Positions 1 through 38,580 of a DNA stretch of 38,580 nucleotides are shown in pieces. The stretch comes from an uncultured Ruminococcus sp. (GTDB lineage Bacteria > Bacillota > Clostridia > Oscillospirales > Ruminococcaceae): assembly GCA_902788785.1 (NCBI GenBank), contig CADALT010000021.1:1-38580 (forward strand). Direction: 5' to 3'. The position numbers were made by a program, and so were the translations under genes. The notes below the pieces were generated by a model. The model was not told the DNA's origin. It did no database searches and saw nothing but the letters and a program-made list of their open reading frames with translations. Numbering within the stretch: the stretch's first letter is position 1; every line of letters starts with the position of its first letter.

Positions 1-725
1 TCCGTAAGTATTTCCTTGAACTCGTCATCATACAATTTCTTGCCGTCTACCCTGACCCTAGTCGCCCTGATGGACTGATATGCATAGCCGTCATGCATTA
101 CGGTGATAGTCAGCTCCACCGGTTTGCCATCATGCTTTCCGCTGAACACTAACAGATACTTATCATCTTCCTTCGATGCCTGCTTTTCATACTCGCCATC
201 ATCAAACCAGCCTTCCAGCTGTTCACTTATGAGCGCATTACTGCTGCCGCTGAAATTCTCCAGATTATCGACCCTTGTCATCTCAACGCTGTCCTGCAAT
301 TTCTCAGGGGTCAGCATAAGCCCTGTGGTAAAGCCGTTTGCAAAAAGCGCCGCCGCAATAAGTATCGCCAGCACCAAGCCCTTATAGCCCTCGCCTGTCC
401 TTATCTTATCACGCTTATAAATGTAAAGCGGAGGTATGGGCAGTTTCTTTTTCAGCATGGCATACTCGTCTTCCGTCACATAGGACTTGATGCTTTTAAA
501 GTCTGCCATACAGCCCACGTATATCATCACAAGCACCGCCAGCCAGAGTATCGCACCCGAATATTTATCGACCGCAAACATCTCCATCACAAGTCCCAAA
601 AGCGGCAGCACACATATATACCACACGCCGCCCGTCTCGGAACGCTCGCCCTTTTTCAGCCGCTTTTTCGGCGCTCTTACCACATCCTCGTTACGTCTGA
701 ACAAGGTGAATTTTTCCGCTGTCAT
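1..725 (-). CDS. Membrane protein of unknown function, 3' end outside window
   Basis: An open frame runs from ATG at 725 to the window edge without a stop, giving 241 visible residues. The product has a charged N-terminus (RRNEDVVRAPKKRLKKGERS), two hydrophobic segments at about residues 33-72, a cytoplasmic-looking stretch with 'KLPIPPLYIYKRDKIRTGEGYKG', a third hydrophobic segment at about 113-133, then a soluble domain rich in acidic and beta-prone residues. I do not recognise the family. It starts 8 nt after the stop of the EFR1-type gene, with GAGGTAGGT as ribosome binding site overlapping that stop, so it is the last visible gene of a four-gene minus-strand operon. Confidence 0.72.
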   Translation of the reverse strand, partial: MTAEKFTLFRRNEDVVRAPKKRLKKGERSETGGVWYICVLPLLGLVMEMFAVDKYSGAILWLAVLVMIYVGCMADFKSIKSYVTEDEYAMLKKKLPIPPLYIYKRDKIRTGEGYKGLVLAILIAAALFANGFTTGLMLTPEKLQDSVEMTRVDNLENFSGSSNALISEQLEGWFDDGEYEKQASKEDDKYLLVFSGKHDGKPVELTITVMHDGYAYQSIRATRVRVDGKKLYDDEFKEILT

Positions 726-733
726 CTTACTAC

Positions 734-1498
734 CTACCTCATACTTATCTTAGGCACACGTTTACAGTAATGCCTTCTTCTGCCACGAGTCTTTTTGCCG
801 AACTCTATAGCCCCTGTGGGACAGCCGCTTATGCAGTCCATACAATGTATGCACTTATCCGCCCAGACGGGTCTGCCGTTTTTCAGCTTGATGCTGTGGT
901 AGGGGCATACCTTTGCACACCTGCCGCAGCCAACGCATTTATCCGTCGCATAGAATTTCTTCGCCGATACCACAGTCCCGTAAAACCACGGATTTATCAG
1001 CGATGCCGCCTTTGAACGTTTGGTGCTGTACCTATCCTGTATCTGACAGCCCCTATTCATGGTGTTTACTATCTCCAGCACGTCGCAGTCGGCACTCTTG
1101 TATATCTTATTGCACTCGTCCTCATCGGGCGGATTGAACATCACCAGATAATTCTCGGGCATACGCACTCCTGCAAAGCCCATGAATATCATGCCTCGCT
1201 CGGTGCAGAATTTCTCGCAGAACTTAGCCGCAGTACCCGTAGTATCGGCACAGGTAGCCACGAAGTACATCTCGTTGCTGCCCCACAGGTCGGAGTTCTC
1301 CAGAAAGCCCTCCACCAGCGCAGGGTACCTCCATGCATAGATAGGCGCACAGATCACATAAGGCTTTTGCGAATAGAACTTTACACGTTTGCCCGTGCGG
1401 ATAAGCTCTTTCATATCTCTGGTCTCGTCACCGAGCAGCTGCGCCATGAGCGTCGCCACATACCTTGTATTGCCTGTTCCGCTGAAATATATGACCAT
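734..1498 (-). CDS. EFR1-type protein: flavodoxin-like domain plus two 4Fe-4S clusters
   Basis: 254 residues. The N-terminus carries a flavodoxin phosphate-binding loop (YFSGTGNTRYVA, about residues 4-15) followed by a flavodoxin-like fold with 'ICAPIYAWRYP'. The C-terminal third has two ferredoxin motifs, CVGCGRCAKVCP and CIHCMDCISGCP, each able to bind a 4Fe-4S cluster. This order is that of the EFR1 family (ferredoxin fused to flavodoxin), cytoplasmic electron carriers common in anaerobic Firmicutes whose partners are mostly unknown. RBS GAGGTGG lies just before the ATG. It follows the DUF2461 gene by 26 nt and is likely cotranscribed with it. Confidence 0.9.
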   Translation of the reverse strand: MVIYFSGTGNTRYVATLMAQLLGDETRDMKELIRTGKRVKFYSQKPYVICAPIYAWRYPALVEGFLENSDLWGSNEMYFVATCADTTGTAAKFCEKFCTERGMIFMGFAGVRMPENYLVMFNPPDEDECNKIYKSADCDVLEIVNTMNRGCQIQDRYSTKRSKAASLINPWFYGTVVSAKKFYATDKCVGCGRCAKVCPYHSIKLKNGRPVWADKCIHCMDCISGCPTGAIEFGKKTRGRRRHYCKRVPKISMR

Positions 1499-1524
1499 AG
1501 TACCACCTCACTCCATATCAGCGA

Positions 1525-2211
1525 TCATTCTTCGATAGTCGCCGCCGTCACCATATCTTCCGCCTTGATAAAAAGCTCGTATACGGGTGCTATCTGTTCA
1601 AAGTCGTGCACCAGGCGTTCACCCAGCTTGTCCGAGAAGAAAAGCTCGGGGTCATCGCTCTGAAAAACCACCGCAAGATTTTTACGGTTGAGCCAGTTTT
1701 TGTAACGTTCGGGCTCATCGGGGAACTTATCACGCTTATACAGATCGCCCTCCATCACGAAAGTGTCCTGCGCTTCAAAGGCTTTCACCGCTTTTTCGGC
1801 AGTCTTGTCACGCTCCAGTATAAGCTTGCGCACAGCCTCCATAACGGGGGTCGGTATCTTGTAATATCCACAGCCCCAGCCAAAATACTCATCATTTATC
1901 CAGAAGAAGAATTCGGGCTTGCTCACGAACCTTTCTGTCTTTTGGCGCATCAGCGAGAACCATATGCTCTTTTTGAAGAACATACCGTCACGCATCAGCC
2001 TGACATCACGGTATATGCGACTTATTTTTTTAGGCGAGCATACTATCTTCTCATCTATCTTGCCCATAAGAGGAGTAAGCTGAACTATCAGCTCACGCAT
2101 GGGTACAAGAACTTCCTTTTCATAAATATCCTTATGCTCCTTGAACCATTCCTTGTCATTGCGTGAATAGTTCTCAAACAAAAACTGCGGAGCGTTCGGG
2201 GTAAATGGCAT
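1525..2211 (-). CDS. DUF2461 family protein
   Basis: 228 residues, the usual length of the DUF2461/TIGR02453 family. Typical features are the N-terminal 'FLFENYSRNDKEWFKEHK' block, the 'CSPKKISRIYRDVRLMRDG' block and 'FFFWINDEYFGWGCGYY'. Members are soluble and widely distributed; their biochemical role is not established. The ATG follows immediately after the stop of the upstream membrane protein gene (TAGATG), with GAGGTGAT inside that gene as RBS, so translation of the two is probably coupled. Confidence 0.88.
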   Translation of the reverse strand: MPFTPNAPQFLFENYSRNDKEWFKEHKDIYEKEVLVPMRELIVQLTPLMGKIDEKIVCSPKKISRIYRDVRLMRDGMFFKKSIWFSLMRQKTERFVSKPEFFFWINDEYFGWGCGYYKIPTPVMEAVRKLILERDKTAEKAVKAFEAQDTFVMEGDLYKRDKFPDEPERYKNWLNRKNLAVVFQSDDPELFFSDKLGERLVHDFEQIAPVYELFIKAEDMVTAATIEE

Positions 2212-2739
2212 CTATATCACCTCAGCAACTTGTTTTACAGCTTTTTTCCTGATCGAACGAGCTATCCTGATATGCGCTGCGATCATCAGCACGATCTCAT
2301 ATGCCAAAATACGAAAAAATCCATTTGACCAAAAACTTGATCTGCTGATATCGGAAATATATGACATAACCAAGCCAACTATCACATACACGATAAACTG
2401 TCCTGCCAGTCCGATCAGCGCCAATATATACCATTTTTTTGTCATGCCCATATATCTGTTATTTAACACATTTCGCAGGCTTTTTCTGGTCAGAGCAAAC
2501 CATAGTATAGTCAGCAATACAAAGTTGATCTCCATACTTATAAGAGAGCAAATTTGGTTTACCACATTTATAGGCTGGTGTTCATAAGACAGTCCAAACG
2601 ATGATTGAACGCTCACCATATGGCATTCATTGGAGGGAAACGAAAAACGTACAAACGTTGTCAGCGCAGCGATCATCCAGCTTATTACCCAACAGCCTAA
2701 AATTTTAAGGCTGCTCCATTTAAAAGTTTGTTTTGTCAA
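2212..2739 (-). CDS. Four-helix membrane protein of unknown function
   Basis: 175 residues with four hydrophobic segments (about residues 12-34, 61-84, 103-125 and 136-160) and basic ends, so an integral membrane protein. The frame opens with TTG at 2739 (TTG ACA AAA CAA); an in-frame TGA lies three codons upstream, so no longer start is possible, and GGAAGG stands about 10 nt before the TTG. A strong promoter lies upstream (see 2774-2802). First gene of the minus-strand run that includes DUF2461 and EFR1-type genes. Family not recognised. Confidence 0.72.
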   Translation of the reverse strand: MTKQTFKWSSLKILGCWVISWMIAALTTFVRFSFPSNECHMVSVQSSFGLSYEHQPINVVNQICSLISMEINFVLLTILWFALTRKSLRNVLNNRYMGMTKKWYILALIGLAGQFIVYVIVGLVMSYISDISRSSFWSNGFFRILAYEIVLMIAAHIRIARSIRKKAVKQVAEVI

Positions 2740-2773
2740 GTAAAGTCATCCTTCCTTTATATTTATATAGACT

Positions 2774-2802
2774 ATTATAACCTATTTTCCCCAAACAGTC
2801 AA
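2774..2802 (-). promoter_or_regulatory. Vegetative promoter of the 2739-to-1 operon
   Basis: Read on the minus strand, TTGACT (2797-2802) is followed after exactly 17 bp by TATAAT (2774-2779). It precedes the TTG start at 2739 by about 35 nt and points into the four-gene operon. Confidence 0.75.
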
Positions 2803-2844
2803 CTGCCTAACTCAGTTTTTAGCTTTTTCCGTGTATTATGCCGA

Positions 2845-2873
2845 TTTACAACGGCTTATATAAATGTTATAAT
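2845..2873 (+). promoter_or_regulatory. Vegetative promoter of the GNAT gene
   Basis: TTTACA (2845-2850), 17 bp, TATAAT (2868-2873), ending 36 nt before the start codon at 2910. It stands back to back with the divergent promoter at 2774-2802. Confidence 0.7.
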
Positions 2874-2909
2874 TTTTATATGTGACTTACCGGTTGAAAG
2901 GAGATCATC

Positions 2910-3383
2910 ATGGAGTATACCTATAAAAAAGCTGCTGCGAGTGACATCGACCTGCTCACAAGCACTCGTATCACAGTGCTGCGTGCTGCAAACGGTCTTG
3001 ATGAAAATGCGGATATGTCTAAGATCGAAGCTCAGTCCCGTTTATATTATAAAAACGCACTGGCTGACGGCAGCCATACTGCCTACCTAGTGTTCTCAGG
3101 TGATGAATTCGTCGGGGCAGGGGGCATAAGCTACTACAATGTCATGCCGACCTGCGATGTACCCACAGGCAAAAAAGCCTATATCATGAATATGTACACC
3201 GCCCCTTCACACCGCAGACAGGGCATTGCTATGAAGACCCTCTCACTGCTGGTGGACGATGCACGAAAAAAGGGCATCACCCATATCACCCTCGAAGCCA
3301 CAAAAATGGGCAGACCTCTTTACGAGAGATACGGCTTTAAAGCGATGGAGCATGAGATGATACTGCCCCAAGAGGACCTGTAA
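2910..3383 (+). CDS. GNAT family N-acetyltransferase
   Basis: 157 residues, the size of a single GNAT domain. The acetyl-CoA binding motif A is visible as 'IMNMYTAPSHRRQGIAMKTL' (about residues 91-110), followed by the usual 'ITHITLEATKMGRPLYERYGFKAM' C-terminal block. Members move an acetyl group from acetyl-CoA to an amine; the substrate cannot be told from sequence. RBS AAGGAG lies 6 nt before the ATG. The gene is 50 nt upstream of the ABC-F gene and probably shares its transcript; one possible reading is a small resistance or stress unit, but that is inference. Confidence 0.88.
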   Translation: MEYTYKKAAASDIDLLTSTRITVLRAANGLDENADMSKIEAQSRLYYKNALADGSHTAYLVFSGDEFVGAGGISYYNVMPTCDVPTGKKAYIMNMYTAPSHRRQGIAMKTLSLLVDDARKKGITHITLEATKMGRPLYERYGFKAMEHEMILPQEDL

Positions 3384-3433
3384 GATCTTGTTTTTTAGAT
3401 AAGTAAAAGATTTTTATTAAGGAGTAAAGTAAA

Positions 3434-5050
3434 ATGATAACAGTTTCAAACGTGAGCCTGTCCTTCGGCGGACAGCTTTTGTTCAAGGATGTAGACCTGA
3501 AATTCACAGGCGGCAACTGCTACGGCATAATCGGTGCCAACGGTGCGGGCAAGTCCACTTTCCTGAGGATACTCAACGGCGAGCTTGAGCCTACCACGGG
3601 CGAGGTAGCTATCTCAAAGGGCGAGCGTCTTTCCGTCCTCAAGCAGGATCATTTTGCTTTTGATGAGTACACCGTGCTGGATACGGTCATCATGGGCAAC
3701 AAGCGCCTTTACGACATCATGAAGGAAAAGGACGAGCTTTATGCCAAGGAAGATTTCTCTGAGGAGGACGGCGACCGTGCAGGTCAGCTGGAAAGCGAGT
3801 TCGCTGAGTTGAACGGCTGGGAGGCTGAAAGTGATGCTTCCAAGCTGATACAGGGTCTGGGACTTTCGGAGGATATCCTCTATCAGCAGATGGCTTCCCT
3901 CTCGGGTAACGAGAAAGTCAAGGTACTGCTGGCTCAGGCACTCTTCGGCAACCCCGATATAATCATGCTGGACGAGCCTACAAACCATCTGGATATAGAT
4001 GCTATACGCTGGCTGGAGGATTTCCTGGCAGACTATTTTGGAACAGTGCTGGTAGTCAGCCACGACAGGCACTTCCTCAATAACGTCTGCACACACATTG
4101 TCGATATCGACTACACCAAGATCAAGATGTACGTGGGCAACTACGAGTTCTGGTACGAGTCCTCACAGCTGATGCAGAGACTTATCAAGAACCAGAACAA
4201 GAAGGCAGAAGAAAAGATCAAGGAATTGCAGGAGTTCATCAACCGTTTCTCCGCAAACAAGTCAAAATCCCGTCAGGCGACTGCACGAAGAAAGCTGCTT
4301 GATAAGCTGACCGTGGAAGAGATGCCTGCATCATCAAGAAAATACCCGTTCATCGGCTTCAACATCGACAGAGAGCTGGGCAAGGATATACTTAAAGTCA
4401 ACGGCATATCCAAGACAGTTGACGGCGTAAAGCTCCTCAACAACGTGAGCTTCACCCTTTCAAGGACAGACAAAGTAGCATTCATAGGCGAATCCGAGCA
4501 GGCTATCACAGAGCTTTTCAAGATACTTGCCGAAGAGGACGAGCCTGATGAGGGCACAATAAAATGGGGCGTATCCACATCGAGATCATACTTCCCCATG
4601 GACAACTCCGAATACTTCAACGGCCATGACGAAAGCATCGTTGACTGGCTCAGACCCTACTCCACCTCAGAGGTAACAGACACCTTCCTCCGTGGTTTCC
4701 TGGGCAGGATGCTGTTCTCGGGCGACGAGATATACAAGCCCGTACAGGTGCTCTCGGGCGGTGAGAAGGTAAGATGTATGTTCAGCCGAATGATGCTCTT
4801 CGGCTCAAACGTTATAATGCTCGACAGACCCACAAACCATCTTGACCTGGAGTCCATAACAGCAGTAAACAACGCTATGCGTGACTTCAAAGGCGTGGTA
4901 ATATTTGCCAGTCACGACCACGAGATAGTACAGACCGTTGCGAACCGCATCATCGAGATAACCCCCGATGGCTGCATCGACCGCACAGGCACATACGAGG
5001 ACTTCCTTGAATGGCGCCGTGAACAGGGAATGCGTTCATTCATCGAATGA
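3434..5050 (+). CDS. ABC-F family ATPase with degenerate second nucleotide-binding domain
   Basis: 538 residues with two ABC domains, no membrane segments and a charged helical linker (about 240-300), the ABC-F plan of cytoplasmic ribosome-associated ATPases (YbiT/Uup-like or ribosome protection). Domain 1 has a complete Walker A (GANGAGKST, 34-42), a signature LSGNEKVK (156-163) and Walker B with catalytic Glu (MLDEPTNHLD, E181). Domain 2 keeps LSGGEKVR (440-447) and the switch His (SHDHE), but its Walker A is GESEQAIT (352-359), lacking the P-loop lysine, and the catalytic Glu is replaced by Arg (MLDRPTNHLD, R465). One ATPase site therefore looks inactive or only nucleotide-free. RBS AAGGAG precedes the ATG. 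The antibiotic, if any, cannot be predicted. Confidence 0.9.
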   Translation: MITVSNVSLSFGGQLLFKDVDLKFTGGNCYGIIGANGAGKSTFLRILNGELEPTTGEVAISKGERLSVLKQDHFAFDEYTVLDTVIMGNKRLYDIMKEKDELYAKEDFSEEDGDRAGQLESEFAELNGWEAESDASKLIQGLGLSEDILYQQMASLSGNEKVKVLLAQALFGNPDIIMLDEPTNHLDIDAIRWLEDFLADYFGTVLVVSHDRHFLNNVCTHIVDIDYTKIKMYVGNYEFWYESSQLMQRLIKNQNKKAEEKIKELQEFINRFSANKSKSRQATARRKLLDKLTVEEMPASSRKYPFIGFNIDRELGKDILKVNGISKTVDGVKLLNNVSFTLSRTDKVAFIGESEQAITELFKILAEEDEPDEGTIKWGVSTSRSYFPMDNSEYFNGHDESIVDWLRPYSTSEVTDTFLRGFLGRMLFSGDEIYKPVQVLSGGEKVRCMFSRMMLFGSNVIMLDRPTNHLDLESITAVNNAMRDFKGVVIFASHDHEIVQTVANRIIEITPDGCIDRTGTYEDFLEWRREQGMRSFIE

Positions 5051-5078
5051 TCTCTTTGATCTGAAGCTAACAGCATAC

Positions 5079-5104
5079 CCCCACAGGATAACTTTCCCGT
5101 GGGG
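5079..5104 (+). terminator. Weak hairpin after ABC-F gene
   Basis: CCCCAC (5079-5084) pairs with GTGGGG (5099-5104) around a 14-nt loop, 28 nt after the ABC-F stop. No strong T-run follows, so termination would be partial or need help. Confidence 0.4.
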
Positions 5105-5296
5105 ATGTATTATTCAGTCATGTTATATAAAAAAGCAAGCTGTCTTATGTGCATAACAACAGCAGTTACCGCATTTTGTACAACTGTCCGCCGCCGTTTT
5201 TGGTGAAAATATACCTAAAAATATTCAACAAAATCAAAATAATGAGCTAATAAGGAAGAAAAATGTTAACCAGTTATTAACTTGAACGTTCTTTCG
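5105..5296. other. AT-rich spacer, no gene seen
   Basis: This is part of the 308-nt gap between the ABC-F and small lipoprotein genes. Apart from the hairpin before it and the promoter after it, it holds only AT-rich sequence with short GTTAA/TTAAC repeats near 5267-5283. I see no coding frame. Confidence 0.5.
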
Positions 5297-5325
5297 TTGA
5301 CTTTCGGGTGACAAGGTGATATTAT
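5297..5325 (+). promoter_or_regulatory. Vegetative promoter of the small lipoprotein gene
   Basis: TTGACT (5297-5302), 17 bp, TATTAT (5320-5325), ending 33 nt before the ATG at 5359. Confidence 0.7.
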
Positions 5326-5358
5326 AGATAAGTAAAAAATGTAAGGAGTGTGTTTTGA

Positions 5359-5586
5359 ATGATCAACACAAAGAAGATTTTTGCTGCTGTAATGGCACTT
5401 GCAATGGCAATCATGATGGCATCCTGCGGTGACAGTGTTAACAAGTCCGAGAATGCAAAGGCTGCAAATGCTGCTGCTGACGATCTCGCAACAACTGTTG
5501 ACGAGGACACAACTGCTGACCAGGACGCTACTGCCGATGAGACTACTGCTGAGGAAACAACCGTAGAGGAGTCCGCAGAAGTTTGA
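5359..5586 (+). CDS. Small acidic lipoprotein
   Basis: 75 residues. A basic start (INTKK), a hydrophobic signal and a lipobox-like 'MMASC' put the lipidated cysteine at residue 23, so the mature chain is only about 53 residues. That chain is made almost wholly of Ala, Thr, Asp and Glu (for example TTADQDATADETTAEETT), with no folded domain apparent; it may be a membrane-anchored disordered tail. The signal region closely resembles that of the larger lipoprotein at 16648-17952, which begins its mature part with a similar Thr/Asp/Glu stretch. AAGGAGTG precedes the ATG. Own promoter and own terminator: a single-gene unit. Function unknown. Confidence 0.72.
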   Translation: MINTKKIFAAVMALAMAIMMASCGDSVNKSENAKAANAAADDLATTVDEDTTADQDATADETTAEETTVEESAEV

Positions 5587-5620
5587 TCTTTGATCGGGTA
5601 AAACATAAGTAAAATGAAGA

Positions 5621-5646
5621 AAGACTGCACAAGCGTGCAGTCTTTT
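5621..5646 (+). terminator. Rho-independent terminator, shared by convergent genes
   Basis: AAGACTGCAC (5621-5630), loop AAGC, GTGCAGTCTT (5635-5644), then a T-run on the plus strand. The A-rich left flank lets it also serve the GH31 gene ending at 5650 on the minus strand. Confidence 0.82.
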
Positions 5647-5649
5647 TTG

Positions 5650-7980
5650 TTATATGCAAACTTCCCTGCTGTGGGGCATTACCTTGACGGACTTGTCCGT
5701 ATTCGCCACGCTCACGGTAAAACTCTTATCGGTCTCGGTGAAGCTTACCTCTATCCTGCCGCCTTTATTTTTGGCTGTAAGGGTGAATGTTTCGCCGCCG
5801 TCGCTGTCATAAAGCGAGCAGGAGGCTGTGCCGCCCTCGGGGAGTTCGTAAATCACGAAGTTCGTATTCTCAAGATAGTCGTACTCGAAATCGCCCCCAA
5901 AATCTCCGTGGGGTATCACCGAACAGGGTCTTGCCAGCGCAGGCATCTCGAAATACGTACACTTATGCCTGTACCATCTGCCGCCCTCCAGCACCTTGCC
6001 CGTGATAAGGTCGGTCCATCTGCCCGAGGGGAGATAATACTCCGCCATGCCCTCAGCGTTCAGTATCGGTGCGCAGAGTATGCTGTCACCCAGCATATAC
6101 TGCCTGTCCAGAGTAAGACAGGTCGGGTCATCGGCAAAGTCCATGACCATAGCCCTCATCATGGTGATGCCCGTCTTGTGGGTCTGCACTGCCTGCGACC
6201 ACAGATAGGGCATAAGCTCGCCCTTTTTGTTAACAAAGAACCTGAGCACATCGCAGCTTTCCTCATCGAACAGCCACGGCACACGGTAAGACTGATTTCC
6301 GTGCAGACGTGAATGGGTCGAGAACAGCCCGAATGCAGCCCAGCGCTTGTAGATATCGGGCGTAGCTGTCGCCTCGAAGCCTGCCATATCGTGGGAAGTG
6401 TACCCAAAGCCCGAAATGCACAGCGACAAACACCCCCTGATGACCTCTGCCATGGAGTTATATGTGCCCGAACAGTCGCCGCCCCAGTGTACAGGGAACT
6501 GCTGTCCCCCTGCGGTGGCTGACCTTGCAAACAGACAAGCCCTGTTCTCGCCGAAGTATTCTTTCAGCACCCCGAACACGCACTCGTTATAAAGATAGGT
6601 GTAATAGTTGTGCATACCCTTTGGGTCCGAGCCATCGTGATAGATAACGCCGTCCGCAGGTATCCTCTCGCCGAAATCCGTCTTGAAGGTATCCACGCCC
6701 ATCTCGCAGAGTTTACGAAGATATCCTGCGTACCACTCGCAGGCTTCCTTGTTTGTGAAATCAACTATCGCCATGCCGGGCTGCCAGTAGTCGCACTGGA
6801 ACACCGAACCATCGGTGCGCTTGATGAAATAGCCCCTCTCTGCGCCCTCATCGAACAGCCTTGAACGCTGGGCGATATAGGGATTTATCCAGACGCAGGT
6901 GTGCAGTCCCCTGTCATGGAGCCTTTTAAGCATACCCTCGGGGTCGGGGAACTGTTCCTTGTCCCACTGAAAGTCGCACCACTCCATGCCCTTCATCCAG
7001 AAGCAGTCAAAGTGGAAGACCTGCAAGGGTATATCACGCTGTGCCATGCCGTCGATGAACGATGTCACGGTCTTTTCATCGTAGCTTGTGGTGAATGATG
7101 AGGTCAGCCACAGCCCGAATGTGAACTGCGGCACCAGCGCAGGCTTGCCCGTAAGGTCGGTATACTCACGCTGTACCTGCCCGATATCCTCGCCGCCGAA
7201 GAGGAAGTATTCCAGCACCTCGCCCGATTTCGTAAAGCTTACCTTTGACACCGTATCGGAGCAAACCTCGAAGGACACTCTTTCCGTGGAGTTCACGAAA
7301 ACTCCGTACCCCCTTGATGACACATAGAAGGGTACCGACTTGTAGCTTTGTTCGCTGCAGGTGCCGCCGTCCGCATTCCATATCTCGACGGTCTGACCGT
7401 TCTTCGTAAAGGGCGTGAATTTCTCACCGAAACCGTAGAAATACTCCCCCACCGAGGCATCAAGCTGTTCACGGATATATGTGGTGAGCTCGTCCTTGGG
7501 ATAGCCCCAGAATCGGTCATTTGCCTGCATATGGAGCCTTGCGTTCTTCATGTCTTCGTCCTCGGATATGACCCCCGTAGAACGCCATGCGCCGCCTGTC
7601 AGGTATTTATCCTTATAGTAAAAGCCAAAGCTCCACTCGCCCTTTGTGACCACAAGCTTAGTGTCCCCCGAAATGAGTTCCGCCTTGTCCTCGCCGATGA
7701 TGACCTCGGGCTTATAGCTGCCGCTGTTCAGCCTGAATTTCGGTGACCTGTCCACAGCGCCCTTGTGGTGGGTCACCGTGACTTTTATCACATTTTCCGC
7801 ATCGGAAGTATAGCATATCTCCAGATTTGCGCTGCCAAGCTGCTTGTAGCGCTCCCTGCCCGTGAAAGGTGTCGCCAGCACCTTAAAGCCGTTCTCTATG
7901 GGTGTTATCTCAAAAGCCTGCGCCGCAAAGCTGACCTCATACCCTTTACGGTCAAGCCAGAAACCGTCTGAAAATCTCAT
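5650..7980 (-). CDS. yicI: Glycoside hydrolase family 31 alpha-xylosidase (YicI-like)
   Basis: 776 residues, the normal length of YicI-type alpha-xylosidases, starting with the characteristic 'MRFSDGFWL'. The family's catalytic residues are visible: nucleophile D435 in KTDFGERIP and acid/base D502 in HWGGDCSGTYNSM; 'FHFDCFWM' and 'WINPYIAQRS' also match GH31. The enzyme removes alpha-linked xylose from the non-reducing end of xyloglucan oligosaccharides (isoprimeverose units). No signal peptide, so it should act in the cytoplasm on imported oligosaccharides. No transporter or regulator is adjacent; the gene stands alone between two terminators. RBS GGGAGGA precedes the ATG, and TATAAT lies at about 8007-8012 on the minus strand with a poor -35. 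Confidence 0.93.
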   Translation of the reverse strand: MRFSDGFWLDRKGYEVSFAAQAFEITPIENGFKVLATPFTGRERYKQLGSANLEICYTSDAENVIKVTVTHHKGAVDRSPKFRLNSGSYKPEVIIGEDKAELISGDTKLVVTKGEWSFGFYYKDKYLTGGAWRSTGVISEDEDMKNARLHMQANDRFWGYPKDELTTYIREQLDASVGEYFYGFGEKFTPFTKNGQTVEIWNADGGTCSEQSYKSVPFYVSSRGYGVFVNSTERVSFEVCSDTVSKVSFTKSGEVLEYFLFGGEDIGQVQREYTDLTGKPALVPQFTFGLWLTSSFTTSYDEKTVTSFIDGMAQRDIPLQVFHFDCFWMKGMEWCDFQWDKEQFPDPEGMLKRLHDRGLHTCVWINPYIAQRSRLFDEGAERGYFIKRTDGSVFQCDYWQPGMAIVDFTNKEACEWYAGYLRKLCEMGVDTFKTDFGERIPADGVIYHDGSDPKGMHNYYTYLYNECVFGVLKEYFGENRACLFARSATAGGQQFPVHWGGDCSGTYNSMAEVIRGCLSLCISGFGYTSHDMAGFEATATPDIYKRWAAFGLFSTHSRLHGNQSYRVPWLFDEESCDVLRFFVNKKGELMPYLWSQAVQTHKTGITMMRAMVMDFADDPTCLTLDRQYMLGDSILCAPILNAEGMAEYYLPSGRWTDLITGKVLEGGRWYRHKCTYFEMPALARPCSVIPHGDFGGDFEYDYLENTNFVIYELPEGGTASCSLYDSDGGETFTLTAKNKGGRIEVSFTETDKSFTVSVANTDKSVKVMPHSREVCI

Positions 7981-8060
7981 ATAGGTTTTCCTCCCTAAAA
8001 TATATTATAAACATTTTAATACATCTTGACCGAAATTGCAATACCTCATCCATTAAAAAA

Positions 8061-8083
8061 GAGCATATCACGGCGATATGCTC
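8061..8083 (-). terminator. Terminator of the CapA-like gene
   Basis: Stem GAGCATATC (8061-8069) with GATATGCTC (8075-8083) and a 5-nt loop. On the minus strand it is followed by TTTTTT, just after the stop at 8095; A/T-rich flanks are present on both sides. Confidence 0.8.
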
Positions 8084-8094
8084 TCAAAAAAGTT

Positions 8095-9342
8095 TTATTC
8101 AATACTCAAAAATTCATCGGGGATATAGTTCAGGCAATTCTCGACGCACTGCCTGTCAAAGCCCTCGATATAGTTCCGTGCGAACAGGTCATCGGTGTAA
8201 TCCTTATAGGGATATACCGTGCAGTTGTACCAGTCGCTGTCGTAGCTGTCCGCCTCGAAATGGGAGATAATGGGTATCGCCTTGACGTTCTCGAAGCTTA
8301 TCTTGCCGCTGGCAGGATCCTTGACCACATTCAGCTTGCCGATGATGCCCACGGGCGATTTCAGATCGTACATGGTCGAGATGAAATTACCCAGACCGTA
8401 GTAGCAGAACGCCTTGCTGCCATCGGGCTTGTCGATGTATTCACAGGTGCTTATGGTGTGCGCCTGGGTGCCTATGATGAGGTCTGCGCCCCATTCCACC
8501 AGCTTTGGTGCCATATCCATCTGCACCACATTCAGCTCGTTCTCGATCTCCGTACCGAAATGACAGCTCACAACCACCACATCAGCCTGCCTGTCAGCCT
8601 CCTGCACCTGGCGCTTGACAGTCTCCTCATCGCTGAGATACACTACCTTGCCGTTGGTGCCGCTCTCGTCCAGGAAGAAGCCGTTGGTATGCTCCATATA
8701 TCCCAAAAATGCGAACTTTATGCCGTTTATCTCCATGATGCGGAGTTTCTCCGAATCATTGGTATCACGGTATGCGCCGTAGTGTATCACATTCTTTGTA
8801 TCCCAGTAATCAAGGCTGGACTTTAATCCGTCCGCCCCGAAATCGAGCACATGGTTGTTTGACATGGATATGACATTGAAGCCCATATCCACCACCTTGT
8901 CGCCCACAGCCGTAGGTGTGGCGAACAGCGGATAGCTCTGAGGACCGTAAGCATCGGTCACGAGAGTTTCCTGATTGAGTATGGCGATGTCGGTATTGTC
9001 CAGATAATGCTCAACATTCTTGTAGGCATAGGTGAAGTCATAATGCGTACCGCCGCCCATTTTCAGGGCTTCGTTATAGATATTGTCGTGTATCAGGTTA
9101 TCGCCTGCACACAAAAGCGAGCACATATATGATGGCTGTTCCACAGGTACAGGCTCGGGCTTGACCTCATCGGGAGTAGGCTCGCTGTCCTCGGGCTCTT
9201 CAATAACTATAAGCGGCGCTTCGTCCTTGCCGTTATCGAGATTATCCGTATCTCTCACACCAAGGCTTGCACAGCCTGCGGCGGAAGATGTCATGAACAC
9301 CGCACAGATAAGCGCAGTGAGCTTGCTTCTATTTTTAAGCAT
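8095..9342 (-). CDS. CapA family lipoprotein (poly-gamma-glutamate capsule-like metallophosphatase fold)
   Basis: 415 residues. A signal with lipobox SAAGC puts the lipidated cysteine at residue 24; a Pro/Glu-rich spacer (about 40-70) leads to a CapA domain. Family motifs are in order: CAGDNLIHD (78-86), ILNQETLVTD (121-130), SMSNNHVLDFGADGL (159-173), SCHFGTEIE, GADLIIGTQAHTI and YYGLGNFIST. CapA proteins resemble metallophosphatases and are needed for poly-gamma-glutamate export or anchoring in Bacillus; many standalone clostridial copies have no known substrate. No capB or capC is nearby, so a capsule role is not supported here. Own promoter (9385-9413) and terminator. Confidence 0.9.
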   Translation of the reverse strand: MLKNRSKLTALICAVFMTSSAAGCASLGVRDTDNLDNGKDEAPLIVIEEPEDSEPTPDEVKPEPVPVEQPSYMCSLLCAGDNLIHDNIYNEALKMGGGTHYDFTYAYKNVEHYLDNTDIAILNQETLVTDAYGPQSYPLFATPTAVGDKVVDMGFNVISMSNNHVLDFGADGLKSSLDYWDTKNVIHYGAYRDTNDSEKLRIMEINGIKFAFLGYMEHTNGFFLDESGTNGKVVYLSDEETVKRQVQEADRQADVVVVSCHFGTEIENELNVVQMDMAPKLVEWGADLIIGTQAHTISTCEYIDKPDGSKAFCYYGLGNFISTMYDLKSPVGIIGKLNVVKDPASGKISFENVKAIPIISHFEADSYDSDWYNCTVYPYKDYTDDLFARNYIEGFDRQCVENCLNYIPDEFLSIE

Positions 9343-9384
9343 AAATTATTCTCCGTTCGTAATACGTAAATATCAACACATAAC

Positions 9385-9413
9385 ATTATATCATATACGT
9401 GCAGAAATTTCAA
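9385..9413 (-). promoter_or_regulatory. Vegetative promoter of the CapA-like gene
   Basis: On the minus strand TTGAAA (9408-9413), 17 bp, TATAAT (9385-9390), 43 nt before the start codon; GGAG precedes the ATG. Confidence 0.75.
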
Positions 9414-9547
9414 GTCCGCACGCACAAGAACAAACATTCTTTTTAGTGTACAAAAAAAGTTACCACAAATCATTTATCATGTGCTATACTTTTTATAAGA
9501 AACATACGCCCATCAGCCGTAAAGTCAGATAATCAGAGGTGATAGAA

Positions 9548-10003
9548 ATGTTGTACTTCGGTGAGATCTATTGGGCACAGCTTCCACATAATGTAAATTC
9601 ATCAGTCCAGAGCGGTCTGCGTCCCGTGCTTGTCGTATCAAACAATACCTGCAACCGTTTTTCGCCCGTGATAACCGTCGTCCCCCTGACCTCAAAGCAA
9701 AAGAGCAAACACCTGCCCACCCACGTAACTTTCTGCGGAGAAGGTTTGCTCAGGGAAAGTCAGATACTCTGCGAGCAGATACTTTCCATAGATAAAAAAC
9801 TGCTGGACAGAAGGATAGGGATAATACAGAACGAGGAAATTCTCAAACAGATAATCTGCGCACTCATGGTGCAGCTGAATATGAACGGGGTCGAACCCGT
9901 CTGTCCCGTTGTGCCCGATAAAGATACCGTTTCGGATAAGTGGCTGAAAAGGCTCTACAGCCAGTCCGAATACGCCCTGAAACAGCTTTCGATGGTAAGC
10001 TGA
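9548..10003 (+). CDS. MazF/PemK-type protein without adjacent antitoxin
   Basis: I start the gene at ATG 9548 because AGAGGTGA lies 6 nt upstream; a GTG at 9539 in frame would place the RBS inside the gene. The 151-residue product begins with the MazF/PemK pattern: 'GEIYWAQLP', 'SGLRPVLVVSNN' and 'ITVVPLTSK', followed by 'RESQILCEQILSIDKKLL', where the family has its conserved 'D/EQI..ID' strand. The family comprises sequence-specific mRNA endonucleases. It is about 35 residues longer than typical MazF because of a C-terminal extension from about residue 115. No small antitoxin gene is visible within 200 nt on either side, so it may be a solitary relative rather than a toxin-antitoxin pair. 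Confidence 0.85.
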   Translation: MLYFGEIYWAQLPHNVNSSVQSGLRPVLVVSNNTCNRFSPVITVVPLTSKQKSKHLPTHVTFCGEGLLRESQILCEQILSIDKKLLDRRIGIIQNEEILKQIICALMVQLNMNGVEPVCPVVPDKDTVSDKWLKRLYSQSEYALKQLSMVS

Positions 10004-10079
10004 CAGAAATACATCCTCCCGTCCCACCCACTTTGTTTAAACCCGAAACCATTGTTAATGAAGATTTTGCAATTTAGCC

Positions 10080-10108
10080 TTGCAATTTGTCGTGAAATAT
10101 GTTATGAT
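10080..10108 (+). promoter_or_regulatory. Vegetative promoter of carB
   Basis: TTGCAA (10080-10085), 17 bp, TATGAT (10103-10108). The leader of about 65 nt is A/T-rich and I see no PyrR-type attenuator hairpin in it. GGAG at 10169-10172 precedes the ATG at 10180. Confidence 0.72.
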
Positions 10109-10179
10109 ATACGGTAAGGGATTTTTTTGGAATAATTAAAATAAAAAATACGCATCAACTGCGGGATAGGAGTTTTTGT

Positions 10180-13100
10180 ATGCCAAAGAAACAGGATATC
10201 AACAAGATTATGATCATCGGTTCGGGTCCTATCATCATAGGTCAGGCGTGTGAGTTCGACTACTCGGGCACTCAGGCTTGTAAAGCCCTGAGAAACCTGG
10301 GTTACGAGATAGTTCTCGTCAACTCGAACCCTGCTACCATCATGACTGACCCCGACGTGGCTGACATCACCTACATCGAGCCGCTGAACCTCGACAGGCT
10401 CACACAGATCATTGATAAGGAGCGCCCCGATGCGCTGCTGCCTAACCTGGGCGGTCAGTCGGGTCTGAACCTCTGCTCTGAGCTGGATAAGGCAGGCGTG
10501 CTGAAAAAGTACGGCGTGCAGGTCATCGGTGTTCAGGTAGACGCTATCGAGCGTGGCGAGGACAGGATAGAGTTCAAGAATGCCATGAAGGAGCTGGGCA
10601 TCGGTATGCCCAAGAGCCAGGTAGCTTATTCGGTAGATGAAGCTGTTAAGATCGCTGAGGAGCTTAAATACCCTGTGGTACTGCGTCCTGCATATACCAT
10701 GGGCGGCGCAGGCGGCGGTATGGTATACAATGTGGATGAGCTGAAGGTAGTTTGCGCAAGAGGTCTTCAGGCTTCTCTCGTAGGTCAGGTACTGGTCGAA
10801 GAGTGCATCTTCGGTTGGGAAGAGCTCGAGCTGGAAGTTGTAAGAGATGCCAAGAACAATAAGATCACCGTATGCTTCATCGAGAATATCGACCCCATCG
10901 GTGTACACACAGGTGACTCTTTCTGCTCTGCACCTATGCTGACGATCCCCGAGGATGTTCAGAAGGAACTGCAGGAGATGTCCTACAGGATAATCGAATC
11001 CATCGAAGTTATCGGCGGCTGTAACTGCCAGTTCGCAAGAAATCCCGAGGACGGCAGGATCGTCGTTATCGAGATCAACCCCAGAACTTCACGTTCTTCC
11101 GCACTGGCTTCAAAGGCTACGGGCTTCCCTATCGCACTGGTATCGGCTATGCTCGCCTGCGGTCTGACTCTCGACGAGATCCCCTGCGGCAAGTACGGCA
11201 CACTGGATAAGTACGTGCCCGACGGTGACTACGTAGTTATCAAGTTCGCAAGATGGGCTTTCGAGAAGTTCAAGGGCGCTGAGGATAAGCTGGGCACACA
11301 GATGCGTGCTGTCGGCGAGGTAATGAGCATCGGCAAGACCTATAAGGAAGCTTTCCAGAAGGCTATCAGAAGCCTTGAAACAGGCAGATACGGTCTGGGC
11401 TTTGCCAAGGACTTCCATGACCTGTCCAAGGACGAGCTTATGAACAAGCTGCGTTATCCCACAAGCGAAAGACAGTTCGTTATATATGAGGCTCTGAGAA
11501 AGGGCGCAACTATAGATGAGATACATGAGCTGACCAAGATCAAGCACTGGTTCTTGGAGCAGATGAAGGAACTGGTCGATGAGGAAGAGGCTCTCATCGC
11601 AAACAAGGGCGCTGTTCCCGCAAAGGACAAGCTTTTGCAGGCTAAGCTGGACGGCTTCTCCGACAGATACCTCTCCTCCCTGCTGGAAGTTACCGAGGAA
11701 GAGATCAGGAATGCTCGTATCGGCTTCGGTATCAAGGAGGCTTGGGAAGGCGTACACGTAAGCGGTACAGAAAATGCGGCTTACTACTACTCCACCTACC
11801 ACCTCGATGAGGACAAGAGCCCCGTAAATACCGACAAGCCCAAGATCATGATACTGGGCGGCGGTCCTAACCGTATCGGTCAGGGTATCGAGTTCGACTA
11901 CTGCTGCGTTCATGCAGCACTGGCTCTGAAAAAGCTGGGCTTTGAGTCGATCATCGTAAACTGCAACCCCGAGACAGTTTCCACAGACTATGATACTTCC
12001 GATAAGCTGTATTTCGAGCCCCTTACTCTGGAGGACGTTCTTTCCATCCACGAGAAGGAGAAGCCCGTGGGCGTTATCGCACAGTTCGGCGGACAGACTC
12101 CTCTGAACCTGGCAAACGACCTGAAAAAGTACGGCGTAAATATACTGGGTACTACTCCCGAGACCATCGACCTGGCTGAGGACAGAGATCATTTCCGTGC
12201 TATGATGGATAAGCTGGGCATACCAATGCCCGAGGCAGGCATGGCTGTAAACGTTGATGAAGCTCTGGAGATCGCCAACAAGATCGGCTACCCCGTAATG
12301 GTAAGACCTTCTTACGTACTGGGCGGACGTGGTATGGAGATAGTACACGATGACGAGATGATGAGAGTTTATATGTCCGCTGCGGTAGGCGTAACTCCCG
12401 ACAGACCTATCCTCATCGACCGTTTCCTCAATCACGCTACAGAGTGCGAGGCTGACGCTATATCCGATGGTGAGAACTGCTTTGTTCCCGCTGTTATGGA
12501 GCATATCGAGCTTGCAGGCGTACATTCGGGCGACTCCGCTTGTATCCTGCCTTCAAAGAACCTCTCACCCGAGATCGTGGCTACTATCAAGGAGTACACC
12601 AAGAAGATCGCTGTTGAGATGAACGTTAAGGGTCTTATGAATATGCAGTACGCTATCGAGGGCGACACTGTATATGTTCTGGAGGCTAACCCACGTGCAT
12701 CGAGAACAGTTCCTCTGGTATCCAAGGTCTGCTCCATCAACATGGTACAGATAGCTACCGAGATCATCACTTCTCAGCTGACAGGCAAGCCTTCTCCCGT
12801 TCCTTCACTCAGGGACAAGAAGATAGGTCACTACGGCGTTAAGGAAGCTGTATTCCCGTTCAATATGTTCCAGGAAGTTGACCCTGTACTTGGACCTGAG
12901 ATGAGATCCACAGGTGAAGTTCTGGGTATCTCGCCTTCCTTCGGTGAGGCTTACTACAAGGCTCAGGAAGCTACTCAGACCAGACTCCCCAGCGAGGGCA
13001 CAGTCCTGCTGAGCGTATGTGACAGAGATAAGCCCGAGCTGCTCGACATCGCTAAGAGCTTCAACGAGCTGGGCTTCAAGATACTGGCTACAGGCAAGAC

Positions 13101-13407
13101 CTATGAGATGATAAAGGATGCAGGCATTCCTGCAAAGAAGATCTTCAAGATCTACGAGGGCAGACCCAATATCGCTGACGAGATAGCAAACGGCGAGATA
13201 CAGCTCATCATCAATACTCCCGCAGGCAAGACCAGCGTACACGATGACAGCTATATCCGTAAGGCAGCTATCAAGCACAGGATACCTTACATCACCACTA
13301 TGGCAGCTGCTAAGGCAAGTGCCGAGGGCATTCGTGCCATAAAGCAGAACACACACTTCGGTGTAAAATCTCTTCAGGCACACCACGCTGACATACAGGA
13401 GCTTTAA
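10180..13407 (+). CDS. carB: Carbamoyl-phosphate synthase large subunit
   Basis: 1075 residues, full length. The N-terminus (KIMIIGSGPIIIGQACEFDY) is diagnostic. Two homologous ATP-grasp halves follow: the carboxyphosphate half (about 1-400, with 'RPAYTMGGAGGGMVYN') and the carbamoyl-phosphate half (about 550-935, with 'RPSYVLGGRGMEIVHD'), joined by an oligomerisation region, and a C-terminal MGS-like allosteric domain (about 936-1075, with 'GFKILATGKTYEMIKDAG'). The complex makes carbamoyl phosphate from bicarbonate, ammonia from glutamine and two ATP, for pyrimidine and arginine synthesis in the cytoplasm. The glutaminase subunit gene carA is not adjacent on either side, and carB has its own promoter and terminator. 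Confidence 0.98.
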   Translation: MPKKQDINKIMIIGSGPIIIGQACEFDYSGTQACKALRNLGYEIVLVNSNPATIMTDPDVADITYIEPLNLDRLTQIIDKERPDALLPNLGGQSGLNLCSELDKAGVLKKYGVQVIGVQVDAIERGEDRIEFKNAMKELGIGMPKSQVAYSVDEAVKIAEELKYPVVLRPAYTMGGAGGGMVYNVDELKVVCARGLQASLVGQVLVEECIFGWEELELEVVRDAKNNKITVCFIENIDPIGVHTGDSFCSAPMLTIPEDVQKELQEMSYRIIESIEVIGGCNCQFARNPEDGRIVVIEINPRTSRSSALASKATGFPIALVSAMLACGLTLDEIPCGKYGTLDKYVPDGDYVVIKFARWAFEKFKGAEDKLGTQMRAVGEVMSIGKTYKEAFQKAIRSLETGRYGLGFAKDFHDLSKDELMNKLRYPTSERQFVIYEALRKGATIDEIHELTKIKHWFLEQMKELVDEEEALIANKGAVPAKDKLLQAKLDGFSDRYLSSLLEVTEEEIRNARIGFGIKEAWEGVHVSGTENAAYYYSTYHLDEDKSPVNTDKPKIMILGGGPNRIGQGIEFDYCCVHAALALKKLGFESIIVNCNPETVSTDYDTSDKLYFEPLTLEDVLSIHEKEKPVGVIAQFGGQTPLNLANDLKKYGVNILGTTPETIDLAEDRDHFRAMMDKLGIPMPEAGMAVNVDEALEIANKIGYPVMVRPSYVLGGRGMEIVHDDEMMRVYMSAAVGVTPDRPILIDRFLNHATECEADAISDGENCFVPAVMEHIELAGVHSGDSACILPSKNLSPEIVATIKEYTKKIAVEMNVKGLMNMQYAIEGDTVYVLEANPRASRTVPLVSKVCSINMVQIATEIITSQLTGKPSPVPSLRDKKIGHYGVKEAVFPFNMFQEVDPVLGPEMRSTGEVLGISPSFGEAYYKAQEATQTRLPSEGTVLLSVCDRDKPELLDIAKSFNELGFKILATGKTYEMIKDAGIPAKKIFKIYEGRPNIADEIANGEIQLIINTPAGKTSVHDDSYIRKAAIKHRIPYITTMAAAKASAEGIRAIKQNTHFGVKSLQAHHADIQEL

Positions 13408-13430
13408 TTTTAAAAGGTTAGAATAAATAC

Positions 13431-13464
13431 AGCCCAAAGATGGTAAACGTACCATCTTCGGGCT
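13431..13464 (+). terminator. Terminator of carB, shared with the convergent CAP-dockerin gene
   Basis: AGCCC, then AAGATGGT, pair with ACCATCTT and GGGCT around a short loop, followed by TTTTGTTT on the plus strand. The minus-strand gene stops at 13474. Confidence 0.82.
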
Positions 13465-13473
13465 TTTGTTTAT

Positions 13474-16206
13474 TTATTCGGTCTCATCGTCGGTCACTGT
13501 CTCATCGACCATCTGCAATGTCACAGTCGTATCCGATGGCTTTGATGCCACGGAGACCTTGACCACAGGCTCGGTGTCGATGCTCTTGATGCCCTTGATG
13601 TGTGATGCTATCATAGCTATATCCGTTACATTCACACCGTCATCCGCATTGACATCAGCCATCACGATAACGTCATCCGACATCGCTTTGATGCCCTTGA
13701 TATGCGCAGCTATTATCGCAATATCCGTAACGTTGACGCTGCCGTCCATGTTCACATCGCCGTAGGGATATATCTTCGCATCGTTCAATGAGGCACTGTC
13801 ACCGACCTCAGCAGTTTTGCCGTCGGCAATGACGAAATCAATGGACACAGGCGCATAGGCTTTCTTGATGACCCAGGCGGTGTACTTGCCGTCGGGAAGC
13901 TTTGCGCAGAAACTGCCGTCCGAGACCGTCGCCATGATGCTGTCGCCCTTTTCGCTGACGAATACCACCTTCACCGCCGATGTGTCAACGCTCTTATCAA
14001 GCGTCACCACCGCATTGTAAGGTTCGTCCTTCTCGTCTTTATCATCGGGACCCTTATAATCATCGGGCTTGACTATCTCGAAAGTATTCGATGCAGTACC
14101 GCTGTAGTTGCCTATACCCGTGATGGTTATTGTAGCTGTACCGACATTTATATTGTTCTTGTACTCTGCGGTGAAGTCAACGCCCTCGGTCAGCAGCTGA
14201 CCGCTCACCTGACTGCGCAGATTGAGAGTCCTGATAATAGGCTGACCCGTGTACTTGACCTCGGATAGATTTGAGCTTTCCCACGGGAAGCCGATGTCCG
14301 CAGGGTCTATGCGGAAACTGTAAGTGATGCTGTCAATGTAGTCACCCATGCCCGTGATAACGACCTGACCCTTGCCGACGTTCAGGTTATCGGAATATTC
14401 GGCTTTATAATCCTTGCCGTTTACCAGAGTACGGCTGCCCTCTTTAATGGTTATCTTGGGCTTTATCTCTGAACCCGTATAGGTCAGCCCATCGGTGTTC
14501 ACAGTTATATTTGTATCCTTTATGGAAACCTGCCCACGCTTTTCTATGGAGAATTCGGCGGACTTACTTCCGCTGAAATAGCCCATGCCCGTGACAGTCA
14601 CCTTAGCCGTGCCTATCTTGTCATTATCGGTGTAAGCCACATTATAGTCAACGCCCTCTGTCAGACGTTTGCCGCCTGCATACACCTTGACCGCAGGCTT
14701 TACAGCACTGCCTGTATATACCGCTTTATCATAAGCAAGCTTTACCTCTGCCGCCGTCAGTGACTTCGCAGGCAGCACCTCTTCATCTATGCGCTTTTGA
14801 CACTCACTGCATATGCGGTATCGCAGACCGTCCTCGGTATCGGTAGCTTGTTTCTCCACTATCCAGTCGCCTCGGGTATGTTTGTGTTCGATGTTGAGCA
14901 CCACTTCCGTCTCAACTATCTCGTCCATAGGCGCATCTTTTTTGCCTACATAAAGGAACACCTTGCCCACCTTATCGGCGGTTATATCAGCTGTGCCGCC
15001 CGACTGTGACATGGTCATATATTCCTTGGCTGACTTGGTCTTGCCGTTTTCATCCTTTTCATCTGTCGAGGTCCATACCGTGTAATTCCCGTTGCTCAGC
15101 GGATTATTATATCCCACGATATGCATGGACTTGCCAACTTCAAGGTCATAGGACTTCTTATCGAAGCCCACTGTATAATCGCTCTCGTCCAGCAGGTCGA
15201 AATAGTTTACCTTATAGGATATGGGCGATTCCTTGCCGTCCTTGGTTATGCCCGATATAGTAACGCTCACCACATCGTCCTCGGGAAGCTTGCCCGGGTT
15301 GAATATGATACAGCCGCCTGTACCGTAAACATCGTTATTAACAGCAAAGTACCCGACCATATCGTTCTTGTCGGTCTTTTTGCCTGTGGTGTCTTCGGCG
15401 TTCTCGAAGTTCCAGGTCTTATCGGTCAGCTTAGAGGTCAGTGTTACCTTTACCTTTGATGCATCGGGCTTATCATAAGCCTTGCCCAGTGTCACGGAAT
15501 AAGCATAACCGTTCTCATTATTGCCCAGCAGTTCGTAGGGCATGACATAGGGCGGCCAGCAGACATAATCGCCCGTGAATTTATCATCTCTCGAACGGTC
15601 ACAAACATACATCGCCGTACCCTTGCCCACCATGCCGAGCCCCGTCTTTTTCATATCGGGGTTGAGTATCCAGCGCCTGTGCCCCAGTGTCGAGATATTA
15701 TGTGCATCGGTATCGGACATATAGCCCTCCAGCATAGACTCCTGTATGTTCATGTAGCCTATGCCGATATTTGACTGACCTGCGCCCGACTTCGCCAGTG
15801 CATACACCTCATCACTCATGACCGCAGGTTTCTTAGGGTCATGGGAAAGCACATCGTTTATGTTTATAATAAGGCTTGCGTGCTGTGCCAGCTTATTGTA
15901 CTCATCATCCAGCTCCACATCATAGGGCAGACCTGCAAGGTAACGGCAGAAGTTCACTGAATTGAGCCCTTCCTCCAGAGTATCCTTGCTGAGCTCACCT
16001 GCATTTGTGGGCGAACTTGTGGAATAAGCCTTGGTATATTCGGTGCCTGAATGTATATCGAAATATAATCTTTGATACATCTCACGGATATCATCCTGAT
16101 AATGCCGCTCAAGTTCAAATGCGCTGACTGACAGCACGCTGTAGAACGCTGCTGCTGATGCTGCCGCAGCCGCAAGGGCATTTCTTATCAGCTTAACAGT
16201 CAACAT
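13474..16206 (-). CDS. Secreted CAP-domain protein with Ig-like repeats and dockerin
   Basis: 910 residues. Signal peptide 1-29 (cleavage after VSA). A CAP/SCP domain covers about 75-260, with the strongly conserved 'LGHRRWILNP' (174-183). After it come a beta-rich region, a Cys-containing 'HKHTRGDWIVEKQATDTEDG' module of clostridial surface proteins with CSEC, and three Ig-like repeats of the pattern YTG..KP.....LT.G.DY...Y..N...G.A.VTITG.G.Y.G. A carboxypeptidase-regulatory-like stretch leads to a dockerin (about 815-876) with two calcium loops (DVNMDGSVNVTDIA and DVNADDGVNVTDIA) and a 34-residue acidic tail. The dockerin implies attachment to a cohesin outside the cell; the CAP domain's role is unknown. 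RBS GGAGGT precedes the ATG. A small GATC-bounded hairpin (16218-16242) lies in the leader. Confidence 0.9.
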   Translation of the reverse strand: MLTVKLIRNALAAAAASAAAFYSVLSVSAFELERHYQDDIREMYQRLYFDIHSGTEYTKAYSTSSPTNAGELSKDTLEEGLNSVNFCRYLAGLPYDVELDDEYNKLAQHASLIININDVLSHDPKKPAVMSDEVYALAKSGAGQSNIGIGYMNIQESMLEGYMSDTDAHNISTLGHRRWILNPDMKKTGLGMVGKGTAMYVCDRSRDDKFTGDYVCWPPYVMPYELLGNNENGYAYSVTLGKAYDKPDASKVKVTLTSKLTDKTWNFENAEDTTGKKTDKNDMVGYFAVNNDVYGTGGCIIFNPGKLPEDDVVSVTISGITKDGKESPISYKVNYFDLLDESDYTVGFDKKSYDLEVGKSMHIVGYNNPLSNGNYTVWTSTDEKDENGKTKSAKEYMTMSQSGGTADITADKVGKVFLYVGKKDAPMDEIVETEVVLNIEHKHTRGDWIVEKQATDTEDGLRYRICSECQKRIDEEVLPAKSLTAAEVKLAYDKAVYTGSAVKPAVKVYAGGKRLTEGVDYNVAYTDNDKIGTAKVTVTGMGYFSGSKSAEFSIEKRGQVSIKDTNITVNTDGLTYTGSEIKPKITIKEGSRTLVNGKDYKAEYSDNLNVGKGQVVITGMGDYIDSITYSFRIDPADIGFPWESSNLSEVKYTGQPIIRTLNLRSQVSGQLLTEGVDFTAEYKNNINVGTATITITGIGNYSGTASNTFEIVKPDDYKGPDDKDEKDEPYNAVVTLDKSVDTSAVKVVFVSEKGDSIMATVSDGSFCAKLPDGKYTAWVIKKAYAPVSIDFVIADGKTAEVGDSASLNDAKIYPYGDVNMDGSVNVTDIAIIAAHIKGIKAMSDDVIVMADVNADDGVNVTDIAMIASHIKGIKSIDTEPVVKVSVASKPSDTTVTLQMVDETVTDDETE

Positions 16207-16296
16207 AACTACCTCCGATCTCCGCCGTTTTGCGACGGATCATGTAAAATTTCTCAACATATTTCCAAATAGTTAATTTGCACTATATCATAGTTA
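16207..16296. other. Leader of the CAP-dockerin gene
   Basis: 5' leader read on the minus strand, about 85 nt. GATC-CGTCG, loop CAAAA, CGGCG-GA-GATC forms a small hairpin directly upstream of the RBS, which could modulate translation. No coding frame seen. Confidence 0.4.
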
Positions 16297-16325
16297 ATTA
16301 TAACACATTTTTGATTTTATTTCAA
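16297..16325 (-). promoter_or_regulatory. Vegetative promoter of the CAP-dockerin gene
   Basis: On the minus strand TTGAAA (16320-16325), 17 bp, TATAAT (16297-16302). The sequence around 16326-16400 is very AT-rich with TTTGTT/AACAAA repeats; no gene is seen there. Confidence 0.75.
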
Positions 16326-16503
16326 CAAATTCTTTTCTGCGTTTAGAACAAAATTTGTTTATATTATTTGTTAGATTTTAACAAATCTTGACATACTTTG
16401 CCGAACGATACATATTTGCACCTGCGGCTTTTGCAAAAATGCCTTAATGACGGACGCTCTGCGGAGATTTTTTGTGCTTATTCATAATTTTGGCAGCATA
16501 GCA

Positions 16504-16532
16504 TTGAAATGAGGGGCAAAATCTGATATAAT
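16504..16532 (+). promoter_or_regulatory. Vegetative promoter of the Tyr-rich lipoprotein gene
   Basis: TTGAAA (16504-16509), 17 bp, TATAAT (16527-16532). The leader to the ATG at 16648 is about 108 nt and holds no recognised riboswitch. Confidence 0.75.
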
Positions 16533-16647
16533 GATATGTAGAATATAAGCGATAATAAGCACAATACGGACGGCAAGACGATAACTGCGCACACATTTTG
16601 GCGCACGGTGCCTTGATAGGTCCGCTTACGAAAGGCAGGAAGATAAA

Positions 16648-17952
16648 ATGAAAAAGATGTTTGCTGCGGTACTGGCACTGACCACAACTGCCATGATGTT
16701 CACATCCTGCGGAAATAAAAAGCAGGAAGATACTACCAAGACAGAAGAACTGACCACTGATACAGAGGTCGTTGAGGCAGTGACCACTGATGATGAGACC
16801 ACCACAGCCGAAGAAACTGATACCGAACCCACAGCCGAGGAGGACAGCGAAGCCGAAGAGGACGACGGCGAAGATGTTCCCGACGGCAAGGCTGATATAG
16901 TTAAAAAGGTCGAGGGCTATGACAAGAAGGCAAGAAGATCCACATTCAGGCTCGAAGACCAGACTGCCGATGCCTGGGGCAGCTGCTTTGCAAACGATGA
17001 TTATATCGACGCAAGAAGCTTCGCAAGAGATCAGGATCTGCATATAACAGTTACTTACGAGTATATAGATTATTTCAAGCAGCAGCTTGAAAGCGGTGAG
17101 ACCGACCTCAACAAGACCGCTATCATGATAGCCCCCTGCCACGCCAACGGCAGAGCAAAATTCGCAGATACCAAGGGCGCTGTGGTGACAGAATACGTCA
17201 ATGCCGCAGACTACCCTGCATACGGCACTTTCAACAGCGAGAACTCCGAATGGGTACAGGTAAACGGCAATGACCTGGCAACGCCTGCATCCGCTAAAAG
17301 CGCTGCCGAGATCGAGGATAAAAATGCCAGAAAGACCGCACTGGTCATGCCCGAGGTATTCGTCCGCACCGACGGATTTATCAGAGTGACCAATAAGGAA
17401 GTCAAGAAGATCGAGTTCACTATCCCTGCGGAGGAAGTCAACAAGATGCTCGATGCTATCTATGGCCCTCCCGAGACTGATGACGAGTATTCCGATAACG
17501 GCTATGATAATGGTTACACCGACTACAACGACGGCTATACCGATTACAACAACGGCTACACCGACTATAATAATGGCTACGATAACGGCTATACCGATTA
17601 CAATAACGGTTACACCGATTATGGCTATACAGATTACGGTTACGGCTACGGCGGACTTGATGAGGCTATAATGGCAGCTGCCGCAGACTATACCGGGGAC
17701 TGGAACAATTATGGCGGCGACTGGAACACCTACGGTGATGACTATACCGCCGACAGCACAGCAGACTCCGCTGCCGACTCCGTTACCGACTCCGATGCAG
17801 ACTCATCTTCCGAGACAGAGCCTGCTGCCGCAGCACCCGCAGGCTGGGACGGCATTTTCTTACAGCTCGGCGGCAACATCTACATCACCAAGATCAGCAT
17901 AGATCAGGGCAATGTCTTCCTTAACTCCACCATGAACAAGAGCCTTTCCTGA
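16648..17952 (+). CDS. Lipoprotein with Tyr/Asn/Asp-rich repeat region
   Basis: 434 residues. Signal and lipobox-like MFTSC put the lipidated cysteine at residue 21. A Thr/Glu/Asp-rich spacer (about 25-75) resembles the whole mature part of the 75-residue lipoprotein at 5359. A folded domain follows (about 85-275, with 'RSTFRLEDQTADAWGSCF' and 'ADYPAYGTFNSENSEWVQVN'). Then comes a low-complexity tract (about 282-340) built on GYTDYNN units, and a second acidic/Ser stretch (TADSTADSAADSVTDSDADS). A short beta-rich end closes it (GWDGIFLQLGGNIYITKISI). RBS AGGAAG. I know no family for the central domain. A surface protein anchored to the membrane outer face is the safe reading. Confidence 0.78.
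   Translation: MKKMFAAVLALTTTAMMFTSCGNKKQEDTTKTEELTTDTEVVEAVTTDDETTTAEETDTEPTAEEDSEAEEDDGEDVPDGKADIVKKVEGYDKKARRSTFRLEDQTADAWGSCFANDDYIDARSFARDQDLHITVTYEYIDYFKQQLESGETDLNKTAIMIAPCHANGRAKFADTKGAVVTEYVNAADYPAYGTFNSENSEWVQVNGNDLATPASAKSAAEIEDKNARKTALVMPEVFVRTDGFIRVTNKEVKKIEFTIPAEEVNKMLDAIYGPPETDDEYSDNGYDNGYTDYNDGYTDYNNGYTDYNNGYDNGYTDYNNGYTDYGYTDYGYGYGGLDEAIMAAAADYTGDWNNYGGDWNTYGDDYTADSTADSAADSVTDSDADSSSETEPAAAAPAGWDGIFLQLGGNIYITKISIDQGNVFLNSTMNKSLS
17491..17655 (+). repeat. In-frame tandem repeats encoding GYTDYNN units
   Basis: Seven or so imperfect 15- to 21-nt units (GGCTAYACCGAYTAYAAYAAY-like) translate as YTDYNNGY/DNGY. All differences keep the reading frame and mostly change third codon positions, so the protein sequence is under selection. 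Confidence 0.8.
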
Positions 17953-17982
17953 TACTGCTGAAATTATCCTATAAACCAAAAC

Positions 17983-18013
17983 GACCCTCTTTTCCACAGC
18001 GGAAAAGAGGGTC
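17983..18013. terminator. Strong bidirectional terminator
   Basis: A perfect 13-bp stem, GACCCTCTTTTCC (17983-17995) with GGAAAAGAGGGTC (18001-18013) and a 5-nt loop, sits between the convergent lipoprotein gene and the small gene ending at 18036. Confidence 0.85.
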
Positions 18014-18035
18014 TTATATTATACTGTAACTTATC

Positions 18036-18326
18036 TCAGCCGATAGTCTCCAGCTCAAACACGTAGGTCTCGGGAGAACCATTATCCTGCATCATTACCT
18101 GTCTTTCGAGGTTTTTGGTCTTAGCATTCTTGCTCCAGTCCTTCTGACTTCTCACCCTGAGCCCCATGCCCTCAGCCCACTGCTGAATAAAAGCATTGCA
18201 CTGTGTACGTGCAAAGGGCAATGCCTGCGCCTCAAACTCACCGTTATCGCCTGCCGCCTTTACGGGTACGGGTTCAGCAAACTCCACATTACTCAATTTC
18301 TTCTTAGCTGTCAATCTGAATCTCAT
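18036..18326 (-). CDS. Small soluble protein of unknown function
   Basis: 96 residues, no signal peptide and no hydrophobic segment; basic N-terminus (MRFRLTAKKKL). The N- and C-terminal strands look beta-like, with a helical 'CNAFIQQWAEGMGLRVRSQ' in the middle. Strong RBS AAGGAGG 6 nt before ATG. It has its own near-consensus promoter (18357-18385) overlapping the end of the upstream GNAT-like gene, so it can be expressed apart from the lipid operon, whose transcript would also run through it. Family not recognised. Confidence 0.78.
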   Translation of the reverse strand: MRFRLTAKKKLSNVEFAEPVPVKAAGDNGEFEAQALPFARTQCNAFIQQWAEGMGLRVRSQKDWSKNAKTKNLERQVMMQDNGSPETYVFELETIG

Positions 18327-18356
18327 GACCTGTCCTCCTTATCCTGTGATGCTGAT

Positions 18357-18385
18357 ATTATACTACTTTATCCTAAAAAAGTCAA
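18357..18385 (-). promoter_or_regulatory. Vegetative promoter of the 96-residue protein gene
   Basis: On the minus strand TTGACT (18380-18385), 17 bp, TATAAT (18357-18362). The -35 overlaps the TGA of the upstream gene. Confidence 0.72.
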
Positions 18386-19452
18386 CCACGTTCCAGCAGT
18401 ACATATCTGTACCTGCACTCCATAAGATGTGCATAGTAGCCGCTGTTGACCTTGCCCTCACGTATCAGCGCACTCACCGACTCCGCACCGTTTTGCGAAA
18501 GTGTCTCCCTGACCGATTCCGACATTGCCTTGCCCAGCCCGTGATAGTCGCTGTTTGCGCCCATGTACATCATTATATAGCATTTCGGGTGACGCTTTAT
18601 GCCCACTATCTTCGCAAGCTTGCTCACATTCAGTTTTCCGCAGAACGCATTGCCGAAATCGGGCACCGATACGAAAAATCCCACGGGCTTGTCACCGTCA
18701 TAAGCCATTCTCACCATCGAATGATCCACCACATACCTCAAAGGGAAAAACAGCTCGCAGAACTCATCTTCCGTTATCTTTGAGAATGTCTGAAAACCGC
18801 TGTACAGCTCTATCATCATGCCGTAGACTTCTTTTAAGCACTTATCGAAGGTCTCGGGTGTGCTGTTTTCAAGGTGTATGCCCCTCTGCTCGAAATCCTC
18901 CAGCAGACCTGCAAACTTCTCATTTCTCTCCCCCTGCGGAACGGACGGGAACTTGTTCGATATATACTCTCCGCAGACCTTGAAACCGCAGCCTTCCAAC
19001 AGCCGCAGATAGTACTCCTTATTATACGGTTCGCAGGTGTAGGGCTTGCCGAAATGGTCGGCTTTCAGTCGGTAGCGTATCCAGAAAGAACAGTCCACGG
19101 GTCCCACCAGCGAATTTTTTCCCAGCTTTTTAGCTAGCCTGTCCGCCCTTTCCACCAAAGCCTCTGCGGCTGCCATATCATCGATACACTCAAAATACCC
19201 GAAGTATGCGCACTCCTTATCGGGGTATACCGTGACCACGCAGCGTGCGGCAGCCTTGTTCTGCTCATCAAGCACCAGTATGGGGTAAACCTTGAAATAT
19301 CGGCTCAGTATATGCTCGCCCATGATCAGCTGACGCTCGGTCTGTTCGTCCTGCACCAATTCTTCCCTGCGGTAAAGCTTTTTCGGCAGCAAAAGGAACT
19401 GCTCCAGTGCCGCCTTGTTATCCGCTGTAAATCTTATAGCTCTGTAATTCAT
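18382..19452 (-). CDS. GNAT-like acyltransferase, YghO-type
   Basis: 356 residues, soluble. The layout resembles the YghO-like group of GNAT-fold proteins: an N-terminal half with 'KNSLVGPVDCSFWIRYRLK' and 'PYNKEYYLRLLEGCGFK', and a C-terminal acetyltransferase-like half with 'RMAYDGDKPVGFFVSVPD' and 'GANSDYHGLGKAMSESV'. Such proteins are predicted to transfer an acetyl or acyl group; substrates are unknown. The gene overlaps the AMP-ligase gene by 4 nt (ATGA), with GGGAG as RBS, so the two are translationally coupled. The inferred role is to use the acyl product of that ligase in the same pathway. Family assignment is from pattern only. Confidence 0.65.
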   Translation of the reverse strand: MNYRAIRFTADNKAALEQFLLLPKKLYRREELVQDEQTERQLIMGEHILSRYFKVYPILVLDEQNKAAARCVVTVYPDKECAYFGYFECIDDMAAAEALVERADRLAKKLGKNSLVGPVDCSFWIRYRLKADHFGKPYTCEPYNKEYYLRLLEGCGFKVCGEYISNKFPSVPQGERNEKFAGLLEDFEQRGIHLENSTPETFDKCLKEVYGMMIELYSGFQTFSKITEDEFCELFFPLRYVVDHSMVRMAYDGDKPVGFFVSVPDFGNAFCGKLNVSKLAKIVGIKRHPKCYIMMYMGANSDYHGLGKAMSESVRETLSQNGAESVSALIREGKVNSGYYAHLMECRYRYVLLERG

Positions 19453-20852
19453 TTTAGTTTGCTCCCTGTCATCTTGCCAAGATCATATCTGCGTATCTGT
19501 TTGAACCTCGGCAGCCTTGTGTTGACCTGTTCCATCAGCGCCGCCATTTCGTCCTCGGTCTTATCGGTGTATATCCTTGCACATATCTCGCCGTTTTCAA
19601 GTCCGACCGTGACTTTCTGCGCCCCTGTGATACTGCTGATAAGCTCTTCCAGCTCATCAGCATACACGTTTTTTCCGTTGGGCATATCGAGCATACGCTT
19701 AATGCGCCCTTTGATATACAGCCTGTTTTTCTCATCGAGCCTGCCCAGGTCGCCCGTGTGGAAAAATCCCTCGCTGTCGAAATATTTCTCGTTGTCCGTC
19801 CTGCCGAGATACCCCTTGGTGACGCTCCCGCCCTTTACGAGTATCTCGCCGCAGCCCTCATCATCGGGTGAAGCTATCTTCACTTCCAGCCCCTCGAACA
19901 CCGTGCCGCAGCAGCCGCACTCGGTCTCGCCGGGGATATCCGTGGCTACAATGGCAGAAGTCTCGGTACTGCCGTAGGTATCCAGCAGCATTATGCCGTT
20001 ATCCCTGTACCATTTTTTTAGCTCGCTGTCCAGTCCGCTGCCGCCCGAATACAGCCAGCGCACGTTTTTCAGCATATCCATCAGCTCATCGGTCATGCTG
20101 TCATGCATCTTTTTCAGTATCACAGGCACCATGCAAACCGCCGTGGGTCTTAACCTCATCATATCCGCCACACAGTTGTGTATATCCTCGCAGATGTATA
20201 TCCTCATGCCCGATACCAGCGAGTACAGAAAGTTCGATATGCCCGAATAAACGTGTGCCAGCGGCAAAAACATCACCGAAAGATCATCGTTCGACATGGG
20301 CGTGCGCTGCATGAGTATATCCACATTGTTGAACATATTCCCCTGGGTCAGCGGTATTGCCTTGGGGCTGCCCGTTGTGCCCGATGAGAAGAATATCATT
20401 GCGGTCTTATCCGTATCTGTCCGTGGGATAAGCTCGGTGTCCTCATAACGCTCGCCGCTTTCAAACACCTCATCTATGGATATGAACTTTATATCGCTAA
20501 AGCTCTCGCTTATCTTCATTGCACGTTCAGCGGTCTCGGCTGAATATATGACCGCATCGGGCTTTATAAATCCCAGTGTGTTTTTCAGGTCATGCCCGAC
20601 CCACTCTTTATCTATTGGCATACACACGCCTGTGTATGCCAGCATAGCCGTATACAGCACTGTCCATTCGTATGAATTTTCCGCATAGATAGCAATGGTG
20701 CTGTCCCTGCCTACTCTGTTGCAGAGAAACCTTGCTGCCGCCTTTACGTCCAGCGCAAATCCGCTGAATGTGTGAGTCTTGCCCTTATAGGTCAAAAACG
20801 GCTTGTCAGCCCATATAACTTCGTTGCGTTCAAGAAAAAATGCTGTGTTCAT
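19449..20852 (-). CDS. AMP-dependent acyl-CoA synthetase/ligase
   Basis: 467 residues, somewhat shorter than typical long-chain acyl-CoA ligases. Adenylate-forming motifs are intact: A3 'FFSSGTTGSPKAIPL' (154-168), A5 'LDTYGSTETSA', A7 'GFFHTGDLGRL' and 'IKGRIKRMLDMPNGKNVYADELE' leading to the C-terminal subdomain, which ends with 'MTGSKLK' holding the usual catalytic lysine region. It should activate a carboxylic acid, probably a fatty acid, as the acyl-AMP and then thioester. It overlaps the PEP-synthase-like gene by 23 nt; RBS AAGGAG lies inside that gene, 10 nt before the ATG. Part of the six-gene operon reading from 25075. Confidence 0.9.
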   Translation of the reverse strand: MNTAFFLERNEVIWADKPFLTYKGKTHTFSGFALDVKAAARFLCNRVGRDSTIAIYAENSYEWTVLYTAMLAYTGVCMPIDKEWVGHDLKNTLGFIKPDAVIYSAETAERAMKISESFSDIKFISIDEVFESGERYEDTELIPRTDTDKTAMIFFSSGTTGSPKAIPLTQGNMFNNVDILMQRTPMSNDDLSVMFLPLAHVYSGISNFLYSLVSGMRIYICEDIHNCVADMMRLRPTAVCMVPVILKKMHDSMTDELMDMLKNVRWLYSGGSGLDSELKKWYRDNGIMLLDTYGSTETSAIVATDIPGETECGCCGTVFEGLEVKIASPDDEGCGEILVKGGSVTKGYLGRTDNEKYFDSEGFFHTGDLGRLDEKNRLYIKGRIKRMLDMPNGKNVYADELEELISSITGAQKVTVGLENGEICARIYTDKTEDEMAALMEQVNTRLPRFKQIRRYDLGKMTGSKLK

Positions 20853-23181
20853 TGTAATGATGCTCCTTAGTCTTTTTTCTAAAAAGTATTGTTATCTCGC
20901 CTGTTGCGCCGTTTATGCGCACGGTGTCACCGTCATGCACCCTGTCGAAAAGCTCCTTTACGCCCACCACCGAGGGCTTGTGCAGCTCTCTGGAGATTAT
21001 GGCTGTGTGGGATAAAAGCGAACCTCGCTCCGAGATGATGCCTGCTGCACCCGTTATCATGAATACCCAGCCGGGGTCCGTCATGCGTGCGGCGATTATC
21101 TTGCCCTTTGTATCTATATCGGGCGAGGGCTTTTCCACCAGCACCACCTGTCCCTCGGCAATGCCCTCCGAACAGGGGATGCCCCTGAGTACGCCGTCAT
21201 TCGCAGTACCACGCTTAACACCGGTCAGCCGCTTATCGAAGGGCTTGTCTGCAAACACCAGCCTGCTGTACAAAGGCAGTTCCTTATAGCCTGCCCAGCG
21301 TTCTCTGCGCTCTGCGACCACATTGCAGGGCACTCCGCCCTCTTTGCGCACCGCCGCAAACAGCTCGTCCATAGTCAGGTAGAAAACGTCGCTGCGCTCA
21401 GCGAGCCTGCCGCCTGCCACCAGTTCATCTGCGCTTTTGAGTACCATTTTGCGCATGAGCCCGAATATCCTGCCCCTTGCAAGCCGTGAGCTTTCCCTGA
21501 GTCTTATGCCCTTTGCGGCACGTTTTGCAAAGGCACGCTCCAATACACCTAGTTTCGGCAGTTCATGCTCTGCCTCGTTTTTCACATCGGCTGCGGCAGC
21601 GATATTTTTGCACAGCCGCCAGGGCGCTACCCTGAAAGTCTCGGTCTCCAGCTTCAGTTCCTCGGGACAGCGGTCGCCGTATAGCTCGATATACTCATCT
21701 ATCAGCCTGCCCCCCTCGGGACATTCTTCTCTGAGCTTATAAAACTGCTCAGCGCTCTCCACCTCTGCCAGCTCATCAAGCTTGCCCGTATTTTCAAAAT
21801 ACTGCTTTATGGCGAAAAGCTTTCTTACAGGCTCCATGCTTTTTATGGTGCTGTTGCCTGCGATGCAGAGATTTGTAAGCTTTCCGCCCTCGTCACCGAA
21901 CCTTTTTGTCAGCCGTTTTTTCAGCAGTCCCGTGAATATGAAGGTATACATATCATTCGCCAGCGTGATGTCCCACTCCCCTGCCAGCGCATCACGCAGT
22001 GCCTCGTATATCTCGGACAGCTTTGCGGCGTCTTTCGCATCGGCTATCTTCTTTGAATACTCCTGATACACGCCCTCGAAATAACCTTCCAGCTTTTCCA
22101 TGCGCTTGCAGTTGGTAAAAAGCAGCTGCACGAAGCTGAGCGCCACACGCAGTTTTGTGGACAAGCTGACCTTGCCGCTCTCGTGGGAAACTTTCTTGTC
22201 CCCCACGCCCAGCATCTCCTGCCAGACGGGTATTATCTTCTTTGAGAACGGCAGCAGGCAGATGACATCGTACCAGTTGCTTATGCGGTAGTATATGCGC
22301 CCGTTGACGCTGTCGGTCATGTTATGCAGTGTTTCATCTATGCGCTCTGCTGTGCCGTCATTGCGTGTGGTGCGCCGCACACTGCTCCTGAACACCAGAT
22401 AGTATACCTCCCTGACAAAGCTGACCGTCAAGGGCAGCGATATGCCCGGGTAGCTCTCTGAGATATTGCTGCTGTCCAGCACCACAGGGTGCGATGCATC
22501 TATGGAGGTTATGGGGCGGCACTGCAAAATATAGATCACACCGTCTTTTATGGCGAACTCTATATCCTGATATTCTCCGAATATCGCCGTGATGCGCCTT
22601 GCATTCTCTATAAGCTCACGCACCGTGCCGTCATCGAGTACAGGCGACTCGCCCTGCACTTCATAACAGTACACATCATCCGAAAGATTATAGTAATATT
22701 GCGTTACATCCGTTTTGTCCTCGACCACATTGTTGCCTGTACCTCTGCCCACGGCTATTACCGCCTCGTTGAGTATGCCACGAGGGTCAGCTGTGAACAT
22801 CACGCCCGAAAGGTCGGCATCTATCATTTTCTGCACGATAACGGTAAGCCCCACGCTTTGCGCCTTTGCGCCCATGCCTTCAAGATAAGCCTTAACATCC
22901 GAGCTTTCCAGACACTTTCTCACATGATCCGTGACCTCGCTGCCCTTTACGTTCAGATATGTGCTAAACTGCCCCGCAAAAGACATTTCAGCCCCGTCCT
23001 CACAGGAAGCCGATGAGCGCACCGAATAAAGCCCATCTCTGTCAAAGACGGCTTTTTCGGCTTCTTCGGCGCTTTTTACACAGAACATCTCGGGCACGTT
23101 CAGCCCCTGCTCTGCCATCTGAAACAGGCGCTTTGCCTTTGCGCCCGTTTCGTTCTCCCTGTAATTATCTAAGGTTATCAT
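20830..23181 (-). CDS. PEP-synthase-like phosphotransferase (ATP-binding and phosphohistidine domains)
   Basis: 783 residues. The N-terminal pyruvate-phosphate-dikinase-type ATP-binding domain spans about 1-228 with 'SVRSSASCEDGAEMSFAGQF' (53-72) and 'IEFAIKDGVIYILQCRPIT'. A long helical middle region of unknown fold spans about 230-640. The C-terminal swivelling phosphohistidine domain has 'RGSLLSHTAIISRELHKPSVVG' with H725 as the likely phosphorylated residue, ending with 'GDTVRINGATGEI'. The PEP/pyruvate TIM barrel is absent. The order (ATP domain, variable middle, His domain) is like rifampin phosphotransferase, so it may phosphorylate a small or lipid-like alcohol chosen by the middle domain. 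It overlaps the UbiA gene by 4 nt. Confidence 0.85.
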   Translation of the reverse strand: MITLDNYRENETGAKAKRLFQMAEQGLNVPEMFCVKSAEEAEKAVFDRDGLYSVRSSASCEDGAEMSFAGQFSTYLNVKGSEVTDHVRKCLESSDVKAYLEGMGAKAQSVGLTVIVQKMIDADLSGVMFTADPRGILNEAVIAVGRGTGNNVVEDKTDVTQYYYNLSDDVYCYEVQGESPVLDDGTVRELIENARRITAIFGEYQDIEFAIKDGVIYILQCRPITSIDASHPVVLDSSNISESYPGISLPLTVSFVREVYYLVFRSSVRRTTRNDGTAERIDETLHNMTDSVNGRIYYRISNWYDVICLLPFSKKIIPVWQEMLGVGDKKVSHESGKVSLSTKLRVALSFVQLLFTNCKRMEKLEGYFEGVYQEYSKKIADAKDAAKLSEIYEALRDALAGEWDITLANDMYTFIFTGLLKKRLTKRFGDEGGKLTNLCIAGNSTIKSMEPVRKLFAIKQYFENTGKLDELAEVESAEQFYKLREECPEGGRLIDEYIELYGDRCPEELKLETETFRVAPWRLCKNIAAAADVKNEAEHELPKLGVLERAFAKRAAKGIRLRESSRLARGRIFGLMRKMVLKSADELVAGGRLAERSDVFYLTMDELFAAVRKEGGVPCNVVAERRERWAGYKELPLYSRLVFADKPFDKRLTGVKRGTANDGVLRGIPCSEGIAEGQVVLVEKPSPDIDTKGKIIAARMTDPGWVFMITGAAGIISERGSLLSHTAIISRELHKPSVVGVKELFDRVHDGDTVRINGATGEITILFRKKTKEHHYNEHSIFS

Positions 23182-24095
23182 GGAAGTACAAAACCTGCTC
23201 TCTGTGCGATTATGTAGCCTGCCACGGTAAGCAGCATTATGGATTCCTGTATATATGTATATCTCTCGACCTTATCCACTATCTTATACTTTGTGGGGTC
23301 ACCCATGAACTCGATGAATTTCCAGATCATCCAGCACACGTTCACAAACAGCGCTGCCACCGAGAGCTTGCTGAGATTCCACACCAGTATGAAATTGGTG
23401 ATGATATCCATTATGGTTACGATAAGTGCGAACATAGTAGCTTTCTTGTAGCCGAAAAGCTTTGAATAGGTCACATACTCTGTTTCGTCCTTTGGCGCTC
23501 TTATCTTACGGGTGACTTCCCATATCAGCGCAGGGAAATACAGCGTCATGACAGCCATGATGTTCTGGAGAGTCACGATCTTCAGGTCATACTTTATTAT
23601 TGCGAAGGCGATGATATAAATATTCATTATCATCTGCACGGGGTTATGTGTCACCAGTGCCAGCGGAAGGCTTTTCTGTATCTTCTTTTTGCTGAAGAAC
23701 CAAAGGCTCATCAGTGTGCCGTAAATGTACAGAAACAGGAAGAACAGGAAATTCTCCCTCATGAATATGAAGTTTATCACCGCAGTGAAAGCGATAAGGC
23801 AGCCGCAGAATATGGCGAGGTCTTTCTTATGGACCCTGCCCGATGGCAGCGGACGGTGTGCAAACAGCCGACAGTCAAGCTCGTAATCCTTGAAATCGTC
23901 TGCTATCCTCAGCCAGCACAAAAAGCTGAATACCGTGAATGCTCCCACAAATTCGCCTATGCCTATCCTGAAATCAGTTACACCGTGGTTCAAAAGCACT
24001 ATGAAGTATATCTCACCAAAAACTATTATACCCAGTATCAGTCTCGGCAGCAGAGGGTACATCTCCTTGAAATAGATATTAAGTCGTTTAAGCAT
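23178..24095 (-). CDS. UbiA family prenyltransferase
   Basis: 305 residues with about eight or nine hydrophobic segments, an integral membrane protein. The first Asp-rich motif is DDFKDYELD (66-74), followed by the typical 'RPLPSGRV' (81-88). The second is in 'APKDETEYVTYSKLFGYKKA' (200-219). These bind Mg2+ and the prenyl diphosphate; the family attaches prenyl chains to aromatic rings, glycerol phosphates or sugar phosphates. The acceptor cannot be read from sequence. The next gene upstream is a CDP-archaeol synthase relative, which hints at a glycerol-lipid acceptor, as in archaeal DGGGP synthase, but that is inference. RBS AGGAGAG. 21 nt after the upstream gene. Confidence 0.9.
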   Translation of the reverse strand: MLKRLNIYFKEMYPLLPRLILGIIVFGEIYFIVLLNHGVTDFRIGIGEFVGAFTVFSFLCWLRIADDFKDYELDCRLFAHRPLPSGRVHKKDLAIFCGCLIAFTAVINFIFMRENFLFFLFLYIYGTLMSLWFFSKKKIQKSLPLALVTHNPVQMIMNIYIIAFAIIKYDLKIVTLQNIMAVMTLYFPALIWEVTRKIRAPKDETEYVTYSKLFGYKKATMFALIVTIMDIITNFILVWNLSKLSVAALFVNVCWMIWKFIEFMGDPTKYKIVDKVERYTYIQESIMLLTVAGYIIAQRAGFVLP

Positions 24096-24116
24096 ATTTA
24101 CTCTCCTGTTCTTTGT

Positions 24117-24704
24117 TCAGATATTTCTTTTAAGGCTCAGTGCATAAAGCGATATGTTAAGCACCAGATGGGTCGCACCGCCCACCAGTATGTACAGCCA
24201 GTACTCCACAAAACTCATATGGCATATCAGCGCCAGGCAAAGGGTCACACCCAGCAGCGAATCTATCTGGTCGATGATGAAAAACGCTGCCCCTATGATA
24301 CCGCTGCCCGTCTTGCCGGGGGTGATATCGAACCTGCGCTTTATAAAGCTGTTAGGCAGCTCGAAAAGTGCATAGGTAAAGCCGAAAAGCAGCCCCACTC
24401 CCAGATTTATAAGCACTGTGTTCCCAACAGCCTCATACACCCTGTTTCGTGCCGCAAGGGACGGCGCCGCCAGACTTATGAGCCCCCACATCACCTGTGT
24501 CATGCCGCATATGACCGTCATGCCCCAAAAGCCCTTGCGGGTCTTGTTATCCCCGAATATCCGCTTGCCGTCACCAAGACATCTGCCGCCGTCGATGGGC
24601 GGATTGTTCTTCTTAAAAAACGCTGTCTTGGTAAACGCCATATTCAGCACCCCTGCCATGATAAGCGGCATAAGGGTGATGTACATCTCGCTCAGCTTAC
24701 TCAT
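24117..24704 (-). CDS. CDP-archaeol synthase-like integral membrane cytidylyltransferase
   Basis: 195 residues, about five hydrophobic segments. The block DGKRIFGDNKTRKGFWG (45-61) is the hallmark of the CarS/CDP-archaeol synthase family, and 'FIKRRFDITPG' plus 'IIDQIDSLLG' (143-152) match the second conserved stretch. CarS transfers CMP from CTP to unsaturated archaetidic acid, the step before polar head groups are added in archaea; bacterial relatives exist but most are uncharacterised. Here a phosphorylated lipid made by the DgkA-like and UbiA proteins is the reasonable substrate (inference). ATG overlaps the DgkA-like stop by 4 nt; RBS GAGGTG. Confidence 0.83.
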   Translation of the reverse strand: MSKLSEMYITLMPLIMAGVLNMAFTKTAFFKKNNPPIDGGRCLGDGKRIFGDNKTRKGFWGMTVICGMTQVMWGLISLAAPSLAARNRVYEAVGNTVLINLGVGLLFGFTYALFELPNSFIKRRFDITPGKTGSGIIGAAFFIIDQIDSLLGVTLCLALICHMSFVEYWLYILVGGATHLVLNISLYALSLKRNI

Positions 24705-25075
24705 CTGAACACCTCTATTATCTTGGGTATCAGTATAATGCCCTGTGTCAGCAAAAACGCCACACCGAACACGAATACCGATGACGAGCCAATATCCTTT
24801 ATCATCTTGTTCACAGGGGTTATCTCGTTATGGTAGTTGTCTATTATCATCTCGATGACCGTGTTCATGTACTCCGCCGAGAATGTACCCGTGGCACATA
24901 TTATCCAGACGATGAACTCCATCCTGCTGCTTTTCAGCAATATATTCAGTATCAGGCAGATACCGCCTATGATGGTAAAATCCCTGTAATTGTTCTCGGT
25001 CTTTATACAGTGCATCATCCCACGCAGGGCGCACACCGAGCTTTGTATCAGATTTTTGTTCTTCATATCGTTCAT
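24701..25075 (-). CDS. dgkA: Diacylglycerol/undecaprenol kinase family protein
   Basis: 124 residues from ATG at 25075, chosen because AAAGG stands 9 nt upstream; an in-frame ATG at 25084 lies too close to it. Three hydrophobic helices and the family signature FSAEYMNTVIEMIID (65-79) are present, with E68 and E75 at the positions of the catalytic and Mg-binding glutamates. In Gram-positive bacteria this family mostly phosphorylates undecaprenol. Being first in an operon with CarS-like and UbiA genes, it may phosphorylate a pathway-specific lipid alcohol instead. A consensus promoter lies just upstream. Confidence 0.87.
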   Translation of the reverse strand: MNDMKNKNLIQSSVCALRGMMHCIKTENNYRDFTIIGGICLILNILLKSSRMEFIVWIICATGTFSAEYMNTVIEMIIDNYHNEITPVNKMIKDIGSSSVFVFGVAFLLTQGIILIPKIIEVFR

Positions 25076-25104
25076 TGTCAACATCCTTTATTACTTTTTG
25101 GCTT

Positions 25105-25133
25105 ATTATAACACTTTTTACACCTTTTGTCAA
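25105..25133 (-). promoter_or_regulatory. Consensus promoter of the lipid operon
   Basis: On the minus strand TTGACA (25128-25133), exactly 17 bp, TATAAT (25105-25110): a perfect match to the vegetative consensus, about 30 nt before the first gene. Implies strong constitutive transcription. Confidence 0.82.
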
Positions 25134-25236
25134 TAGTTGCTCATTTTATTCCGCAAATTTTTTCTGTTCATCACATTATCATCAATTTCCAACAATTAAA
25201 CAAAAAAGCATACCTATTAAGCCTGCTTACGTAAAA

Positions 25237-25267
25237 AAGTCCACGAAACATCAAGCTTCGTGGACTT
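25237..25267 (-). terminator. Terminator of the EAL-PAS gene
   Basis: AAGTCCACGAA (25237-25247) pairs with TTCGTGGACTT (25257-25267). On the minus strand the stem is followed by a T-run; it lies 20 nt after the EAL gene stop and separates it from the lipid operon promoter. Confidence 0.82.
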
Positions 25268-25286
25268 TATAGTTATCATTGATCTT

Positions 25287-26504
25287 TCAAATTTTTTCAG
25301 CAGTGATATTGCGTACCATAACATAGAATATATACTGGTCGTCCGCCCTACCGATGAGCCTTACCGAACTCCTGACCCAGATCTTGTCATCGCTGCCGGG
25401 CACGGTCCTGTAAGTCTCGCACTCTTCCTCATTGCCCGACTCGATAGCCCGTTCAAGAGTCTCCTGATAGATCTTCTTACCCTCTTCATCAGCTATCTCC
25501 CAAGGGTCGGAAGAGAGCAGTTCCTTCTCGGTCAGGTTTATGCCGAGCTCGGACATATATTTGCGGTTGACACGGGTCAGTTCCAGCCTGCCGCCACGGT
25601 ATGTCACAATGGCTGCACCGCCCACGTAGTTGTTGAACAGCAGCGTTTCCATGGAATTAGGGTCCCAGAATTTTGCAGCGTCCATCTCGGTGGTCATATG
25701 TATAACAGGCTGCATGGGTTCGTGTTCAAGCTTGGTCATTATCTCAAGGAACTTTTCCCCGTCCACAGGTTCGGAATACAGATAGCCCTGTATGTAGCTG
25801 CACCCTATGCTCTGCATATAGTCTGCCTGCTTGCGTGTCTCAACGCCCTCGGCGATAACGGGAGTATCCAGCCACTTGGTCATCTGCACTATCGCACTGA
25901 TGATAGCGCCGCCTCGTCCGCCGACATTGCCGCTTAAAAATCTCATATCCAGCTTGATAACGTCCACGTCCAGATCTTTCAGCACGTTCAGCGAAGAATA
26001 TCCGCTTCCGAAATCGTCCATCTCCACGATATATCCTATATCATGCAGCTTTTCAAGCACGCTCGATACCAGCTCCATACCGCCTATGGCAGAGGACTCC
26101 GTTATCTCCACATGGATAAGCTCCACAGGTATCTCATACTTCTGCCTTATCTTTTCAAGCTCTTCCACATATTTGCTCCTGAACACATCATACCTCGACA
26201 TATTCACCGATATGGGCACGGTGTCGATGCCGTTATCCAGACAATATCTCTGGAACTTGCATACGTGCTCGAACACATACAGGTCGGCAACACTGATAAA
26301 GCCTATCTCTTCCAGTATCGGTATGAAATCCGAAGGATACTGCATACCGTACTCGGGGTGTTTCCACCTCATCAAAGCCTCTGCTCCTATCATCTTGCCC
26401 GTGGAATGATTGATCTTGGGCTGATAGCACACAAAGATATGCCCCTCTCTCAGCGCTTCATCAAAGCTGTCAAGAAGTTCCTGCTCGGACATTCGTCTTT
26501 CCAT
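25287..26504 (-). CDS. EAL-domain cyclic-di-GMP phosphodiesterase with C-terminal PAS domain
   Basis: 405 residues from ATG at 26504, chosen because GGAGGG lies 8 nt before it; the in-frame ATG at 26528 has no RBS and falls only a few bases after the predicted transcription start. The EAL domain (about 1-260) has EAL at 42-44, DDFGSGYSSL (163-172), KLDMRFL (184-190) and AEGVET (218-223), all needed for hydrolysing c-di-GMP, so it should be active. The C-terminal part (about 290-405) is PAS-like and could sense a ligand. No membrane segment, so cytoplasmic. Single-gene unit with own promoter and terminator. Confidence 0.92.
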   Translation of the reverse strand: MERRMSEQELLDSFDEALREGHIFVCYQPKINHSTGKMIGAEALMRWKHPEYGMQYPSDFIPILEEIGFISVADLYVFEHVCKFQRYCLDNGIDTVPISVNMSRYDVFRSKYVEELEKIRQKYEIPVELIHVEITESSAIGGMELVSSVLEKLHDIGYIVEMDDFGSGYSSLNVLKDLDVDVIKLDMRFLSGNVGGRGGAIISAIVQMTKWLDTPVIAEGVETRKQADYMQSIGCSYIQGYLYSEPVDGEKFLEIMTKLEHEPMQPVIHMTTEMDAAKFWDPNSMETLLFNNYVGGAAIVTYRGGRLELTRVNRKYMSELGINLTEKELLSSDPWEIADEEGKKIYQETLERAIESGNEEECETYRTVPGSDDKIWVRSSVRLIGRADDQYIFYVMVRNITAEKI

Positions 26505-26542
26505 TATCTCAGCCCTCCGTTTACTCATTGATTTATACTAAA

Positions 26543-26571
26543 ATAATACCACAATTTAATAAAGAATTCAA
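26543..26571 (-). promoter_or_regulatory. Vegetative promoter of the EAL-PAS gene
   Basis: On the minus strand TTGAAT (26566-26571), 17 bp, TATTAT (26543-26548). The remaining spacer to 26700 is AT-rich with no gene seen. Confidence 0.72.
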
Positions 26572-26700
26572 CAAAAATAATAACGCAGAATGATTTTCAG
26601 CATTTTGCAAAATCCCAAGACCCCTTTTTTGTTTATTATGCGTGCAGTTTAAAGTCAAATCATATTACAAAATAATTCACAATATAATAACTAAATCATA

Positions 26701-26729
26701 TTGAAATCCTCTGATAAAAATTGTATATT
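26701..26729 (+). promoter_or_regulatory. Vegetative promoter of the dockerin-CAP gene
   Basis: TTGAAA (26701-26706), 17 bp, TATATT (26724-26729), with RBS GGGGAGG before the ATG at 26779. Confidence 0.7.
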
Positions 26730-26778
26730 ATATATACACTAACAGTATAACTATGGTCTTTTTAGGGGAGGTCATAAT

Positions 26779-27465
26779 ATGATGAAAAAATTACTCGCAT
26801 TTTTCACATCGGCACTCATTCTGACAGCAGGCAGCATAAACGCAGCTGCCGCAGGTCAGGGCAAGGGCGATGTCAACAGTGACGGCAGGATAAATGTGAC
26901 GGATATTGCCGTTACTGCCGCACATATAAAAGGTATAAAGGCAATGAGCTCTTCTCAGCAGAAGCTTGCTGATGCTGACGGCAGCGGCAGGATAGATGTT
27001 TCTGACATTGCCGTTATCGCAGCCCATATCAAGGGCTTGAAGTCCATCGGCTCGGGCAGCGGCTCATCTTCTAATTCTGATGACAGGGGCAGCCAGCTTT
27101 TTGACCTGACTAACAGGGAGCGTACCTCCGCAGGGCTTTCGGCTTACAAGTACAGCTCCTCGCTGACAAAGGCAGCTCAGATAAGGGCTAAGGAAATAGC
27201 TAATACATTCTCCCATACACGTCCCAACGGCAGCAGGTGCTTCACCGTACTGGACGAGCTCGGCATAAATTACTATTCAGCCAGCGAGAACATCGCAGGC
27301 GGTCAAAGTTCCGCAAGCGAGGCTGTCAGCGACTTCATGGGTTCACAGCACCACCACGATGCGATAATGAGCACGCAGTACACTCACATGGGTACAGCCT
27401 GCTATTATGACAGCAGCTCACGCACCTATTACTGGGTACAGCTGTTCGGCACAGGTGACCTGTAA
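26779..27465 (+). CDS. Secreted protein with N-terminal dockerin and C-terminal CAP domain
   Basis: 228 residues. Signal peptide about 1-25 (cleavage after an AAAA run). A dockerin with two calcium loops covers 29-90 (DVNSDGRINVTDIA and DADGSGRIDVSDIA). A Gly/Ser linker (91-103) joins it to a CAP domain (about 105-228) with SHTRP (145-149), SENIAGG (169-175), HHHD (191-194) and 'TYYWVQLFG'. Those His and Glu positions fit the CAP metal-binding cleft. Most dockerins are C-terminal; here it comes first. Predicted to bind a cohesin outside the cell and display the CAP domain. The next gene starts 3 nt after its stop, so the two are cotranscribed. Confidence 0.92.
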   Translation: MMKKLLAFFTSALILTAGSINAAAAGQGKGDVNSDGRINVTDIAVTAAHIKGIKAMSSSQQKLADADGSGRIDVSDIAVIAAHIKGLKSIGSGSGSSSNSDDRGSQLFDLTNRERTSAGLSAYKYSSSLTKAAQIRAKEIANTFSHTRPNGSRCFTVLDELGINYYSASENIAGGQSSASEAVSDFMGSQHHHDAIMSTQYTHMGTACYYDSSSRTYYWVQLFGTGDL

Positions 27466-27467
27466 GC

Positions 27468-28004
27468 ATGGCTGATAGTGATAATACCAAAAAGTCTGTC
27501 AGCTTTCCGCTGATATCTTCCTATGCGGCGGAATTTGCGGTCTGCGGCTTTGTGGGCTGGGTCTATGAGATCACGCTGATGTATATAATGTGGCATCAGT
27601 ATGTGCACAGGGGCTTTCTTCACATACCCGTATTGCCGATATACGGCTTTTTCGCACTGATACTGCTGCTTATCTTCCGCAAGCACAGGAATACTCTGTT
27701 CGTATTTTTTGTGAGCATGGCTGTCACCACCGCAGGCGAGCTTATAAGCTCATACATCATCGAAGCGGTCATTCATAAACAGCTCTGGACTTATCATATG
27801 TGGCGCTTCAATTTTCAGGGCAGGATAGCTCTGTACAGCTCGCTGATGTTTGGGGTGCTGAGCGTACTGCTGGTAAAAGCGGTGCATCCGCTGATGAGGT
27901 ACTTTTATAAAAAAGCACCTAAGCTCTCCACAGCTTTTGGCATTATATGTACTGTGATGATACTCACAGACTTCGCCCTTACCATAAAAGAATTATCTGC
28001 ATAA
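27468..28004 (+). CDS. Putative ABC-transporter permease-like membrane protein (CmpB/PF06541 type)
   Basis: 178 residues with about five hydrophobic segments. The family pattern is clear: 'FVGWVYEI', 'YVHRGFLHIPVLPIYGFFAL', 'GELISSYIIEAV', 'QLWTYHMWRFNFQGRIALYSSLMFGVLS'. Proteins of this family are annotated as putative ABC transporter permeases but experimental evidence is scarce, and no ATPase gene is adjacent here. It begins 3 nt after the dockerin-CAP stop with no strong RBS of its own visible beyond GGTGA, so coupling to that gene is likely. Confidence 0.85.
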   Translation: MADSDNTKKSVSFPLISSYAAEFAVCGFVGWVYEITLMYIMWHQYVHRGFLHIPVLPIYGFFALILLLIFRKHRNTLFVFFVSMAVTTAGELISSYIIEAVIHKQLWTYHMWRFNFQGRIALYSSLMFGVLSVLLVKAVHPLMRYFYKKAPKLSTAFGIICTVMILTDFALTIKELSA

Positions 28005-28005
28005 C

Positions 28006-28036
28006 AAAACGGACTGCCGCAAAACAGTCCGTTTTT
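28006..28036. terminator. Bidirectional terminator
   Basis: AAAACGGACTG (28006-28016) pairs with CAGTCCGTTTT (28025-28035), followed by T residues on the plus strand and preceded by A residues. It serves the membrane protein gene ending at 28004 and the convergent operon ending at 28042. Confidence 0.83.
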
Positions 28037-28041
28037 CTTTT

Positions 28042-28737
28042 CTATATGCTCGCTATCGCCGCTGTGATAACGTCCTCTATGCCGCATATCCTTTCAAGCT
28101 TAGTCTTGTCGGGCGAAGACTTCATAGCCGCCAGGTCAGCCCTCCACAGTACCAGTGTGTTCACGGTCAGTGAGTTTATCCGCTCCGCCAGGGTGCTGTT
28201 GTTCACCGTAAGTTCGGTGATGAGCAGCATACCCTGCATTGCAAGTGTCTTTGAAAGCTCCAGATCTTTCAGCCGCTTCTGCGCAAAATCTCTGTACTGT
28301 ATGTGTGCCGAACTCAGCTGCATTTCGTCAATATGCTTCTCCAGCGCATCATAAGCAGCCTCCAGTTCGTCTGTACTATCCTCCAGCAGCTTTTTAAGGG
28401 TATCCAGCATCATATTCTCCTTGCAGAGCCCCATGTACAGCTCTCTGAGCACCTCGGAGATCTTCTGCGCTTCCCTGTCAGCCTGCGCTGCACGGTCTAT
28501 CATCCTTGCATGGCTTATGCTGCTGTATTCCCGCCTGAATGCCGATAATCCGCTGACGACCAGCTTCTGCGCCATAAGCTTCATCATGCTCACAGCCTTG
28601 TCCCTGCGCTTGTCCTGCTGTATATTGAATATTATCTCCGATACATCAGCTATCTGCTTCTGTAACGAAAATCCATAGGCAGGCAGCTTTTCAAGGCTCA
28701 TCATATCTTCTGTAAATATTGTTTTCTCTCTCATCAT
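28042..28737 (-). CDS. TelA-like helical protein
   Basis: 231 residues, almost entirely helical and rich in coiled-coil-like heptads (for example 'LEDSTDELEAAYDALEKHID'). The C-terminal part, 'AMQGMLLITELTVNNSTL' to 'INSLTVNTLVLWRADLAAM', recalls the TelA (toxic anion resistance) family, in which a similar 'IQNNN..L...I..TV...WR.Q.A.AL' block is conserved; full TelA proteins are longer, so this would be a short relative. TelA-type proteins often occur with TerD-like genes, none of which are here. It is the last gene of a four-gene operon and its ATG overlaps the preceding stop by 1 nt (TGATG). Confidence 0.6.
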   Translation of the reverse strand: MMREKTIFTEDMMSLEKLPAYGFSLQKQIADVSEIIFNIQQDKRRDKAVSMMKLMAQKLVVSGLSAFRREYSSISHARMIDRAAQADREAQKISEVLRELYMGLCKENMMLDTLKKLLEDSTDELEAAYDALEKHIDEMQLSSAHIQYRDFAQKRLKDLELSKTLAMQGMLLITELTVNNSTLAERINSLTVNTLVLWRADLAAMKSSPDKTKLERICGIEDVITAAIASI

Positions 28738-29618
28738 CAGATCACCTTAGCCAGCTTTATATACCGATCAAGATCTATCTTCTTAAAGAATCTCTTGCTG
28801 TCCTCGTTTATGTCACCGCCGTCAATACCCATCTGTGCGGGCGATGATATGACTATATCACTGCTCGGTATACCGAATATCGACCTGAACTGATCCTCAC
28901 TCAGCGGTCTGCCGTAGTAGGGATACCAGTTGTCCTCACGAAACTCCATCGACTCCATTATCCTGAGCACTATGCGCCTGAGAAACATCACCGAGCACAT
29001 GGGATAATAGCACTTTTTCAGGTTTATGGGCTCCGACGGAGATTTCAGGCGCACCTCCGAATTGAACACCTCGCTCCTGTTATAACAGCTGCTGAACACT
29101 TTCAGGTCAACGCCTATGCCGTTGGCTTCAAGCAGCTTTATCAGGCTGAGTGTCAGCACGCCACGGTTCGCCACAGCCTGTTTGCCTGTCTGCACCGAGT
29201 ATGCCAGATTGAACCATATGGTCACGAACTTTTTCTCGGGCAGCCTTGACAGCCTGTACATGGCTTTCGGCTCGCCTGCCACGAATGCAGGCACGTTCGG
29301 GTGTGAACCTGCCATGGCTCTTTCCTTTTTGCGTGCGGTATTCTGTATTGATACGGTCTTTTCAAACTCCCTCTGCAAGCTGAGTGTCACATTAAAATCA
29401 ATATCATATCCGCCGATGAGATAATCCACCGCATTATTATAGGTATCCTCGGGAAATTCGGGCTTATTCATTTTGCTGTGCTGTTTCTGGAATATCCTGC
29501 TGTTGACCTTAGGCTCGCTGAGCAGATACATCTGCATATCGCTGAGGCTGTCAAACGCCGCATTGAATACCGTCATCTTCTTATACGGATATACTTTAAG
29601 ATTTATAAAATCTTTCAT
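28737..29618 (-). CDS. Unknown protein of the AAA+ operon, possibly DUF7192-like
   Basis: 293 residues, soluble, no signal peptide. Visible features: 'PNVPAFVAGEPKAMYR' and 'VTIWFNLAYSVQT' followed by 'RGVLTLSLIKLLEANGIGVDLKVF', an alpha/beta pattern like the von Willebrand A-like or DUF7192-type proteins that often sit beside CobS-like AAA+ ATPases in phages and mobile elements. That resemblance is from memory of the pattern and is weak; no MIDAS motif (DxSxS) is seen. It overlaps the AAA+ gene by 4 nt and the TelA-like gene by 1 nt, so the three are made together. Confidence 0.72.
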   Translation of the reverse strand: MKDFINLKVYPYKKMTVFNAAFDSLSDMQMYLLSEPKVNSRIFQKQHSKMNKPEFPEDTYNNAVDYLIGGYDIDFNVTLSLQREFEKTVSIQNTARKKERAMAGSHPNVPAFVAGEPKAMYRLSRLPEKKFVTIWFNLAYSVQTGKQAVANRGVLTLSLIKLLEANGIGVDLKVFSSCYNRSEVFNSEVRLKSPSEPINLKKCYYPMCSVMFLRRIVLRIMESMEFREDNWYPYYGRPLSEDQFRSIFGIPSSDIVISSPAQMGIDGGDINEDSKRFFKKIDLDRYIKLAKVI

Positions 29619-31777
29619 CGTCTTGCTTCTCCGTTTCTTATGCCCGTTACCTCATCATGGAATATATTGAACAGCTGACCGCTCTGTCTCGGGGCGGAGT
29701 AAAACCTGCTCATCTCACGCTCCAGAAAAGCCAGATATTCGTTATCTTTTGTCTCTATGAACTCATACCTCATTATTGAGACTGCATCATAGCTGCCGTG
29801 GTCGAGGTATTTCTTTATGCTTGTGGCATCACGGGTGGTGAATATGCCGGGAGCTGCTATCTGGTTTTCTTTGCTCCATGCGGTGGTCGCTGCACGGAAC
29901 TGTTCAGCGAACTCGAACCACTCGGGATAGTTGTGGAGTATCGCTTTCTCCAGTCGGTTATCGTAATCGACATATATCGCCGTGAACCTCTGCTGCAATG
30001 ATTCCTCTATCTTCTCACGGGTGTTGTAGTTCCTGTCGGCACCGCTGCCAGAGGTATTGCCTGCGGCAATGATACGGAAATTCGGGTGGCGCTGTACACG
30101 CTCGCCGTTTGGGAAGCAGTAGCTTGCATTCTTGCCGTTTGACATAAAGCTGTTTAGCTTGACAGCTGCCCTGATATTACCGTTATCGAACTCATCGCAG
30201 AACACTATTCCGCCGTACTTATACGCACGGTAGAAGGCAGGGTAGTTATATCCGCCGTCCGCTGTCTGAAATCCCAGCAGGTCGTACTCCTCATTTATGT
30301 AGCCAATATCCAGATACTCTACGCCCAGCAGTGCGGCTATCTGTCCCACCAGATAAGTCTTTCCGCAGCCCGAGGGTCCTATGAGATACGGGTTAGAGTC
30401 CTCAATAACAGCGGTGATTATATCATCGAAGTGCTCATGATACAGCGCACCGTTCTCATCTATATCATGCTTTTTCTGCTCCATGAGTCTTGCAAATCTG
30501 TCCTTGAAGGAATAGCTCTCATCAAAGTACAGATTAGGTGTCATATCCGCAGGTTCCTGACAGCGCAGCTCGTTCTGCCTGATGAGCGAGGGCACTGCTG
30601 CCACCGCCGATACCGCAGGCACCACTGTGACCTCCTGCGCCTCTTCCGCCTGCTTTGACTTTTCTGTATCGAAGTTACGGCTGAACTCGTCAACACGGAT
30701 TATTCTCTCCACCAGTTCATCGCTCTTCTGCACCTGTGTTATGATGTTTTTCAGCTCACCGTTATTGAGCATTGCAGATGCACGGTCGATGGCTTTGTTG
30801 GCTTCGGTGTTGATGCGGAAAAGCTCTGCTGCGGTGTTATCCTTGATGGTCGCTGCGACCATCTTCAGCTCCCTTATCTTGCTGTCCGCAGACTCCACGA
30901 CCTCACGCACCAGATTATCCTTCTCGAAGATTATGCTGTCGTGCTCCTCGTTCAGGAAAGCGTCGTATGCCCGCCTCAGTTCAAGCTCGGCACCCTTAGC
31001 CTCACGCCTGAGCTTTTCGGTCTCCTCCATGGTCATGTTTTTAAGAGCCTTCTCGCTGTTTTCGGTAAAGCTTACGAAATTGCTGAGCCTTGTATCTGTC
31101 AGGTCGAGAGTATGTCTTGCACCGTCCAGCCTGTCCTGCGCCTCACGCAGCAGCATCTCGGTCCTGCCCAGAGTTTCCTCGCTTATATCGTATACGCCCG
31201 CAGCCCTTGCCGCAGAAACTATCAGCTTTTCTGTCTCCGCAGCCTTATCCTCGGCACTGCTTATCCTGAACGCTGCATTTATCAGCGCCGAAGAAAAGCT
31301 CTTCTCGTCCAGGAAAAACTGCCTTGCACCGATGGCATAGTCCTCTATATTAGCCAGTCTTCTTGCCACCGAGGGTATATCCGCCAGCGCACACATGGTC
31401 TCAAGATAAAGCTGCTTATCCTTAAAAGCCAGGTATATCTTCCTTGAAAAAAGCCCCGAAAAATATATGCCGTCCTTCTCGAAGATCTTTAAGAACACTG
31501 CCTTTGCCAGACCGTAGTTTCTTGTATCCTCACCCAGCGGCACGACAGTCCTGTATATGCTCTCGGCTTCATTCATCACTGCCACAGGTTCTTTCTCTGT
31601 CTTTGAAGCAAGCACTTTCTCCACCAGTTCCGTGAGCACTTCCTCCGACCCGAAAACATTCTTGTCGGGGTCACGCTTTATCTCATTAAGGTATATGCTT
31701 AGCTGTGTATACTTATCATCCAGATTAAGTGCTGACTTTACAGCCTGTATCATCGAATCTATCTTGCCCTTTGCCAT
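29615..31777 (-). CDS. AAA+ ATPase (AAA_5/CobS-MoxR-like) with long helical N-terminus
   Basis: 720 residues. The first 380 are mostly helical with long heptad-rich stretches (about 205-350, for example 'EKLRREAKGAELELRRAYDA'), followed by a short Val/Ala-rich linker (about 380-400). The AAA+ module lies at about 410-720: Walker A GPSGCGKT (467-474), Walker B IVFCDEF (524-530), sensor-1 N574 in AAGNTSGSG and a candidate arginine finger R597 in 'EESLQQRF'. 'DLLGF' and 'AFYRAYKYGG' are typical of the MoxR/CobS branch, which usually remodels or inserts metal into partner proteins bearing a VWA-like domain. RBS GAGGTAGC; starts 9 nt after the preceding stop. Confidence 0.85.
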   Translation of the reverse strand: MAKGKIDSMIQAVKSALNLDDKYTQLSIYLNEIKRDPDKNVFGSEEVLTELVEKVLASKTEKEPVAVMNEAESIYRTVVPLGEDTRNYGLAKAVFLKIFEKDGIYFSGLFSRKIYLAFKDKQLYLETMCALADIPSVARRLANIEDYAIGARQFFLDEKSFSSALINAAFRISSAEDKAAETEKLIVSAARAAGVYDISEETLGRTEMLLREAQDRLDGARHTLDLTDTRLSNFVSFTENSEKALKNMTMEETEKLRREAKGAELELRRAYDAFLNEEHDSIIFEKDNLVREVVESADSKIRELKMVAATIKDNTAAELFRINTEANKAIDRASAMLNNGELKNIITQVQKSDELVERIIRVDEFSRNFDTEKSKQAEEAQEVTVVPAVSAVAAVPSLIRQNELRCQEPADMTPNLYFDESYSFKDRFARLMEQKKHDIDENGALYHEHFDDIITAVIEDSNPYLIGPSGCGKTYLVGQIAALLGVEYLDIGYINEEYDLLGFQTADGGYNYPAFYRAYKYGGIVFCDEFDNGNIRAAVKLNSFMSNGKNASYCFPNGERVQRHPNFRIIAAGNTSGSGADRNYNTREKIEESLQQRFTAIYVDYDNRLEKAILHNYPEWFEFAEQFRAATTAWSKENQIAAPGIFTTRDATSIKKYLDHGSYDAVSIMRYEFIETKDNEYLAFLEREMSRFYSAPRQSGQLFNIFHDEVTGIRNGEARR

Positions 31778-31786
31778 TTTGCTACC

Positions 31787-32908
31787 TCATTCCGTCTTTG
31801 TAAGATATTTTTCAGTTATCTGTGCGCAGGTCATACCTCTGAACTCGTCTTTTATTTCGGCAGTTTCCGAGCCGTTTATGTACCTGTAATAATATCCGCC
31901 GTGCTCATCACCGAGGTTCTTGACCTTGACCTCGCCCGATATGCCCGTCTGTATCAGCATTCGGTCATCCTGCGAGAATATCTCATGCACCGCCTTTATC
32001 TCACCCCATATACCGTCTGACATTTTCTCGCTGTATATCTGTATTATCATTCCGCTTGAATTATCCGCTATCATCTCACGGCTGTGTTCATCGCCTTTTA
32101 CGAAGATCCTTTCGCCCCAGGGCAAAATATACCCCGTAAAGCTGTCATCCTCCACACCGCAGATGTACCGCTCTGTATCCGTAAGCTGTGCTCTTTGCAT
32201 TTCCTCTTTTTGGGTATCTAAGAAAACTATCTGTCCATCAGCAATTATGCGCTGTTCACAGCTGCACTCAAATAAGCTGTAGCTGTATTCGTGCCTCAGT
32301 TCCCTGCTGGTAGAGCTTTCGGTGGAAACATATATGCTGCCTGCTTCGTATTTCAAGAATATCTCCGCCGTATCCGCCGCAGAAAAAATATTCCCGAAAC
32401 GGTATCGGTATCCGCCGTCCTCTTCCGTAAAGCTGAACGGTATATCCTTCTCCTCATCATCGACCTTACAGCTGATGATAAACCTGCTGCGGCTGCCTTT
32501 TATCTCTCTTATTTTCAGCTCTATGCCGATATCCTCGTATATCTTCCCGAGAAAATACGTCACCAGCTCCTGTGAAAAAGCCGCCCTGCTGTAGGTGATC
32601 GCCTTGTCGTTATACCTTGCCGCATCACCTAGGTATGCAAACCTGTCCATGCTGCCAAGTTCCAGCCTGCCCCTGAGTATCTCTTCCGTGTACTCATCCA
32701 TACAGGCATCGGGTGAAATGCGGTACAGGCTATCGACCTTTTTTATCAGCATCATCCACTCATCATCATATTCGCACAGGTTGACACTGTTACCGTCCGA
32801 AATCACCAGCAGACCCTTAGTCCCGTCGGGCAGGGTGTAATATCTGATAAGATCAGCCTTCTCCATCTGCATCATATCAAGCAAAGTTTTGCTCATATAC
32901 GGTGTCAT
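31787..32908 (-). CDS. Unknown soluble protein heading the AAA+ operon
   Basis: 373 residues from ATG at 32908, chosen because GGAG sits directly against the in-frame ATG at 32917 but 9 nt before this one. No signal peptide or membrane segment. The sequence is beta-rich and acidic with several repeated-looking blocks ('YYTLPDGTKGLLVISDG', 'GYILPWGERIFVKGDEHSREM', 'GGYRYRFGNIF' and 'GGYYYRYINGSETAEI'), perhaps consecutive small beta domains. I do not recognise the family. It is first in the four-gene operon and carries a structured leader. Confidence 0.72.
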   Translation of the reverse strand: MTPYMSKTLLDMMQMEKADLIRYYTLPDGTKGLLVISDGNSVNLCEYDDEWMMLIKKVDSLYRISPDACMDEYTEEILRGRLELGSMDRFAYLGDAARYNDKAITYSRAAFSQELVTYFLGKIYEDIGIELKIREIKGSRSRFIISCKVDDEEKDIPFSFTEEDGGYRYRFGNIFSAADTAEIFLKYEAGSIYVSTESSTSRELRHEYSYSLFECSCEQRIIADGQIVFLDTQKEEMQRAQLTDTERYICGVEDDSFTGYILPWGERIFVKGDEHSREMIADNSSGMIIQIYSEKMSDGIWGEIKAVHEIFSQDDRMLIQTGISGEVKVKNLGDEHGGYYYRYINGSETAEIKDEFRGMTCAQITEKYLTKTE

Positions 32909-32930
32909 CGTCTTCATCTCCGTTCTCTGA

Positions 32931-32978
32931 AAGATGCGCTGTATCCCCGTAAAACAGGGACTATCCTGCCTGCATCTT
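32931..32978 (-). promoter_or_regulatory. Structured 5' leader of the AAA+ operon
   Basis: In the minus-strand transcript AAGATGC and GCATCTT (32972-32978 and 32931-32937) close an outer stem around an inner hairpin TCCCTGT/ACGGGGA (32954-32960 with 32944-32950). The inner stem contains a U-G pair on the minus-strand RNA that would be a C-A mismatch on the plus strand, which points to function in this transcript. It ends about 23 nt before the start codon. Confidence 0.5.
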
Positions 32979-32987
32979 CACCTGTAT

Positions 32988-33016
32988 ATTATACCATATA
33001 CTCCCCAAAAAGTAAA
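32988..33016 (-). promoter_or_regulatory. Promoter of the AAA+ operon
   Basis: On the minus strand TTTACT (33011-33016), 17 bp, TATAAT (32988-32993). Transcription would begin just before the structured leader. Confidence 0.7.
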
Positions 33017-33110
33017 GATTTCGTGCCGCCTGTTGCATCTTTTTAACAAAAACACATAATGCCGAAATGAGTAAATAGTATATGTTGATACCACCCTTTT
33101 TGCGCACAAA

Positions 33111-33146
33111 AAAACGGCTGTCCCGATAAGATGGACAGTCGTTTTT
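33111..33146 (-). terminator. Terminator, probably ending the secreted dockerin transcript
   Basis: AAAACGGCTGTCC (33111-33123) pairs with GGACAGTCGTTTT (33133-33145), T-runs on both sides in the respective directions. On the minus strand it lies about 235 nt downstream of the dockerin gene stop at 33379, implying a long 3' UTR. Confidence 0.75.
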
Positions 33147-33378
33147 TCAGTGTCGAAGCTGCGGACATTTGGCAGTGACCCCCAAAAAGGAAAATTCGTC
33201 CGCAGGCTTCATCTATAGGAGAAGTTGAAGAAAACATATAGTAACCGACATTAAAATTCCTACATTCGACATTTGTTTCGATGGATATGGAATGTACAGA
33301 AATTTCTGTCGTTTAATATAATTAAGTAAGTTGTGTGTTTTTGTTTTATTCGATGTGATAGTTTTGTCTTGTTTGCCT
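33147..33378. other. Gene-free region with several inverted repeats
   Basis: No credible coding frame. It holds an imperfect stem GAAGC-TGCGGAC (33155-33166) with GTCCGCA-G-GCTTC (33198-33210), a second inverted repeat TACATTC (33261-33267) with GAATGTA (33290-33296), and a perfect 14-bp palindrome ACAGAAATTTCTGT (33296-33309). These could belong to the 3' UTR of the dockerin gene, a small RNA, or a decayed insertion (see findings). Confidence 0.45.
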
Positions 33379-34629
33379 TTATACCAGTGCCTTTATGCCC
33401 TTGATATGTGCAGCTACCTTTGAAATGTCTGATACGGAGATATTGCCGTCGTGATCGACATCGGCATTCTTCATCATGCTGTCATCAATGGGCTTGATAC
33501 CCTTGATGTGTGTTGCGATAACGGATATATCCGAAACATCTACGTTATCGCTGCCGTTTACATCACCGGGCATCGATGGTGCAGCAGCCTTTGCTGCGTT
33601 CAGCTCATTTATCTTAGGCAGTGTTGCATTTATCTTCTGCGATGCTGTCTCTATCTGTGTAAGATCAGGTGTTTGACCTGCATCAGTATAATAGATCGCA
33701 ACGATGTTATAAGCATCTATCAGGTCATAGGTATCGGCTATATCATTCACAGCTTTGAATCTCAGCTGACAAAGATCATGCTTACCCTTCTTGCAGGAAT
33801 TGATCTGATCGACAGTCATATTACTAATAATCTCAGCGCTCGCATAATAAGGCTTATTCATTCCAAGGAATGTGTAGTCATTCTGACCCAAATTGTTGAA
33901 CTCCTGATCTATATCCTCGGCAAAACCCATCAAATAATCAAAATCATTGGGTATATCAAAATGGTCCTCACCCACATAGCTGTCATATGCCAGATCTTCC
34001 GAGAATATCAGCGAGGTCTGGAAGGTTGATACGTCATCTGCCACATCGAAGCTCACATCATAAGTAATGATATCGCCTGCCTTTGCAGATGCCTTATCGG
34101 GAGTGAAGGTATAATCCATGTCGGTGTAGCCCATAAAATCATAATATCCGCCTATGGAATAGGGAACTATATCTTCATTTCTTTCACCCGCAGCCATTTC
34201 TCTGACATTTTTTACCTCAAGGGCGCCCTCGATGCCGTTGGTTTTCAGCAGTACGCTGCCCAGCTTCATATCCTTTACATCGCCTGCAACTTTTCCGTCC
34301 TTATCGTATGATACGAAATTCATATCATCCGAAAGTCCGACCAGCTCATGACCCAGTTTCTTAGCTATGGTGTTCTCGTTGAGCTTTACGTTCACAAGCT
34401 CCATACCCGCAGGCATCTTCAGATCAAAGCTGATACCCGACGCCGCAGCGTCCTGCGAATACATGATATCGTACTTGATGTACTCGCTGCCCTTTACAGT
34501 ATCACTCCTGCTTACCAGTGTAACTGTGGGATTTGCCTGTGCTGTTGTCTCGGCGCTTGCAGTAATGAACATACTTGCTGCCATTGTGAGCGCAGCTGTT
34601 ATAGCCGCCGCTTTCTTAAATCCACACAT
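33379..34629 (-). CDS. Secreted protein with two cohesin-like beta-sandwich domains and a C-terminal dockerin
   Basis: 416 residues from ATG at 34629, chosen because GGAGG lies 8 nt upstream and a signal peptide follows (residues 1-26, cleavage after ASA); the frame extends further but without RBS. Domain 1 (about 33-145) starts 'TVTLVSRSDTVKGSEYIKYD'; domain 2 (about 168-320) has 'AKAGDIITYDVSFDVADDVS' and 'NDYTFLGMN'. Both have the Gly-Asp opening strand and 'F.L..P.G.E' pattern of cohesin/CBM-like beta sandwiches. The dockerin (354-414) has loops DVNGSDNVDVSDIS and DVDHDGNISVSDIS. The domains resemble the ectodomain of the neighbouring sigma factor fusion. Likely sits outside the cell, attached through its dockerin, possibly recruiting or blocking other dockerins. 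Confidence 0.85.
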   Translation of the reverse strand: MCGFKKAAAITAALTMAASMFITASAETTAQANPTVTLVSRSDTVKGSEYIKYDIMYSQDAAASGISFDLKMPAGMELVNVKLNENTIAKKLGHELVGLSDDMNFVSYDKDGKVAGDVKDMKLGSVLLKTNGIEGALEVKNVREMAAGERNEDIVPYSIGGYYDFMGYTDMDYTFTPDKASAKAGDIITYDVSFDVADDVSTFQTSLIFSEDLAYDSYVGEDHFDIPNDFDYLMGFAEDIDQEFNNLGQNDYTFLGMNKPYYASAEIISNMTVDQINSCKKGKHDLCQLRFKAVNDIADTYDLIDAYNIVAIYYTDAGQTPDLTQIETASQKINATLPKINELNAAKAAAPSMPGDVNGSDNVDVSDISVIATHIKGIKPIDDSMMKNADVDHDGNISVSDISKVAAHIKGIKALV

Positions 34630-35020
34630 TTTGTATTCCTCCATTTTCTGAACTATACTAAAGGCTAGAGCAAAATAGGCGATAAAAGCTTGCACGAACC
34701 ATAATGTACGGCGAGTGTGAGCTTTTAGAGTCATATTTTGCCGTTGACTTTAGTATTATGGCTAGAGCAAATCAGCCCTTAGCAATGTTTATATCATCCG
34801 CCCCGATACCCTGCCATTCCCGATATACTTATTTATTCGGTACGTGTATAGGTACGGCACCCGTAATGATATGTCTTCCTTGCGTCTGTTCTTGGTGTTT
34901 GTTTGCCTTTCACTTGTTCTGCTTATTATAGTTTTCGCCTCAGCCACCGATCCTCGCAGATCTTTTCTGCATACAGTTATGAGAGTCAGGCTGAAAGCTT
35001 TTTATCGTTCCGGAACTTTC
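34630..35020 (-). promoter_or_regulatory. Long leader of the secreted dockerin gene, no gene seen
   Basis: About 385 nt separate the ECF-like promoter from the start codon. I see no small ORF with a good RBS. It contains a palindrome GTTCCGGAAC (35007-35016) near the predicted transcription start and a large irregular hairpin near the 3' end (34655-34756). A TATAAT at about 34922-34927 on the minus strand lacks a fitting -35. Confidence 0.45.
34655..34756 (-). repeat. Long irregular inverted repeat in the leader of the secreted dockerin gene
   Basis: Matching blocks in order: ATACTAAAG (34655-34663) with CTTTAGTAT (34748-34756), GCAAAATA (34670-34677) with TATTTTGC (34734-34741), TAAAAGCT (34683-34690) with AGCTTTTA (34720-34727), CAC with GTG near the loop. 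GGCTAGAGCAAA occurs twice in direct orientation, at 34663-34674 inside one arm and at 34760-34771 just outside the other, so two alternative folds are conceivable. Confidence 0.6.
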
Positions 35021-35022
35021 AC

Positions 35023-35054
35023 TACTTAGATACCGTGAACTGCAAAAAGGTTTT
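35023..35054 (-). promoter_or_regulatory. ECF-type promoter element upstream of the secreted dockerin gene
   Basis: On the minus strand AAAACC (35049-35054) is followed, 16 bp after AACC, by TATCTAAGTA (35023-35032). The geometry AAC(C)-16-nATC matches ECF sigma promoters. The same element, including much of the spacer, recurs at 36993-37024 ahead of the sigma transcription unit. Confidence 0.65.
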
Positions 35055-35089
35055 AAATAAAATTGTAAATGATTTATGAACACACAAAA

Positions 35090-35119
35090 CCTCCCGAAAA
35101 CCTTGTGGTTCTCGGGAGG
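35090..35119 (-). terminator. Terminator of the sigma-fusion gene
   Basis: On the minus strand CCTCCCGAGAACC pairs with GGTTTTCGGGAGG over 13 bp (one G-U pair) with a 4-nt loop, followed by TTTTGTG. It lies 12 nt after the stop at 35132 and insulates the dockerin gene's promoter. Confidence 0.82.
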
Positions 35120-35131
35120 CATATCATACTG

Positions 35132-36826
35132 TTATCGTGTTTGCTCATCGGTAGTATAGCTATCTATTTCTCCATAGTATAGATCATTATAATCGTCTTG
35201 ATCAAAATATTTATTGAAACGATAATCAACACTTTCCATTGCTTTGCTCAGCTCTTTCTGATCTGCTTTTCCTACTGGGGTAAGCTCCAAATCAAACTCG
35301 CTGTCTTTCAGTGATTCAACTTCATCATTGATATTATTGATTGCTAGCTTGTTATAGTTAAACAGATCTATATTATCTTTAGTAGCATTTTCTTTCAAGC
35401 GCATGAATAAAGAACCTATTTTTATACCATTATCAGCACTTACCCTTTTATTGACCTGAAATGTATCATATCCCAAAAATGCATAATCATTGCCTCCGGT
35501 GGTTTCTTTTATTATTGGATCTGTTACATGGTTTGCAGCAAAATTATCAAATCCAAAGGTTTTCGTCATCGTGCTTTCATCAATTTGAACCCCCACATAT
35601 TCAATTCCCTCGGGTATATCAAAATTAAACTGTAAAGCAGTGAGGTCGTTATTACCCTTATATGTAAAATCATACTTTATAACATCACCCGACTGCGCTG
35701 TAAAAGCATTTTCTGTGGTGCCCATGGTTATGAGGGGCAGGGTCGAAGTGATGTCATTATCAGTGGTCTGATCAGGTCCCGGTTGTGGTGCCTGGGGCTG
35801 CTGCGGCGCAGTCTGGGTCTCGGGCACATATACATCGCCCATGTTATCGTTTTGTACTGCCTGTATCTTCGCTGTATCATCAGGCACAGAGGACTCTGTT
35901 ACTGTATCGTGACGGCTTTCGTCCTCACTTTCCGCACTGTCAGCCACTGCCTTGTTTTCTCCCCTGCTGCTGTCAGTTTCGACAAAAGAAGAATCGGGGC
36001 GCACGTTCATGGATTCGTGATCGACCACGACCTCGCTGCGCTTCATGCCGTTCATCATCATAATGCCCGTTCCGCCAACAACAGCTGCACAGGCGGCTGC
36101 AACGACCTTTGAAGAAAAGCTGCTGAATACCCTCGGCACAGCATAACCCGACTTTATCTTCACCCTGCCGTCCACAGCCCTGAACATGGCTGATACAGGC
36201 GCACAAGACAGCACAACGCCCTTTGCCTGCAATGCATCTATCTTCTTGCGCAAATGATTTTTTGCCTGATGTATCCTGGATTTTACAGTATTTACCGATG
36301 CTCCTGTCAGATTAGAGATCTGCTCCAGAGTTTTGTCCCTGTGATAGAAAAGGTATATGGCTTCACGCTGATCGTCGTTCAGCGAATTTATCATCTGCGC
36401 CAGTATCTCCTTAGTCTCCTCGCTTTCAGCATAATCCTCGGGCAGCATGATCTGATCGTCATCTAACTCCGTCCGATGCTGCATAGCCAGTTCAAGCCCG
36501 TCACTTGCATTGTCTTCATCATCAGCCAGCAGTTCCACACGCTGATGACGGCTCTCTTTCCTGCCCTGTGCAAAGAATTTATTCTTAGCAATGGTGTGCA
36601 GCCACGCCGAAAGTCCGTTCTCATTCTTGAGTTCCGAAATATGCTTCATCGCCTCAAGAAAAGTCTCCGACACCAGATCCTCTGCATCCTGCGGCTTTGC
36701 ACCCAGCTTTATAAGATAATAGTATATTTTCTCCTTGTAAACACGGTAGATCGCATCGAAAGCTGCGCTGTCACCGTTTGCTGCGAGTTTTACAGTCTCG
36801 CTGTTTATGATGTTACTGCGCTCCAC
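35132..36826 (-). CDS. Membrane-tethered ECF-type sigma factor with extracellular cohesin-like domain
   Basis: 564 residues from GTG at 36826 (RBS AAGGAG 8 nt upstream). Region 2 (about 18-90) has 'DAIYRVYKEKIYYYLIKLG' and 'DAEDLVSETFLEAMKHI'; region 4 (about 140-195) has 'LNDDQREAIYLFYHRDKTLE' and the helix-turn-helix 'ISNLTGASVNTVKSRIHQAK'. One hydrophobic helix follows (about 241-258, basic residues before it), then a Ser/Asp/Glu/Pro/Gln-rich linker (260-360), a beta-sandwich domain (about 365-515) and an acidic Tyr-rich tail. Topology should be sigma inside, sandwich outside. The ectodomain resembles those of the neighbouring secreted protein. Release or activation of the sigma part on an outside signal, perhaps by proteolysis, is inference. 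No separate anti-sigma gene is recognisable. Confidence 0.88.
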   Translation of the reverse strand: MERSNIINSETVKLAANGDSAAFDAIYRVYKEKIYYYLIKLGAKPQDAEDLVSETFLEAMKHISELKNENGLSAWLHTIAKNKFFAQGRKESRHQRVELLADDEDNASDGLELAMQHRTELDDDQIMLPEDYAESEETKEILAQMINSLNDDQREAIYLFYHRDKTLEQISNLTGASVNTVKSRIHQAKNHLRKKIDALQAKGVVLSCAPVSAMFRAVDGRVKIKSGYAVPRVFSSFSSKVVAAACAAVVGGTGIMMMNGMKRSEVVVDHESMNVRPDSSFVETDSSRGENKAVADSAESEDESRHDTVTESSVPDDTAKIQAVQNDNMGDVYVPETQTAPQQPQAPQPGPDQTTDNDITSTLPLITMGTTENAFTAQSGDVIKYDFTYKGNNDLTALQFNFDIPEGIEYVGVQIDESTMTKTFGFDNFAANHVTDPIIKETTGGNDYAFLGYDTFQVNKRVSADNGIKIGSLFMRLKENATKDNIDLFNYNKLAINNINDEVESLKDSEFDLELTPVGKADQKELSKAMESVDYRFNKYFDQDDYNDLYYGEIDSYTTDEQTR

Positions 36827-36950
36827 CTATCTCACTCCTTATCGTTTCGTCGTCTTCATTCTCCTCGGGATACTTATTTTCCAGATCATCCAGCATCCCC
36901 AACTTTGCCATGTGCTCAAATATTGTCTTTAATAACTGCCTGAACGTCAT
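36813..36950 (-). CDS. 45-residue small protein overlapping the start of the sigma gene
   Basis: ATG at 36950 with a near-ideal RBS (AAGGAG, 36959-36964, 8 nt spacing) and stop TAA at 36813-36815, which lies inside the sigma gene, overlapping it by 14 nt in another frame. The product starts amphipathic (MTFRQLLKTIFEHMAKLGML) and ends strongly acidic (EENEDDE). It is the first gene after the ECF-like promoter, about 36 nt from the predicted transcription start. Overlap suggests translational coupling; it could be a regulator of the sigma factor or simply a coupling leader peptide. No family recognised. Confidence 0.62.
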   Translation of the reverse strand: MTFRQLLKTIFEHMAKLGMLDDLENKYPEENEDDETIRSEIGGAQ

Positions 36951-36992
36951 TTAACCATCTCCTTCAAAAACACTTTCCCATGAGTGTTCTGA

Positions 36993-37024
36993 TACTTAGA
37001 TGTCATGAAGTCCAAAATGGTTTT
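36993..37024 (-). promoter_or_regulatory. ECF-type promoter of the sigma transcription unit
   Basis: On the minus strand AAAACC (37019-37024), 16 bp after AACC, CATCTAAGTA (36993-37002). Close copy of 35023-35054: same spacing, and shared spacer bases including TTTTG and TTCA. Implies autoregulation by the encoded sigma factor. Confidence 0.65.
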
Positions 37025-37176
37025 AAAAATAAAAAATTTTTTTCAGCTTTTTTCTGTGATATTATAATTCGGCTGAACATACAAATATATTATATCACCA
37101 TATACTGCTATAGTAAAGTATTCAAATAAACCAAAACTTAAAATATGACAAATTGATAACAAACAATGAATTAAGA
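37025..37176. other. AT-rich divergent intergenic region
   Basis: Strongly AT-rich DNA between the sigma unit and the GGDEF gene. I see no gene here. Confidence 0.45.
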
Positions 37177-37205
37177 TTGACTGTTTTGAAACAATATGTT
37201 ATAAT
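37177..37205 (+). promoter_or_regulatory. Vegetative promoter of the GGDEF gene
   Basis: TTGACT (37177-37182), 17 bp, TATAAT (37200-37205). The leader to 37337 is about 125 nt and contains two more TATAAT boxes (near 37287 and 37304); I could not match it to a c-di-GMP riboswitch. Confidence 0.68.
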
Positions 37206-37336
37206 ATAAACAAAGAAATCAAAAATTACTGTTAATTTTGACAAATTCAAACAGACCGGAAGCAACGAAATTATAATAAACGCAGTATAATCAAAACGTT
37301 TACTATAATGGCCGGCAGAAACAAGTGTGGTGAATT

Positions 37337-38377
37337 ATGGAGAAAATAAAAAAATTATTATCCGTCCTTTTAATGAAGGTAAACGATGAAGAAATAAGGC
37401 AATGCAATAAAAATGTAGCCATGTCCGTGATCGTCTGTATCGCCTCGGGCATAATGCTTGTGATGAATATCATGAAGCATTCGACATTGATGACGATAAC
37501 ATCGATGATAATGATCGTCGGATTTAATCTTTCAGGCGTACTTGCGGCTGTTTACAAAAAGAACAAGGCATCTTCACTGATAATGGCATTCATTCTGACA
37601 GGAGTGTTCACAGTTTTCCCCATATCAGGCGGAAACGAAGGCTTTGCCGTATTATGGCTGCTGCTGATCCCATTGTTCAGCATAATACTGTTAGGCATGA
37701 AGATAGGGCTGACGATGAATTTATATTTCACACTGCTGATATTAGTTTTGTTCTACTCGCCGCTGAAGGTACATATCGTCGATTTTTATACAGATGATTT
37801 TATGGAGCGGTTCCCCATACTGTTTATGGCGGATTTTATCACAGCGCAGCTGCTTGCGATGAGTATGGAATATTATTACAGGGTAACTCGTATGCAGATC
37901 TACACAGATGATATGACGGGTGCATACAACAGAAAATACTTCATCGAAAAGCTCGATGATCCCGAGGTCCTCAAAGACGACCTGTGCATATCGGTCATTG
38001 ATGTCAACGGGCTTAAAGCGACCAATGATACCCTGGGACACGCCGCAGGTGATGAAATGATCTGTTCGGTGCCCATATGCGCCAGAAAAGCCTTTGGCGA
38101 TGACGTGATAATCTCCCGTACAGGCGGCGACGAATTTGCAATACTGACCTTCGGCAGCCCCGAAGAGATAGCATCAAAGGTCAAAATGATGAAAGAATAT
38201 GCCTTAAAATACAAGGGCAAATTTATCGGCGCAGTTTATCTTTCGGTGGGCATTGCCTGTCGAAGCGAATATAAAGACCTTCCCACCGAGGGGCTTTTCC
38301 AGACCGCAGATAAATTCATGTATGTGGATAAATCTGCATTTTACAGGCAAAAAGATCACGATCGAAGACGCAGATAG
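37337..38377 (+). CDS. Membrane-bound GGDEF diguanylate cyclase
   Basis: 346 residues. Six or so hydrophobic segments occupy about 27-178, forming a membrane sensor of unknown ligand. The GGDEF domain (about 187-335) begins 'DDMTGAYNRKYF' and has the active-site RTGGDEF (261-267), metal-binding D222 in ISVIDVNGLK and 'ATNDTLGHAAGDEM', so synthesis of c-di-GMP from two GTP is expected. The RxxD inhibitory I-site normally just before the motif is absent, so product feedback is unlikely. RBS is weak (GTGGTGA). Pairs functionally, in principle, with the EAL protein at 25287-26504. Confidence 0.9.
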   Translation: MEKIKKLLSVLLMKVNDEEIRQCNKNVAMSVIVCIASGIMLVMNIMKHSTLMTITSMIMIVGFNLSGVLAAVYKKNKASSLIMAFILTGVFTVFPISGGNEGFAVLWLLLIPLFSIILLGMKIGLTMNLYFTLLILVLFYSPLKVHIVDFYTDDFMERFPILFMADFITAQLLAMSMEYYYRVTRMQIYTDDMTGAYNRKYFIEKLDDPEVLKDDLCISVIDVNGLKATNDTLGHAAGDEMICSVPICARKAFGDDVIISRTGGDEFAILTFGSPEEIASKVKMMKEYALKYKGKFIGAVYLSVGIACRSEYKDLPTEGLFQTADKFMYVDKSAFYRQKDHDRRRR

Positions 38378-38400
38378 TTTGTTGAATGATCTAACGCACA

Positions 38401-38431
38401 AAGCGGCACCTGACAGCGTGCCGCTTATTTT
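38401..38431 (+). terminator. Terminator of the GGDEF gene
   Basis: AAGCGGCAC (38401-38409) pairs with GTGCCGCTT (38418-38426), followed by ATTTTTA. Confidence 0.8.
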
Positions 38432-38438
38432 TATACAC

Positions 38439-38474
38439 AAAAAAGAGGAAACAACGAACTTTCGTCATTTCCTC
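38439..38474 (-). terminator. Terminator of the tRNA-Trp gene
   Basis: On the minus strand GAGGAAA extends into TGACGAA and pairs with TTCGTTG and TTTCCTC (38445-38474), followed by TTTTTT, directly after the tRNA. Confidence 0.8.
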
Positions 38475-38482
38475 ATAAATTC

Positions 38483-38558
38483 TGGCAGGGGCAGAAGGAT
38501 TCGAACCCTCGGCACGCGGTTTTGGAGACCGCTGCTCTACCAACTGAGCTATACCCCT
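38483..38558 (-). tRNA. tRNA-Trp (anticodon CCA)
   Basis: On the minus strand a complete cloverleaf: acceptor AGGGGTA with TGCCCCT, D-arm with AGCTCAGTTGGTAGAGC, anticodon stem GCGGT/ACCGC around CTCCAAA (anticodon CCA, reading UGG), T-arm GAGGGTTCGAATCCTTC, discriminator G and an encoded CCA end. 76 nt. Confidence 0.96.
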
Positions 38559-38580
38559 AAAGAAGAAGTGGACCATCAGG

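Follow-up and report, generated by a model that had tools for sequence, protein, structure and literature searches.

How a signal from outside the cell might reach a sigma factor that carries its own sensor is the question raised by one gene of an uncultured Ruminococcus sp. The gene lies in a stretch of 38,580 nucleotides (contig CADALT010000021.1 of assembly GCA_902788785.1), hereafter called the window, and the features of the locus are collected in Table 1. The initial annotation described the gene product as ECF regions 2 and 4, a hydrophobic segment, a linker and an outer domain in one frame, and this organization is confirmed by Pfam, hydropathy and fold prediction.

Table 1. Features of the sigma factor locus (positions in the window).
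Feature	Position	Strand	Evidence
Transmembrane ECF sigma factor gene, 564 aa, GTG start	35132..36826	-	ORF and orthologues
Sigma-70 region 2 (residues 27-93)	36548..36748	-	Pfam PF04542, E 1.2e-12
Sigma-70 region 4 (residues 140-192)	36251..36409	-	Pfam PF08281, E 2.6e-11
Juxtamembrane motif KGVVLSCAPVSAMF (residues 202-215)	36182..36223	-	Alignment column counts
Predicted membrane helix (residues 241-259)	36050..36106	-	Kyte-Doolittle scan, charge asymmetry
Disordered polar linker (residues 260-362)	35741..36049	-	Sequence and low pLDDT
Cohesin-fold domain, predicted outside (residues about 363-522)	35261..35740	-	AlphaFold2 model, fold searches
Conserved 45-aa mini-ORF	36813..36950	-	Overlaps the sigma gene by 14 nt
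ECF-like promoter before mini-ORF and sigma gene (AAACC-N17-ATCTAA)	36996..37023	-	
Second ECF-like promoter copy, before the cohesin-like/dockerin gene	35026..35053	-	
Possible housekeeping (sigma-70 type) promoter, 10/12 matches with TG	37089..37117	-	Consensus scan
Terminator-like stem-loop of 14 pairs, closely following the sigma stop	35089..35120	-	
Predicted target: secreted, two cohesin-like domains and a type I dockerin	33379..34734	-	Dockerin_1, E 2.1e-9

The membrane-fused sigma factor and its outer domain

ECF membership of the protein is indicated by Pfam matches to region 2 and region 4 (r4_2) above cut-off with no region 3 match, and its TIGR02937 score reaches 95 bits (cut-off 42.9). 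A predicted helix and a further domain follow C-terminally to the sigma part within the single frame, as in one-component membrane-fused sigma factors. Residues 200-240 contain one Cys, and no zinc finger is matched by Pfam in the protein at E<=1. Among the scanned neighbours, Pfam recognizes no separate anti-sigma gene, and no separate RsgI gene stands beside the sigma gene, the neighbours being a mini-ORF, a dockerin protein gene and a divergent GGDEF gene. EAL and GGDEF proteins are encoded at 25287-26528 and 37337-38377 of the window, the GGDEF gene being the one divergent from the sigma operon, and adjacent genes for TelA-like, DUF7192 and AAA proteins and a fourth without clear family occupy 28042-32917.

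A hydrophobic segment, defined as a 19-residue scan window averaging at least 1.6 after region 4, is present in 54 of 55 sigma ORFs taken from the genomes of the genus (window included), the exception being L087. That of the window protein is Ala/Gly-rich and of moderate hydrophobicity (1.6-1.74 on the Kyte-Doolittle scan). Alignment A1 comprises 52 of these 55 ORFs (L040, L082 and L089, cut or short, are omitted), with Pfam region 2 in 52 and region 4 in 51, and alignment A4 comprises 45 sequences. In the 52 aligned sequences, proline 210 of the juxtamembrane motif is kept in 50 and the helix carries a proline in 30. For the 45 single-helix proteins, from which seven FtsX types, L082, L087 and L089 are left out, the 15 residues before the helix total 87 basic and 2 acidic residues, and the 15 after it 95 basic and 114 acidic. 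This charge asymmetry fits an inside N-terminus, and the sigma domains are taken to be cytoplasmic and the outer domain outside. Cysteine content, tried as a marker of outside location, is uninformative (1.02% vs 1.15%), and a full-length AlphaFold2 model built from three sequences is unusable for contacts between sigma part and helix (pLDDT 45).

The cohesin-like sensor proposed by the initial annotation finds support in the predicted structure of the outer domain, as the AlphaFold2 model and the fold searches give a cohesin jelly-roll. Pfam cohesin PF00963 gives no match to the window protein at E<=1 (HMMER filters dropping most matches above about 0.1), and a PDB sequence-profile search with the sensor returns no cohesin among five matches at E<=10; judging from these searches, the sensor lies beyond the reach of cohesin sequence models. 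Ruminococcal cohesins are described in passages of PMC11557425 as too divergent for standard models. The window sensor thus resembles the cohesins of ruminococcal scaffoldins in predicted fold and in divergence from such models, but differs in that its cohesin fold is fused to a sigma factor. The genome itself has 63 dockerin matches against a single Pfam cohesin, which lies at the cut-off itself, so that a dockerin is a natural ligand candidate for the cohesin version. Two more dockerin proteins, both with a CAP (cysteine-rich secretory) domain, are encoded at 26779-27465 and 13474-16206 of the window.

A family with varied outer domains

The same fusion occurs in two further genomes, as L101 in an uncultured Ruminococcus and as L100 in Ruminococcus sp. 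RGIG4311 (loci also numbered L010 and L011). The sigma part (residues 1-200) of the window protein is 85% and 81% identical to those of the two orthologues, whereas the part after the helix is 35% and 29% identical, so that the sensor side evolves much faster. A frameshift or assembly error joining two genes, the objection foreseen by the initial annotation, is rejected in view of these orthologues in two other assemblies and by three paralogues of the same plan, the genome encoding four such proteins in all. Within the genus, 22 of 29 genomes contain a match at E<=1e-10.

At the family level, a match at E<=1e-20 is present in 224 of 297 genomes, ordinary soluble ECFs included, with at most eight candidates scored per genome. 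At E<=1.5e-39, 63 matches are left, 60 of them with an open frame no shorter than 354 aa, and these 60 are spread over 31 genomes and 23 genera (the genus of the window included; counted by hand), two of them having a stop inside the match. The helix is found, with a value of at least 1.9, in all nine sigma ORFs checked from seven family-level loci, some of which were picked from the strong matches.

Clustering of the outside parts of the genus sigma ORFs at E<1e-4 gives 18 groups, of which nine have one member each. Two paralogues of the window's own genome, L053 and L058, are 90.4% identical across sigma part, juxtamembrane part and helix, but the final 185 residues of L058 have no match in L053, which indicates that sensors have been exchanged. 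By sequence comparison, the window protein is one member of a large family with many unrelated, exchangeable outer domains. Thus, the fusion of sensor and sigma factor stands as first annotated, but not as an isolated case.

An FtsX permease domain occurs in seven of the 52 aligned ORFs of the genus. In L062, L063, L065, L068, L069, L071 and L072, sigma factor and FtsX-type permease share a single frame of 1117-1201 aa, and another genus has a comparably long frame (L118, 1924-5382). Such frames resemble a sensor permease doubling as sigma factor. In a different sigma type, the permease is a protein of its own, related to the fused one and encoded beside the sigma gene (L056 4966-7941, L061 4236-7001, L067 3-2642, L070 174-3116 and L073 1-2244), with Pfam giving FtsX for L056, the one so examined. 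At L074 2418-4669, L089 96-1843 and L122 551-3606, each in a single assembly, sigma-sensor genes are apparently broken into two overlapping or adjacent frames.

Promoters, sensor-related neighbours and the mini-ORF

Upstream of both the sigma operon and its neighbouring gene stands the element AAACC-N17-ATCTAA, which we take to resemble a Firmicutes ECF promoter. In the form AAACCWTT-N13..15-ATCTAA, which like the other promoter patterns was chosen after inspection of the sequences, two exact sites exist in the genome (2.95 Mb, 90.6% complete), both at this locus, for a chance expectation of about 0.22 under a simple composition model. The two orthologue genomes contain 3 and 2 sites, each at the orthologous locus, and a reversed-pattern control gives 0 sites in all three genomes. 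A longer form of the motif, with up to two mismatches allowed, has one further site elsewhere in the genome. The sensor is related to both cohesin-like domains of the neighbour (E 4e-10 for the first, 8e-4 for the second), whose true start is probably at about 34644 according to orthologue comparison, and in all three cohesin-type loci such a sensor-related neighbour stands just downstream of the sigma gene on the same strand. We infer that the window sigma factor would drive both promoters, combining autoregulation with a dedicated target.

The terminator-like stem-loop stands between the sigma gene and the second ECF-like promoter; the stem-loop scan of the region found 3 vs 1.8 expected. 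The sigma-70-like site may provide basal expression, the consensus scan as a whole being near chance (10 found vs 7.0 +/- 2.5 expected). The leader of the predicted target transcript would span about 375 nt (34644-35019 of the window) and matches no Rfam family at gathering threshold, and the search for RNA elements in 32900-38580 returns one tRNA at the edge and nothing else.

The start of the mini-ORF is preceded by a ribosome-site-like AAGGAG. Related mini-ORFs precede 32 of the 55 genus sigma genes at E<0.01 (11 of the 32 being seeds), 39 of 55 at E<1, and 4 of 9 sigma genes of other genera at E<0.001, all E-values being computed for small search sets. Ten of these 32 mini-ORFs overlap the called sigma frame by 14 nt, while the others show offsets of -5 to +110, a spread partly due to start sites being called mechanically. 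Between the window and L038, the changes by codon position are [10,3,23], a third-position excess as in coding sequence. Four mini-proteins, some lacking the first or last codon, give no Pfam or NCBIfam match over cut-off. The reach of this conserved 45-codon gene into the start of the sigma gene suggests that a small additional protein may be involved, a point in which the one-protein reading of the initial annotation needs correction. The boldest guess would be a micro anti-sigma factor.

The paralogues display comparable arrangements with other motifs. The second motif, TAACC-N14..16-CGTCTAA, has 5 sites in the genome vs 1.4 expected by chance, two of them before the sigma paralogues L058 and L053 and three before two adjacent lipoprotein-like genes of contig C10. 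At E<=0.01, the L058 sensor matches only itself and these two C10 genes (45% identity, E 7e-49; 34%, E 1.6e-17), and L053, which has the second motif upstream, has no target of its own assigned. The sensor common to L048 and L053 has one more match, to a lipoprotein-like gene on C25 (E 5e-10), and the third motif, TAACC..CGACTAA, precedes both this gene and L048. It has 9 sites in the genome vs 1.7 expected by chance: one before L048, three on C25, two at the end of C30 and three elsewhere, these last preceding genes for an L,D-transpeptidase, a dockerin-VanY protein and a dockerin protein, in none of which sensor homology was found. With three of nine sites before genes without known sensor homologue, the rule that the sensor copies a domain of its target is not exclusive. 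Wall enzymes and dockerin proteins are found behind the L048 motif at L140 3260-4759, L141 1194-2084 and L142 1304-3442, which suggests that envelope control and cellulosome-type proteins are connected. At the ends of C30 (L143) and C25 (L144), near-identical promoter sequences are repeated in tandem upstream of a lipoprotein-like gene; C30 and C25 are probably contiguous here, the assembly having broken on the repeats.

A locus of another genus (L122; also L119) has two adjacent lipoprotein-like genes between two sigma genes, and each sigma sensor is related to one of the two lipoprotein-like proteins (E 2e-20 and 1e-11). In the retrieved flanks of the 55 genus sigma genes, sensor homologues were found only at the three cohesin-type loci, broken-gene fragments apart, which speaks against a general rule; for L039, the neighbour was found with the sensor of the window, not with that of L039 itself at E<0.1. 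A broad ECF promoter pattern occurs in 18 of the 55 sigma upstream regions vs 1 of 157 coding-sequence control windows, a count that is suggestive only because the pattern was shaped on some of the sequences, the control is coding and some upstream regions are short. An earlier, narrower pattern gave little outside the cohesin type.

A candidate signalling route and its relation to known systems

The interpretation that we favour, and hold to be somewhat probable, is that of a one-protein transmembrane signalling sigma factor whose cohesin-fold sensor would be a tethered copy of its target's domain. In the simplest case, the sensor, outside on its flexible linker, would meet a ligand also bound by the secreted protein, for example a dockerin or a polymer of wall or plant origin. 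The signal would then cross linker and helix and make the sigma part competent, probably through intramembrane cleavage at the Ala/Gly-rich helix, by analogy with what is reported for IutY and RsgI. The active sigma factor would transcribe its own operon and the gene of the secreted protein bearing the same kind of domain, and the newly made protein would compete for the ligand and damp the signal. Paralogues would follow the same logic with other sensors and promoters.

Cleavage is not the only conceivable mode of activation. CadC/ToxR-type membrane activators work while tethered to the membrane and without cleavage, and the sigma factor might likewise stay in place and be activated by conformational change or clustering. 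The juxtamembrane motif, whose proline is conserved in 50 of 52 sequences, could dock on the sigma part, and no protease was identified among the immediate neighbours. However, the characterized membrane-fused ECF sigma factor IutY is released by Prc and RseP, and the helix is Ala/Gly-rich, with a helix-breaking proline in 30 of 52, so that tethered activation seems unlikely. The mini-protein could also be the true inhibitor, as a soluble micro anti-sigma factor, the outer domain merely anchoring or tuning the complex. This would agree with its presence before 32 of 55 sigma genes (at E<0.01, with 11 seeds and a small search set), its end 14 nt inside the called sigma ORF in 10 of 32 and its coding-type third-position excess (e.g., [10,3,23]), whereas it belongs to no Pfam or NCBIfam family over cut-off, was not found before more divergent sigma members and may serve translational coupling alone; such a role appears possible, if on balance doubtful.

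The two promoters may belong to another sigma factor, with the window gene a mere regulon member, since the assignment of motif to sigma factor rests on position and the genome has more, weaker ECF-like matches. We consider this improbable, as all exact sites of the first motif in the three genomes fall at this locus, and the sigma paralogues differ in their motifs. As for the membrane, the moderate hydrophobicity of the segment would be compatible with a soluble cytoplasmic sigma factor bearing a cohesin-like regulatory tail, but the segment recurs in 54 of 55 sigma ORFs with strong charge asymmetry around it, homologous domains occur in proteins with signal or lipoprotein-type N-termini and seven of 52 relatives carry FtsX permease domains, which makes a non-inserted segment very hard to credit.

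The proposed transmembrane sigma factor has precedents, and the contrast drawn by the initial annotation with the usual separate anti-sigma factor has to be tempered accordingly, as membrane-fused ECF sigma factors are already known elsewhere. IutY, ECF48, ECF52 and ECF53 are listed as such in parts of PMC8999054 and PMC5826349. In the same passages, ECF52 (SCO4117 of Streptomyces) is described as an ECF sigma factor with helix, low-complexity region and outside carbohydrate-binding domain, with a zinc finger and a predicted activation by proteolysis, and as exclusive to Actinobacteria. ECF52, like ECF48 and ECF53, thus shares with the window protein the succession of sigma factor, helix, low-complexity stretch and outer domain, but it has a zinc finger, for which the window protein gives no match, and another outside domain, and the passages describing it (PMC8999054, PMC5826349) mention no co-encoded mini-ORF such as that of the window. 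IutY of Pseudomonas putida (ECF243) is, according to sections of PMC8999054, fused to a membrane-bound segment and released by Prc and RseP; it likewise unites sigma factor and membrane segment in one protein, but its fused part is the anti-sigma factor of a cell-surface iron-signalling system. ECF262, represented by Ruminococcus albus SFB89493.1, appears in Table 2 of PMC8999054 among ECF groups with regulatory extensions, in the class 'others'; it shares the genus name with the source of the window protein and may be the same or a sister group.

The comparison with SigI/RsgI made by the initial annotation is apt; a shared trait would be transmembrane sensing coupled to cellulosome-type genes. 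SigI is a different sigma type, and SigI/RsgI consists of two proteins with the sensor on the anti-sigma factor, whereas in the window the sensor is fused to the sigma factor. In Clostridium (Acetivibrio) thermocellum, SigI/RsgI senses substrate across the membrane and controls cellulosome genes, and RsgI is cleaved in its helix by RseP, as stated in parts of PMC12203970. In the open-access literature searched, no description was found of the sensor-copy rule, the mini-ORF, the FtsX fusions or a cohesin sigma factor.

More tentatively, Ruminococcus and its relatives may possess a class of self-referential one-protein sigma receptors, each with a cartridge-like tethered target domain and a dedicated microprotein, of which the cohesin version would measure unassembled dockerins and make the adaptor scaffoldin that docks them, doing the work of SigI/RsgI. 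The window system is a concrete candidate for how Ruminococcus senses its surroundings, one for which promoters, a predicted target and a small partner gene can be named. Such a candidate matters for cellulosome-making Ruminococcus because RsgI receptor sets are reported only in Acetivibrio-type cellulosome makers, as given in passages of a 2024 survey (PMC11557425). If the sensor is indeed a copy of a domain of the target, the ligand class and regulon of dozens of uncharacterized sigma factors would become predictable from sequence alone, and the parts could be used as modular outside-to-promoter switches. The versions of related bacteria, with their different sensors, may help explain how these organisms sense their surroundings.
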